Program-made: the position numbers and the translations under genes
The notes under the pieces: model-generated
Databases searched by the model: none
Seen by the model: only the letters and a program-made list of their open reading frames with translations
What the model was told of the DNA's origin: nothing
Assembly (NCBI GenBank): GCA_018242255.1
Contig: JAFECH010000002.1
Location: 1 to 48,839, forward strand
DNA: 48,839 bases
Origin: Pseudomonadota bacterium
Lineage (GTDB): Bacteria; Pseudomonadota; Alphaproteobacteria; Rhizobiales; Hyphomicrobiaceae
Reading direction: 5' to 3'
Part shown: piece by piece, positions 1 to 48,839 of the stretch
How the letters are laid out: every line of letters starts with the position of its first letter
How positions within the stretch are numbered: the stretch's first letter is position 1

Positions 1-911
1 ATCAACGCGTTGACGGTCTGAGTATTGAAGCCGCTGTAACCGAAGTAGCCGTCGCCGCGAACGTCGCTGGTGAAGACAGAGGCTTCCCAGTTCTCGCCCT
101 TCTTGCCGCCGATGACGTAATTATTGAGGTAGTTGAAGCTGCCGACGTCCAGGCCATATTCGACGCCATCGATCACGCCGCCCGGATAGGTTCGAAAATT
201 GATGGCGCCTCCGGTCGCGTAGTTACCGAACAATGCCGACGAAGGGCCACGCCAGACATCGACCCCAGCGTAAGCGTGCGGATCAATGAGGTCGCTGCGC
301 GAAAGGCCGTCAGGCTGCGTCACGGGAAATCCGTCATCCAGGATGACGATATTGCGGATCGCGAAGCCGTTTCTGGCGTTCGACCCGCGTATGGAAATAC
401 CCATGTCGCGAGGCCCGTTGCCCTGCTTCAGCGAAACGCCGGGGACGTCGTCGAGAATGTCGCCGACAGAAAAAATCGGCGTGTCCTCGTAATACTTCAT
501 ACTGACAGCGGTCGCCGTTTGAGCTCCAGCGCCAGACGCTCCGGGCACGCTGGCGACGCCGGCTGAGGGCGTGCCGGGATTGCCGATGAACGGGCGCGCA
601 CGCGACCCAGCCTGCAACGTACCAGCGAATTCATTGATCGGCGTCGGCGTGCTCGCAGGTGCGGGTTGGGGAACTTTCGCGACCACGTTCGATCGGGAGA
701 CGGGCTTCGACTTCGGATTTTTAGCTGCTTGCTGTGCTTTCTGCGGTTTCGTCTGCTCGATGTTGACGTCGGGAAGCTGGACTGAAGACGGCGGATTAGT
801 CTCCTGAGCCTGAGCGCAGGGTGTAGCAGCAAAACACGACAACGCGGTTGACGCGACTGCCATGTGAATGCGCAGCGGAACCGCACGAGGGCGGCGCTTG
901 AAGACTTGCAT
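1..911 (-). CDS. TonB-dependent receptor, 5' part (runs off the window)
   Basis: Outer-membrane TonB-dependent receptor; about 303 N-terminal residues are visible and the beta-barrel lies beyond base 1. The chosen ATG (909-911) has an AGGTG ribosome site just upstream and gives a basic, hydrophobic signal peptide ending in an AQA-type cleavage site near residue 35. Residues 36-135 form a Pro/Ala/Lys-rich linker. From about residue 138 a classic plug domain begins, with PGVSLKQGN, ISIRGSN, ILDDGFPVTQPDG and VDVWRGPSSALFG, followed by the first barrel strands (GGAINFRTYPGG). The family takes up metal chelates, cobalamin or other large ligands using TonB energy; the ligand cannot be read here. 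A DUF2946 protein gene lies 96 bp upstream on the same strand, an association often met with metal-responsive receptors, so a metal ligand is a reasonable guess only. Confidence 0.9.
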   Translation of the reverse strand, partial: MQVFKRRPRAVPLRIHMAVASTALSCFAATPCAQAQETNPPSSVQLPDVNIEQTKPQKAQQAAKNPKSKPVSRSNVVAKVPQPAPASTPTPINEFAGTLQAGSRARPFIGNPGTPSAGVASVPGASGAGAQTATAVSMKYYEDTPIFSVGDILDDVPGVSLKQGNGPRDMGISIRGSNARNGFAIRNIVILDDGFPVTQPDGLSRSDLIDPHAYAGVDVWRGPSSALFGNYATGGAINFRTYPGGVIDGVEYGLDVGSFNYLNNYVIGGKKGENWEASVFTSDVRGDGYFGYSGFNTQTVNAL

Positions 912-1007
912 ATGGAAACACCTACTTTGATCGGAGACCGGCGAGTGCGCATACGCCAGCGGTGCCAGGCACGCAGCGACGCTACTCGACAAAAAAGCTG
1001 GAGTTAC

Positions 1008-1382
1008 TCAGATCAGAGAGGTCGGCGGACCGCGCGCGGATTGCGCTCCAGGCTTTGGAGTTGCGCGGAAAATTTCCGTAGTGATTGCATACGTAACCGC
1101 TGCATAGCGAACCGTATGCGCGAGGAGTTGCGGCACATTGCGATCCGCCGTCGTGGCACCTCCGGCCGCATAAGGGCAAACGTTCTTATCGTCCGGGGCG
1201 GTTTTGGCTGGATGGGGCACGCCCTTCTCATCCAGAACCCAATTCTGCGGTCCGTGGCCGGTGCAAATGACGATCTGGGGCATCCCGTCGGCGCCCGGCG
1301 AAGCTGCAAGCATAAAGCCCACAGGTACGAGACAGCGCACCGCGAACGCCAGGCCGATCAGCAAATTCAAGTAACGGCGCAT
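1008..1382 (-). CDS. DUF2946 family protein
   Basis: A 124-residue protein with an N-terminal membrane segment or signal (residues 5-28) ending in an AAS-type site, then the DUF2946 signature: a VICTGHGP-type stretch, a middle region with DKNVCPYAAGG, and a hydrophobic AHTVRYA segment. The two Cys-containing motifs (ICTGHG and VCPYA) are what makes the family recognisable. Its function is unknown; members commonly sit beside copper-handling or TonB-receptor genes, as here, where the receptor follows 96 bp downstream in the same direction. No strong Shine-Dalgarno sequence is visible before the ATG, so the start is less certain than the family. Confidence 0.75.
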   Translation of the reverse strand: MRRYLNLLIGLAFAVRCLVPVGFMLAASPGADGMPQIVICTGHGPQNWVLDEKGVPHPAKTAPDDKNVCPYAAGGATTADRNVPQLLAHTVRYAAVTYAITTEIFRATPKPGAQSARGPPTSLI

Positions 1383-1504
1383 CAGCGTTCGTGCGTCCTG
1401 CGGATGAGATGAACCCCTTTATCCTCAGCCTACTGGCGCATCACTGACATCGCAACACTTTCGGTCGCTCGCGGCCACAACGAGACTGTCGCGTAACCGA
1501 TGGG

Positions 1505-2017
1505 TCACGCCGATCGCAATTTTTCGCGGGGTGACGCGTCGGTGGCGCGAAATCTGCGAACGGCTAGAAAGCCGAGAGCGAAAAAGATCGCGAGTGTCAG
1601 GACCTGCGCCGCAACGAACGGCGTTTCAGATTGCGTCGGCGCTACGGCGTGGAGCGCCGGAACTTTTTGAAAGAGCTGCACGATGAGAACGAAGACGTTG
1701 AGATAGAGCGCGGTCGACGCCGTCACTACGTAAACCCAGCGCCACGAGCCGGACAGCCGCGCGACGTACAGCGCGTAGAGGGCCACGGCCAGCACGACCA
1801 GCGAAATAATGCCGACGATATGCGACGGCAGCAGCTTGGAGAATGGAAAGGCAAAGCCTGTCAGGCTCGTTAAAACGGTCGCCGCAAGGAAAACGGCGGT
1901 CAATCCGGGCACTTCAGCGTCAGCGACAAAGCCCAGGAACACGATCAGGCCCGTAGCAATCCCAATCAGGCTCAATACGACGTGTATGAACGTGAGCGAA
2001 TCCATTCCCAGGATCAT
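1505..2017 (-). CDS. Four-helix integral membrane protein, unknown function
   Basis: A 170-residue protein with four to five hydrophobic segments: about residues 7-30, 36-60, 68-88, 95-117 and 137-155. It ends in a short basic, charged tail. The ATG at 2015-2017 has a GGGAGG ribosome site eight bases upstream, which fixes the start. No enzymatic motif is seen. The pattern resembles small membrane proteins of the DUF2231/DoxX-like size class, but it was not recognised as a specific family. It is divergent from the gene at 2327 and separated by 122 bp from the DUF2946 gene downstream. Confidence 0.75.
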   Translation of the reverse strand: MILGMDSLTFIHVVLSLIGIATGLIVFLGFVADAEVPGLTAVFLAATVLTSLTGFAFPFSKLLPSHIVGIISLVVLAVALYALYVARLSGSWRWVYVVTASTALYLNVFVLIVQLFQKVPALHAVAPTQSETPFVAAQVLTLAIFFALGFLAVRRFRATDASPREKLRSA

Positions 2018-2326
2018 GTTGATGCCTCCCCGTGCGCCTGACGCGACCTCTTTCTTCGGTTGACGTCAAACTAAGGTATCATCAGGCACACGAGCATGAC
2101 AGCGATTGGATGACCATCATCATGATCGCGGCGGCGCGGTGGGACGAACGCAGTTAGAGTGCCTGAATTGTTGGCACGGGTTATCGCGGTCGCCGAACTC
2201 GATAGATCAACGCCAGTCTTTTTTGTGGTCCGAGCGCTTCATAAACAGCGCGAAGCGCATCAGGGCTTAACTACGGGCGATGTTCATGGCACTGTCCCTG
2301 TACGGACCGCCGTAGCGGAAGTCGAC
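2018..2326. other. Divergent intergenic region
   Basis: About 300 bp between divergently transcribed genes. It holds the GGGAGG ribosome site of the minus-strand gene and a perfect 10-base palindrome TTGACGTCAA at 2060-2069, which could be an operator or the TTGAC part of a promoter. A run of ATG/ATC repeats near 2110-2130 does not lead to a credible coding frame. No gene was recognised. Confidence 0.4.
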
Positions 2327-2863
2327 ATGCAAGACCGTGTTCCCGTGAGCCAAGACGACATGCACGGCTACACTGTGGCCTATGAACGGGAAGAAATTCA
2401 ATTTCCGGTTTATGTTGTCGGCCTGATTGGCGTCGTCTTGGCGACGCTCGGTATCCTCCACGACAATGTCATTCTGGTCGCGCTGGCCCTCATTACACTG
2501 GGATACGCCTACTATAATTTTCCGCTCCTCGAGACGGGCAGGCCGCGTATTGGAGCCAGCCAATATGGCATCTTCGCCGAAGGCCTCGGAATCATCACCT
2601 GGCGCTCGATCAAACAACTCGATCTGATCTCGCTCAACCTTAGAGGGGCAGAGGCTAACGAGCTGCACATCATTCTTGCGGAACCGTTGAACCGCGCGCT
2701 GCTCGCCGACTGGCGCAAGCGGCCTTATTACCGTTTTCTGATGCGACTGCCCTGGGCCATGCCAGCGCCTGACCACATTCGCATTCCACTAGAGGTTTTT
2801 GACCGGCCCGCCGACGAAATCATGCGCAACTTCACCCGTATGATGCGATTTTTCCGGCGCTGA
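2327..2863 (+). CDS. Membrane-anchored PH-like (STM3941-type) hypothetical protein
   Basis: A 178-residue protein. Two adjacent membrane helices lie near residues 25-42 and 45-62 (VVGLIGVVLATLGIL and VILVALALITLGYAYY), followed by a soluble domain. That domain holds ASQYGIFAEGLGIITWRSI and ends with IPLEVFDRPADEI. This order of two helices, a beta-rich IxWxxI core and a closing IxLxxF/L segment is typical of membrane-attached PH-like domains such as STM3941-like proteins; the assignment is from pattern only. I chose the ATG at 2327 with GGAAG a few bases upstream. An in-frame extension to 2159 adds a low-complexity stretch without recognisable features. It lies 100 bp upstream of idi in the same direction. 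Confidence 0.65.
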   Translation: MQDRVPVSQDDMHGYTVAYEREEIQFPVYVVGLIGVVLATLGILHDNVILVALALITLGYAYYNFPLLETGRPRIGASQYGIFAEGLGIITWRSIKQLDLISLNLRGAEANELHIILAEPLNRALLADWRKRPYYRFLMRLPWAMPAPDHIRIPLEVFDRPADEIMRNFTRMMRFFRR

Positions 2864-2965
2864 TGCCGGCCGCGTTCGCTTCCGGGCGCCATTTCGCCTC
2901 AATGACCGGGCGCTATCCTCCGGGCTGAATGATGTGCTAATGGGCCGGCTGGGGGAACCGAGACC

Positions 2966-3487
2966 ATGCTTCGGGAAGAAGTCATCCTCGTCGACGGCGA
3001 GGATAATCAAACAGGTATCGCTGAAAAGCTCGATGCGCATCGGCAGGGCAGCCTGCACCGGGCGTTTTCGGTTATGATTTGGGATCGGAAAGGCCGACTG
3101 CTGTTACAGCGGCGCCAGATCGACAAGTATCATTCGGGTGGGCTGTGGACGAACACATGCTGCGGGCATCCCCGCCCCGGTGAAACATCGTCGGATGCCG
3201 CAGCGCGACGCCTCAATGAAGAAATGCGGATCATATGTCCGCTGACGGAAATCGGAACCTTCACGTACCGGGCAGAACTCGACGCGGGTCTCGTGGAACA
3301 TGAGTTCGTGCATGTCTTTCGCGGGATCTACGATGGCGTCATCGCTCCGGACCCGATCGAATGCGACGGCTATAGCTGGTCAGCCCCGGATGTCATCAGG
3401 AAGCAGATGGAGGCAGTGCCGCAGTGCTTCAGCGCCTGGTTCCGGAAATACGTCGAAGCGGACTGGCCGATAGCGCCGCCAGACTGA
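2966..3487 (+). CDS. idi: Isopentenyl-diphosphate delta-isomerase, type I
   Basis: Interconverts isopentenyl and dimethylallyl diphosphate in isoprenoid synthesis; cytoplasmic. The 173-residue length is normal for the type I (Nudix-fold) enzyme. Visible features: His25 and His31 near the metal site, LLLQRRQIDKYHSGGLWTN, the catalytic cysteine in TNTCCGHP (Cys66 by alignment with the usual VCGHP motif), a Nudix-type helix AARRLNEEM, and the metal/catalytic pair E111-H-E113 in LVEHEFVHVF. The ATG has a purine-rich GGGGGAA upstream. Alphaproteobacteria make isoprenoids by the DXP route, where Idi is helpful but dispensable, so the gene balances the IPP/DMAPP pool. The neighbours are not isoprenoid genes. 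Confidence 0.95.
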   Translation: MLREEVILVDGEDNQTGIAEKLDAHRQGSLHRAFSVMIWDRKGRLLLQRRQIDKYHSGGLWTNTCCGHPRPGETSSDAAARRLNEEMRIICPLTEIGTFTYRAELDAGLVEHEFVHVFRGIYDGVIAPDPIECDGYSWSAPDVIRKQMEAVPQCFSAWFRKYVEADWPIAPPD

Positions 3488-3624
3488 AGACCAGCCACAC
3501 GACGTGCTGACGAAGGTCGGCTGATTTGATGGCCCGCCTAAGAAGTTTTCCGATTGCCTAACCGGCGGGCAGGCATCGCAAGCAGACCTAGTTTTATCCT
3601 CCGACATTGCTGCGACGCGCCATT

Positions 3625-3639
3625 TGGCACATTACTTGC
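3625..3639 (+). promoter_or_regulatory. Sigma-54 (-24/-12) promoter candidate
   Basis: TGGCAC, five bases, then TTGC: GG and GC are exactly ten bases apart, as RpoN promoters require. Transcription would start near 3651 going right. No clear activator gene or coding target is adjacent. Confidence 0.5.
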
Positions 3640-3708
3640 GGTAAACTTTTGTGCGCCCTGAGAATGCAGTCGCTTTGCCCGCGTATCGGCGGCGTCGATG
3701 ATCGTGAG

Positions 3709-3795
3709 CTATTTCGGGTGAATACGGCTGCAGAGAGGAATGACCAGGCTTACGACGCCGGTCATCAAGTACACGATCGGCTTGAGGGTGAGCGA
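3709..3795 (-). pseudogene. Possible DUF3096-like remnant
   Basis: A minus-strand frame contains LTLKPIVYLMTGVVSLVIP, which resembles the first half of the tiny DUF3096 membrane proteins (pattern L.P..ALIAG...L..P). The frame then hits a stop where the family continues with its conserved second helix, and no good start codon precedes the match. It could be a decayed copy or chance hydrophobicity; the sigma-54 promoter on the other strand argues for the latter. Confidence 0.22.
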
Positions 3796-3886
3796 AGCTT
3801 GCGGAGGCCGAATGCCTCGATCTGGCTCTTCAAGGGAGACCTTCCACGACTGAGGTTTGCAGCGCTCCCTGACTTGCCTCAGACGA

Positions 3887-3915
3887 GGGCGCCGGAACCC
3901 CATGTTCCGGCGCCC
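3887..3915. terminator. Strong hairpin, likely terminator
   Basis: Perfect 12-base arms GGGCGCCGGAAC / GTTCCGGCGCCC with a five-base loop, followed on the plus strand by the AT-rich ATTCTATTA. It would end a rightward transcript begun at the sigma-54 site. Confidence 0.55.
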
Positions 3916-4074
3916 ATTCTATTATGACTGATGAAAGCGCCGGGCCTCATCCATCCGCATCCCGTCCCGCGCATTCGCAATCACGACGAGAACGTGACCG
4001 CATGCGTCGACTTTGTTTGCGATCGAAAAGCGCGCAAAAGCTTGCTGCTTGCCACGACTGATGAATGCGCCTGT

Positions 4075-4434
4075 CTACTGACGTACGGCGTACTTCATCT
4101 TTGTGGTCACCGTTTCGGCTTCTTCGAGAAGCGCTTCGCCGAGGCCGAATGCTTGTTCCGCCGTAAGGCCGTAAGCGGGATCATCCTCGAAACGCAACAT
4201 AACGACCGCCTCGTGTCGACCATGGCCGACAGCGAAATTATCCGGAATTTTGGTCAGACCTGCGCTTGGCTTCTGCGCGTCGGCGATGAGCGATGCGAGA
4301 GCGGCGACCGCATCAGCGCTCAGTGAGATCGTCTGGCAGTCGCCGGCCATGTTGCACAGCGAGATCTCAAGACGTCCGTTCGCGCGGTCTTGCTCGGAAC
4401 GGGTGAGAATTTCGGCGTAGAACGTTTCGGTCAT
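4075..4434 (-). CDS. Hypothetical protein, 119 aa
   Basis: An acidic soluble protein not recognised as a named family. It begins with TFYAEILTRSEQ, has a beta-rich start (RLEISLCNMAGDCQTISLSADAV), a middle helix (LIADAQKP) and a helical C-terminus rich in Glu and Ala (AFGLGEALLEEAETVTTKM). Two Cys (in LCNMAGDC) are five residues apart. No signal peptide or membrane helix is seen. Codon use looks coding and the reading frame is complete, so I treat it as real. The next minus-strand gene (csbD) lies upstream and is separated from it by an intrinsic terminator, so this gene has its own promoter. Confidence 0.65.
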   Translation of the reverse strand: MTETFYAEILTRSEQDRANGRLEISLCNMAGDCQTISLSADAVAALASLIADAQKPSAGLTKIPDNFAVGHGRHEAVVMLRFEDDPAYGLTAEQAFGLGEALLEEAETVTTKMKYAVRQ

Positions 4435-4497
4435 GGCCTGATGTCCCCCGGTGCAGAATCATCTGTCGGCCCCCACTTTAAACGCCGATGACAAAAA

Positions 4498-4522
4498 GAA
4501 AGGCCCAAAATTTGGGCCTTTC
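4498..4522 (-). terminator. Intrinsic terminator of csbD
   Basis: Arms GAAAGGCCCAAA / TTTGGGCCTTTC, almost without loop, followed on the minus strand by CTTTTTG. It sits 32 bases after the csbD stop codon. Confidence 0.85.
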
Positions 4523-4553
4523 AGTTAGCGAGCTGCTGTTATCGTTGTCAGTC

Positions 4554-4751
4554 TCAGAGCGAATCAGACCAGCGATCAAGCTCCTGCTTGGCCTGATCTT
4601 TGCCGTAGCCGTAGCGCTCTTGGATAATACCTTCGAGCTGCTCACGATTGCCGTTTGCTTTGGCAAGGTCATCGTCGGTCAACTGACCCCACTTCTCCTT
4701 GACCTTGCCGCTGAACTGCTTCCAGTTGCCTTCGATACGATCCCAATTCAT
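4554..4751 (-). CDS. CsbD family stress protein
   Basis: A 65-residue CsbD-like protein. The hallmark sequence is present: MNWDRIEGNWKQFSGKVKEK, then WGQLTDDDL, and a closing YGYGKDQAKQELDRW. CsbD proteins are small, charged, abundant stress proteins of unknown biochemical role, induced in Bacillus by sigma-B and in alphaproteobacteria often by the EcfG general stress sigma factor. The ATG at 4749-4751 has a perfect AGGAGG eight bases upstream; a longer frame to 4823 is rejected because of it. A GGAAC element with a weak -10 lies upstream (4779-4805), and an intrinsic terminator follows. Confidence 0.92.
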   Translation of the reverse strand: MNWDRIEGNWKQFSGKVKEKWGQLTDDDLAKANGNREQLEGIIQERYGYGKDQAKQELDRWSDSL

Positions 4752-4778
4752 GACAAACCTCCTGTCGTTGTGCGCCTT

Positions 4779-4805
4779 CAACTCCTCCGGGAATTGAGAG
4801 GTTCC
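4779..4805 (-). promoter_or_regulatory. Weak EcfG-type promoter before csbD
   Basis: On the minus strand GGAAC, 17 bases, then AGTT (consensus CGTT). The -35 half is perfect and the -10 has one mismatch; csbD starts 28 bases downstream. The stress identity of the gene makes it plausible. Confidence 0.45.
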
Positions 4806-5017
4806 CCAATCGACTATGTTCAAAATAAAAAGCCTCGGCTTCGTTCGATAGGAAAATTGACCTTTTCATTGCTCCATTGACGAACCCCACCGTCGGGACG
4901 AATGACAAGTTTCGGCGCGGTTACTTGGAGGCCTCAAGTCGTTGCAGCGGCTGCCTCGCCCCCCATCCATCTTTTCGCCCGCTCCGTCGAATTACGCCAA
5001 ATTCTTCTGCGACGATG

Positions 5018-5045
5018 GGAACAAACCGGGCAATTGCGCGTCGTT
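5018..5045 (+). promoter_or_regulatory. Weak EcfG-type promoter before the 5114 gene
   Basis: GGAAC, 16 bases, CGTC immediately followed by GTT. One -10 mismatch from CGTT. The same CGTCGTT arrangement is found before the alkB-like gene at 20606-20630. Confidence 0.4.
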
Positions 5046-5113
5046 CGAAAAGTGGCGGATCGCTCAAGGGGCAAGGCAGCGCAGCGTAGAAGTTGTAGAG
5101 GGAGGGCTTGGCG

Positions 5114-5551
5114 ATGGCGGACGGCAATCATCCTTTGCCCGATTTTGGCAGCACTCACCATTCGACACTGATCCGCAAGCTGGTCGACCGCATGAAAGCC
5201 GGTGCACTTTTGCAGGCGCTTCGTCTGCGGCGCGGCTTATTTCGCGAGACGTCTCCAAACCTACGTGCCGATGAGCCGGATACGAATATGATGAAAGCCA
5301 GCGAATACCTGGAAATCTGCGTAGAAAACGCCCTTGACGCTTATACAGTCGAAGACGCGCTTTATTGGCACAATGAGATCATCACTGAGCTTTCAATCGA
5401 GCTCAACCTCATTCATGCGCGACGATGGCCGCAAACAGTAAAGTCCAGTATGACGGCGGCCATGGAAGACCGCCTAAATCAACATGCGGCGGCGGTTGCG
5501 CGGCTTGCTGCCGTTCTCGAAAGTAATGAGACTTTCAAGTGGCAGCCTTAA
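5114..5551 (+). CDS. Hypothetical protein, 145 aa
   Basis: Not recognised. The ATG at 5114 has GGAGGG seven bases upstream, which sets the start. The protein opens with a His- and Asp-rich segment, then a basic stretch (RKLVDRMKAG ... LRLRRGLFRE). The second half is predicted helical, from MKASEYLEICVENALDA through ALYWHNEIITELSIELNLI to AMEDRLNQHAAAVARLAAVLE. This alpha-helical C-terminal half has the look of a regulatory or coiled-coil partner protein. No membrane helix. An EcfG-like element lies about 70 bases upstream, so stress induction is likely but unproven. Confidence 0.65.
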   Translation: MADGNHPLPDFGSTHHSTLIRKLVDRMKAGALLQALRLRRGLFRETSPNLRADEPDTNMMKASEYLEICVENALDAYTVEDALYWHNEIITELSIELNLIHARRWPQTVKSSMTAAMEDRLNQHAAAVARLAAVLESNETFKWQP

Positions 5552-5582
5552 TGCTCTACGACCGCCCCGCATTGTGCGCAGG

Positions 5583-5693
5583 TTAGGCGTTGCGCTCTTT
5601 TTTAGCGATCTTCGCAGACCGCTTCTTCGTGTTTTCCAGCTTGCGCTGACGGGCAATAATGCGCCGGCGACGGTTGTCCGACATCGTTGGCAT
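5583..5693 (-). CDS. Small basic protein, 36 aa
   Basis: A short minus-strand gene with a strong ribosome site (AAGGAAGG, seven bases before the ATG). The peptide is almost entirely charged: MPTMSDNRRRRIIARQRKL followed by a Lys/Arg-rich tail ending KKERNA. It contains no Cys, Trp or membrane segment, and is probably one amphipathic helix that could bind RNA or the ribosome. A second in-frame ATG (5682-5684) is a less likely start. No database family is claimed; the evidence is the ribosome site, frame integrity and composition. Confidence 0.55.
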   Translation of the reverse strand: MPTMSDNRRRRIIARQRKLENTKKRSAKIAKKERNA

Positions 5694-5916
5694 CGTTTTA
5701 TCCTTCCTTTCAAATGCGATGATTTCCAGCGTGGCATTTCCCACGGCCGGGATCAGTCCGGCTCTCCTACCAGAGCGACCTCAGCTCGTCACCGAATTCC
5801 TAACGGAGGTATCAGTTTTGATGCGCCCCTGAGCGAGATCAATCGGCTTTCAGGCAAATAATTGGAAACACTTTTCGCGTATTCTTATCGTATTGGATTT
5901 GAACGCGCGCGAAAGA

Positions 5917-6105
5917 ATGACTGCGATGGCCGAATTCGCACAAGTTACCTGCTCCTTACACGACGACTGGGTGAGCGAATTCAAGGATCGCGCCGCGCCG
6001 CGTTTGAGAAAACTCTTCACCTCAGAACGCGATTTTACGGCCCTTCCCGACATAATCGCGGAGCCGCTGAGACGCTTAGCTCTGGTCGAACAAGACCGCC
6101 GTTGA
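5917..6105 (+). CDS. Small helical protein A (NepR-like pattern), 62 aa
   Basis: One of three short proteins in this window with the same layout: a D/H-D/H-W-x3-F opening (DDWVSEFKDR), a helix A..RLRKLF, a charged linker, then LPDIIAEPLRRLALVEQ. The others are at 9545 and 18381. The end pattern LP-x2-[IL]-x3-L-x2-L-x3-E recalls the NepR family of anti-sigma factors, which sequester EcfG in the general stress response; that link is inference from spacing and not a proven homology. The ATG at 5917 has only a weak GAAAG upstream; a TTG at 5893 is the alternative start. A hairpin follows 12 bases after the stop. Confidence 0.55.
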   Translation: MTAMAEFAQVTCSLHDDWVSEFKDRAAPRLRKLFTSERDFTALPDIIAEPLRRLALVEQDRR

Positions 6106-6116
6106 GCAAAAAAAGG

Positions 6117-6145
6117 ACACCCTGGCCGGGGGGAAGCCAGGGTGT
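6117..6145 (-). terminator. Hairpin with T-tract on the minus strand
   Basis: Arms ACACCCTGGC / GCCAGGGTGT, nine-base loop; on the minus strand it is followed by GTCCTTTTTTT, the form of an intrinsic terminator. No minus-strand gene obviously ends here, so it may act on the end of the protein A transcript as a 3' stabilising hairpin instead. It shares its ACACCC/GGGTGT core with hairpins at 12064, 20517 and 20718. Confidence 0.6.
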
Positions 6146-6369
6146 ACGTACTTGATCACGACTTGAGGGACGGCACCTGGGGGGAAGGTGCGGGCCGTGA
6201 TATCAGCAGTACGATCTGATCCCGCCAATCGTTCCTGCGACATTCCGGCACGATCCCGAGGCCTCGAGATTTCAGCCCGCTCGTACTGCACTGCGCGCAC
6301 TGAACAACGAAACCCTCGCCTCATCCGAGCGTTACGCTGCAAAGCAGCAAATTGCTCGTGGGGACATTT

Positions 6370-7479
6370 ATGCTTGAAGCGACTACTTCTTATCTCAGCG
6401 AGTTGCCGGATTGGCTCTTGCCGGTGGGTCTGGCGCTCGCGGCGATAGCGTTTGCCATTACCATACATGGCTTATTGATCACCACGATGCGCCGTTGGAT
6501 CGGCGTCAATCACCCCTATCTGCGATCGGTTTTCACCAACACGAAGGGCGCGACGCGGCTTGCTCTCATCATCATAATCGTTTCGGTCGCCGTTCCCGCA
6601 GCCCCGCTCAGCGCGAGCGTCCAATCCTTCTTCAGCAGAGCGCTCGTCTTCTCTTTCATCATTCTCGGCGGATGGTTTGCGTTGATCGCAACCAAGATCG
6701 CGGCGGATTTCTATCTGCGTCGGTTCGACGTACAGGCTGACGACAATTTGCTCGCACGCAAGCATTACACGCAAGTCCGCATATTGCAGCGGGCGGCAGA
6801 GACTCTCATTGTCATCGTGACGGTCGGGGCGGCGTTGATGACATTCGAGGCTGTTCGGCAGTTCGGCATCAGCCTCTTTGCCTCTGCCGGTGTCGCCGGT
6901 CTCGTCGTTGCACTTGCTGCACGTCCCGTCTTCGCCAACCTCATCGCCGGCGTTCAGATCGCGATGACGCAACCGATCCGAGTCTACGACGCGGTTGTTG
7001 TTGAAGGCGAATGGGGATGGATCGAGGAGATCACGTCAGCTTTCGTCGTCATCAAGCTCTGGGATTGGCGGCGTCTCGTCGTACCGCTTTCATATTTCAT
7101 CGAGAAACCTTTTCAAAACTGGACGCGCGAGAATTCATCGATTATCGGGTCAATTCTCGTCCATGCCGATTACACGGTGCCGATCGATCGAGTGCGCGAG
7201 AAACTGAAGGAAATCGCCAAAGCCTCGCCTCTCTGGGATGGGCAAGTCGTCAATCTGCAAGTGACGGACGCAACCGAAGGAACGATTGAACTCCGGGCGC
7301 TCGTCAGCGCACGTACATCGCCTTCGGCGTGGGACCTCAGATGCGAAGTCCGCGAAAAATTGATCGCGTTCATCCAGGAAGAGTTGCCCGGCTCGCTGCC
7401 GCGCGTGCGTGCAAGCCTGGCTGACGGCGTCCTTAATCGGCGCCGCGTTTCTGAGGCCAAAGGATTACACGCAAGCTGA
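6370..7479 (+). CDS. Mechanosensitive ion channel, MscS family
   Basis: A 369-residue inner-membrane channel that opens under membrane tension to release solutes at osmotic downshock. Four hydrophobic segments occur near residues 14-35, 50-76, 86-106 and 128-150. The pore helix and following beta domain are well conserved: FASAGVAGLVVALAARPVFA, then NLIAGVQIAMTQPIRVYDAV, the typical D-x-V-x-VEGEWGWIEEIT, and a conserved WDWRRLVVPLSYFIEKPFQN. A C-terminal alpha/beta cytosolic part follows. The ATG at 6370 with GGGG upstream is preferred over a TTG at 6352. It stands alone; a convergent HD-domain gene ends 37 bp away. Confidence 0.92.
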   Translation: MLEATTSYLSELPDWLLPVGLALAAIAFAITIHGLLITTMRRWIGVNHPYLRSVFTNTKGATRLALIIIIVSVAVPAAPLSASVQSFFSRALVFSFIILGGWFALIATKIAADFYLRRFDVQADDNLLARKHYTQVRILQRAAETLIVIVTVGAALMTFEAVRQFGISLFASAGVAGLVVALAARPVFANLIAGVQIAMTQPIRVYDAVVVEGEWGWIEEITSAFVVIKLWDWRRLVVPLSYFIEKPFQNWTRENSSIIGSILVHADYTVPIDRVREKLKEIAKASPLWDGQVVNLQVTDATEGTIELRALVSARTSPSAWDLRCEVREKLIAFIQEELPGSLPRVRASLADGVLNRRRVSEAKGLHAS

Positions 7480-7515
7480 GCGAAACGACAAGATGAATTG
7501 GCTTGGACGCGCCGG

Positions 7516-8043
7516 TTACAGCGACGCCGATTCCGTCACAAACGCGGCCTTCTGGAAAAGTGGAAGACGCAACAGCCGGCTGTTTTCAACCTCTGCCATC
7601 TTTTTCAACTGCAGCCGCTTCTCATCGAGAAACGTCGGACCGAAGTCCGGATTGCACATGATGATTGCGGTACCATTATCGATGATGTCGGCAAGTTTGA
7701 TGAGCTTGGCATTCCAGGGTGCGCGGGAAAGACGCCAAGCCGCCTGCAAAGCGCGCGCTTCGGCGCTACCCTGCTCCGTGTCCGTCAGCCAGAAGACGAG
7801 TTCGGCGACACTCATACCAAATTTCTCGATCAGCTCTTCAAGAGCCGTATCGGTTTTCTCGAGAGTGTCGTGAAGGAATGCCGCCGCGATTATTTCCGGC
7901 GCCGTATATCCGTACTCTCGCAGGATCGTCGCGACGCCGTCCAAATGTGTGATGTAGGGCTTTCCGTCGTGCGTGCGCACTTGGCCCTCGTGCTTAGCGA
8001 GAGCGAAATGCCTGACGTCTTGCATGGTCGCGACTACCGTCAT
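7516..8043 (-). CDS. HD-domain hydrolase (RelA/SpoT or MESH1-like)
   Basis: A 175-residue HD-superfamily phosphohydrolase. It shows the short single-domain arrangement of small alarmone hydrolases: an N-terminal helix with ALAKHEGQVRTHDGKPYITH, then LDGVATILREYGYTAPEIIA, the metal-binding AAFLHDTLEKT (HD pair), and later LIKLADIIDNG, where Asp is the fourth metal ligand. A synthetase domain is absent, so if it acts on (p)ppGpp it can only degrade it. Other nucleotides are possible substrates. The ATG at 8041-8043 follows an AGGAGAG site; a GTG directly before it is a possible alternative. Confidence 0.85.
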   Translation of the reverse strand: MTVVATMQDVRHFALAKHEGQVRTHDGKPYITHLDGVATILREYGYTAPEIIAAAFLHDTLEKTDTALEELIEKFGMSVAELVFWLTDTEQGSAEARALQAAWRLSRAPWNAKLIKLADIIDNGTAIIMCNPDFGPTFLDEKRLQLKKMAEVENSRLLRLPLFQKAAFVTESASL

Positions 8044-8213
8044 CACACGCCCGCTCTCTCCTGAGAAAGCCCACGCAGCTAAACCCGAAGAAAATCACGA
8101 GACGTAGACGCACGCGAGCCTAAAACGGTTTCGGTTGCGTGACGATGTGCCGTACACTGACGCACGCGATACTATTCACTGTTCAACGCGTGCTAGAAGC
8201 TGACGGTCGGGCT

Positions 8214-9164
8214 TCAGCCGGCAAAAAGCCGGGTGTTGATCAGCGCCGGAGGCGGAGCCTTCAGATAACTCTCGATCATCGGAATATGAGGCTCGATCGT
8301 CGCACGGCCGCTCGCGATCATTTCATCGGCACGGTGGAAATCGAGAACGCCGATATCGGAGAGATTGGGCGCGACCAGAAGATCCGGCGGATCGCCCATA
8401 AGCCGAGCCCGTGAGATACGGTCGTGGAATATGCTGAACGAATTCAGGATAACCGAGGTAATTCCCGGCGCGCCGTCGCTGCGCCCGAACAACTGCCGAT
8501 GCAAAAGCTGAAACGCACCGCGGCCGTTCCAGCGCGTAATTGGCGCCTCGTCGACGACGACCTCCTCCGAGAGTTCGTCGTCTTCGTCGCCGATCGAAAT
8601 TCCGCCACGTCCAAACTCCGTGGTCAGATTGACCCCGATGACGACGCGCGCACCGAGGGCGCGGCACACCGAGACGGGTATGGGGTTGACGAGACAGCCA
8701 TCGACAAGCCAGCGGCCGTTGACGTTGACCGGCTTCACGATGCCCGGAATAGCCGACGAGGCGCGGACGGCGTCGATCACATTTCCGCGACGTAGCCAGA
8801 CTTCCTGCCCCGAAGACAGATCTGTCGCGATTGCAGCAAACCTCGTCTGCAAATCCTCAATCTTGTATCCGCGCAAATGATCGTCGAAGCGATCGAACAG
8901 TCTTTGCCCCGCGATAAGGCCAGATCCGGAAACACTCAGATCGAGAAAACTGAAAACACGCCGGCGGGTGAGACTTCTGGCGAATTCTTCCAGCGCATCG
9001 AGGCATCCAGACGCGTAATGACTGCCGACGATGGCGCCGATCGACGTGCCAACAACGATTTCAGGCTCCAATCCGGCTTCTGCCAGGCCGCGCAAAATGC
9101 CGATATGCGCCCACCCCCGTGCGGCTCCACCGCCCAAGGCCAGCGCGAATTTCTGCTTCGACAT
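8214..9164 (-). CDS. Patatin-like phospholipase, RssA/NTE type (first of four)
   Basis: A 316-residue patatin-fold serine lipase. The complete catalytic set is visible: oxyanion loop GGGAARGWAHIG (residues 11-22), nucleophile Ser41 in GTSIG and catalytic Asp155 in LVDGC. A mid-region RRVFSFLDLSVSGSGLI is usual for bacterial RssA-like proteins. The protein has no signal peptide and is probably cytoplasmic or peripheral to the inner membrane; the family hydrolyses phospholipids or lysophospholipids. GAGAGGTGG precedes the ATG. A 24-base dyad (GTGACA...TGTCAC, 9184-9207) lies just upstream and could be an operator. Confidence 0.92.
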   Translation of the reverse strand: MSKQKFALALGGGAARGWAHIGILRGLAEAGLEPEIVVGTSIGAIVGSHYASGCLDALEEFARSLTRRRVFSFLDLSVSGSGLIAGQRLFDRFDDHLRGYKIEDLQTRFAAIATDLSSGQEVWLRRGNVIDAVRASSAIPGIVKPVNVNGRWLVDGCLVNPIPVSVCRALGARVVIGVNLTTEFGRGGISIGDEDDELSEEVVVDEAPITRWNGRGAFQLLHRQLFGRSDGAPGITSVILNSFSIFHDRISRARLMGDPPDLLVAPNLSDIGVLDFHRADEMIASGRATIEPHIPMIESYLKAPPPALINTRLFAG

Positions 9165-9544
9165 GAGAAAACCACCTCTCGCCGTGACACATAACGGCTA
9201 TTGTCACAACGCACATGACAAGCATTGTGTTCGATTTGCGGGATGTCCGCAATCATACGTGCGGATTATCGCAAACGGATGGTATCGCACCCAGCGCGCG
9301 TTTGGCGGCGATAATTGTAATCTTCGCCTACGCGGCCGTTAAATTATGGTCATGCTTCGTCTTCGCAATTGCAACGCGCGTCGGGCTTTCAGGATTCCCT
9401 CAACATCCATCGCGGCTCTGGGGCCTTTGAGGTATTTTTCGACGCTGTTCGGGCCTGCTTCGTCGCACCTGCACAGTATCAGGAACAGCATTCCGACGTA
9501 CACGTTACGAATGCAAAGATTGATGCAAACTATTGGACGGGCGC
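9165..9544. other. 380-bp divergent intergenic region
   Basis: No gene was recognised. It holds the dyad GTGACA-N12-TGTCAC at 9184-9207 near the patatin start and, at the right end, a perfect EcfG promoter (9482-9506) for small protein B. Short frames on the plus strand from 9346 to 9530 lack ribosome sites and conserved features. Confidence 0.45.
9482..9506 (+). promoter_or_regulatory. EcfG-type general stress promoter
   Basis: GGAAC (9482-9486), 16 bases, CGTT (9503-9506): an exact match to the alphaproteobacterial general-stress consensus. Transcription would start about 9513, some 30 bases before the start of small protein B. Confidence 0.75.
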
Positions 9545-9727
9545 GTGCGAGATATCGACGACTGGATGTTTCACTTTGAAAGGCAGGTGGCGGTGCGATT
9601 GAAAAGGATGTTTTCAGTCGATGTCAGCGAACTGCCCGAGGCATTAGCGCAACGCCTTCAGCTACTGGATGAGGCCGAGCTCAAGAATGCCCCCCCTGAC
9701 GGTGAGCAAAAGCGTTTCAAGGAATAG
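9545..9727 (+). CDS. Small helical protein B (NepR-like pattern), 60 aa
   Basis: Second member of the three-protein family (see 5917 and 18381): DDWMFHFERQ, then AVRLKRMFSVDV, then ELPEALAQRLQLLDEAE. The conserved Trp lies upstream of the first ATG (9567), so translation probably begins at the GTG at 9545 (GGACGG upstream) or the TTG at 9533. An exact EcfG promoter ends 38 bases upstream of the GTG, and NepR genes are typically under EcfG control, which supports a general stress role. The hairpin at 9728 begins directly after the stop codon. Function is unproven. Confidence 0.6.
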   Translation: MRDIDDWMFHFERQVAVRLKRMFSVDVSELPEALAQRLQLLDEAELKNAPPDGEQKRFKE

Positions 9728-9751
9728 CTCGCGATCCTTTTAGATCGCGAG
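9728..9751. terminator. Bidirectional terminator between convergent genes
   Basis: Arms CTCGCGATC / GATCGCGAG with loop CTTTTA. It begins directly after the stop of small protein B, and its loop contains the stop codon of the convergent gene ending at 9740, so the two genes share one hairpin. Confidence 0.75.
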
Positions 9752-10009
9752 TTCCGCGTCGCGCTCGGCCCAATAAAGATCCGCTAGACGATCAAGAATC
9801 ACATCGGGAAGCGGCTTTTCGGCGACCTCGAAATGCAGATAGTCGTTTGCAGCCACGAGGCGCATATCAGGGTTGGCGAGACGCGTGAGAGGGTGTGACG
9901 TTTCTTTTTCCAACGACGGATAATAACTGTCGCCTTGCCAGATCGATGATTGCCATGCGCGCACCATGGCGACCGACCAAATCCAAACTGCCATTGCAGG
10001 GTGCATCAT
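9740..10009 (-). CDS. Hypothetical protein, 89 aa
   Basis: Not recognised. Two adjacent ATG codons (10009 and 10006) follow AGGAG, so the start is secure to one codon. The N-terminus is Trp- and Met-rich and hydrophobic (MAVWIWSVAMVRAW), the centre is polar, and the end (LPDVILDRLADLYWAERDAE) repeats the LP-x2-[IL]-x3-L-x2-L-x3-E pattern of the three small helical proteins. It lacks their W-x3-F opening, so I do not assign it to that family. Its last codons lie in the shared terminator hairpin. Confidence 0.6.
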   Translation of the reverse strand: MMHPAMAVWIWSVAMVRAWQSSIWQGDSYYPSLEKETSHPLTRLANPDMRLVAANDYLHFEVAEKPLPDVILDRLADLYWAERDAELAI

Positions 10010-10112
10010 CGTTCTCCTATGAAAACCGATGATAATAACGCGCACCTGAGCAGTTGAGTTTCGCTCTGCGACCACAACGCCAGAGGCCGCACGGCGGCAG
10101 TATGACGTCAAT

Positions 10113-10475
10113 TTAGCCTTGTGGCTCGGGCTGCCAATAGCCCGGGACGCCATACGCTTCGTGAAGTCGTGTCTCCGCGTCGCGGTTGCGCAGCGAGTTG
10201 GGATCATAGTCCGGCGAAGACTGAAGCTGGTCTTCGGTGATGCCCGTCACATAGCCTTCGAGTTCCGAATCCCATTTCAGGGCCGTCCATGGAACGACGT
10301 ATTGGCTTTTTCCGAGGCCCAGAAATCCGCCGAAGCTCAATATCGCGTAGCGTACCTTGCCGGTGATTGTATCGACGATAAGGTCGTCGACGGCGCCGAT
10401 CTCGGCGTGGCGGCCGTCATAGACGGGCGTTCCAGGAATATCCGTTGTCTCGAGAAATCTATTTTCGGCGTGCAT
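10113..10475 (-). CDS. PRC-barrel domain protein
   Basis: A 120-residue protein with a PRC-barrel beta domain: RFLETTDIPGTPVYDGRHAE, then IGAVDDLIVDTITGKVRYAI, a Gly-rich FGGFLGLGKSQYVVPW, and a tail with the SLRNRDAE and YGVPGYW motifs. In alphaproteobacteria, stand-alone PRC-barrel proteins with this VGxVxDLIVD core are common stress-induced, probably cytoplasmic or membrane-associated proteins of unknown action. The ATG at 10473-10475 with AAGGA eight bases upstream is chosen over one nine bases earlier. A perfect EcfG promoter lies at 10516-10540. Confidence 0.85.
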   Translation of the reverse strand: MHAENRFLETTDIPGTPVYDGRHAEIGAVDDLIVDTITGKVRYAILSFGGFLGLGKSQYVVPWTALKWDSELEGYVTGITEDQLQSSPDYDPNSLRNRDAETRLHEAYGVPGYWQPEPQG

Positions 10476-10515
10476 GGTCGACATCCTTTGTGTTGCGACG
10501 GCCGTATGCACATGG

Positions 10516-10540
10516 AACGCGACTTACAGCTCAGGGTTCC
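10516..10540 (-). promoter_or_regulatory. EcfG-type general stress promoter
   Basis: Minus strand: GGAAC (10536-10540), 16 bases, CGTT (10516-10519). It matches the consensus exactly and lies about 40 bases upstream of the PRC-barrel gene start. Confidence 0.75.
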
Positions 10541-10572
10541 TCCGACCAGGGTTGTGTTGCCACTTCACAGAC

Positions 10573-11007
10573 TTAAGAATTTCTGTGCTTGGCGAATTCC
10601 CTCTGCAGATGCTCGATCTCTTCATCGGTACAATGCTCAAGGTCGATGAGCTTATTTCGAGCCTGCTGCGTGCTGCGAATAAGTTCGTCGAGCTTCAGCT
10701 GGATGGCTTTGCCGTCCCTGTTCTGGCTGTGCTGAATGAGGAAGACGGCAAGAAACGTCACCAACGTCGTTCCTGTATTTATGATGAGCTGCCAGGTGTC
10801 CGAATAATGAAACATCGGGCCGGTGGCGGCCCAAACGATTACGGATAACGTTGCGACGACGAATGCTGAGGCTGAACCAATAACAACGGCGGACCAACCC
10901 GCAAATTCTGAGAACCTGCAGAGCAGTCTTTTCTTCCAAGATGACTGATGCTCACAGGCGGCGGAGTTGGAGATATTGCCGATGACTTGCGGGCTAATAT
11001 CGCTCAT
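10573..11007 (-). CDS. Low-affinity iron permease family protein
   Basis: A 144-residue membrane protein. Two helices (SAVVIGSASAFVVATLSVIVWA, about residues 39-60, and LIINTGTTLVTFLAVFLIQ, about 74-92) are followed by a highly conserved NRDGKAIQLKLDELIR, which is the hallmark of this family. A soluble helix with EEIEHLQREF ends it. Despite the family name, the bacterial proteins have no proven iron transport; they are often found with stress genes. The gene lies 62 bp upstream of the PRC-barrel promoter region on the same strand. Confidence 0.85.
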   Translation of the reverse strand: MSDISPQVIGNISNSAACEHQSSWKKRLLCRFSEFAGWSAVVIGSASAFVVATLSVIVWAATGPMFHYSDTWQLIINTGTTLVTFLAVFLIQHSQNRDGKAIQLKLDELIRSTQQARNKLIDLEHCTDEEIEHLQREFAKHRNS

Positions 11008-11139
11008 TTTATCTAACCGTTCGGATGCGGCGGCCCGTAATTTGGATCCAAGCGCGCCGCTGCTATTCTTCGAAGCCGTGAACGCTCAGCTTCGGCCTGC
11101 GGTTCCAGATGCCGGTAATTTCAGCGGCGCGTAAGGCCG

Positions 11140-11382
11140 TCAGGCACCCGTCGCATCGCGAACGCACTTTTTGGTGAAGCTCGTTTCGGCGGCACCGTGG
11201 AGTTTCTTTTCTTTTGCGTCGGCAGTGCACTTTGAGTTCGCGTCTTTCGTACATTTCGTCATGAAGCTTTTCAGCGCGGCGCCGGCGAGCTTTTTCTCTT
11301 TCGCAGTTGCGCTACATGTTGCATCGGCGAGCGCAGCGCTACACATGCCGAGACTGATCAAAGCTACCAGAACAATTTTCAT
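11140..11382 (-). CDS. PsiF repeat-containing exported protein
   Basis: An 80-residue periplasmic protein. A signal peptide (MKIVLVALISLGMCSAALAD) is followed by two PsiF repeats, each C-x3-A-x-EKKL-x-GAA-x-SF-x-KC: the first includes CSATAKEKKLAGAALKSF, the second CTADAKEKKLHGAAETSF. PsiF was found in E. coli as a phosphate-starvation-inducible protein; its role is unknown. GGAGAGGA precedes the ATG. No promoter of the EcfG type is seen. Confidence 0.9.
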   Translation of the reverse strand: MKIVLVALISLGMCSAALADATCSATAKEKKLAGAALKSFMTKCTKDANSKCTADAKEKKLHGAAETSFTKKCVRDATGA

Positions 11383-11550
11383 CGCATCCTCTCCATTTTT
11401 CGACGTCGCGAAGAACTAACGGCCTGCGTCCGTAGACGAATGTTATGCCAACACTGTCGTTGATGATTGCCAATCCGCGATCGACGAGCTTACCGAAAAG
11501 TAAAGAAAAGTCGCGCGTCGCTAGCCAACGGAACCCTGTTCGCCTGCTGA

Positions 11551-11868
11551 CTATTTTGGCTGGATGCTCTGATCGCCTCCCGGCTCGCCCGGCGGGACAA
11601 TGACCGGCATCTTGTCGCCCGTTCTCTCCGGTGGCGGCTGACGAATTTCGGGATCAATGCCGCGAGGCGGTTTGATTACGCCCTCGTTCTTTTCAAGCTT
11701 CTTGCTCAGCGGGACTTGGCCGGACTGATTTGCCGAGGCCGGAGGTTTTTGCGACGGTACAGGTTCCGTAGTCTCTGCGCGCGCTACGGTCGCTGCCACC
11801 GCGAAACAGCTCATCGAAACGGAGCCTATCAGCCATCGGCGCACGAGCAACATCGAGAAATTTTCCAT
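11551..11868 (-). CDS. Proline-rich exported protein
   Basis: A 105-residue secreted protein. After a basic start it has a signal peptide (SMSCFAVAATVARAE) and then an unstructured, Pro/Gly-rich mature part with PVPSQKPPASANQSG, a charged LSKKLEKNEGVIKPP and PGEPGGDQSIQPK. No domain was recognised. The GVI(K)PP...DP.I....P motif recurs in short exported proteins of Hyphomicrobiales, from memory. GAGGTGG is placed before the ATG at 11866-11868; a longer frame to 11943 lacks a ribosome site. A partial EcfG element (GGAAC-N17-AGTT) lies upstream near 11906-11931. Confidence 0.7.
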   Translation of the reverse strand: MENFSMLLVRRWLIGSVSMSCFAVAATVARAETTEPVPSQKPPASANQSGQVPLSKKLEKNEGVIKPPRGIDPEIRQPPPERTGDKMPVIVPPGEPGGDQSIQPK

Positions 11869-12063
11869 ATTCGCCACCTCTTGCTTTAGGGGGGAGCAAC
11901 TGCGGCGGCGAACTCGAAGTTCCCGATAGTGCCCTCGGTACATCGGCTAGTTAGGGTCTGGACTGGTTCCGGGGGAACCGAATTCGGCTCAGATGGTAGA
12001 GAGGGCGCTACGGCACGCACTATCCCTCAGTGCGACTGCCCCCAAAGGTCGTAGCGAAATGGA

Positions 12064-12091
12064 GCACCCCGATCGGCAGGGATCGGGGTGC
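12064..12091. terminator. Hairpin after the 12115 gene
   Basis: Perfect arms GCACCCCGATC / GATCGGGGTGC, six-base loop. No T-tract on the minus strand, where it follows the 12115 gene by 23 bases, so termination strength is uncertain. It belongs to the CACCCC/GGGGTG hairpin group. Confidence 0.55.
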
Positions 12092-12114
12092 GTCCAGCTC
12101 TTAACCGGAGCTAC

Positions 12115-12342
12115 TTAAGCTGCGCTGGAATCCGATCTGGTAGGGGCGGAGGTGTCGCGCGCAACTTGGCCGTTCGCTTTTTTCATGAGACTGTTCAGTT
12201 GGCTGAAGAGAGACGGTCCTTCTACTTGGTCATCCATATAGCCCTCCTCACGCAACTTGCGCTTGATGTCCGCGACCGAGGCACAACGCCCTGAGCTTGC
12301 CAGCTCGAATGCGCGCTCCAATTGCGAAATGCGACCGTCCAC
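12115..12342 (-). CDS. Hypothetical protein, 75 aa, LREEGY motif
   Basis: A small soluble protein. The GTG start at 12342 is supported by AAGGAG seven bases upstream. The first helix carries ISQLERAFELASSG and the next part reads SVADIKRKLREEGYMDDQVEG, then a helix SLFSQLNSLMKKA and an Ala/Ser tail. The KLREEGY-x2-QVEG piece closely matches KRLREEGY-x2-QIEG in the membrane protein at 19519, which suggests a shared small helix-loop module. Function is unknown. Confidence 0.65.
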   Translation of the reverse strand: MDGRISQLERAFELASSGRCASVADIKRKLREEGYMDDQVEGPSLFSQLNSLMKKANGQVARDTSAPTRSDSSAA

Positions 12343-12597
12343 TGCGATGCTCCTTATCTTGGAATCCTACTTTCGTCAGACCTTCTTGTCGTTGTGAGCA
12401 TGAGCATTGACGCGTGGCCTGAACGCGCGACACCTTGGCGTCCCGCCAGCCACACTTTTTTGCTCGCCTAATCACCGGCTTCGCCGCTATCTGCGTTTGC
12501 CAAGCTTCGTGATCAGTGCGCTCATGCCTGTGATAGGCCATGTGCAAAATGGTTCGAGGCGCTTTTGAGTTCCGACAACCTTGCGGAATTGTTTAAC

Positions 12598-12948
12598 ATG
12601 AGCCGTCATACCCACCCGCCGAGCATTTTGCGCATCTTCGTGGGCTGTAGCCCGACCTACCGCAATCGGCGCGCCATCATGGAAGCGCTCGGGTCGATCT
12701 TCATCGACACAATCGAACAGCAGCGCGAGTACTTTTATTATGCCTGCCCTGCGATCTCAGAGATCTTTGACGATGGCATGTTCAATCGTGATGCGTTTCA
12801 CGAATTGATGCCGACATCCGCTGATGACACCACGAAGGCGAAGGATCTGAAATTCGCCTATATCGTTATCGGCGGAGACGACGCGTTTGCAGCCAAGATC
12901 GTTTCCAACGTCGGATCTCCGGATGCGATCCTGGTGCGTCTGTCGTAA
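12598..12948 (+). CDS. Hypothetical protein, 116 aa
   Basis: Not recognised. A soluble alpha/beta protein starting with a short His/Pro-rich stretch, then ILRIFVGCSPTYRNRRAIME, a helix with FIDTIEQQREYFYYACPAI, a Phe/Asp-rich middle and the end FAYIVIGGDDAFAAKIV. The ATG at 12598 has only a weak GGAA upstream; a TTG at 12565 is an alternative. Amino-acid composition and frame integrity suggest it is real. It precedes the small acidic gene at 13026 by 77 bp. Confidence 0.55.
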   Translation: MSRHTHPPSILRIFVGCSPTYRNRRAIMEALGSIFIDTIEQQREYFYYACPAISEIFDDGMFNRDAFHELMPTSADDTTKAKDLKFAYIVIGGDDAFAAKIVSNVGSPDAILVRLS

Positions 12949-13025
12949 CGTCGTGTCCGCTAACCGACCTGCCAGCCTATCACCCAGTTTTTTGCGGCGC
13001 GGCGTTTTCGAGAGCGAGGAAGACA

Positions 13026-13214
13026 ATGGACAAGCGTAAGCAGCAAGTCGTCGTAGAACCGGAAGAATTCGATCCGGACGAACCTTCGCCTGTGCCCGTG
13101 CAAATGCCGGGCCTGCCTTTGGATACTCCGTCCTACCCTGGCGACGAAGATGATTCCGACGATGAACGGGACGATGAGAACGAGGCTGTGCCCGACGAGG
13201 ATGACGAGAGCTAG
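13026..13214 (+). CDS. Highly acidic small protein, 62 aa
   Basis: After a short basic start (MDKRKQQVV) the protein is Asp/Glu/Pro-rich, with PEEFDPDEPSPVPVQMPG and a tail of almost continuous Asp/Glu. It is certainly disordered and has no membrane segment or Cys. AGGA lies six bases before the ATG. Such proteins are often called hypothetical; no function is assigned. A bidirectional-looking hairpin follows 40 bases after the stop. Confidence 0.65.
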   Translation: MDKRKQQVVVEPEEFDPDEPSPVPVQMPGLPLDTPSYPGDEDDSDDERDDENEAVPDEDDES

Positions 13215-13254
13215 TCGCAAATTTTCAGTTGCATTTAACGACTGAGGAAAGAGG

Positions 13255-13284
13255 GACGCCGAGCGCTAATTCGCACTCGGCGTC
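13255..13284. terminator. Terminator between convergent genes
   Basis: Arms GACGCCGAG / CTCGGCGTC with a 12-base loop, between the stops of the plus gene (13214) and minus gene (13296). Confidence 0.65.
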
Positions 13285-13295
13285 TTCGGAACTGC

Positions 13296-13649
13296 TCAAT
13301 TGATAGATTGATAAGTCTGCCGACCGCTCTCGTCGATCAGACCTTTGACGGCAATAATCGCGCCTGACAATTGCCGCCGCGTCGGATAGCGAGCAGGCGG
13401 TTCCGACGTGAACACAGACGGGATATTGCGCTCAGAGAGCATACGGCAAAATCCAATCGTCTGCGGATCCTGCGAATATGGCAGCACAACAGCGTCTATG
13501 GTTTTTGCGTCGAGCAAGCGTTCTGCAAAAACAAGACTCTCGACGACATGCGCCTTCGCACCCGCAGCAACAAACGACTGGCGTAGGCCAAACGCAGCTT
13601 CACCATCCGGGTCAACGATCACAACTGAAAGGTATTTGAGTGAAGTCAT
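13296..13649 (-). CDS. Receiver-like protein lacking the phospho-acceptor
   Basis: A 117-residue CheY-like fold. The acidic pair near the start is present (VVIVDPDGE, Asp13 and Asp15), as are the helix after it and the beta-3 strand, but where a receiver has the phosphorylated Asp the sequence reads DAVVLPYSQD: Pro replaces it. It is therefore a pseudo-receiver that cannot be phosphorylated in the normal way. The ATG at 13647-13649 with AAGGTA upstream is the start; a longer upstream frame looks non-coding. It lies about 250 bp downstream of, and in the same direction as, the LuxR regulator/kinase pair, so it may modulate that system. Confidence 0.7.
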   Translation of the reverse strand: MTSLKYLSVVIVDPDGEAAFGLRQSFVAAGAKAHVVESLVFAERLLDAKTIDAVVLPYSQDPQTIGFCRMLSERNIPSVFTSEPPARYPTRRQLSGAIIAVKGLIDESGRQTYQSIN

Positions 13650-13894
13650 AGTGGGTACCTTGCGGCGCGATACGGTCGCGCTTTCCGCTTGGAGCCAAGT
13701 CTTTGCGGCTTGGCAGTCCCAGGATGACAGCAACGCGACGGGGCAACGTAGCTGACAAAACTCTGAATAAGCCCCGGTGCCGAGCATGTAGGCAGCTGCA
13801 CGAAGTTCATGCAAGCGGAAGTTCTCCGTCGACGCAGACATTCGTCATTGCATCGCACCAGTCAAAAGCATCGAAAACTTCCAGCAAATTGCAA

Positions 13895-14554
13895 CTAAAT
13901 CGACGCCGCCTCGACCACCGACGCGATCAATCCGTGCTTCATGCAAAGGTAGACAAGTTCGATGTCGGATTGAACGCCGAGCTTCGATTTGATCGTGTAG
14001 TGATGATTTGCAATCGTCTTCGGGCTGAGATTGAAAGCACTCGCGATCTCGTCTGTTGCCTTGGCGTCGAGGATCATGCGGAGGATCTCGAATTCGCGGG
14101 GCGTCAATGCATCGATGGGCGAGACGTCATCCGTCATGCGGCTTTCGGCGATGATCCGATTGATCTCGTCACAAAGCGCTGGCCTACCCGCGTAGACGCT
14201 GCGGATCGCATTGATCAAAACGTCAGGCGCGCTGCTCTTGGTAATGTAACCGCGGGCGCCTGCACGGAACGTTTGCTGGGCGTAAGTTGCATCGGCGTGC
14301 ATTGTGAACATCAAAACTCGCGCATGCGGATCAAGCTGACGGATTTGGCGCACGAGATCGATGCCGCCGCGGCCCGGCATCGAGATATCGGCGATAACCA
14401 CGTCCGGTTTCGCGGCCTTGAAGGCTGCGTATCCTGACGGTGCGTCTCCTGCCTCGGCGACGACTTCCATGCCGTTGTGCTTTTCGATGAGACGCCGATA
14501 GCCTTCGCGGACAACTGCGTGATCATCGACTAGGAGTACGCGAATATTTCTCAC
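13895..14554 (-). CDS. NarL/LuxR family response regulator
   Basis: A 219-residue two-component regulator. Receiver domain 1-120: acidic pair in LLVDDHAVV, phospho-acceptor Asp56 in VVIADISMPG, Thr in LMFTMHAD and the Lys in YITKSS. Helix-turn-helix of the LuxR type at about 148-212: LTPREFEILRMILDAKATDE, IASAFNLSPKTIANHHYTI and KSKLGVQSDIELV. It overlaps the upstream kinase gene by four bases (ATGA-type), so the two are co-translated. The target genes are unknown. Confidence 0.93.
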   Translation of the reverse strand: MRNIRVLLVDDHAVVREGYRRLIEKHNGMEVVAEAGDAPSGYAAFKAAKPDVVIADISMPGRGGIDLVRQIRQLDPHARVLMFTMHADATYAQQTFRAGARGYITKSSAPDVLINAIRSVYAGRPALCDEINRIIAESRMTDDVSPIDALTPREFEILRMILDAKATDEIASAFNLSPKTIANHHYTIKSKLGVQSDIELVYLCMKHGLIASVVEAASI

Positions 14555-15927
14555 GCGGCACCCCCGTTCGCATGAGACGGAAACAGCACGTGAAGCCCGA
14601 AACCGCCCTGCGCCCGAGGGCCGGCGTCCAACGATCCGCTCAGCGCCAGAACGCGCTCGCGCATCCCGATCAACCCCGATCCGGTGAACGTTTTCAATTT
14701 GGGATCGCGCACTGGCCCCATTCCGTCATCGGTCACCACCAGCTCGATATTCTCGCCTGCCGCGTTGCAAATTTGGTTGAGCGTCACTTTGACATTTTGG
14801 GCGTTGGCATGTTTGGCGGCGTTGTTCAATGCCTCTTGAATGATCCGATAGACGTGCGCTCTGGTTTCGGAATTGAGGTCTTCAATATCGCCGCTCGCCT
14901 GGATGGTGTAGCGCGTCCGGCCCTTTGCCTCCGTATTGTATGTCGCAACAAGCCCTTCAAGGCTCGGCAGCAAACCCAGGTCATCGATTTCCTGCGGGCG
15001 AAGATAGGTCAATGTTTTGCGCAGAGAGACCATGAGGCTCGACGCCATATCTTCGAGCTCCCTCGCCTCGCCTTCAAGTTCGGTCGCATCGCGCTGCACC
15101 GCCATTCTGAGACAGGCGGCAAGCGCGTTCAGCGCGCTGAGCTGCTGTGCGATTTCGTCATGAAGCTCGCGCGCGATATGCCGACGCTGCTGTTCCTGGG
15201 CGTCGACCAGACGACGCGCAAGTTCGGCACGTTCCGACGACGTCTGTTTGAGATCGGCTACCAAAGCGTTGAAGACTTCGCTGATGCGATTGATTTCAAC
15301 CAAACGAAATGCGGGCAGCCGGCTTGAGAGATCACCCCTCGCCAGGCGATTGATGCGATCCAGAATTACCGTCGTCGGGCGGAGTGCACGATCGATCACG
15401 CAATATGAGACGATGCATAGCACGGCCACGAGAAGCGCCGAGAAGCCGAATACCGGCGCAATCGTGTGCCACATCTCACTGGCGATTGCGGCGGGATTGA
15501 AGGTCGCGACCACGCTACCCGCAACCGTATTGCGATAAGAAACCGGACGCGAGGCCAACATCTCGCCGCCGACAAAATATTTGTAGGCTTCGATGAACCA
15601 TTGTGGCGACGGATTCGAAACCGTGTCGATGCCGGAACAGCTCGACCTCCATTCCGTGCCATCCCCCTTCAATAACTGGACGCACTGCCCGGGCTGAACG
15701 GCGTAGCTCGTAACAAGATCCCAATCCGGAAACCTCTTCGGAATGTCCAGCATCGTGTCGATCCGAAGGAGCTGTAGGTTCAGTTGGCGGCTGACAGATT
15801 GCGCCAGCACTTCGTTCTGGTGTTTCGCAATGCTCGACACGCGATAGATCGCGATCAGCGAACCTGCAAAAAGACAAGCAATCGCGACCAGCGTTATCCG
15901 GCGAACGAGCAGCCACTTCAGCGTCAT
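14551..15927 (-). CDS. NarX/LiaS-type sensor histidine kinase
   Basis: A 458-residue membrane kinase for the adjacent LuxR regulator. The first helix spans about residues 9-30, a periplasmic sensor part of about 120 residues contains two Cys (near CVQLL and SSCSG), and a second helix lies near 160-182. HAMP follows (DRALRPTTVILDRINRLARG), then the HisKA_3 dimerisation helix with phospho-acceptor His256 in ARELHDEIAQQ, and a C-terminal ATPase domain with ALNNAAKHANA (N box), VTDDGMG and GSGLIGMRER. The ATG at 15927 with CGGAG upstream is the start; a TTG at 15954 is less likely. Ligand unknown. Confidence 0.92.
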   Translation of the reverse strand: MTLKWLLVRRITLVAIACLFAGSLIAIYRVSSIAKHQNEVLAQSVSRQLNLQLLRIDTMLDIPKRFPDWDLVTSYAVQPGQCVQLLKGDGTEWRSSCSGIDTVSNPSPQWFIEAYKYFVGGEMLASRPVSYRNTVAGSVVATFNPAAIASEMWHTIAPVFGFSALLVAVLCIVSYCVIDRALRPTTVILDRINRLARGDLSSRLPAFRLVEINRISEVFNALVADLKQTSSERAELARRLVDAQEQQRRHIARELHDEIAQQLSALNALAACLRMAVQRDATELEGEARELEDMASSLMVSLRKTLTYLRPQEIDDLGLLPSLEGLVATYNTEAKGRTRYTIQASGDIEDLNSETRAHVYRIIQEALNNAAKHANAQNVKVTLNQICNAAGENIELVVTDDGMGPVRDPKLKTFTGSGLIGMRERVLALSGSLDAGPRAQGGFGLHVLFPSHANGGAA

Positions 15928-16132
15928 TGCAAACTCCGGCGACGGTGATCTCAAGCTGCTTGCAATCTATCGGGACGCGCAGGCCGCGTGAAGCGCTGCC
16001 CCGTTTCCTCAGGAAATTTGCCCGGCGGCCGGTAGGCGTTTCGCCGTAGTCGGCGACTGCGGACTGGCCGATGCTCCCTTCCTGGACGCGGCACCGCGCC
16101 GAGTAATAATCGTGAAACAACGGAGGAACATC

Positions 16133-16588
16133 GTGCCCGACAACAAATTCGATGACAGCAATATTCCTTGGCGGCAGCTTGAGGGCTTCGATGACCTCTG
16201 GTTTTACGTCTACAACGTGGACCGCAAAAACGGCATCGTCGATGCCATCTTCAAGTTTCGTGCGCAGTCGAAAATAATGCTCCACCAGCACAAGGTGCCC
16301 TATATCACGCTGGTGCTGCAAGGGGAGCTGCGGTTTTACAAACCGAACGGCGATATGAAAGAGATCCGTCCGGTCGGCAGCTATGTCGTCGGCGTTGCCA
16401 ATGGAGATCCGCACCTCGAAGGCGGCGGTGACGAAGACGTGATCGTGTTTTTCAGCTTCCGAAATGCCGAGGATGTCCTATTCGTTTTTCTCGACGACAA
16501 TCTCCAACCGGCTCTGCCATTTGGTGTCGCTGATTTCGAAGAACAGCTCAAGGCTCAAGGGCCTGCAAAGTGGCAGAAAGCAGCGTGA
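16133..16588 (+). CDS. Cupin-domain protein, dihydroxyacetophenone dioxygenase-like
   Basis: A 151-residue single-domain cupin. Metal-binding positions are visible in MLHQHKVPY (two His) and in DPHLEGGGDED (a third His and Glu), with LVLQGELRFYKPNGD between them as the usual cupin core strand. The layout resembles proteins annotated as 2,4'-dihydroxyacetophenone dioxygenase family, which cleave a C-C bond with Fe(II), but substrate cannot be read from the sequence. The GTG at 16133 with GGAGG six bases upstream is chosen over a GTG at 16112. A weak hairpin (GCAGCG...CGCTGC) covers the stop codon. Confidence 0.75.
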   Translation: MPDNKFDDSNIPWRQLEGFDDLWFYVYNVDRKNGIVDAIFKFRAQSKIMLHQHKVPYITLVLQGELRFYKPNGDMKEIRPVGSYVVGVANGDPHLEGGGDEDVIVFFSFRNAEDVLFVFLDDNLQPALPFGVADFEEQLKAQGPAKWQKAA

Positions 16589-16865
16589 CGCCGCTGCTCT
16601 GACTTTCAGACCCATCAGCGATCCAATACCCGTTTTCTTGAAGCAGAAGATAAACGTGCGCCCGCTCCGAACGTCCGGCAGACAATGTTGGCGTTCGGGG
16701 CGGACAGCGGCGTTGCAAATCGACGCGCATGTCGGCGCGGCATGCGGCTGGCCCAAATGAATGATAAGGGTCTCGGCGGGGAGGCTGCACACCGAGCGGC
16801 GTCCCCCTTACGCGTGTCGATCCAATCGAAGTCGCACGATGTCTTTCAACGCAAGAATTCCAGCC

Positions 16866-17735
16866 ATGACAAACTCACCCGACTACATGCCACCGAAGAT
16901 CTGGACTTGGGAAGCACCAAGCGGCGGCCAATTCGCCAGCATCAATCGTCCGATAGCAGGGGCGACGCACGAAAAGGAGCTGCCCGTCGGACGGCATCCG
17001 CTGCAGCTTTATTCGCTCGCGACGCCGAACGGCCAGAAGGTCACGATCATGCTCGAAGAGCTCCTCGCGCTCGGGCATAAAGGCGCGGAGTATGATGCGT
17101 GGCTAATCCGGATTAATAATGGCGATCAGTTCGGCAGTGGCTTCGTGGAAGTCAATCCGAACTCAAAAATTCCAGCGCTTATGGATCGCAGCGGGCCCAA
17201 GCCGCGACGCGTCTTCGAGTCAGGCGCCATTCTTCTTTATCTGGCAGAAAAGTTCGGCGCCCTGCTGCCTGTCGATCCGGACGCGCGCACTGAAGCGCTA
17301 AACTGGCTGTTCTGGCAGATGGGCAGCGCGCCGTATCTGGGAGGTGGGCTCGGTCATTTCTACAGCTATGCGCCGATCAAGATCGAATACGCGATCAACC
17401 GTTTCGCGATGGAAACCAAGCGGCAGCTCGACGTTCTAGACCGGCATCTTGCAGGACATAGTTTTATGGCTGGGCACGACTACTCGATCGCGGATATCGC
17501 AATCTGGCCGTGGTACGGCAATCTCGTCCGCGGCGAGCTCTATGACGCCGGCGAGTTCCTGCAGGTTCAGGAGTATTCCAACGTCATCCGTTGGGCGAAC
17601 GCTATTGCGGATCGTCCCGCCGTGAAGCGGGGGCGCATGGTCAATCGCATTTCTGGACCGCTCGAACGGCAGTTACGCGAGCGCCACGACGCCAGCGATT
17701 TTGAGACGAAAACGCAAGACAAAGTGGTTGCTTAA
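16866..17735 (+). CDS. yghU: Glutathione-dependent disulfide-bond oxidoreductase, YghU type
   Basis: A 289-residue glutathione S-transferase-fold enzyme that reduces disulfides and organic hydroperoxides with glutathione. It aligns throughout with E. coli YghU: KIWTWEAPSGGQFASINRP, HPLQLYSLATPNGQKVTIML, the typical LIRINNGDQFGSGFVEVNPN, FESGAILLYLAEKFG, and the closing NRISGP and RHDASDFET motifs. The N-terminal thioredoxin-like and C-terminal helical domains are complete. The ATG at 16866 matches the start of the E. coli protein; an upstream in-frame ATG at 16839 is possible. Confidence 0.93.
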   Translation: MTNSPDYMPPKIWTWEAPSGGQFASINRPIAGATHEKELPVGRHPLQLYSLATPNGQKVTIMLEELLALGHKGAEYDAWLIRINNGDQFGSGFVEVNPNSKIPALMDRSGPKPRRVFESGAILLYLAEKFGALLPVDPDARTEALNWLFWQMGSAPYLGGGLGHFYSYAPIKIEYAINRFAMETKRQLDVLDRHLAGHSFMAGHDYSIADIAIWPWYGNLVRGELYDAGEFLQVQEYSNVIRWANAIADRPAVKRGRMVNRISGPLERQLRERHDASDFETKTQDKVVA

Positions 17736-17742
17736 AACAGGC

Positions 17743-17765
17743 GTGCGCGCCTGTGGCGCGCGCAC
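17743..17765. terminator. Hairpin between convergent genes
   Basis: Arms GTGCGCGC / GCGCGCAC with a seven-base loop, between the yghU stop (17735) and the stop of the gene ending at 17767. Confidence 0.6.
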
Positions 17766-17766
17766 C

Positions 17767-18087
17767 CTAGCAACCGCGGCTTGCCATGCATTGACCGTAG
17801 CCCGGTTCGCTAACGCCCCACTGATCAAAGCAGCTGTGCCGAACGTCACGGCAATGGTTTTCGTAGTCGCTGCGAGGCGGAATTCCGGAATTGTTGCCGT
17901 TGTCGATCGCCGACCAAGGAACGTCGACGAAGACGCCGGAGTTTTGGCCCCAACCTTGACCCTGGCCTTGACCGTGGCCGTCCCCCCCACCTGGGCGGCC
18001 CGGACCACCGCGCCAATCCATGGGACCGGCAACAGCCGCTCCGCTCAGCACCGTGCAAGCGACCGCAATAGCCACGAGCCGTTTCAT
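17767..18087 (-). CDS. Gly-rich exported protein with four Cys
   Basis: A 106-residue secreted protein. A clean signal peptide (MKRLVAIAVACTVLSGAAVA) is followed by a Gly/Gln/His-rich spacer (GGDGHGQGQGQGWGQN), then a conserved-looking SAIDNG motif and a Cys-bearing end: NHCRDVRHSC and YGQCMASRGC. The four Cys can form two disulfides in the periplasm. No family was recognised. GGAGATTGTC precedes the ATG. It is convergent with yghU. Confidence 0.7.
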   Translation of the reverse strand: MKRLVAIAVACTVLSGAAVAGPMDWRGGPGRPGGGDGHGQGQGQGWGQNSGVFVDVPWSAIDNGNNSGIPPRSDYENHCRDVRHSCFDQWGVSEPGYGQCMASRGC

Positions 18088-18380
18088 GACAATCTCCGCC
18101 TCTTTTCCGCGTCTCTTCGGTTCAATTTGCCTGAAGAAGCTTGCCGGAGGGTGTCTTAGAGCGGCTATTTCGCAAGGCAGTTACTGGCCAGCAAAAACAC
18201 GCTTCAGAAGGGGACAGCCCGGCCACGGAGCCACAAAGCAGGTTGGATCAGAACCATGCGTCTTTGATTACGAGAATTTATGAGAACTGGAATGTCATTT
18301 ATTTCAACACCTTAACACCCGACCGGATCTCCAGCACGCGCGGGTCTGGAACCACCATCAGCACACCGCATTAATCACCA

Positions 18381-18635
18381 ATGAGCGAAAAGAGTTCAAA
18401 TTTGCGTACGCCGCCGGATTTGCCGCTTAAGCGCGGGGAGGCGACGCATTGGGTAGAAATTTTCGCCCGTCGAACGGCAGAAGATCTCAAGCGCATTCTG
18501 CAGGAAGATATGGACTGGACGACTTCCGTTCCGATCCTCGAACGATTGGACCGTCTTTACGAGCTTGAGGAAGCGCGTCGTCGTGCCGACGATACGCGCA
18601 ATGATCTGCACTCCTCCTATCGTCTGGCCTCCTAG
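18381..18635 (+). CDS. Small helical protein C (NepR-like pattern), 84 aa
   Basis: Third member of the short-protein family (5917, 9545). After an N-terminal extension (LRTPPDLPLKRGEAT) it shows THWVEIFARRTAEDLKRIL, a linker with DMDWTTSVP, then ILERLDRLYELEEARRR. The Trp, the Phe four later, the LKR helix and the L..L...E end align with the other two. The ATG has no clear ribosome site; a GGAAC-N16-CATT element ends only eight bases before it, which would leave almost no leader, so its own promoter is unclear. Next comes the DUF883 stress operon, whose EcfG promoter begins eight bases after this stop. Confidence 0.6.
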   Translation: MSEKSSNLRTPPDLPLKRGEATHWVEIFARRTAEDLKRILQEDMDWTTSVPILERLDRLYELEEARRRADDTRNDLHSSYRLAS

Positions 18636-18643
18636 CGTTTTCC

Positions 18644-18670
18644 GGAACAAACGATCCCTCGCAGGCGTTT
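18644..18670 (+). promoter_or_regulatory. EcfG-type general stress promoter
   Basis: GGAAC (18644-18648), 17 bases, CGTTT (18666-18670). Exact consensus, 35 bases before the DUF883 start codon. Confidence 0.75.
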
Positions 18671-18704
18671 GTTGTCCAAATTGTTCGGTTTCGGGAGGAA
18701 GAGC

Positions 18705-18995
18705 ATGGCTAATCCAACGACCTCGGAAGACCTCAAATCAGCGTCGCACGACCTGACCGACAAGGCAGTCGACGCCGGGTTGCGCGCGGTCGACTCACTA
18801 GAGCGAACTGCGATCAATCTTCAAGAAAAAGGCGAGCGACTTATGTCGAAGAGCGCCGAACTTGGCGACAACATGCAGAAAGTCGCGAGGAATTTCTCGA
18901 AAGCCGTCGACAAATCGGTAACCGAGCAACCGATGACAACCCTCGGCATGGCTGTCGCCGCTGGTTTCATTCTCGGCGCAATCTGGAAAGCCTAA
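18705..18995 (+). CDS. DUF883 (ElaB/YqjD-like) membrane-tethered protein
   Basis: A 96-residue protein: a long helical, charged soluble part (SLERTAINLQEKGERLMSKS, LGDNMQKVARNFSKAVDK) ending in one C-terminal membrane helix (TTLGMAVAAGFILGAIWKA) with Gly spacing typical of the DUF883 family. ElaB/YqjD in E. coli are tail-anchored, stationary-phase proteins that bind ribosomes at the membrane. GGGAGGA precedes the ATG. It is first in a three-gene unit (18705, 19011, 19519) with gaps of 15 and 28 bases and a consensus EcfG promoter. Confidence 0.85.
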   Translation: MANPTTSEDLKSASHDLTDKAVDAGLRAVDSLERTAINLQEKGERLMSKSAELGDNMQKVARNFSKAVDKSVTEQPMTTLGMAVAAGFILGAIWKA

Positions 18996-19010
18996 GATCG
19001 GAGCGCGCCA

Positions 19011-19490
19011 ATGTTTGCAAGGTTATTTGCTAGAGCCGAGGCGAGCGTCGACAATGCGATCGCCGACCTAGGTAATCGTGTGTTGATCACCATCCCCTTT
19101 ATCGTTGCGTTCGGCTTTGCGGCCGCGAGCTTGTCAATATATGTCAATCGGACGTATGGCGCGGAGATTGGCAATCTCATCGTTGCCGCTTCCTTCGTTC
19201 TGCTGGGCGGCATCATTGCAATCGTTGTCAAGATCCGTAGCTCGTCGCCGCCCGTGCGGGAGCAGGCCGAGACCGCGGCAAGCGAAGAACCTGCCGAAGA
19301 TATCAAGTCGATTTTCGACAATGAGCAGCTGATGGGCATCGCCGCAACTGCAGCGCCGATCATTCTGCCTGCATTGTTGAGGACGGCAACGAAGAATTGG
19401 CCGTTGGTTCTGGCGGTCGCGGCAGGTCTCTACGTTTTCAGTTTTCCGCAAGACGGAGACGCGACCCAACAGCAGCCGCAGTCTTCCTGA
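19011..19490 (+). CDS. Membrane protein of the DUF883 operon
   Basis: A 159-residue protein, not named. Two membrane helices occur early (LITIPFIVAFGFAAASLSIY, about residues 25-45, and IVAASFVLLGGIIAIVV, about 57-73), then a polar linker with REQAETAASEEPAED and a final hydrophobic part (IAATAAPIILPALLRTA, LVLAVAAGLYVFSF). GGAG precedes the ATG. Its place between two membrane stress proteins and the shared promoter argue for a general stress role. It has the size of holin-like YqjE relatives but a different helix arrangement. Confidence 0.75.
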   Translation: MFARLFARAEASVDNAIADLGNRVLITIPFIVAFGFAAASLSIYVNRTYGAEIGNLIVAASFVLLGGIIAIVVKIRSSSPPVREQAETAASEEPAEDIKSIFDNEQLMGIAATAAPIILPALLRTATKNWPLVLAVAAGLYVFSFPQDGDATQQQPQSS

Positions 19491-19518
19491 TGTTCAATCC
19501 ATGGAGAGAGATTTCAAA

Positions 19519-19839
19519 ATGACGTATGCACACGACACGCCGGATAACGAAACCACAGAAGCTGAAGACGGCATTCTCAGCAAGCCGGCCGTCGCCATGA
19601 TCGCAGCCGGCGCCATCGGTTTTGCTGTCGGAGCGGTAATTTGGCAGTACCGTCGCTCGCACCCCCAGAAATTTGCGTCATTTGATCGTGCCGTCGATAT
19701 GGCTCGCTCGGGTGCTGTCGATACGGTTCAAACGCTACGCAAGCGTCTGCGCGAAGAGGGCTATTCGCCGGCTCAGATTGAAGGGCGAGCCAAGAAATAT
19801 TTAGCCCAGCTTATCGATGCTGCGCAGAGCCGCTTTTAA
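19519..19839 (+). CDS. Small membrane protein with LREEGY motif
   Basis: A 106-residue protein: acidic N-terminus (DTPDNETTEAEDG), a Gly-rich membrane helix (VAMIAAGAIGFAVGAVIW) with GxxxG spacing, and a basic amphipathic C-terminus that includes LRKRLREEGYSPAQIEGRAK. The last motif nearly repeats that of the protein at 12115. The ATG at 19519 lies eight bases after GGAGAGAG. It is third in the DUF883 operon; an intrinsic terminator follows at 19863-19890. Confidence 0.7.
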   Translation: MTYAHDTPDNETTEAEDGILSKPAVAMIAAGAIGFAVGAVIWQYRRSHPQKFASFDRAVDMARSGAVDTVQTLRKRLREEGYSPAQIEGRAKKYLAQLIDAAQSRF

Positions 19840-19846
19840 AATAGCC

Positions 19847-20461
19847 TTATGTAAACTCACTTAGGCCGGAGCTTTTTGCCCGGCCTTTTTCAGATAACGT
19901 CCGGAACGTGATCGACCAGCGCGACGTGAACAAATGATCGATGCTGTGTTCCCACTCGTGACGCGCTTCGCCGGACAGCAGATAGATCGACCGGGGCGCA
20001 AGCGGAACAGTCATCCGCTTGAAGCCTTGTGTGAGCCGTTGCCGAAAACGCATCGGCGCCGGAGCTTCAAGCGAAATTCCGATGACATGCTCGAAGACCG
20101 GACGATCGCGATGCCAGCCAATACCCGCTCCGACGTCGTACCGGATGAGAAGTGCCTGTTCGAGTTTGCTGGCGGGTAGCCCGGCGAACTTCGCTCCACG
20201 TTCGCGAAACGGCATCAGAAATGTCGGCAGAGCCCGTGACGGTCCGAACTTGCCAGTCTCGAAATCATAGCTCCAGCCGAACGTCGCCGTGAGGCGCTCA
20301 CCGGTCCATTGTTGAAAGCGAAATGGCGCCAGATCCTCGTCGTCGATCTCGCGGATGAGATCGCTCTCCTCCGCTTCAGTTAGAAAGCCGTCGCGATAGC
20401 GAAGTCCCGGCAACGTGTACGGGCTGAACAAATCCGGCTGAAGAATACGGTCACTGGGCAT
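19847..20461 (-). CDS. AlkB-like 2-oxoglutarate/Fe(II) dioxygenase
   Basis: A 204-residue AlkB-fold enzyme; the family removes alkyl lesions from nucleic acids or demethylates other substrates. The Fe ligands are visible as His117-x-Asp119 (GWHRDRP) and His172 (EWEHSI), and the 2-oxoglutarate arginines in RWSITFR (Arg181, Arg187). LIRYDVGAGIGW and FGWSYDFETG are typical. The protein closely resembles the short AlkB homologs of alphaproteobacteria (ALKBH6/7-like) rather than the E. coli Ada-operon enzyme. The start at 20461 lacks a strong ribosome site; an in-frame extension to 20560 runs through a hairpin and is unlikely. Its last 40 bases overlap the terminator of the convergent operon. Confidence 0.85.
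   Translation of the reverse strand: MPSDRILQPDLFSPYTLPGLRYRDGFLTEAEESDLIREIDDEDLAPFRFQQWTGERLTATFGWSYDFETGKFGPSRALPTFLMPFRERGAKFAGLPASKLEQALLIRYDVGAGIGWHRDRPVFEHVIGISLEAPAPMRFRQRLTQGFKRMTVPLAPRSIYLLSGEARHEWEHSIDHLFTSRWSITFRTLSEKGRAKSSGLSEFT
19863..19890 (+). terminator. Intrinsic terminator of the DUF883 operon
   Basis: Stem AGGCCGG / CCGGCCT with loop of about ten bases, then TTTTT. It lies inside the last codons of the convergent AlkB gene. Confidence 0.8.
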
Positions 20462-20516
20462 GACGGGCAATTGGGTATTCGGCTGCGCAGATGCAATCCG
20501 ACCGGGCTTTGACAGG

Positions 20517-20549
20517 GAACACCCCGGCGCGGCGGGAGCCGGGGTGTTC
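20517..20549. repeat. Hairpin, CACCCC group
   Basis: Perfect 12-base arms GAACACCCCGGC / GCCGGGGTGTTC, nine-base loop. No T-tract on either side, so it is not a standard terminator; it lies in the putative leader of the AlkB transcript. Confidence 0.55.
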
Positions 20550-20605
20550 GGGTCGGCCACGATCTAGGGGACGGCGGGGGGACGCCAAACCGTGGCACGA
20601 GCAAC

Positions 20606-20630
20606 GACGCTCTCGGCCCCTATCAGTTCC
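20606..20630 (-). promoter_or_regulatory. Weak EcfG-type promoter before alkB
   Basis: Minus strand: GGAAC (20626-20630), 16 bases, CGTC followed by GTT. One -10 mismatch. It lies 145 bases before the AlkB start codon, with the 20517 hairpin in the leader. Confidence 0.4.
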
Positions 20631-20708
20631 GAAAGTCCGGCGATTTTTCTTTTTTATTGTTCTTTTTTTATTGTGATGACATAGCGCGAGCAGCGCCGGG
20701 CATTTCGC

Positions 20709-20750
20709 AAAAAAGGACACCCCGGACGAGCGAGGGCTGCTGCCGGGGTG
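20709..20750 (-). terminator. Intrinsic terminator on the minus strand
   Basis: Arms CACCCCGG / CCGGGGTG (20718-20725 and 20743-20750), followed on the minus strand by TCCTTTTTTG. Probable end of the transcript of the gene at 20977-21195. Confidence 0.75.
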
Positions 20751-20976
20751 CTAGATCTCTCCAAGATTTGCCAATGATGGGAGACGCGCGCAGCGTCTGC
20801 TTATGGCCGATTCGAGACAAGCATCGCAGCCGACTTATCAACAGCCTACAGAATATGCGAGTCAGGAGGGCCGAGCTTTACCAGCAGTTACCAGCTGGCG
20901 CTTGGCTTACAGGCGCCCAACAAATTGGTAGTTGGCTTCGACGACAGCGAATTTTTTCGCAATGCGCAATTTTCTA

Positions 20977-21195
20977 TTACGCAGCGGACGCACGATCAAA
21001 AGCTGCCGCGCCGCCAAATATGGCTGCCATAAGACCGTCAGCTTCGCGCTCGCCGTGATCGGCAGCAAAGAACAGGCGCTGCACCATGGTTGGGATGGAA
21101 AGCTCTATTTCGCGCTCCGCGGCTTCGCGCACGGCGCGATCCAAGACGGCGTAAAATCGCGACAACTCTTCCGCCGAATATCCGTGTGTCCTCAT
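20977..21195 (-). CDS. Hypothetical protein, 72 aa, with EcfG promoter
   Basis: A small soluble protein: HGYSAEELSRFYAVLDRAVR, a helix EAAEREIELSIPTMVQRLFF, then AADHGEREADGLMAA and an Ala-rich end. Function is unknown. The ATG at 21195 has GAGGG upstream; an ATG nine bases earlier abuts that site and is unlikely. A perfect EcfG promoter lies 48 bases upstream (21243-21268), and a terminator follows 227 bases after the stop, so the gene is a self-contained general-stress transcription unit. Confidence 0.65.
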   Translation of the reverse strand: MRTHGYSAEELSRFYAVLDRAVREAAEREIELSIPTMVQRLFFAADHGEREADGLMAAIFGGAAAFDRASAA

Positions 21196-21242
21196 CGGGA
21201 ACATCCCTCAAAGCAGGCAGCCCCCTGCCCACGCTGTTAAAG

Positions 21243-21268
21243 AACGTAGTGACCGAAACGGAGGTTCC
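21243..21268 (-). promoter_or_regulatory. EcfG-type general stress promoter
   Basis: Minus strand: GGAAC (21264-21268), 17 bases, CGTT (21243-21246). Exact consensus. Confidence 0.75.
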
Positions 21269-21349
21269 CAGTACCCGTCGTGCTATATTTTTCGAGTTCG
21301 CCCTTCTAAATGAACGGTTTATTAAAGAACAAGCCGCATCGGCCACGCC

Positions 21350-22594
21350 TCAGTTGATCATCCCGATCACGGCAGCGCTCATCATCGTCGCGAGCGTACC
21401 GGAAAGAATGGAACGTGCGCCGAGAGAAATAATGTCGCTTTTGCGCTCGGGCGCCATCGTCGTCATGCCGCCTACGAGAATGCCAAGACTGCCAAAATTG
21501 GCGAAGCCGCAAAGCGCGTAAGTCATCATCAGGCGAGAACGTGGGCTCAGCGCGTCGGCAGGCAACTTCGAGAGATCGAGATATGCCACGAATTCGTTCA
21601 GAGCGGTCTTCGTTCCCATTAATAGCGAAGCCGTCGAAAGATCCGCGGCGGGGATGCCGATGAGCCAGAGCAACGGCCAGAACACATAAGCGAACAACTT
21701 TTGCAGAGTGATCGGCGTGCCGGAATACGGCAACAGTCCCAATGCGAGGTTCACCAGACTGACAAGAGCGACGAGAACGATCAACATGGCGATGATGGTG
21801 GCGACGATGCCGATGCCGTCGATCGTTCCGCGGACGATCGCTTCCATCGTACTGTGCGGCGGATCAGACAGCGAAAGCTCGCCTGCTTCCTCTGTATCGG
21901 GAACGAATGGCACCATGAGCGCGGCGACTGCAAGAGCGGCGGGTGTGCTGATGATCGATGCGATCAGAATATTGCCGAGCGAATCTGGGATGACTGAGCC
22001 CAGCAACGCCGCGTAGATGATCATCATGGTTCCGGCGATACCGGCCATCCCACAACTCATCAGCGCGAACAGCTCTCCGCGAAACATCGTTTTGAGGTAA
22101 GGGCGCACGAGAAGCGGTGCCTCGACCATGCCGACGAAAATATGCACCGCTCCGCCGAGCGCGAGTGCGCCGCCGATGCCAAGTGTGCGTCGCAGTGCGA
22201 ATGCAAGTGCGCCGACAATACGCTGCAGAACGCCCCAATAGAGCAGCACCGAAGCGATGGCGCTGATCACCAACACAAGCGGGAAAGCGCGAAATGCCAG
22301 CACGAAGCTTGCTTCAGGATGTGCTTCGACGAACGGCGGGGTGCCTCCACCAAGATACCCGAAAACCAATGCCGTGCCGGTGTCGGTCGCTTTCTGCAGG
22401 GCCGTAACGCCGTCGTTCAATATAAGAAAGATCTTCGTCGCAGGCGGAAATTTGGTGAATAGAAAAGCAAGAGCGATCTGCAGGGTGACTCCGGCGATGA
22501 CGATGCGTAGCGGAATACGCCAGCGGTTCTCACTGAGAAGCCACGCGATCAGCAATAGGCTCGCGAGCCCGCAAGCGCCGTGCAACACGTTCAT
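21350..22594 (-). CDS. nupC: Concentrative nucleoside transporter (NupC/CNT family)
   Basis: A 414-residue inner-membrane symporter that takes up nucleosides with H+ or Na+. The length is normal and nine to ten hydrophobic helices are visible. CNT-family motifs: FVLAFRAFPLVLVISAI, GAVHIFVGMVEAPLLVRPYL, MSCGMAGIAGTMMIIYAALL (the family's re-entrant and binding region), ALNEFVAYLDL and ALCGFANFGSLGILVGG near the end. The ATG at 22594 with GGGGA upstream is the start; in-frame sequence up to 22813 is non-coding in character. It stands alone, with no nucleoside catabolic genes beside it. Confidence 0.93.
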   Translation of the reverse strand: MNVLHGACGLASLLLIAWLLSENRWRIPLRIVIAGVTLQIALAFLFTKFPPATKIFLILNDGVTALQKATDTGTALVFGYLGGGTPPFVEAHPEASFVLAFRAFPLVLVISAIASVLLYWGVLQRIVGALAFALRRTLGIGGALALGGAVHIFVGMVEAPLLVRPYLKTMFRGELFALMSCGMAGIAGTMMIIYAALLGSVIPDSLGNILIASIISTPAALAVAALMVPFVPDTEEAGELSLSDPPHSTMEAIVRGTIDGIGIVATIIAMLIVLVALVSLVNLALGLLPYSGTPITLQKLFAYVFWPLLWLIGIPAADLSTASLLMGTKTALNEFVAYLDLSKLPADALSPRSRLMMTYALCGFANFGSLGILVGGMTTMAPERKSDIISLGARSILSGTLATMMSAAVIGMIN

Positions 22595-23000
22595 TCGGAC
22601 ATTCCCCAAATCGGCCGACCTGCAGGGCAATCTAGCCCTTTGCAGGTTCTGGCGCCTTGCGTTGCATTGGCGCTGGACGGTCCGGTGAGCTGCTAGACGT
22701 GGCCGGCATGCGCCCTGTCCTGAATATCGTCGGCAACGCGTCCACTCGTGAAGCTCATTATAGGCTCCAGCAATATGTGCGCGCCCGACTGGACAAAATG
22801 CCGAAATTTTCAACGAATTAGGATTATCGCCTTATCGTATCTCGATTACCGCGTCGCAAGCACAATTCGATTGCGGTTATTCGCTTGGCTCACGAAATCC
22901 ACATAGTTATCAACGTTCGAATTGGCGAAGTGGGAACAATTGCTATTTGTCGGCGACGCAATCCTGCTTATCCACATCGTCGCCGTATGACAGCTGGCGA
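22595..23000. other. 406-bp divergent intergenic region
   Basis: AT-rich in its right half (22790-22930). It carries the promoters of nupC and the 23001 gene, but no element could be assigned with confidence. No RNA gene was seen. Confidence 0.4.
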
Positions 23001-24029
23001 ATGTTTGAATTTTTGCGCTACTGTCGCGGTGTCAGAAATCGCGATCCGCATTGGAAGATCATGGACCGCCTTCCCTCCAACATGCGAACCGATATGCGCC
23101 GCTTCCTTGATCAGTTTAGCGGCGAGAACGTGTTGTTTGTTCCCAATGCGGGCAATGCCGGCGATTGCCTGATTTTCGCTTCGACGCTAAGCGCAATGAG
23201 CAGATCTTCTGTCAATTTTGAAATCGCGGATGATGGCGCTGACTTCAAAAACCGGACAGTCTTCTTAGGCGGAGGCGGTAATCTCGTAGGTATTTATCCA
23301 GATACGTGCCAAACGATCGAAGCTTGCCGTTCTGAAGCGGCGCGCATTGTTTTGTTGCCGCATACGATCCGGGGCAACGACGAACTGATAGCGTCTCTTG
23401 ACGGGCGCTTTACTATATGGTGCCGCGAGAGACGATCTTTCGAGCATGTCCGCAAGCTCAATCCCGATCTGGATTGCCACATTGGCCACGACATGGCGTT
23501 TCATTGTGACGTCGAGGAATTCTTAAGCGACTTAGAATGTAACGAAATCGGCACGCTCCTATTGAATGACGGCCTCAAGCGTCGCGGCACAAGCCTTGAA
23601 CGGCTCGCCGAGCTATCTGTCGTGCGCTTCATGCGCACAGATCGCGAGGCCCGGTCATCGAGAATTGCAACCGACCTCGATGTTTCACTTGCATTCGGAA
23701 GCGTCGCCGACGTCGAAACATCCACGCTGACTGCGTGGTGTTTCTTAAAAACGATCTCCGTTGCGAAGCGCGTCATCACAGATCGGCTGCATGTCGCCAT
23801 AGCTTGCGCTCTTCTCGGGACGACTTGCGAGCTTCTCGACAACTCCTACAGCAAGAACCGGGAGGTTTACGCGCACAGCCTCCATCGCTTTGACGGTATC
23901 TCCTTTAAGCGAAGCGCGGGTGCGAGGATCGCGGACCAGCCGCCACGAAAGAAGTCTCTATTTGCGAAAACTGCCAATCGCGCCCACCGTCTTGCACGTG
24001 ATTTTTTGCGACGCGGTGCGATGCCATGA
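23001..24029 (+). CDS. Polysaccharide pyruvyl transferase family protein (ExoV-like)
   Basis: A 342-residue member of the family that adds ketal pyruvate to surface polysaccharides. Characteristic pieces: NVLFVPNAGNAGDCLIFAST, the glycine-rich TVFLGGGGNLVGIYPDT, IVLLPHTIRG, and near the end RVITDRLHVAIACALLGT with LLDNSYSKNREVY. The ATG at 23001 has only a weak ribosome site; Met at 23061 is an alternative. No glycosyltransferase or capsule cluster surrounds it, which is unusual; the next gene is a PP-loop enzyme, so the pair may modify a small molecule or an envelope sugar. Confidence 0.8.
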   Translation: MFEFLRYCRGVRNRDPHWKIMDRLPSNMRTDMRRFLDQFSGENVLFVPNAGNAGDCLIFASTLSAMSRSSVNFEIADDGADFKNRTVFLGGGGNLVGIYPDTCQTIEACRSEAARIVLLPHTIRGNDELIASLDGRFTIWCRERRSFEHVRKLNPDLDCHIGHDMAFHCDVEEFLSDLECNEIGTLLLNDGLKRRGTSLERLAELSVVRFMRTDREARSSRIATDLDVSLAFGSVADVETSTLTAWCFLKTISVAKRVITDRLHVAIACALLGTTCELLDNSYSKNREVYAHSLHRFDGISFKRSAGARIADQPPRKKSLFAKTANRAHRLARDFLRRGAMP

Positions 24030-24129
24030 ACGTCTCGCCGCGAAAGATGATTTGCGATCTCAGCTTTTGCTGGTCTCGGCGACAGTCTTTCAGAACTCGA
24101 ACTTTCGCCATGTGTAATTGCAGTCCTTT

Positions 24130-24225
24130 ATGAAGTTTCGACGTCCCTCTCTTTCGCGGCTTCTCACCACTTTGCTACTGGGACCACTCGAAACGTTATC
24201 TGTTTTTATGGTCGGGATTCAATAA
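24130..24225 (+). CDS. Possible 31-aa leader overlapping the PP-loop gene
   Basis: A short frame (MKFRRPSLSRLLTTLLLGPL...) that is basic then hydrophobic. Its TAA stop shares one base with the ATG of the next gene (TAATG), the arrangement typical of translational coupling. It has no clear ribosome site, so it may be chance. Confidence 0.3.
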   Translation: MKFRRPSLSRLLTTLLLGPLETLSVFMVGIQ

Positions 24226-25439
24226 TGCCTCGCCTCCAAGTGCACGTTTCAGATGACGGACTTCGTCGCGAAGTCCGCAGCGACGGCGAACTACCCGATC
24301 TGTTTTTTGAAATGCATCCTAGAGACGGTGCCGCCGCGCCGGAATTTGAATCCAGCGACTTCGCGCTTATCGCGATGTTACCTATCGCAATGCACGCAAT
24401 GGCGGATTTGCATGCCGAATTCGAAGTTGATTCGACGCTCTTGGATGGGCTCGATCACTTTCAAGACGTCTGGCGCGCGTGGCGACCGGATATCTTCAAG
24501 AAGAAGAGCAAGATTTCCACTGACGGTGAGTATGTCCGCAGCCCCAACAACAATCGCACGCCTAAAGCCGTGGCTGCTTTTTCTTCAGGTCTCGATAGCA
24601 CCTTCACTTTGAGCCGCCATGCAAAGGGAGATGCCGGCCGGGCGGTACGAGACGTTCAGACCGCGGTGATGGTGCACGGTTTCGATATGCCTCTCGATGC
24701 GGCCGACGGTTTTGAAACGCTAGCTCGTAACGGATCAGCCATATGTGCGGATCTCGGAGTAAACCTTGTTACAGTGAAAACGAATTGGCGAAGCATAGTA
24801 CCCGACTGGGAGATGACTTTCGGTGCAGGGTTGGCTTCGGTTCTTCATCAATTCTCGAAAGCGCACGACGTCGCGTTGATCGCGACGGAGGAGAGCTACA
24901 AAAACTGCCTTCCCGTGTGGGGAAACAGTTTCTGGACTGATCGCTTCTTTTCGTCGTCAGGGCTAAAAATCGAATCCGATGGCGGTGCTTATGACCGTAT
25001 TGACAGGGCTCGGTACGTCGATCGCCATCGCGAACTGGTTCCGCACCTACGTGTCTGTTGGGCCGGCCCGCGCACCGGTGAAAATTGCGGTGTCTGCACC
25101 AAGTGCGTATTGACCAAGCTGAATTTCGCTGCCGCCCGCGTCGCCGAACCGTGGCCTTTTCCCCAAGGACTCACCTCGGAATTGATCCGAGGAATGACAT
25201 TGAAAACATGGTGGCAGAAGCAGTTCCTGGAATTGATCCTCTCGAAGATTGAGAATGATCGGTCGATCGATGCTGCGATTGTCCGAGCGGTTTCGGAACG
25301 GCTCGCTCATTCCTACGCCGCCAGAGAACCAAAGCATTTCGTCACTAGATCGACTACAGCGACGCCACGAACATTCGGACCGCTTCGAGGTAAGTTTCAA
25401 GATCTTCTTGGCTTTCGTCGCGCGCAAGGAAGGCGCTGA
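24225..25439 (+). CDS. PP-loop (adenine nucleotide alpha-hydrolase-like) enzyme
   Basis: A 404-residue protein. An N-terminal domain of about 110 residues precedes a PP-loop ATP-binding motif AAFSSGLDSTFTL (SGGxDS-type), then AVMVHGFDMPLDAADGFETL and VNLVTVKTNWRS. A zinc-finger-like ENCGVCTKCVLTKLNF lies around residue 286. This architecture resembles QueC/ExsB-like and other enzymes that adenylate a carbonyl or carboxyl oxygen, followed by amination, sulfur transfer or ligation; the substrate is unknown. It follows the pyruvyl transferase by 195 bp in the same direction and faces the ECF sigma gene. GGGA lies eight bases before the ATG. Confidence 0.7.
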   Translation: MPRLQVHVSDDGLRREVRSDGELPDLFFEMHPRDGAAAPEFESSDFALIAMLPIAMHAMADLHAEFEVDSTLLDGLDHFQDVWRAWRPDIFKKKSKISTDGEYVRSPNNNRTPKAVAAFSSGLDSTFTLSRHAKGDAGRAVRDVQTAVMVHGFDMPLDAADGFETLARNGSAICADLGVNLVTVKTNWRSIVPDWEMTFGAGLASVLHQFSKAHDVALIATEESYKNCLPVWGNSFWTDRFFSSSGLKIESDGGAYDRIDRARYVDRHRELVPHLRVCWAGPRTGENCGVCTKCVLTKLNFAAARVAEPWPFPQGLTSELIRGMTLKTWWQKQFLELILSKIENDRSIDAAIVRAVSERLAHSYAAREPKHFVTRSTTATPRTFGPLRGKFQDLLGFRRAQGRR

Positions 25440-25469
25440 TCGACCGCGCGTTGGGCAGTCTGCCTCCAG

Positions 25470-26063
25470 TTAAGATCTTCCGCCGTCATGTAGCATAGCT
25501 TTCGATTGGCAGGCGTTAGCGAGCGTTCTCATGCTTCGGTGAAGGACTACGCGTACAGCGATCTCCGTCATTCCAAGTCTCGCTGCCAGATCGCGTGCAG
25601 TATATCCTTCGACGCTCATCGAACGGACAATTTGTTGACTGCGTTCGGGGAGCTTTTCGAGCACGCGCCCCAAGTCATATGCGTCAGTCGATGCCGGCTG
25701 ACTGTGATCTTCGAAATCCACTGCGCAAAGATCAATAGGAACTTCCGGGCGACGACGTCGCCGTCGCAAATCGTCAATCATCTTGTTGCGCGTGATCGCC
25801 TTGACCCATGGACCCAACGGCATCGATGAGTCCCACGTATGACGTTTCAAATGTATCGCAAGGAGTATGTCCTGCACGACATCTTCAACGTCATTCTGCG
25901 GAGTGGCGACGCCGCCCAGACCTCGCCGGACAACCTTTCTCAACACGTGTGAAAGGTCTTCGAGGAGCGTGTGGTAGGCCGCCTCATCCCCACTCATTGC
26001 AGCACGCATCAGCTTAGACCACTCTGCGCCTGGCGCCTTTCTCTGCAAAATTGTGCTTTCCAT
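25470..26063 (-). CDS. ECF-type RNA polymerase sigma factor
   Basis: A 197-residue sigma-70 family ECF protein. Region 2 contains DVVQDILLAIHLKRHTWDS and PLGPWVKAITRNKMIDDLRR (core and -10 binding), a basic run RRRRRRPE, and region 4 VLEKLPERSQQIVRSM, EGYTARDLAARLGMTEIAVR and VVLHRSMRTLA. Alphaproteobacterial ECFs of this type are usually followed by an anti-sigma of the NrsF/DUF1109 type, but here the next gene downstream is convergent and unrelated, so the regulator must be elsewhere. The ATG at 26063 with GGTGAA upstream is favoured over a longer frame. Confidence 0.9.
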   Translation of the reverse strand: MESTILQRKAPGAEWSKLMRAAMSGDEAAYHTLLEDLSHVLRKVVRRGLGGVATPQNDVEDVVQDILLAIHLKRHTWDSSMPLGPWVKAITRNKMIDDLRRRRRRPEVPIDLCAVDFEDHSQPASTDAYDLGRVLEKLPERSQQIVRSMSVEGYTARDLAARLGMTEIAVRVVLHRSMRTLANACQSKAMLHDGGRS

Positions 26064-26305
26064 GGCGTTTTCACCGTGTCCTAGCAATATTGCGATCGGC
26101 AAGCCGTCAAGATCGTCAAATTCGGCAACGATAGACCGTCGCATCCTTGACAGATATTGACCTGCCAGACGCCCGATCGGCGATACCATTTAGCTATGAC
26201 ATCGAGAGCCCCGGAGCAGTGCCGGACCATGTTAGTTGAGAGCTCCGCCGCACTGTGGTGCCGGCAAGATTCGCAAACCAACAACAGCTTTCGGAGACGT
26301 GTTCC

Positions 26306-26566
26306 ATGGGCAAAAAAACGTTCGTCGGCAGTGTGCTTCTTGTTCTTTTCTCGTCCGCCCCCGCCTTCGCTGGCTGCGACGAGGAATTTGATGCGCTGTC
26401 AAAAGCAATCAGTAGCCCGGTTACGATGGCAGCCGGGCACCGCGCAGCCATGATGCGCATGGCGGTGTCAGGCTATGATCGTTGCATGGCGGGAGACAGC
26501 AAGTATTTCGGTGATATCCGCGAGCAGATCATGGCTCAGATCCGCCACAACCTCGGTGGTCAATAA
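26306..26566 (+). CDS. Small exported protein, 86 aa
   Basis: A signal peptide (MGKKTFVGSVLLVLFSSAPA, cleaved after AFA) leads to a mature part that begins GCDEEFDALSKAIS and has a central helix AAGHRAAMMRMAVSGYDRC. Two Cys can form a periplasmic disulfide. No family was recognised. GGAGA lies nine bases before the ATG. It is divergent from the ECF gene, so it could be its target, but no ECF-type promoter could be pinned down. Confidence 0.65.
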   Translation: MGKKTFVGSVLLVLFSSAPAFAGCDEEFDALSKAISSPVTMAAGHRAAMMRMAVSGYDRCMAGDSKYFGDIREQIMAQIRHNLGGQ

Positions 26567-26721
26567 AACGGCGTTTTCTCGCCGGGTTCAGCGTCCGGAA
26601 TGCCACCTCCCGCCGATATCGGTTGAATGGGAGAACGGCCGCTGAGCCTTCAATGTAGACGCCGTTCTGCAAACGACGCTAACGTCGGAACGGATCTGAC
26701 AGCAGCGAACCTTGCAATTCG

Positions 26722-27420
26722 ATGAGTGACACCAGCATAGAAGATGCCTTCCGCCGAATTTGTGCAATGGAGATCCCGTTGAGGGAGCGCTTGACCGCAT
26801 TTTCCGAAGCTGTGAAACGTTTCTCGCTCCCCTTTGCGAAGGCCTACGATGATTTGGTCACACGTATCCGCTCGGGCGAAGCTGGGATCACCGCTCCGCG
26901 GATCGGCGACAGGATGCCGCCGTTTGCACTTCCCGATTCTCAAAATCGGCTGGTGAGCCTAGACGCTCTCCTCCAGGATGGCCCCACGATTGTCAGTTTC
27001 AATCGCGGACACTGGTGCGAGTACTGTCTGATCGAACTTGCCGCACTACGCGGCGCGTTGGACGAATTCGCGCAGAAAGGCGCGCGCGTGGTGTCCATCA
27101 TGCCGGAATCTCAGGCCTATATTTCGAACCTCGACGAGCGAAGCGGAATTACGATTTTGTCTGATATCGACAACGGCTATGCGCTGGAACTCGGTCTTTC
27201 GATCTGGGTCGGCGATGACGTCCGTCGTCTATATTTGGAACACGGCGTGGAGCTGCAGAAATATAGCGGCAACGACACTTGGTTTCTTCCGATACCGGCG
27301 ACGTTCGTGGTGGGAAGAGACGGCATCATCATTGGCCGCCAGGTCGATCCTGATTTTCGCAATCGCATGGAAATCACCGAAATTCTGTCGGCGCTGGATC
27401 GCGCCGACCAGTTGGCGTGA
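26722..27420 (+). CDS. Peroxiredoxin-like (AhpC/TSA) protein
   Basis: A 232-residue thioredoxin-fold peroxidase-like protein. An N-terminal helical part (60 residues) precedes the AhpC/TSA domain: PRIGDRMPPFALPD, IVSFNRGHWCEYCLIELAAL (CEYC active site), ILSDIDNGYALELGL and a conserved PIPATFVVGRDGIIIGRQVD. The family reduces peroxides using an attacking Cys; here the first Cys of CxxC is the likely nucleophile. It is a clear paralog of the gene at 33460-34170, which keeps the order of all blocks with a CPYC site. No strong ribosome site was seen. Confidence 0.85.
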   Translation: MSDTSIEDAFRRICAMEIPLRERLTAFSEAVKRFSLPFAKAYDDLVTRIRSGEAGITAPRIGDRMPPFALPDSQNRLVSLDALLQDGPTIVSFNRGHWCEYCLIELAALRGALDEFAQKGARVVSIMPESQAYISNLDERSGITILSDIDNGYALELGLSIWVGDDVRRLYLEHGVELQKYSGNDTWFLPIPATFVVGRDGIIIGRQVDPDFRNRMEITEILSALDRADQLA

Positions 27421-27472
27421 TGTCGAGAGTTCCACACTCAGTGCCAATTAGCATGACGGCCGCCTGAAATCC

Positions 27473-28669
27473 CTATCGAGGCAGCGCGTCGCGAGACATC
27501 ATCTCTTCGATCGAGATCGTGTCTTTGGGCTCATGTAGGAAAACGCCCTCGATCGGGTCAACATCATGCTGCCAAGGCGCCTGCTCGATTGCGCGCATCG
27601 TTTGCTCGTAACCCGCCTGCCAGCGCTTTTTGATGCCCGATGCACTGAAGTCGACATCTTTTGTGTGGTCTTCATTTTCGTGACCCGACCACAGGAGACG
27701 CACAAAATGCATTCGCGTCAGGCAGCCGTAACTCGTTAGATGTCGCACTTCCTCGCGAGTCCGTAGTTCTTCCGGAATGTATTTAGCAAGCTCCTTAATG
27801 ATGTGACGGAGCCGATGGATCTGCGCCTGACGCGTAATATGGGTCGCGACCCGGCTCGAATATTGAATGTTCTTCTGGCGGTGGAGAACTTCCCAGATCG
27901 TCTCCGGCTCGGGACCAACCGGGTTCCAAACGTGCACCGTGAAGACGAGCGAGTTCTTACGGGGATTATCGTCGAATATCGCTTCGGCTGGCGTATTGGA
28001 TAGAATACCGCCATCCCAATAAAGTTCGCCGTCTATTTGGACAGCGGGAAACGCCGGCGGCAACGCACCGGACGCCATGATATGTTTCGCGGTGATCTCG
28101 GTTTCCTGACTATCGAAGTAGTGCATCTGACTCGTACGAACCTGCGCTGCACCAACCGTCAGACGTGGGGTGTTGCGCCGGATGAGTTTGAAATCGACAA
28201 GCTCATTGAGTGTAGATTCAAGTTCCGACGTGGAGTAGAAGCCGGCTTTCTCGGATCCAAGCTGTACATGCGGTCCGCAAAAGGCCATTGGATTAGGCTT
28301 ATAGAAGCCGGAAATTCCGCTCGTCACGGCCTGCCAATAGGACAGGCCAGAGGCAAGCTGGGGCCAGAACATCAACGCATCCCAGGCTGCACGCTGTGTC
28401 ATTCGTCCCCAGAATTCCTGCAATGCCGCAAGCCTATTGTTCGGTTCGTTGCCGACGATCAATGACGCGTTGATGGCTCCGATCGATGTTCCGATTACCC
28501 AGTCGGGCTCGATGCCCGCTTCGTGGAGCGCGTGGTAGACGCCAGATTGATATGCGCCGAGTGCCCCGCCGCCTTGCAGGACAAGCACGATCTGCCCATA
28601 CCCTGCCGTTCGAGAATTGGGGCCTAGCCGGCTCGCGCTACCTGCTTCATTCTTCGAGACGAGATTCAT
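27473..28669 (-). CDS. Patatin-like phospholipase with DUF3734 (second of four)
   Basis: A 398-residue patatin-fold hydrolase. Oxyanion loop LQGGGALGAYQSGVY, nucleophile Ser62 in GTSIGAINAS, catalytic Asp219 in YWDGGILSN and a C-terminal extension with GIKKRWQAGYEQTMRAI that is characteristic of the DUF3734-type patatins, a group common near 3-hydroxybutyrate and PHB genes in alphaproteobacteria. The protein has no signal peptide. GGAGGATCC precedes the ATG. It is last of a minus-strand series (bdhA, cupin, MFS, DUF302, patatin) and follows DUF302 by 30 bp. It is a paralog of the gene at 35913-37040. Confidence 0.92.
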   Translation of the reverse strand: MNLVSKNEAGSASRLGPNSRTAGYGQIVLVLQGGGALGAYQSGVYHALHEAGIEPDWVIGTSIGAINASLIVGNEPNNRLAALQEFWGRMTQRAAWDALMFWPQLASGLSYWQAVTSGISGFYKPNPMAFCGPHVQLGSEKAGFYSTSELESTLNELVDFKLIRRNTPRLTVGAAQVRTSQMHYFDSQETEITAKHIMASGALPPAFPAVQIDGELYWDGGILSNTPAEAIFDDNPRKNSLVFTVHVWNPVGPEPETIWEVLHRQKNIQYSSRVATHITRQAQIHRLRHIIKELAKYIPEELRTREEVRHLTSYGCLTRMHFVRLLWSGHENEDHTKDVDFSASGIKKRWQAGYEQTMRAIEQAPWQHDVDPIEGVFLHEPKDTISIEEMMSRDALPR

Positions 28670-28699
28670 GGATCCTCCAGATTGGCCGGCAACAATTGA

Positions 28700-29200
28700 T
28701 CACTTTGAAGCAACGCTAGAGGTGATCGATGCAATAACGTCAGACGCCATCTTGAATTGTGCTTCGCGGTCGGTAATGCCATGGCGCTTTGCGATCCACG
28801 CGAAGTCGGTATAGACGGCCCACACTTGGCCATTTGAGTCTTTCCTCACGAGAAGACGAACCGGCCAGTCGAGCCCTGAATCTGGATTTGACGTCAGAAA
28901 TTGAATCCCAAGCGGCGGATTTCCGAAAATCAACAAGGTCGACGGACTGAGCTTGATGCCTGCTGAAGCACCGAGCTGGCTTTGATCTACGGCGAGAAAG
29001 AACTTGATGCCTTTTTTGCCTATATCGTCCTTAAGCCGCGCGATCGTTTCGTCAAAGCCGTAAACGCTCTTTACTTTGATGACGCCATCATCGTTCACCG
29101 TGGCAAGCGCGGGTGAAAACGAACTCGCGAGTGGCAATGCCAATGCAGCGGTTGTTGCGATAAATACTGCGCACAAAGGCGTGGCTAGCTTGAATGTCAT
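28700..29200 (-). CDS. DUF302 family exported protein
   Basis: A 166-residue protein. A long signal peptide (FIATTAALALPLASSFSPALA) is followed by a DUF302 domain: KSVYGFDETIARLKDDIGKK, KFFLAVDQSQLGASAGI, LSPSTLLIFGNPPLGIQF and LPVRL-like WPVRLLVRKDSNGQVW. The family of small periplasmic beta proteins has no defined activity, though some members bind ligands. AAGGAGG lies six bases before the ATG at 29200. The patatin gene starts 30 bp downstream. Confidence 0.9.
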   Translation of the reverse strand: MTFKLATPLCAVFIATTAALALPLASSFSPALATVNDDGVIKVKSVYGFDETIARLKDDIGKKGIKFFLAVDQSQLGASAGIKLSPSTLLIFGNPPLGIQFLTSNPDSGLDWPVRLLVRKDSNGQVWAVYTDFAWIAKRHGITDREAQFKMASDVIASITSSVASK

Positions 29201-29361
29201 GAGTTCCTCCTTGTCATTCGGACGAGGAAAGCGACCGGCCCACCTCTTGCTCTGAGGATGTCGAAAACCCGCGTTTCGTGGAAATATCCGTTGGCTTCGA
29301 AGTCGATAGTTGGTGCGTATTGCTCTCCAACTCTCATCGCTGCAGACCGGCGCTTGGAAGG

Positions 29362-30603
29362 TCAATTGACATCCGGCTTGCTGAGGACCTTAACCGCTCC
29401 GGTATTCAGATAGCGGACCAACCAGGCGGCAACGACAAGCGACGCCCCGATGCCGATAACGCAGGCCGTCCAACCGAAGCGATCGAAAATCGCGCCGAGC
29501 ACAGCGGTCCCCACAAGGCCGCCAGTGAAATAACTTGCCAAATAGATGCCACTTGCCGCCGCGCGGTTGCTCTTCGCCGCCCGGCCGACGAAACCCGTCG
29601 CAAGGGCCTGCGCGAGAAATGTTCCGGCAGCAATGAGAACCATGCCTGTCAGTACGGATAGCAGCGACGGAATAGCGATCAACGGTAAGCCGGCGACAGC
29701 AACAGCGAGAGCGAACCAGAGCGCAGGTTTATGGCCAATTCTGTGAGCTAGCGCCCCCGCAAGTGGTGTCGTGATGATCGATGGCAAGAAGATGAAATAG
29801 ATAAAGCCCAGCGTCATCATGCCGACCGAAAGTGGCGGCGCCACGAGAATGAAATTGACGTAGGTAAACGTGCCGATGAAAGCAAAGAGGATGCAAAATC
29901 CGATTCCGAACGCGGCCCGCATGTCGGCCTTCTTGAGGTTTATCCACCAAGGATCCGGCGGCGTCTGTGTGACGACGACAGACACCACGGGCATCGTCGC
30001 TTGTTTTACATTCGCGTAGACCAAGGCGGCCCCCGCCACGTTGAGCGCAGAGAACACGAAGAAGTTTGCAGCGAGCCCCGCGTGATCGACGACTGCGGCC
30101 GCAACAAAGCGGCCGGCGAGATTACTGGCGACGTTGCCGGTGATATAGGCGGCGAAAGCACCTGCGGATTGCTCGGCGGTGAACCGTTCGCCAAGATATG
30201 CGAGCGTCAGCCCAAATGCGGACGCCATGCAAAGCCCCTGCACGATGCGCAAAAACGCAAAAATCGGGAGGTTTGGTGCATAAGCCAACAGGAATGTCGG
30301 TACCGATAAAACAAGCAGGCTCTTGATAATCCCGCTGCGCCTGTCGATGTGCTGGCTCAGAAGCGCAACCGAGAGGCCGCCGATAGCCATGCCGAGGGTG
30401 CAGGCGTTGACGGCGAGCCCCATCGCGGCGGGACTGACTTGATAGTGGGCAGCAAGCATTGGAAGGAGCGCTTGCGTTGCGAACAGGTCGACCACTGTGA
30501 GGAAGGCGATCAGGGTAATAATGAGCAGTTGAGAGGCAGGCACCACCGTCACCGCCGGCATCAATGCCGTCTCCAATTCTCGGCGCATCAGGCTTATAGG
30601 CAT
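29362..30603 (-). CDS. MFS transporter
   Basis: A 413-residue major facilitator with 12 predicted helices. The N-half holds LIITLIAFLTVVDLFATQAL, ALLSQHIDRRSGIIKS (the loop 2-3 motif) and YAPNLPIFAFLRIVQGLCMA; the C-half has HRIGHKPALWFALAVAV and ASYFTGGLVGTAVLGAIFDR. It resembles the drug/sugar efflux (DHA1) part of the family; the substrate is unknown. The ATG at 30603 is preceded by AGGAAG. Its position in a run with hydroxybutyrate and patatin genes suggests transport of a small organic acid or lipid product. Confidence 0.9.
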   Translation of the reverse strand: MPISLMRRELETALMPAVTVVPASQLLIITLIAFLTVVDLFATQALLPMLAAHYQVSPAAMGLAVNACTLGMAIGGLSVALLSQHIDRRSGIIKSLLVLSVPTFLLAYAPNLPIFAFLRIVQGLCMASAFGLTLAYLGERFTAEQSAGAFAAYITGNVASNLAGRFVAAAVVDHAGLAANFFVFSALNVAGAALVYANVKQATMPVVSVVVTQTPPDPWWINLKKADMRAAFGIGFCILFAFIGTFTYVNFILVAPPLSVGMMTLGFIYFIFLPSIITTPLAGALAHRIGHKPALWFALAVAVAGLPLIAIPSLLSVLTGMVLIAAGTFLAQALATGFVGRAAKSNRAAASGIYLASYFTGGLVGTAVLGAIFDRFGWTACVIGIGASLVVAAWLVRYLNTGAVKVLSKPDVN

Positions 30604-30706
30604 GGTCGACTTCCTGATCTCGATTGCATTTGAACCTGCGGCGTTGCCATCGCCGCGCGTCATCCTTCACCACTGGGCGGAGACGGCGCGCGGAGAAGCG
30701 AAAGCG

Positions 30707-31180
30707 CTACATGTTGTGGTCGTTGACATCCGTTGCGATGTCGGCGGAGAGCAGCACGACCGGCTTGCTCGATGCGTTCTTCCACCAATGTGACAGATGA
30801 CTTTCGATCGAAAGGTCGCCTGACTTGTGAATGATAGGAACCGAGCACGTGCTCGCGTATTCCGAGATGGTGCCGGAAACGATGTAAATCAGAGCCGGCC
30901 GATCGTCGTGGCTGTGCCACGCGACTTCGCCGCCGGGCGCTACTACGAGCCGGCGCATACGCAAATGGTGATCGGCCAGGAGAACTTTTTCTTTCGAAAG
31001 ATCGATCTGACCCAGAAGCTTCTCTTGAACTCCCTTGTGTGCCGTTGCTCCGGGTTTCTGGCCGTCGCTGGACACAACCTTATTTGTGGGGCACTCGCCA
31101 GCTCCTGCCGGCGCAACATTGACAAGCATGACGCCGGCCATCGATAGCGCGATCAAAGACGTACTCAGAGAAAAAGTCAT
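30707..31180 (-). CDS. Exported cupin-domain protein
   Basis: A 157-residue protein: signal peptide (SLIALSMAGVMLVNVAPAGA), then a cupin core with ADHHLRMRRLVVAPGGEVAW, HSHDDRPALIYIVSGTISEY and a second half ending SHWWKNASSKPVVLL. The HSHDD motif supplies metal-ligand His. It resembles periplasmic cupins annotated only by fold. The gene is 200 bp from bdhA, behind a terminator, and 103 bp from the MFS gene. Confidence 0.82.
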   Translation of the reverse strand: MTFSLSTSLIALSMAGVMLVNVAPAGAGECPTNKVVSSDGQKPGATAHKGVQEKLLGQIDLSKEKVLLADHHLRMRRLVVAPGGEVAWHSHDDRPALIYIVSGTISEYASTCSVPIIHKSGDLSIESHLSHWWKNASSKPVVLLSADIATDVNDHNM

Positions 31181-31330
31181 CGTGTGTCACTCCGAATTGG
31201 GTTTCATCCGTCAAGCGCGTTTGCGCTTTCCATGGGCACAATGACCAAGACGAAGGATCGTTTTGAAATATCGATTGCGTTTCTGTTCGATAGCCCGAAG
31301 CTATCGGGATGGCAGTCGCAGAAACAAGAA

Positions 31331-31359
31331 CGTGCGCCGGCGGAGACCGCCGACGCACG
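31331..31359 (-). terminator. Terminator after bdhA
   Basis: Hairpin with outer arms CGTGCG / CGCACG and inner arms GGCGG / CCGCC, followed on the minus strand by TTCTTGTTTCTG. Starts about 25 bases after the bdhA stop and so separates bdhA from the cupin/MFS group. Confidence 0.65.
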
Positions 31360-31383
31360 AACCACAGCGCCGCATAGAATTTC

Positions 31384-32211
31384 CTATTGCGCAGTCCAGC
31401 CACCCTCGACTGGCAATGCAGCGCCAGTGATCGATTTGGCACCGTCCTGGCACAAGAAGACGGCGAACTCGCCGAGTTCTTCCGTCGTAACGAACCGACG
31501 CGTCGGCTGCGCATGAAGAAGAACGTCATGGACGACTTGTTCTTCCGTCAGCATGCGCGCCCTTGCCGTCTCTGGAATTTGCTTTTCGACGAGGGGCGTC
31601 AGCACATATCCAGGACAGATCGCATTGGCTGTAATTCCGTACTCAGCGACCTCAAGCGCGACCGTTTTTGTGAGACCCAGAACGCCGTGCTTTGCCGCGA
31701 CATAAGCCGATTTGAAGGGTGAAGCGACGAGCGCATGTGCAGAGGCAATATTGATGATGCGGCCCCACCCGCGTTGCTTCATCTCGGGCACGACGGCGCG
31801 GATTGTGTGAAAGGCTGCCGACAAATCAACGGCTATGATCGCGTTCCACTTCGAAATCGGGAACGTCTCGATCGCCTCGACATGCTGTATTCCGGCGTTA
31901 TTGACGAGTATATCTACTTGGCCGAAAGCTGCTCGCGCTTCATCAATCATGCCGGCGATCTCCTCTTCCTTGGACATGTCGGCATTGGAGAACGCTGTTT
32001 TGATTTTGCGGCTAACTTGCAGCTCTTTGCGCAAATCGTCAAAATCGGACGGCGCGCTAAAGCCGTTAAACATGACATTTGCTCCGGCTTCCGCGAGCGC
32101 TTGGGCAATCCCCAATCCGATACCGCTGGTCGACCCCGTCACGACGGCCGACTTCCCTCTCAGGCTCCCGTAGATCTTCGTTTTTTCTTTCGTGGCTTCT
32201 ACCAACTGCAT
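31384..32211 (-). CDS. bdhA: 3-hydroxybutyrate dehydrogenase
   Basis: A 275-residue short-chain dehydrogenase that oxidises D-3-hydroxybutyrate to acetoacetate with NAD, the step that feeds PHB-derived carbon back to metabolism. Cofactor motif TGSTSGIGLGIA (25-36), NNAG (104-107) and the catalytic Ser157, Tyr170-x3-Lys174. The segments KYGITANAICPGYVLTPLVE-like (EYGITANAICPGYVLTPL) and EQVVHDVLLHAQPTRRFVT are typical of the HBDH group and distinguish it from other SDRs. The ATG at 32211 has GGAG six bases upstream; an in-frame ATG at 32223 is next best. Divergent from the LysR gene. Confidence 0.93.
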   Translation of the reverse strand: MQLVEATKEKTKIYGSLRGKSAVVTGSTSGIGLGIAQALAEAGANVMFNGFSAPSDFDDLRKELQVSRKIKTAFSNADMSKEEEIAGMIDEARAAFGQVDILVNNAGIQHVEAIETFPISKWNAIIAVDLSAAFHTIRAVVPEMKQRGWGRIINIASAHALVASPFKSAYVAAKHGVLGLTKTVALEVAEYGITANAICPGYVLTPLVEKQIPETARARMLTEEQVVHDVLLHAQPTRRFVTTEELGEFAVFLCQDGAKSITGAALPVEGGWTAQ

Positions 32212-32525
32212 GGTCAGCTCCATTGTTCTGGTCCTAAACTTAAGGACGCGGCTGACTCTTGGAATGAATATCGCCTGGTCCCCGATGCCGAACGCCACAA
32301 ATGAGGTCGGATGGCGGTCTGCGCGCTTCGATTTCGGCGTGACCCAGTGCGGAACACAGGAACCGCACACATGCCTAGTTTCTCGGCTTTGTTGGCACAC
32401 AAACTATTCGCTGAGAGCGCTGGAACAGAAATACCGTTTGAGCTAAGTTTCCATGCCTTTTGGCTATCGACGTTCTCTTGATTTCCAAGCGGCGGCGACT
32501 GGCTTGATAATTCGGACTAATCCTT
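32212..32525. other. Divergent bdhA-LysR control region
   Basis: 314 bp between the bdhA and LysR starts. An AT-rich ATAATTCGGACTAAT stretch lies just before the LysR start and may be part of a regulator site. No gene seen. Confidence 0.4.
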
Positions 32526-33479
32526 ATGGAAATGCACCAAGTTCGATACTTCCTGGCTGTCGCACGGGAACTGAATTTCACGCGCGCCGCCGAGAGTTGC
32601 AACGTTGCTCAACCGTCTCTGACGCGAGCGATCAAGCAGCTTGAGGACGAGCTTGGTGGGGAGCTTTTCAGACGCGAGCGCAATCTTTCGCATCTGACCG
32701 AGCTCGGTCATCGCATGCTGCCGATGCTCCAGCAGTGCTACGAGAGCGCGTTGACGGCAAAATCCTTGGCTCAATCGATGAAAAGCGGTGCGATCGCACC
32801 TCTGTCGATTGCCCTCTCCGTCACCGTCAATATTATGTTGTTGGTTTCATTCTTGTCGGAGCTTGTACGCGCATTTCCCGGTCTGGAACTTCGCTTTTAT
32901 CGCGGTACCAATAATGAAGTTGCTGAACTTCTGAAGAAGGGCGAGGTCGACATCGGTATCGCAGGCTCTCTTGAAGGAGCGTGGGAGAGGCTCGATTCCT
33001 GGCCGCTGTTCACTGAACCTTATCGGCTGGTGGTCGCAAATGATCATAGGCTGGCATCTGCGGTCGGAGCCGTGCCACCTTCCGAACTCATGAAAGAACG
33101 TCTGCTCTGCCGGAGCAACTGCGAACATTCGAAGGAAATCATGCAATTCCTGGATGAGCGCAGCGCGCGTCCGAACAAAAAGCACGATGTCTCGACAGAG
33201 CAGGATCTCACCGCATTGCTCGACAGCAATTTTGGTATCGGCATTGCGCCACGAAGCTCAGTGCTCAGCATGAAATCCAAGCAACTAGACATTGACGGCC
33301 TGACGATCGAGAGAACCGTTTATGTTTACGCCGTCTCGGGCAGACAACGCTCTACGGCCGCAAGCACACTGATCAAAATGCTGAGGGCGGCCGATTGGCG
33401 GCTCATCGAAGAGCAACTCACTATCGCAAGTGGCTGCGAGCGCACCCGGGCTATTGCCGTTAATGCTGCAGTGACCTGA
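32526..33479 (+). CDS. LysR-family transcriptional regulator
   Basis: A 317-residue regulator with an N-terminal winged helix (VRYFLAVARELNFTRAAESC, NVAQPSLTRAIKQLEDELGG, LFRRERN) and a substrate-binding domain (LELRFYRGTNNEVAELLKKG, VDIGIAGSLEGAWERLDSWP). Divergent from bdhA by 314 bp, the classical layout for a LysR factor that controls its neighbour, so 3-hydroxybutyrate or a related acid could be its inducer; this is inference. The 3' end overlaps the convergent peroxiredoxin gene by 20 bases. Confidence 0.9.
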   Translation: MEMHQVRYFLAVARELNFTRAAESCNVAQPSLTRAIKQLEDELGGELFRRERNLSHLTELGHRMLPMLQQCYESALTAKSLAQSMKSGAIAPLSIALSVTVNIMLLVSFLSELVRAFPGLELRFYRGTNNEVAELLKKGEVDIGIAGSLEGAWERLDSWPLFTEPYRLVVANDHRLASAVGAVPPSELMKERLLCRSNCEHSKEIMQFLDERSARPNKKHDVSTEQDLTALLDSNFGIGIAPRSSVLSMKSKQLDIDGLTIERTVYVYAVSGRQRSTAASTLIKMLRAADWRLIEEQLTIASGCERTRAIAVNAAVT

Positions 33480-34170
33480 GCGCATCCAAAATGGCGCTCG
33501 TGTCCATGCGCTTGCGATAATCGGGATCAATAAACCGCGCTTTGACCAGGCCATCAGCTCCTACAATAAAGGTCGCGGGCACAGGAAGCGTCCAATTGGT
33601 ATTGCTCTGATAGGGAGAGAAATCCCAGCCCGCTTCGATCATTGCGCGTCGCTTTTCGTCGCTGACCAGAAAAGCGAGATTCAGCATCAGGGCGTAACCG
33701 TTGTCCATGTCAGACAGTATCGGAAAGTTCGCTCCTCCTGCGGATTGAAGTTCGGCGTTGAAACGCTCCGTCTCAGGCGTAATAGCGATCAGTTGGGCAC
33801 CCAGCCGCTGCACTTCGCCATCGATTGCCGCGAGCGAGGCCGCACTAATGCGGCAGTAGGGGCACCAATGACCACGATGAAAAGCAATAACCGCAGGTCC
33901 TGACTCGATTATTTCGCCGAGATTGCGAAGCTTGCCCGTCTGGTCCGGCATCATGAACTCGGGCATCGGTTCACCTGGCTTCGGCGCGTTGTCGCCCAGA
34001 CCAATTTCGCGAAGATGCAAGACCATGCGATCTACGATATCGGCAAAATCCGGGCTGAGCGTGCGGACGTCATCAGCAAATGCTTGAAGGCGTACTGGCA
34101 ACGGCGCGTCCATGTTTTGACATCGCGTTGTGCATTCCTGGAGAGCATCAGATAGCGTCATCCCGGGCAT
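33460..34170 (-). CDS. Peroxiredoxin-like (AhpC/TSA) protein, paralog of 26722
   Basis: A 236-residue protein with the same order of blocks as the one at 26722: N-terminal helices, PGEPMPEFMMPDQTGK, AVIAFHRGHWCPYCRISAAS (CPYC active site), ILSDMDNGYALMLNLA and PVPATFIVGADGLVKARFID. The CPYC motif differs from the CEYC of the paralog; the pattern HWCPYC is the more usual. It likely reduces peroxides with a thiol partner. GGAG is nine bases before the ATG. It reads toward the LysR gene and overlaps its 3' end. Confidence 0.87.
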   Translation of the reverse strand: MPGMTLSDALQECTTRCQNMDAPLPVRLQAFADDVRTLSPDFADIVDRMVLHLREIGLGDNAPKPGEPMPEFMMPDQTGKLRNLGEIIESGPAVIAFHRGHWCPYCRISAASLAAIDGEVQRLGAQLIAITPETERFNAELQSAGGANFPILSDMDNGYALMLNLAFLVSDEKRRAMIEAGWDFSPYQSNTNWTLPVPATFIVGADGLVKARFIDPDYRKRMDTSAILDALRSLQH

Positions 34171-34534
34171 TCAGGGAAACTCCTTAGGTCGACGGATAAG
34201 TGCCGTCCGATAGCGCTAGTCATCTCCGCATTCTGGAACCTATTTGGAAATTTCGCGCCGCTCAACGGGCATCTGTGTGCCCGCAAGTTCTCACTTTTTT
34301 TACTGCCGCCCCGTCGACCGGTCTGACCGCGAACCGGCATAACGCATTGAAGAAGAATAATCGGTAGGATTTGACTGAGATCAAGATTGCCCCCGCGCCG
34401 GCCGACTAGCGTGCTTTGCATTCACTGTCGTCATGCGTGCGCGACCGCGCGAGAGATCACCCCGTGCGGCTGCGGGCGCCCTAGATGCTCTTTGCGATCA
34501 GTTGAACGCAGAGGAACGTGCCTCAGGGATTTCA
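34171..34534. other. 364-bp divergent region before hemN
   Basis: Holds the FNR/FixK box at 34371-34384 and the hemN leader. No gene was recognised; an in-frame upstream extension of hemN from 34433 lacks homology and a ribosome site. Confidence 0.45.
34371..34384 (+). promoter_or_regulatory. FNR/FixK box before hemN
   Basis: TTGACTGAGATCAA, matching TTGAT-N4-ATCAA at nine of ten positions. It lies about 150 bases before hemN, an oxygen-independent enzyme for which anaerobic activation is expected. Confidence 0.65.
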
Positions 34535-35872
34535 ATGACCCGCGAACTCATCCACCGCTATGGCGGACCCGTGCCGCGCTATACCAGCTATCCGACAGCG
34601 AACCACTTCACGCCGGAAGTGACAGTAGAGGACTATCGCGCTTGGCTATCGGCCGTTCCGAATGGAGAGCCGCTGTCAGTCTATGTCCACATCCCATTTT
34701 GTCAGGAAATGTGCTGGTATTGCGGCTGCAGCACGAAAGCAGTTCACCGCTACGAGCCGATCTCCGACTACATGAAGCCATTGATGGCCGAATTCGCCAA
34801 TGTCGCGGCCCTGCTGCCTGCCGGGCACGAGGTCACGCACGTGCACTGGGGCGGCGGCTCTCCCAACATGCTCTCCGCGATCGATATCGGCCGGCTTGCA
34901 GCCGCAATCAGAGCGAGGCTTAACATCGGCGCCGTCGCTGAATTTGCCGTCGAAGTCGATCCGCGCGGCGTCACAGATGATCGCGTCGCGGCGTTCGCAG
35001 ACGCCGGTGTCAACCGGGTGTCGATCGGTGTCCAGGACTTCAACGAGGATGTCCAAAAAGCAATCAACAGAGTTCAGCCGTTCGATTTGACGCGTCGGGT
35101 GATCGAGAAGTTCCGCGATCACGGTGTCAATGGCATCAATGTCGATCTCGTCTATGGTTTACCACATCAGACGCGGCGCAGCGTCGAGGAGACCATACGC
35201 CAAGTGTTGGCGCTCGCGCCGGACAGAATCGCGACTTTTGGGTACGCGCATCTGCCTGCGCGCATCCGGCATCAGCGGCTTATCGAAGACAAGGCGCTGC
35301 CGGATGCCATCGAGCGTTTCGGGCAGTCGAACCGGCTGGCGCGTATTCTCGAGGCGGAAGGATATATCCGCATCGGCCTCGATCATTTTGCGCGCGCGCA
35401 CGATTCCCTCACCAAAGGTGCCGTCAGACGAAACTTCCAGGGCTATACGACCGATACGGCCGAACATTTGATCGGCTTTGGGGCGTCGAGCATCGGGTCG
35501 CTTTCGCAGGGATACGTCCAGAACGCCGTCGCCGTCGCAGACTACGCGCGACGGATCGCGGAGGCTGGGCTCGCGACGGTGCGCGGTGCCCGCCTCACCG
35601 ACGACGACCGCGCACGGCGGTTCGCAATCGAAAGTCTGATGTGCGATTTCAATCTGCCAGCCGCCGAATTGCGCCGACGATTTGGCGATGCCGCGGCGCC
35701 CGTTCTGGCCGACGCAGAAGCACTGGCCGCTGCGGACCCCGACCATCTTATCGAACGCTGCGAAACCGGCTTCTCGCTCACGACCCGCGGCAAGCCCTTC
35801 GTGCGCACGATTGCGTCCTGCTTCGACAGCTATCTTGATAGCGCCAAGGGGCTGCATTCCGCTTCTGTGTAG
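34535..35872 (+). CDS. hemN: Oxygen-independent coproporphyrinogen III oxidase
   Basis: A 445-residue radical-SAM enzyme that decarboxylates coproporphyrinogen III in heme synthesis without oxygen. The [4Fe-4S]-binding CxxxCxxC is Cys56/60/63 in PFCQEMCWYCGC, preceded by YVHIPF. HemN-specific parts follow: RYTSYPTANHF at the start, THVHWGGGSPNML, VDPRGVTDDRVAAFADAGVN, FGYAHLPARIRHQRLIED and LIGFGASSIGSL. Length and order match E. coli HemN rather than the shorter HemW. The ATG at 34535 follows CAGGGA. An FNR-type box upstream fits oxygen control. Confidence 0.95.
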   Translation: MTRELIHRYGGPVPRYTSYPTANHFTPEVTVEDYRAWLSAVPNGEPLSVYVHIPFCQEMCWYCGCSTKAVHRYEPISDYMKPLMAEFANVAALLPAGHEVTHVHWGGGSPNMLSAIDIGRLAAAIRARLNIGAVAEFAVEVDPRGVTDDRVAAFADAGVNRVSIGVQDFNEDVQKAINRVQPFDLTRRVIEKFRDHGVNGINVDLVYGLPHQTRRSVEETIRQVLALAPDRIATFGYAHLPARIRHQRLIEDKALPDAIERFGQSNRLARILEAEGYIRIGLDHFARAHDSLTKGAVRRNFQGYTTDTAEHLIGFGASSIGSLSQGYVQNAVAVADYARRIAEAGLATVRGARLTDDDRARRFAIESLMCDFNLPAAELRRRFGDAAAPVLADAEALAAADPDHLIERCETGFSLTTRGKPFVRTIASCFDSYLDSAKGLHSASV

Positions 35873-35912
35873 CGACCCAATCGGGCACCCTAAAACGCGA
35901 ATTTACGGCCCG

Positions 35913-37040
35913 CTAATTTGGCGCGAGTTCCTTTGTAAGATCGAGCACGAGCACTCCGTCATCAGGGCGTTTGCGGAACTTCCACTCCGGGTTATTGAGT
36001 GTCCGCTCAACATCATCTTTGCCGTCACGCCAATGTTCACTCACGGTGAAGCGAGAAAACTCATAATCCTCTGCTTGTGTCGAGTAGATCGCACGCCGAT
36101 GGATGAGATGCACAATTGTGATGGCGGCGTCGCTCGTAAGTTCAGCCAGAATCTTCCAATCCGCGCTCGACTTGACTTCATCGCTAAGTGCGCACCCTAA
36201 CCGGCGTATGGCGCGTTGGAGAGTCAGGAGCCGCTTTGTGTAATCGGTATTGAGGCGCGTGCGGCTAGAATAGCGGATTTCTTTTTCGCGCGTCTGCACG
36301 TCAAAAAGATTTTCGGGAATCCGACCGCGAGCTGAAAACAAATCGATCTGAAAAATGCACATGTCGGTGAGCGGGGCGCCGCCATCCAAGACATACTGTA
36401 GAGGCGTATTCGACAAGAGCCCACCATCCCAATACAGCTCTCCGTCAATTTCTACTGGGGGAAAGCCCGGCGGGAGTGCGCCGCTGGCCATGATGTGATC
36501 GGGGCCAATGGTATCGCGCTCAGTATCGAAGTATTTGAAGTTTCCCGTCTGCACTTCAACGGCGCCAATGCTGAAGCGGACTTTCCCGCGATTGAGCAGG
36601 TCGAAATCTATGAGCTCAAGCAGCGTGTCTTTGAGAGGACTGGTATCGTAAAGACTAACAGCTTGAAGAGACCCAGGCGGCATCAACACAGATGGTGGAA
36701 ATCTCGGCTCGAAAAACCCCGGCGCTCCCGTTGCCGCAACGAGGGCAGCGCTGGCCTCGTTGAAAAGTTTGCGCGAATAATTGTCATTTGAAAGCGGCGG
36801 GAAAGTTACCCGGCTCGAAACCAAATCCCAGAACCTGCGAAGGCGATCGACGCGCTTTTCTTTTTCATTGCCCGCTATGATCGCAGCGTTAATCGCCCCT
36901 ATCGAAATTCCAGCGACCCAATCAGGCTCTAAGCTTGCTTCTTCTAGGGCTTCGAACGCGCCAGCTTGATAGGAACCGAGAGCCCCGCCGCCCTGGAGAA
37001 CGAGGATTTTTTTCTCGCTTTTTGCATTGCTTTTGGTCAT
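35913..37040 (-). CDS. Patatin-like phospholipase with DUF3734 (third of four)
   Basis: A 375-residue paralog of 27473: KILVLQGGGALGSYQAGAFE, nucleophile Ser46 in GISIGAIN, then HIMASGALPPGFPPVEIDGE with catalytic Asp in YWDGGLLSN and the DUF3734 end (YEFSRFTVSEHWRDGKDDV). No signal peptide. It starts 30 bp after the PQQ dehydrogenase stop on the same strand and is surely co-transcribed with it. A phospholipase and a quinoprotein dehydrogenase in one operon is unusual; the lipase might release a hydroxylated substrate or remodel the membrane around the dehydrogenase. The ATG at 37040 has no strong ribosome site. Confidence 0.9.
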   Translation of the reverse strand: MTKSNAKSEKKILVLQGGGALGSYQAGAFEALEEASLEPDWVAGISIGAINAAIIAGNEKEKRVDRLRRFWDLVSSRVTFPPLSNDNYSRKLFNEASAALVAATGAPGFFEPRFPPSVLMPPGSLQAVSLYDTSPLKDTLLELIDFDLLNRGKVRFSIGAVEVQTGNFKYFDTERDTIGPDHIMASGALPPGFPPVEIDGELYWDGGLLSNTPLQYVLDGGAPLTDMCIFQIDLFSARGRIPENLFDVQTREKEIRYSSRTRLNTDYTKRLLTLQRAIRRLGCALSDEVKSSADWKILAELTSDAAITIVHLIHRRAIYSTQAEDYEFSRFTVSEHWRDGKDDVERTLNNPEWKFRKRPDDGVLVLDLTKELAPN

Positions 37041-37069
37041 GTCGAAGCGTTTGTTTCGGAGCTTTTGGT

Positions 37070-38878
37070 TCAAGATGTTCCGTCGGGAATGCCGACGACT
37101 GAAACCTTGGCCGTGGTGAGTTCGGTCGGCCACAAAACCTCAGTAAGGCCGGACGCCACGGCGACGCGCTGCGCGCCGCGATCTTTGTAGGTGATGACCC
37201 CGCCGCCTATCGCGCCGCCGATTTTTTGACCCCAGAGCTTGTGCCCGTCCTGAGCGTCGAGGGCGTAGAAGTTGCCGCCCATATCGCCGAAGAAAACGAC
37301 GCCACCTGCCGTCGGGGTCATCCCGCTCTGAATCGGGTAATTCGTTTTAGCCCGCCAACGCCATTGACCGCTATCTGCGTCGACCGCGTAGACCCAGCCT
37401 GCCCAGTCAAAAGTGGGATCGGCTTGGCCCCAAGTATTGAAAGGATTGATTGAGTTCTCGCCGGACCATGGCGCCCCGGCGTTCACGTCTTCAATCTTGT
37501 CCTTCTTCATGAGGTCAACAGTGGTGCACCATTGAACTTCTCCGACCATGATAAGGTTGTTACTGCGGTCGTAAGCTGGGCCGTTCCATTCGGCGCCGCC
37601 AGTAGAACCGGGGCAGAAGTGGACGGCTTTTCCCGGCGTAAACGGCGCATCGGCGTTGTCGACTTTCGTGACCGGCAGGCGATAGAGTTCCTTATTAGTG
37701 CCGAGGTCGATGCCATAGAGATGACCGTCCTTGGGAGCGACGGCCAGGATTTTCTTGCCAGCAGCAGTCTTGATAATAGCCGGCGCGCTAGATACGTCCC
37801 AGTCGTGCCAGTCTTTCGGAACGAGCTTGAAGTGCGTCTTGTACGCACCCGTCTTGGCATCGAGCACGACAACAGATCCGGTATATAGATCGCTCCCTTC
37901 CCGCATCCCGAGACCAAAATCAGGAGCGGGGTTGCCGCCGGGGATGTACAGCAGCCCCGTTTCAGGATCGAGCGTGTAGGAAGTCCATGTCGCGCCACCC
38001 GTAATCGGCTGACCTGCAGGCAACTTCCAACTCGCACCCGTCAGCGGCGACGCCGCCTCCGGCCCGCGCTCCGGATCATTTTTCGATTTTGGCACCAGGT
38101 AGAATTCCCACTTGATCGCGCCGGTTGTCGCATCGAGCGCATACATTCGACCCTTGATGCCCTTGATGTCGCCCCCGGCGTTTCCGACAAAGACGAGTCC
38201 GTTCCATGCTATCGGCGCCGCGGGAACACTTTCGCCTTTCTTGGGATCAGCAATCGACGTCTGCCACAACCGCTTACCGGTTTTCGCGTCGTAGGCGATG
38301 ACTCGGCCGTCCTGAGTGCCGCGGAAGATTTTGCCATCGAGATAGGCTACGCCGCGGTTGACGCCCTGCGGCGTAGCGGGTGTGTAGCTCTCGTGCGCGC
38401 GCCACTTCTCGCGGCAAGTGCTGGGATCGATGGCGAAGGTGTTGTATTCAGTGGCAAAGTACAGCGCGCCATCGACCTCAAGTATGCCGGAGTTGAAACC
38501 GGTGTATTCGCCAGTATCAAACGTGCAAAGAACCTTCAGTTTGTGGGCATTTTTTGCGTTGATATCGGCGAGCGACGAGAAGCGGTCGGAGGTCAGCGTC
38601 TTGTTATAGCTGGGCCAGTTTGTATCGCTTGCTGTGGGCGCCTCGGATGTCGAAGCTGGCGTTGCCGGCGCTTCGCTCGCACCTGTTGAAGCGGTGCTTT
38701 TGGCGGAAGAAGCGACTTCAGTCGTAATCTTGCCCTTTGGCGCATCAAGATAGCGGACATAGTTTATGGCCATCGAGCCGTAATGCACCGCTGAATCCCA
38801 GTAGAAATAAGCGAAGCCCGCTGCGATAATTCCGCCTAACACCAGTGTGCCGCCGATGATCTGCGCTAATCTTGTCAT
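37070..38878 (-). CDS. Membrane-anchored PQQ-dependent alcohol dehydrogenase, lanthanide-type Asp
   Basis: A 602-residue quinoprotein. An N-terminal membrane anchor (IIGGTLVLGGIIAAGFAYFY, residues 7-26) replaces a cleaved signal, then a Ser/Ala/Thr linker (50-85) and an eight-bladed propeller with repeated W-docking pieces (YDAKTGKRLWQTSIAD, YALDATTGAIKWEFY, YAVDADSGQWRWRA, YALDAQDGHKLWGQKI). The catalytic region reads PKDWHDWDVSSAP: Asp359 is the base and Asp361 two residues on is the extra ligand found in lanthanide-using methanol/alcohol dehydrogenases (Asp-x-Asp; calcium enzymes have Ala, Ser or Thr). The adjacent-Cys pair of classical MxaF/XoxF is missing. A consensus EcfG promoter precedes it. 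Confidence 0.88.
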   Translation of the reverse strand: MTRLAQIIGGTLVLGGIIAAGFAYFYWDSAVHYGSMAINYVRYLDAPKGKITTEVASSAKSTASTGASEAPATPASTSEAPTASDTNWPSYNKTLTSDRFSSLADINAKNAHKLKVLCTFDTGEYTGFNSGILEVDGALYFATEYNTFAIDPSTCREKWRAHESYTPATPQGVNRGVAYLDGKIFRGTQDGRVIAYDAKTGKRLWQTSIADPKKGESVPAAPIAWNGLVFVGNAGGDIKGIKGRMYALDATTGAIKWEFYLVPKSKNDPERGPEAASPLTGASWKLPAGQPITGGATWTSYTLDPETGLLYIPGGNPAPDFGLGMREGSDLYTGSVVVLDAKTGAYKTHFKLVPKDWHDWDVSSAPAIIKTAAGKKILAVAPKDGHLYGIDLGTNKELYRLPVTKVDNADAPFTPGKAVHFCPGSTGGAEWNGPAYDRSNNLIMVGEVQWCTTVDLMKKDKIEDVNAGAPWSGENSINPFNTWGQADPTFDWAGWVYAVDADSGQWRWRAKTNYPIQSGMTPTAGGVVFFGDMGGNFYALDAQDGHKLWGQKIGGAIGGGVITYKDRGAQRVAVASGLTEVLWPTELTTAKVSVVGIPDGTS

Positions 38879-38933
38879 GATGATTCAGCTTATTTTTGAG
38901 ATATTTTTTGAATGGTCGCGTCGATGTACGTCG

Positions 38934-38959
38934 AACGTGCAAGGCGCAACTCTCGTTCC
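38934..38959 (-). promoter_or_regulatory. EcfG-type general stress promoter before the PQQ dehydrogenase
   Basis: Minus strand: GGAAC (38955-38959), 17 bases, CGTT (38934-38937). Exact match, 55 bases upstream of the dehydrogenase ATG. Confidence 0.7.
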
Positions 38960-39072
38960 GATGAAATTCTGGTCATGTTTGAATATTGCGGGCGCAATTG
39001 ATTTGATGACTTTACAGGTGTTCGCGAGGCAAAACACGTCGGTCTAGCGACCACCTGGCGGAAGAACGAGAT

Positions 39073-39504
39073 TTAAGTCGTGCCTTTCTTTTTGTGCGTG
39101 TCGTTCTTTAGGAACTCAATGATTTTTGCTCGTTCCTTTGCATCGGCCAACCCGCTGAATATAGCGCCCATATTGTTGCCAGGAACGACCGCGTTCGGAT
39201 TGGTGATCCACTGATTGAGGTTCTTTTCGTTCCAGGTGATGCCCGAGTCCTTGAGCGATTCCGAATAGGTAAATCCCGGAACCGTTCCCGCCTTTCGCCC
39301 TACGACGCCGTAAAGCGTCGGACCGATACGGTTGTCACCCTTGTCGAAGGAATGGCATTCGCGGCAATGGCCATTGAAAGCGAGTTCGGGATCTTCGCTG
39401 GTCGCCACCTGCGCAACGCCGGCAGCGGTGTATGCGAGAAGGCCGACGCAGGCGATGCCGCACGCTAAAACAATGCTGGAGGACAGCGGGACACACTTTG
39501 TCAT
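39073..39504 (-). CDS. Class I cytochrome c (c2/c550-like)
   Basis: A 143-residue periplasmic mono-heme cytochrome. A signal peptide (SSIVLACGIACVGLLAYTAA) leads to heme site Cys47-x2-Cys50-His51 in HCRECHSFDKG, and the sixth ligand Met in NNMGAIFSG (about residue 114). Typical class I parts are present: RIGPTLYGVVGRKAG and WNEKNLNQWITNPN. It is placed next to the PQQ dehydrogenase in the same direction (194 bp), the normal position of the electron acceptor. GAGGT precedes the ATG at 39504. Confidence 0.93.
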   Translation of the reverse strand: MTKCVPLSSSIVLACGIACVGLLAYTAAGVAQVATSEDPELAFNGHCRECHSFDKGDNRIGPTLYGVVGRKAGTVPGFTYSESLKDSGITWNEKNLNQWITNPNAVVPGNNMGAIFSGLADAKERAKIIEFLKNDTHKKKGTT

Positions 39505-39543
39505 GTAGACCTCGGGATGCAGACGATGCGGATTCAATAAGAG

Positions 39544-39570
39544 GAAGGCGTCCGCGTTACGGACGCCTTC
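39544..39570 (-). terminator. Hairpin between the exported protein and cytochrome c
   Basis: Perfect 11-base arms GAAGGCGTCCG / CGGACGCCTTC, five-base loop, 14 bases after the stop of the 39585 gene. No long T-tract; it may attenuate or process the transcript before cytochrome c. Confidence 0.6.
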
Positions 39571-39584
39571 ATGCACAGGAGAGA

Positions 39585-39983
39585 TCAGAGGATTGAGAAT
39601 GTCCGCTCGGGACGGTCGCCAGATCTGTTGACCGGTTTGTCCTTCTCAATCACTGCGACGAGCTTTGTGCCCTTGGCCGGCATGGCATTGAGCGCCACTG
39701 CGACATCGCGGTGATCCCCCGCTTTAAGGGCGACTTTGCCCAGAGATTTGCCCTCGCGCATCCCGTTCGCTCCGACAGCGAAGATGTCGAGGGCGCCATC
39801 TTTGGGAAGGTAAGCGTAAGTGATGGTAACTTCGCTGTTCTTAGGTTTCTGATTGAACGCGATGATGGAAGCCGGAGTACCGCTGCCGGCGAATGCAGCG
39901 GTCCCAACAAGGACGGCGGAAAGGGTTGTGGCACCGAAGAGAACGGTGTGGTTCCGAAACTTGGGGAGCATACCTTGTGACAT
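39585..39983 (-). CDS. Exported protein upstream of cytochrome c
   Basis: A 132-residue periplasmic protein, not recognised. After a signal peptide (TVLFGATTLSAVLVGTAAFA) the mature part is beta-rich: SEVTITYAYLPKDGALDIFA, EGKSLGKVALKAGDHRDVAV, KLVAVIEKDKPV. It recalls small carrier-type beta domains. It is first in the minus-strand group that continues with cytochrome c, PQQ dehydrogenase and patatin, but a hairpin separates it from the cytochrome. AAGGATC lies nine bases before the ATG at 39983. Confidence 0.65.
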   Translation of the reverse strand: MSQGMLPKFRNHTVLFGATTLSAVLVGTAAFAGSGTPASIIAFNQKPKNSEVTITYAYLPKDGALDIFAVGANGMREGKSLGKVALKAGDHRDVAVALNAMPAKGTKLVAVIEKDKPVNRSGDRPERTFSIL

Positions 39984-40579
39984 GGCTGGTTGATCCTTCT
40001 CATGAGGGTTTGCGCCGATGAATCGAAGGACCGGCGGGGTGGTGCGCGGCTCGAAGACGGGCCCCGGCATTCCGAGGGACGTCTGATGGGTCGTTGAACA
40101 TCGCCCATGTTTTAGCTGGATGCTGTGGCGCGCAGCGACAAGCCAGTTGCGGCTTTTATGGACAAATCTTAAGCCCGAATATCGCTTGCAGAAAGAGGGA
40201 CTGGTCTTTGCCGGAACTTCGTCGCGGAGATTTTCGCCAGTTGTTTGCGCGCTTTGGCGAGGAGAGACTCTTGCTCGAACTAAGATCGTCTTAGGAGAAA
40301 AGTCACGACGCAGATAGGGCAGCTCGTTAATCTGCGCGCCACTCGTTGGCGATTACCGACATCGAACTTTCTATCGGCCTGGGGTCGGCCTTGCGATGGC
40401 GCAGCAAAGCAATTTGCTAGCCTCGCCTCATCGCAAGCGGGCCACGTACGAGACCTTAGAGGTCTAGTACCGGGCATTGAAGTCAGGTGCAGATTTTTTG
40501 CATTTTGCGGCGCAGCGTTACGATAAGCAGCGGACCGCCGTGCTACAATGAACCAAAACGCTCGCTATTCGGCCGCCCA
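39984..40579. other. 596-bp divergent region upstream of the NTE-like gene
   Basis: No gene was recognised. A plus-strand frame near 40094-40300 has no ribosome site. A 25-base dyad at 40446-40470 is the only clear feature; otherwise the region looks like promoter sequence for both flanking genes. Confidence 0.45.
40446..40470. promoter_or_regulatory. 25-bp dyad, possible operator
   Basis: GTAC-G-AGACCT-TAG-AGGTCT-A-GTAC: arms of 11 bases with one mismatch and a three-base centre. It lies 110 bases before the NTE-like gene and has the form of a dimer-binding operator; the regulator is unknown. Confidence 0.4.
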
Positions 40580-42406
40580 ATGTCGCCCAAGCGATTGACG
40601 CTATCCAGTGTCGCGACTTTCAAAGATCTTCCATTTGCAGCTCTTCGGCTTCTCGAGGATCGCTTGCAGCCAATCCATGTCGGTCGCGGCGAGTTTGTTG
40701 TGCGGGAGGGCGAAGCTGCAGACGCCCTCTACGTCGTCGTATCTGGGCGTTTCGCCGTCGAGGTCAAAGGATACTCCGGCACGGTCGCAGAAATTTCGCG
40801 CGGTTCCACAATCGGCGAGATCGCTTTTTTTGCAGGCTGCAATAGGACGGCGACAGTGCGCGCTATACGAGACGGAATAGTCGTACGTCTCACTCGCACC
40901 GACTTCGACTCAATCTCCGAGAATTCCTCCGCTGCTTGGGCCGCTATAACGGCGACGTTGGCGGAGCGTCTCGCAGCAGAAACACGACGCAAATCTGAGA
41001 TTAGCAATAATTTTTTGGCAACAAATGCGAGGCCACGAGCGCGCACCATTGCTATTGTCGGAGCGACTTCCGGATTTATGGCACCACCTTTCCTGAATGC
41101 ATTCGCAGACTCGGCTTCCTCGAAATCCGGCACGCTGGTCGTGTCGAGCACGACAATAAGCGACGTAATCGGGGGCCAGTGTAATACTGATCTGGATTTC
41201 ACCGCAGCGCTAAACGAACTCGAATGTCGATTTGAAACGATCATATTTATCGCAGATCCAGAACTGACCCGCTGGAGCGAAAAATGCATTCGGCAGGCCG
41301 ACGAGGTACTGCTCGTCGCATGTTCCGTTGACGCGCACGCAACAGCTACGGTCCCGCTCGGAAATCTCGAAGCCTTTGCACTGTCGGTTCATCCGCAGTC
41401 TTCGAGAAGGCTGGCGATCGTGCACAGAAGCGGCGGCATTGCAGAAGGCACGCGCCATTGGCTTGCTTTAAGAGAGCCTGCCATGCACCATCATGTGGCT
41501 CTGCAGTGCACGAATGATGTCGAACGCCTCTGGCGATTTCTGGCGGGCGAAGCTTTAGGTTTCGTTGCTTGCGGTGGCGGCGCTTACTGCTCAGCTCACA
41601 TTGGGGTGTACCGCGCTTTTCGGGAAGCGAGCATAGAATTCGACATATTGGGAGGAGCCTCCGGAGGCGCTGCGATGGCTGCCGCGTTTGCACAGGACCT
41701 CGATCCGCTTTCCATCACGTCTGGTGTGCAGCGAATGTTTGTCAAAGGGCGAGCCCTTTCACGATATACTTTGCCCAGATATGGCCTGCTCGATCACACC
41801 CATTTCGATACTCACCTCAGGCGCGAATACGGAGGCGTTCGCATCGAAGATCTTTGGAAACCGTACTTCGCTGTTTCGGCCGATCTGTCGAACTATGAAA
41901 CCTACGTCCATCGCACGGGATATCTATGGCAGGCCATCCGCGCGAGCTCGGCGATACCCGGATTGCTGCCACCATTTTACACTGAAGATGGGCGGATGCT
42001 CGTAGACGGGTCGGTCATTTCGAACGTGCCGGTCGAGACGATGCATGCGCTAAAGAACGGGCCAAATGTTGTTGTCAGCTTTCAAGGATCGGAGGGACAG
42101 AAATTTGAAGTCGACTACGCGTCCCTTCCGAAACGCACCGACTTAATTTGGCGGACACTCAATCCTTTCTCGAACCAACCATTGCCGTCGGCCCCATCCG
42201 CCGCAACAGTCCTGGTCCGTAGCTTGATGGCCAATCGCGATCATTTCGAACGTTATCTGCAAGTAGGTGATTGGCTGCTGGTACCCCCCACGCCGCTCGG
42301 AATGGGCGCATTAGACTGGCGTCGACATTCAGAAGTTATGACTGCCGCCTATGAATATACCCGTGAGGAAATAGCTTTGCGTAGGCCGGTTGGATATGCC
42401 GGCTAG
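40580..42406 (+). CDS. NTE-like protein: cyclic-nucleotide-binding domain plus patatin (fourth of four)
   Basis: A 608-residue two-domain phospholipase. The N-terminal cNMP domain (about 1-140) contains FVVREGEAADALYVVVSGRF and the phosphate-binding-cassette-like STIGEIAFFAGCNRTATVRA; a middle region (150-320) links it to a patatin domain. Nucleophile Ser361 in GGASGGAAM and Asp477 in MLVDGSVISNVP are intact. The oxyanion loop, however, reads ACGGGAYCSAHIG where the family has GGGxRG: the Arg-Gly is replaced by Tyr-Cys. It may therefore be a weakened or altered lipase. No signal peptide. The neighbours are the PQQ group (divergent) and a choloylglycine-hydrolase-like gene. Confidence 0.85.
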   Translation: MSPKRLTLSSVATFKDLPFAALRLLEDRLQPIHVGRGEFVVREGEAADALYVVVSGRFAVEVKGYSGTVAEISRGSTIGEIAFFAGCNRTATVRAIRDGIVVRLTRTDFDSISENSSAAWAAITATLAERLAAETRRKSEISNNFLATNARPRARTIAIVGATSGFMAPPFLNAFADSASSKSGTLVVSSTTISDVIGGQCNTDLDFTAALNELECRFETIIFIADPELTRWSEKCIRQADEVLLVACSVDAHATATVPLGNLEAFALSVHPQSSRRLAIVHRSGGIAEGTRHWLALREPAMHHHVALQCTNDVERLWRFLAGEALGFVACGGGAYCSAHIGVYRAFREASIEFDILGGASGGAAMAAAFAQDLDPLSITSGVQRMFVKGRALSRYTLPRYGLLDHTHFDTHLRREYGGVRIEDLWKPYFAVSADLSNYETYVHRTGYLWQAIRASSAIPGLLPPFYTEDGRMLVDGSVISNVPVETMHALKNGPNVVVSFQGSEGQKFEVDYASLPKRTDLIWRTLNPFSNQPLPSAPSAATVLVRSLMANRDHFERYLQVGDWLLVPPTPLGMGALDWRRHSEVMTAAYEYTREEIALRRPVGYAG

Positions 42407-42751
42407 CTTTTCGAAGCTGGTTCGTTCGACCTCGTGAATCTGGGAGTGCCAAGCATGCATTCGAGATCATCGAGATGCTTCCGCGTGCATCGGTGAAGTC
42501 ACGACGATTGTTTGGCGGATGGCCCACATTTTCTCAGCGAGACAAATCGGCAAAAAATTTCGATAAAATCGACGCAAAAAAGCCGACTGGCGCGCCGACG
42601 CGAGGAGGTGCCGTGTGAGATTTGTTTACACCTCTTTTTTTATATTTGAAGCCGTTCGGCGAGAGCCTCGTGTTGATCGTGGGAGGCGCGAATATCTACG
42701 AGAGCACCGTCTTGGAATACTCCCTGATCACAGATCAGTGTACGGAATTAG
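42407..42751. other. 345-bp intergenic region
   Basis: Contains a probable terminator (42605-42641) of the NTE-like gene. The rest is AT-rich before 42752 and shows no gene. Confidence 0.45.
42605..42641 (+). terminator. Probable terminator of the NTE-like gene
   Basis: Arms GAGGTG / CACCTC with an 18-base loop, followed by TTTTTTT. The large loop lowers confidence. Confidence 0.5.
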
Positions 42752-43852
42752 ATGAGCAACGACATGGAACGGAAAGAAATGAGATCCACGAAAAGACACG
42801 CGAACAAATGCGTAACCGCGTTGGGCGCGCTCGTGCTGCTGACTTCGACTACGCTAACACCTTGGCAGTCCGCCGACGCTTGTTCCCGTATTCTCTACGA
42901 AACGGGGAAAGGGACCTACATCGCGGGTCGCAGCATGGACTGGAGCGACCCCACTGCCCGGACCGCCCTCTGGGTGTTTCCCAAGGGCATGGAGCGTGAT
43001 GGCACCGGAAACAATCCTTTTAAATGGACTTCAAAATACGGTTCTGTGGTCGCTTCTTTCTACGACGCTGCCACGGCCGATGGCATGAATGAAAAGGGCC
43101 TCGCGGGCAACTTGCTTTATCTGACCGAGGCCGATTACGGTGACGCGGCCAAGACAGGCAAGCCGATCCTTTCCATTGCAGCCTGGCTGCAATATGCCCT
43201 CGACAGTTATGCGACCGTGCAAGAGGCGGTCGATGCCCTGAAGGATCCGCCCTTCGCGATCGTGGCTCCGGTGCTTCCCAACGGGCAGGCAGCCACCGTG
43301 CATCTCTCGCTTTCGGATACGAGCGGCGATTCAGCCATCTTCGAGTACCTTGGTGGAAATCTCATCATCCATCATGGTCCGCAGTACACGGTGATGACCA
43401 ACTCTCCCCCCTATAACCAGCAGCTCGCGCTGAATACGTATTGGGAGAAGGTTGGCGGAAATCGCTTTCTACCGGGAACGATCAGCGCCGCAGATCGCTT
43501 CGTTCGCTTAAGCTACAATCTCAAGTCCTCGCCGAAATACAAAGACGAGACTCTCGCGGTTGCCTCGGTCGTTTCGCAGATGCGCGCGATTAGTGTGCCG
43601 CTCGGCATGTCTGATCCGAACCATCCCAATATTGCCATGACGTTGTGGCGCACGGCGGCGGACCAGGGCACAAAGACCTACTACTTCGAGTCTGCGGTCC
43701 TGCCGGCTTTGATTTGGGTCGACCTGAAGCAAATTAATTTTGATAAGGGCACGGGCGCGAGAACCATCCCGATTAACCTCGATACGCCTCTTGGCGATGT
43801 CACGACCAAGTTCAAGCCCGCAACGCCATTCAAGTGGCTGGGGGCCAAATGA
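42752..43852 (+). CDS. Choloylglycine hydrolase / penicillin V acylase family (linear amide hydrolase)
   Basis: A 366-residue Ntn-hydrolase, probably periplasmic. The signal peptide (about residues 19-43) ends SADA and is cut before Cys44, which as the new N-terminal residue would be the nucleophile: CSRILYETGKGTYIAGRSMD. Other family residues are seen in MDWSDPTA, a NEKGLAGNLLYL segment, YTVMTNSPPYNQQL (catalytic Asn region) and VPLGMSDPNHPNIAMTLWRT. Members hydrolyse bile-acid conjugates, penicillin V or acyl-homoserine lactones; in a soil/water bacterium the last is the likelier, but nothing here decides it. The ATG has GGAA upstream. Confidence 0.9.
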   Translation: MSNDMERKEMRSTKRHANKCVTALGALVLLTSTTLTPWQSADACSRILYETGKGTYIAGRSMDWSDPTARTALWVFPKGMERDGTGNNPFKWTSKYGSVVASFYDAATADGMNEKGLAGNLLYLTEADYGDAAKTGKPILSIAAWLQYALDSYATVQEAVDALKDPPFAIVAPVLPNGQAATVHLSLSDTSGDSAIFEYLGGNLIIHHGPQYTVMTNSPPYNQQLALNTYWEKVGGNRFLPGTISAADRFVRLSYNLKSSPKYKDETLAVASVVSQMRAISVPLGMSDPNHPNIAMTLWRTAADQGTKTYYFESAVLPALIWVDLKQINFDKGTGARTIPINLDTPLGDVTTKFKPATPFKWLGAK

Positions 43853-44180
43853 GTGACTGATCCTGAATGAGCGTCGGCTGCGATCAGCGCCAGTCGGCTT
43901 AGGGTCATTTTTTTTCTAGACTGCAGAGATCAAAGCTCAGTGCATTGGACATCATCGAGACGCGTGCGCGTCTCGATGAATTCATTCGACGAGCGTCGAT
44001 CCGCACTATACTGAGTCGCCCTCGGCCTGATTGCAGCCCTGACGGTGCGCTGTGTGCGGCGGTTCAGTCAAGTAGAGTAAGGTTTTGTGCGAGTTGATAG
44101 AAAGTTGAGCAGCCTATGCTGGCGAGCGATCGTCAATAACTTAGTTGGCGGTGAACCAGTACGCGATATTTCGGCTTAGG
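43853..44180. other. 328-bp convergent intergenic region
   Basis: Holds a T8 run (43908-43915) after a GC-rich stretch and the hairpin at 43953-43978. No gene. Confidence 0.45.
43953..43978. terminator. Palindrome between convergent genes
   Basis: CATCGAGACGCG / CGCGTCTCGATG with a two-base centre, a nearly perfect 26-base palindrome. Likely a shared terminator or a dimer-binding site. Confidence 0.5.
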
Positions 44181-44744
44181 CTAATTTTTTACGGCGCCAT
44201 CAGCCTTTCCCGTCACATGGTCTTTCAACCCATCTGGCAGTTTGGATTTGATACTGGTGATGCCAGATTTAAACACACTGTCGATGGCGGCGCGGGCATC
44301 GCGATCTGTTTTCCCGTCGGCCGCATCGTACGAAGCCGACCAGACGATATCCAACTCATCGTTAGTGGAGTTGACCGAAAAATTCGCTTCGTAATTTTTT
44401 ACCGGCAGTGGACTTTCGACAATCGCATAGCGGTAGCCCGACGGGCTGAGACTCAGCAACCTCTCCTTGATCTTTCCACCGTCCTCCAAGGAGAGAGTAC
44501 GGTAGACAACACCATCTTCCTTGCCTTCCGTACATGAGCGCACCGCTGGGTGCCACTCGGCTATCTGGCAAAAATTGCCGAACCGCTCCCAAAGCAGTTT
44601 TGAATTGTCCTTGGCGGCCTTCCGATCGACTTTGATCTCTATCTTTTCGCTCGATGATAATTTCGCTGCAGAGGCGCCTTCGGTCACCCACGCTGCGCTC
44701 GCGATCATTGCCAAGAAGATGACCGCGCGACTTCGCATTGTCAT
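44181..44744 (-). CDS. SRPBCC-fold exported protein
   Basis: A 187-residue protein with a signal peptide (AVIFLAMIASAAWVTEGASA) and an SRPBCC (START/polyketide-cyclase-like) domain: LLWERFGNFCQIAEWHPAV, SCTEGKEDGVVYRTLSLEDG, IKERLLSLSPSGYRYAIVES and LDIVWSASYDAADG. The fold binds hydrophobic ligands. In quinoprotein-dehydrogenase operons such periplasmic SRPBCC proteins occur repeatedly with unknown role. It is last in the accessory operon, 30 bp after the YVTN gene. Confidence 0.82.
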   Translation of the reverse strand: MTMRSRAVIFLAMIASAAWVTEGASAAKLSSSEKIEIKVDRKAAKDNSKLLWERFGNFCQIAEWHPAVRSCTEGKEDGVVYRTLSLEDGGKIKERLLSLSPSGYRYAIVESPLPVKNYEANFSVNSTNDELDIVWSASYDAADGKTDRDARAAIDSVFKSGITSIKSKLPDGLKDHVTGKADGAVKN

Positions 44745-44774
44745 TTTTTCCACCACAGATCGATTGAGATGCGC

Positions 44775-45758
44775 CTATTTTTGGCCCGGTTTAACCGCGA
44801 CGCCCCAGGGCAAGCGACCGACTGGAACCGACTTTTCTGCCTTCTGCGTGGCAACGTCGATGACGGTAATGTCGTTCGTCATTCCGTTGGCAACGTACAT
44901 TTTTGTGCCATCTGGCTTCAGCTCGAGATGCCATGGTCTTTGACCGACCAAAATGTAATTCTTGATTTGGTATGTTGCAGTATCGACGACCGCTACTCGG
45001 TTGGAAGGCCCGAGCGCAATAAATGCTGTTTTGCCATCTAGCGTGAAGCGGATGCCGATTGGTTGCATCAGCTCGGGCCGAACTCCGGGCACGTCGAACA
45101 AAAGCTTCTTCTTGGTCTCAAATGTTTTTGCATCGATAATCGCGACGGTGCCGCCGACTTCCGCCGAAACCCAGACTTCTTTTCCATCCTTGGTGAAAGT
45201 GGCCTCTCGGGGCCGCGTGTCGACAAGGACGTTTGCCAGAACCTTGTTGGTCTTAGCATCGATGAAGTGCGCCATGCTCGTTTGCTCGGACGTATCGACT
45301 ATAAGGCTGTCGTCAGGCGAAACGGCCATGCCTTCGGGTTCGACACCTACGGGAATCTCCGCGATAGCCTCTCCGGTCGACCGATCCATTACCGTCACCA
45401 GACTATCGTCCTCGTTGGCGATGTAGATGAGATCGCCTTTATGATTGATAGCGAGGAGCTCAGGATCGGGACCAGATGCTGCGAACGATTTGATGACCTC
45501 GAGTTTGTCCGTATTGATAACGTCGAGCCGGTTGTCATCGCCGATGCAGACTATCAGTTCCCTGTAGTCCGGCGTCATCGCCATGCCTCGCGGACGTTTT
45601 CCGGTTGGAATGGTCTTGATGATCTTCAACGTATCGCTGTCTATGACAGTGACGGTGTTGTCACGTTCATTGGAAACAAAAATCTTATCAGCGTGAGCCG
45701 ACGTCGTGGCACTCAACAAGAGAGCAGCCAGGATCGTGCGAGTCGAAGGTCTCAACAT
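44775..45758 (-). CDS. YVTN beta-propeller, PQQ-catabolism associated
   Basis: A 327-residue periplasmic protein with signal peptide (ILAALLLSATTSAHA) and seven YVTN-type blades, such as DKIFVSNERDNTVTVIDSDT, GDLIYIANEDDSLVTVMDRS, KMYVANGMTNDITVIDVATQ. It matches the 7-bladed propeller regularly found next to PQQ-dependent alcohol-dehydrogenase genes; role unknown, perhaps cofactor or cytochrome docking. It lies 26 bp after the ABC-type binding protein and 30 bp before the SRPBCC gene, a tight operon. Confidence 0.92.
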   Translation of the reverse strand: MLRPSTRTILAALLLSATTSAHADKIFVSNERDNTVTVIDSDTLKIIKTIPTGKRPRGMAMTPDYRELIVCIGDDNRLDVINTDKLEVIKSFAASGPDPELLAINHKGDLIYIANEDDSLVTVMDRSTGEAIAEIPVGVEPEGMAVSPDDSLIVDTSEQTSMAHFIDAKTNKVLANVLVDTRPREATFTKDGKEVWVSAEVGGTVAIIDAKTFETKKKLLFDVPGVRPELMQPIGIRFTLDGKTAFIALGPSNRVAVVDTATYQIKNYILVGQRPWHLELKPDGTKMYVANGMTNDITVIDVATQKAEKSVPVGRLPWGVAVKPGQK

Positions 45759-45784
45759 GCGTAGTGATCCTTAATGCGCATCAA

Positions 45785-46984
45785 TCATCCGGATAGTTTG
45801 CAGGCCGTTTCCGGCGCATCAACGCCGAGCGTGTCGGTCAGATACGTCGGATGAAGAAAGCCTTCCTGTGGAGACATGGATACGATTGTTCGTGGACCTG
45901 TGAGGATGATCGGTTGGCGCAATTGACGGTCCCACGGACGAAAAGACATCCCCTGCCCTTTGAACCCCGCGACTTGAAATTGCGTCGACATGATATATGC
46001 GCGCCAGCCATCGACGTCCGACTTTCCCGACCGCGTAATGGCCTCGCCGAAAACCCGCATCGCCAGCCAAGCCAAGTAATCTCGTTCCGTCATCGGTCGC
46101 TTGTTCTGAGCGCGGAAGCGGGTCTGCAGCTGTATGCCGCCGTATTCCTCATAAAGCGGCGACCAAGCGACGGCCACGAGCCCCTGTGTGCCGGCGACAG
46201 GTTTCGGGACGGACGTTCGCCACAGAAGATAATCGCCGAAGCTATCCTGGGTATCGGCGACAAAGACGATATCATGCTGTGGTGCAGACTGCGTTCGCAT
46301 CGGGATTTGCGTTTGAATCTGTTGATGTCCCGTCTCAGAGTTACGATTGCCCGGATCGAACACGACCGTTCTCTCTTCGACAATGAAGCTTCCGAACTTC
46401 TTCGCGGCGCGCTTCATAGCATCAACGTAGTCGACATCCTCTTTGGTATTACCTTTGAGAAGAAACCAACGATTCCAGCGCTTCCAAGCCATGTATTGCG
46501 CGAGCGCATCGGCACGCATCGTCCAGCTCGGCGCGACATGAAAGAGATTGCGCCGGCAGTCCTTACCGCGAACATCATCGTTGCTCGTGCGCACGTTGAT
46601 GATGATGGCATCACGAGCCTCCGGAAGATCAGCAATGCGCAGAAGATCATCCGGCTCAAGATCGGCAACGATCAGGTGCGTGGTCTGAAGAAGCGCTTTC
46701 GCATCCGAAATGATGTCGCCGTTTCGCGGTGCGATCTTTTCCGACAGGTGATACGCCTGTCCGAGAAATCTCCCTGTGGCAAGATTATCGGCCAGTCCTA
46801 GTCGAGCGCCCTGCACGCCCTCGTCGGATATGGCCGGTTCGACGAGAGAAATCGGCAGGGGCTCGGGATAATCGCGCCCCAGATAGCCTATTTCGACATT
46901 AATACCAGGCGATGGAGCGAGATTAGCGTTGGCCGCTGAAATGATAGCGAACGGCAGCAGCCAAGCTAGACTTCGCATACGCAT
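45785..46984 (-). CDS. ABC-transporter-type binding protein of the PQQ alcohol dehydrogenase system
   Basis: A 399-residue periplasmic protein of the branched-chain-amino-acid-binding fold. After the signal peptide (SLAWLLPFAIISAANA) it has GINVEIGYLGRDYPEPL, TTHLIVADLEPDDLLRIADL, CRRNLFHVAPSWTMRADALA and DGWRAYIMSTQFQVAGFKG, the typical order of the PQQ-linked subgroup. It has no partner permease or ATPase gene in this operon. The upstream XoxJ-like gene ends 12 bp before it. Confidence 0.9.
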   Translation of the reverse strand: MRMRSLAWLLPFAIISAANANLAPSPGINVEIGYLGRDYPEPLPISLVEPAISDEGVQGARLGLADNLATGRFLGQAYHLSEKIAPRNGDIISDAKALLQTTHLIVADLEPDDLLRIADLPEARDAIIINVRTSNDDVRGKDCRRNLFHVAPSWTMRADALAQYMAWKRWNRWFLLKGNTKEDVDYVDAMKRAAKKFGSFIVEERTVVFDPGNRNSETGHQQIQTQIPMRTQSAPQHDIVFVADTQDSFGDYLLWRTSVPKPVAGTQGLVAVAWSPLYEEYGGIQLQTRFRAQNKRPMTERDYLAWLAMRVFGEAITRSGKSDVDGWRAYIMSTQFQVAGFKGQGMSFRPWDRQLRQPIILTGPRTIVSMSPQEGFLHPTYLTDTLGVDAPETACKLSG

Positions 46985-46996
46985 CTTCTGTACTTC

Positions 46997-48613
46997 TCAC
47001 TGCGTCGATTTCGGCCCGCCACTAGATGGCGCAGGCGTCGCGCTGGTCAGGAATTTCAGCGCACCCGATGCAGCTTCATTACCGGCCTCGGTCGCGATGT
47101 CGAGAGCGGTTTTTCCCGCCGCCGAAGTCATTTTTGGATCAGCCCCGGCGCGTAATAGAAGGCCGATCATTGGCGCATTGTTCTGGCCAGCCGCAATCAT
47201 CAAAGCCGTGACACCATCTTTGGACTGTGCATTCACGTTCGCCCCACGCTTTATCAACTCTTCGGCAAGCACGAGTGGGGTGGGACCATGCGCAAGTTGG
47301 TTCAAACGCTGTTGCGGTTGAAGTTGCGTCGCACAAACCATTAGTGGCGTCAGTTTCTCCGGACCGCTTGCTGCATCGACCTTGGCGCCCGCCTCGATCA
47401 ACGCCTTGGCTGCAAAGAACTGCCCATATGAGAGCGCGATCTCCAGCGCGGTGTAACCTTTCGTCGTTCCCTTCTCGATGTCTGCGCCATGCTTCGCAAG
47501 AAGCTGAATGGACGGCACATGATTAACATTTATTGCGTGCTGAAGGGCCGTCATTCCATCAATGTCTTCGGTGTCGACCTTGGCGCCAGCAGCAAGAAGA
47601 ATCTGCATCAGATCCGTCCGACGGATACTCGCGGCCGCGCCAAGCGGCAAAGCGCCGAGTTGATCGGGCTTGTTAACGTCCGCCCCCTTCTCGATCAGGA
47701 ACTTTATGCGATCGGCGTCGGCACCGACGATGGCGTTCATCAGCTCAGCGTTAACATCGACGCCCTGCTTCAGCCACGCCTCCAGCCGGGCACGCGTCAC
47801 GACTTGATCAGGCGACGCCTCGGCTGTGTGCTGCTGCGTCTTTTGAACCGTCAGATAGCGGTCCTCATAGGCTTGACCTTGTTGCTGCTGAAGAACACCT
47901 CGCGATGGTAGCGTGCCTTCGACGATGCAGTTCGAGCACTTGACGAGGGGCACTCCGTAGTCGTCGAGTATTTTAGCGATCTCGTCCTTGGCGTCTTCCA
48001 TCGCCATGTCGATTTTAAGTTTCAACACGACATCAGTGTTCTGAACGCCCCAGCCGAGCGAGAATTCGAGCGGCGTATTGTCGACCATCATGTTCACGGG
48101 CTGGAGTGTCAACGGCTCGCCCTTTTTCTTCAGCCAGCCCGCGAACGGCCCCCATACCGCCGCTACGTCGATCTTGCCATCGACAACGCGCTGAACCTGT
48201 CGCCAAGGCTGCTTCTCAGGTTCCAAATCGGCATCGACACTGACGATCTGCAGATCGACATTCTCCTTGATACCATGGTCTGCCAGAACTTGGCGCATCG
48301 CCGATTGCTGAAACACGCCGATCTTCAGTTTCTGCAATATCGGATCATCCATACTTTTGACGTTGAGACCCTTGTCGGAGCGATACGCGAGAACGTATGT
48401 CGAGCGGTAAAGCGGAACGGTGGTGAGAAGATCCGGATAATCCGTCGGCATGCCGAGGAGGATCTGACATTCATGATTATCGAACGTCTCGCGCGTGAGA
48501 CCGCGCTCGATATAGGGCCGCCAAAAAAAGGAAATATCGACGCCCATTTTTTGGCCGACGACCCCGGCGATTTTGTTCTCAAATCCGTCTTTTTTATCGT
48601 TTGAGAGCGGCAT
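46997..48613 (-). CDS. XoxJ-like binding protein fused to ankyrin repeats, 5' truncated
   Basis: A 538-residue frame. Residues 1-240 are the quinoprotein-dehydrogenase-associated periplasmic binding domain (XoxJ/MxaJ-like): NKIAGVVGQKMGVDISFFWR, LLTTVPLYRSTYVLAYRSDK, GKIDVAAVWGPFAGWLKKKG. From about 270 onward, six or so ankyrin repeats follow (KFLIEKGADVNKPDQLGALP, QLLAKHGADIEKGTTKGYTA, EELIKRGANVNAQSKDGVTA, GLLLRAGADPKMTSAAGKTA). The ATG at 48613 falls inside the family's conserved start (...DPGNMPLSND): the codons just before it still match (SDPGN), but the signal peptide and first strand are gone and an in-frame stop lies at 48635. The gene is thus probably broken, or the junction is an assembly artefact. 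Confidence 0.82.
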   Translation of the reverse strand: MPLSNDKKDGFENKIAGVVGQKMGVDISFFWRPYIERGLTRETFDNHECQILLGMPTDYPDLLTTVPLYRSTYVLAYRSDKGLNVKSMDDPILQKLKIGVFQQSAMRQVLADHGIKENVDLQIVSVDADLEPEKQPWRQVQRVVDGKIDVAAVWGPFAGWLKKKGEPLTLQPVNMMVDNTPLEFSLGWGVQNTDVVLKLKIDMAMEDAKDEIAKILDDYGVPLVKCSNCIVEGTLPSRGVLQQQQGQAYEDRYLTVQKTQQHTAEASPDQVVTRARLEAWLKQGVDVNAELMNAIVGADADRIKFLIEKGADVNKPDQLGALPLGAAASIRRTDLMQILLAAGAKVDTEDIDGMTALQHAINVNHVPSIQLLAKHGADIEKGTTKGYTALEIALSYGQFFAAKALIEAGAKVDAASGPEKLTPLMVCATQLQPQQRLNQLAHGPTPLVLAEELIKRGANVNAQSKDGVTALMIAAGQNNAPMIGLLLRAGADPKMTSAAGKTALDIATEAGNEAASGALKFLTSATPAPSSGGPKSTQ

Positions 48614-48675
48614 GTTGCCGGGATCGCTCCGCGGTCAGTTCACGCCTTACGGATATACACGGAAGGTTGTGAGCA
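48614..48675. other. Junction between two truncated genes
   Basis: About 60 bp between the 5' ends of the truncated XoxJ-like and xoxF sequences. On the minus strand homology to the XoxJ family fades beyond about 48628; on the plus strand xoxF homology starts at about 48676 after a TGA at 48670. No repeat, insertion-sequence end or recombination site was recognised. Confidence 0.5.
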
Positions 48676-48839
48676 CGCCCGCTGACCAAGCTGTTCTACG
48701 TTCCGACGAACCACGTCTGCATGGACTACGAACCGTTCAAGGTCTCGTACACGGCTGGTCAGCCCTACGTTGGCGCTACGCTTTCGATGTTCCCTGGCCC
48801 GGATAAGCCGGAGCGTATGGGTAACTTCATCGCTTGGGA
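48676..48839 (+). pseudogene. xoxF: 5'-truncated XoxF methanol dehydrogenase (fragment, runs off the window)
   Basis: In frame from about 48676 the translation reads [17 protein letters not shown], then [14 protein letters not shown] and RMGNFIAW, which is the well-conserved central-to-C-terminal part of XoxF-type PQQ methanol dehydrogenases (about residue 400 of 600). Everything before it, including the signal peptide, the adjacent-Cys pair and the catalytic Asp, is missing, and a stop codon precedes the homologous part by two codons. It cannot give an active enzyme unless the window joins sequences that are not neighbours in the genome. The rest of the gene lies beyond the window edge. Confidence 0.8.

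Follow-up and report, generated by a model that had tools for sequence, protein, structure and literature searches.

The comparisons presented here make it probable that the last 213 bp of contig C222 are a chimeric or misassembled contig tip. C222 makes up the entire stretch of DNA analysed (48,839 bp, called the window below) and is one of 404 contigs in the assembly of a Hyphomicrobium-like bacterium, whose tabulated completeness and contamination are 97.11% and 1.15%. Both breaks in methanol-oxidation genes, one in a XoxJ-like gene and one in a xoxF gene, fall within these 213 bp. The junctions, at 48626-48682, lie at or near the contig end, and position 48839 is itself that end, so that the xoxF fragment is cut on its 3' side as well (Table 1). 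A first-pass annotation had proposed an inversion/deletion scar or a misassembly and, for the case that the junction was real, a strain that lost a xoxF copy and kept its accessory genes. The underlying observation is correct in outline; of the two readings offered, the misassembly is probably right, and the scar, together with the loss of xoxF, probably wrong.

Table 1 Features of the window at and behind the contig end
Position	Strand	Feature	Basis
44181..44756	-	Polyketide_cyc2 (SRPBCC-type) protein	Domain match, open frame
44775..45758	-	TIGR03866 PQQ-associated beta-propeller, intact	Profile match, open frame
45785..46984	-	TIGR03863 periplasmic binding protein of a PQQ alcohol dehydrogenase system, intact	Profile match, open frame
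46997..48628	-	XoxJ/MoxJ-2-like periplasmic binding domain and ankyrin repeats in one protein	TIGR03871, Ank_2, 6onp
48626..48639	.	Junction A: about 300 bp missing, about 12 bp without traced origin	Alignment with eight relatives
48639..48679	-	3' tail of a xoxF1-type PQQ dehydrogenase gene (14 residues), its stop and the first bases after it	DNA matches
48679..48682	.	Junction B: xoxF1 antisense to xoxF sense, overlap of at most a base or few	Match limits
48679..48839	+	Fragment from within xoxF (residues 431-483), truncated where the contig ends	Match to G007, TIGR03075 positions 399-449

The possibility that C222 had been mis-binned from another organism was rejected. Its first 20 kb are collinear with G007 (80-83% in the main blocks), which was their best DNA match among six genomes compared, and its G+C content of 54.7-57.4% in 6-kb steps overlaps the 56.0-60.9% of 12 other contigs of the same genome, taken in part or whole. 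The DNA matches to G007 end at position 22685; beyond it the window, methanol-related genes included, has no match within the 59.7 kb of G007 compared. This part of the window also encodes a further PQQ-type dehydrogenase-like protein (37070-38878; 29% identity to the XoxF1-type enzyme described below) and three proteins that we take from their motifs to be patatin-like (27473-28669, 35913-37133 and 40487-42406), the last with an N-terminus that is presumably cyclic-nucleotide-binding-like.

The XoxJ-like protein scores 218.2 bits against TIGR03871 (MoxJ-2 type), above the curated cut-off of 212.15. Over its first part it also matches the structure of XoxJ, PDB 6onp (E 4.5e-29), and it is up to 84% identical to the proteins of relatives from residue 3 onward. 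On the minus strand its frame is open from 46997 to 48634 and is followed by an in-frame TGA at 48635-48637, and the first ATG within the contig is at 48613. Similarity to relatives ends at 48625/48626 in the DNA and at query residue 3, at about 48628, in the protein. The gene is thus cut at about codon 61: some 60 N-terminal codons, including a start that looks signal-like by eye, occur in relatives but are absent from the contig. In all eight relatives examined the protein extends about 60 residues further at its N-terminus, and the contig lacks this extension with its signal-like start. The loss of the signal peptide at about 48628, as annotated at first pass, agrees with the end of similarity at 48625-48628.

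Open frames were found for the XoxJ-ankyrin gene and for both genes that follow it (3/3). These three accessory genes show identities of 75-85% to six relatives and of 75-96% between relatives in the pairs listed, and resemble their counterparts in relatives as closely as those resemble one another. Values of dN/dS (YN00) were obtained for 8 of the 33 listed pairs, at 0.058-0.093 in the four that include the window and 0.033-0.143 in the four between relatives, and given this coverage selection on the accessory genes was judged mainly by open frames and identities. None of the three frames compared showed signs of the decay looked for in accessory genes stranded by a genomic scar. Open, undecayed frames favour a misassembly. 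They count against a real recent rearrangement, in which a deletion would have taken out the xoxF1-type gene together with the beginning of the XoxJ-ankyrin gene, and a xoxF copy truncated at its 5' end would have been attached to the broken end in inverted orientation, a course of events that we consider unlikely.

What precedes the XoxJ-like gene was determined from the intact locus of relatives, which runs on one strand from a XoxF1-type gene through the XoxJ-ankyrin gene and the TIGR03863 gene to the beta-propeller gene. The XoxF1-type gene came first in all eight relatives' loci examined. In each of them a dehydrogenase frame of 636-678 amino acids ends 293-436 nt before the start of homology to the XoxJ-like gene of the window, on the same strand. 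The WDYDG motif, which we take to be that of lanthanide enzymes, was found in all eight. The dehydrogenase of G019 is closest to PDB 7O6Z (E 8.1e-246, against 2.7e-155 for the next best structure), which is a XoxF1-type enzyme according to an excerpt of PMC8546591. By closest structure and lanthanide Asp, the dehydrogenase upstream of the XoxJ-like gene in relatives is, as judged from sequence, XoxF1-type, and its gene is 81-94% identical between G019 and the seven other relatives. Of the claim that two partner genes had been broken back to back, one half was correct, as both are cut; the neighbor of the XoxJ-like gene in relatives, however, is the XoxF1-type gene and not the xoxF found beside it here.

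The XoxJ-ankyrin protein had some match in 31 of the 41 genomes searched, its own included. The match extends from residue 3 to at least residue 534 in 11 of the 40 other genomes, in frames of 602-905 amino acids; ten of these have no stop inside the match, and G033 has one TGA. A scan of named genomes gave six loci, five with a full match. G007 yielded no full-length match, which indicates that even close relatives may lack the cluster, and this lends some weight to a real rearrangement. A second XoxJ-ankyrin copy, 49-51% identical to that of the window, occurs in 9 of the 11 genomes (G002, G003, G009, G010, G011, G013, G019, G020 and G021), in seven of them at 7.5-13 kb from the first, and has a dehydrogenase of its own with 72-75% identity to the G019 enzyme (six loci examined). 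No second copy was found in the genome of the window.

The XoxJ-like gene and the xoxF fragment are separated by the remains of a third gene. The DNA between them is 85% identical over 41 bp to positions 1032047-1032087 of G019, and the match to this xoxF1 tail reaches 89% in G020 and 86% in G016 over 35 bp. The presence of the xoxF1 tail between the two genes means that there are two junctions. At junction A, the xoxF1 tail is separated from the point where the XoxJ-like match ends by 313 bases in G019 but by 13 in the window, and about 300 bp are thus missing; in terms of the relatives, the gap begins after the XoxF1 stop and runs through the intergenic region to codon 60 of the XoxJ-like gene. 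Junction B is an inverted jump into a different xoxF. The single event invoked at first does not account for two junctions of such different types. The stop codons reported between the two genes are present, namely the TGA behind the XoxJ-like frame and a stop in the frame of the xoxF fragment at 48670-48672, but they include in part the genuine stop of the xoxF1 gene. Two unlike junctions within 213 bp of a contig end favor a misassembly, although a molecule with two independent chimeric joins is less to be expected than one with a single join.

The 12 or so bases at junction A were compared with the XoxJ-like gene and the intergenic region of relatives. An origin there was not proved, the best ungapped matches having shuffle p values of at least 0.07 in seven of seven relatives, and local searches with pieces of 14-24 bp from the junction gave no significant match in any of the seven. 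Bases of no traceable origin speak against a real rearrangement. The xoxF1 piece is flanked by a short inverted match (GGTCAG at 48633-48638 and CTGACC at 48682-48687), which may be due to chance. Short templated pieces between breakpoints are typical of template-switch repair. The piece between the two breakpoints here has this form and to that extent is in favor of a real rearrangement, perhaps by microhomology-mediated template switching that would have left the 41-bp xoxF1 shard.

As had been recommended with the initial annotation, the arrangement was compared with related loci: it occurs in none of 21 other genomes of the genus, 20 of which match some part of the query. The N-terminus of the XoxJ-like protein was found in all six relatives tested (the query source, G016, included) but not in the assembly of the window's own genome, in which the XoxF1-type protein of G019, used as query, had no counterpart above 48%. 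Thus, neither the arrangement in a relative nor the missing parts elsewhere in the genome were found, as they might be for a scar, but a young scar need show neither. That both parts are missing from the assembly favors a misassembly and fits a gap that starts at the contig end. It fits a real loss as well, the more so as the assembly is 97% complete, and a real deletion would predict the absence of xoxF1 equally.

The xoxF fragment represents residues 431-483 of a 606-residue XoxF. All 53 residues are identical to those of G007, and the DNA is 97% identical to the G007 copy (E 8.5e-73), too strong a match to be due to chance. We take the gene to be xoxF5-like. The annotated start of the reading in mid-protein, at about 48676, agrees with these limits. 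Before the contig ends, the fragment covers only positions 399-449 of the 530 of the TIGR03075 profile, short of a full-length XoxF. No identical match to it was found elsewhere in its own genome.

Other xoxF sequences are nonetheless plentiful in the assembly. One copy is complete on C278, 3' ends lie on C374, C54 and C36, and a 5' end lies on C19. The breaks in these partial copies are at four further contig ends (base 1 of each of C374, C54, C36 and C19), showing that the gene entered past junction B fragments the assembly elsewhere. C374 and C54 (loci L078 and L098) start at the same xoxF base and agree for exactly 55 bases from there; over 134 bp they are 97% identical. Their common prefix suggests at least two near-identical xoxF copies, and its length suggests a de Bruijn assembly with k = 55 that broke in a near-identical repeat. 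According to a passage of PMC7065363, it is prevalent for genomes to carry several copies of xoxF5. Taken together, the own xoxF copies appear to have been broken up by assembly. They lend no support to the proposed loss of a xoxF copy with retention of the accessory genes; the gene missing from the assembly, if any, is that of the XoxF1-type enzyme, a different one.

The surroundings of the xoxF copy in G007 with the best match to the fragment were also found in the assembly. On the left, the matching sequence is on C32 and reaches base 4252 of its 4254, a point that lies about 3.4 kb ahead of the start of xoxF; on the right, it covers bases 1 to 5296 of C374. C374 starts inside xoxF, which is followed there by a gene for a methanol-related cytochrome and by one of XoxJ type. 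As both flanks of a G007-type xoxF are thus present, the break between them looks like an assembly gap and not like a lost gene. The end of C32 places the left side of this gap outside xoxF, however, which is a point against the misassembly.

A contig that ends in a multi-copy gene, in an arrangement seen in none of the 21 other genomes, is what a misassembly predicts, and the same two facts make a real rearrangement doubtful. The contig end, the multi-copy gene, the inverted join and the other contigs ending in xoxF are all shared with artefactual tips at unresolved repeats; unlike these, the window has two junctions instead of one, and the four other xoxF ends are clean. Each of those four is collinear with xoxF from its first base, with no chimeric tip, which weakens the case for a misassembly and strengthens that for a rearrangement. 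When the final 400 bp of C222 were compared with the initial 400 bp of C374, C54, C36 and C19, no 20-mer was found in common, so that a direct graph link between C222 and the other xoxF ends is not supported. The fragment also reaches 161 bp into xoxF, further than one 55-mer, which again argues against a misassembly. G003 has a xoxF on the same strand as the XoxJ-ankyrin cluster and some 20 kb away from it, making a local inversion conceivable and a real rearrangement somewhat easier to envisage.

The junction could also be genuine in a minor strain and have been chosen by the assembler over the majority arrangement. The 404 contigs and the near-identical xoxF ends of C374 and C54 are compatible with strain variation, but searches of the bin revealed no alternative form of the locus and contamination is given as 1.15%, and we regard such a strain mixture as highly improbable. 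Little credence is likewise given, if somewhat more, to a genuine and very recent template switch by which this Hyphomicrobium-like bacterium would have deleted its XoxF1-type enzyme, beheaded the dedicated XoxJ-ankyrin partner and fused the scar, inverted, to a multi-copy xoxF. If the tip is chimeric or misassembled, as we favor, the true continuation of C222, with the XoxJ-like N-terminus, xoxF1 and what lies beyond, would not have been assembled or not binned; the bin may lack some short contigs. The contig would have been led astray by a wrong path in the graph, or by chimeric molecules, as few as one, and would have come to a stop in the part of the graph where xoxF was unresolved.

The sequences on the two sides of the junctions resemble different known systems. 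The XoxJ-like, TIGR03863 and beta-propeller genes have the order and strand of the XoxF1-type cluster of the genus, whose enzyme is the one closest to 7O6Z, but of the dehydrogenase gene only the last codons are present here, and the XoxJ-like protein lacks its N-terminus. The xoxF fragment, by its identity to the G007 copy, is akin to the xoxFGJ arrangement of xoxF, a cytochrome gene and a XoxJ-type gene; here, in contrast, the cytochrome and XoxJ-type neighbors are on C374 and not on C222. XoxJ, MxaJ and PedG are described in excerpts of PMC12997753 as periplasmic binding proteins and proposed helpers in the activation of the apo-dehydrogenase, PedA1 as an ABC substrate-binding protein and PedA2 as a PQQ-dependent catabolism-associated beta-propeller. 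The window shares with these the XoxJ-type binding domain, and its TIGR03863 and TIGR03866 genes resemble those of PedA1 and PedA2; unlike in the window, no fusion of ankyrin repeats to a XoxJ-type domain is described in those excerpts.

This fusion of a XoxJ-type periplasmic domain to ankyrin repeats occurs in the window and at loci L041 and L103-L107. No description of it was found in the literature searched on ankyrin with XoxF, quinoprotein, methanol dehydrogenase or substrate-binding protein, which is not proof of absence, and the ankyrin passages of PMC7589939 concern other bacteria. Sequences of xoxF1 like those of Hyphomicrobium have been reported from soil, according to an extract of PMC7065363.

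Taken at face value, a contig end such as this one would be annotated as a lost lanthanide methanol dehydrogenase, and gene counts would be biased as a result. The locus of the relatives suggests instead that the XoxJ-like gene belongs with the XoxF1-type enzyme, and the more interesting lead is this intact locus, with its XoxJ-type-ankyrin fusion beside a XoxF1-type enzyme.
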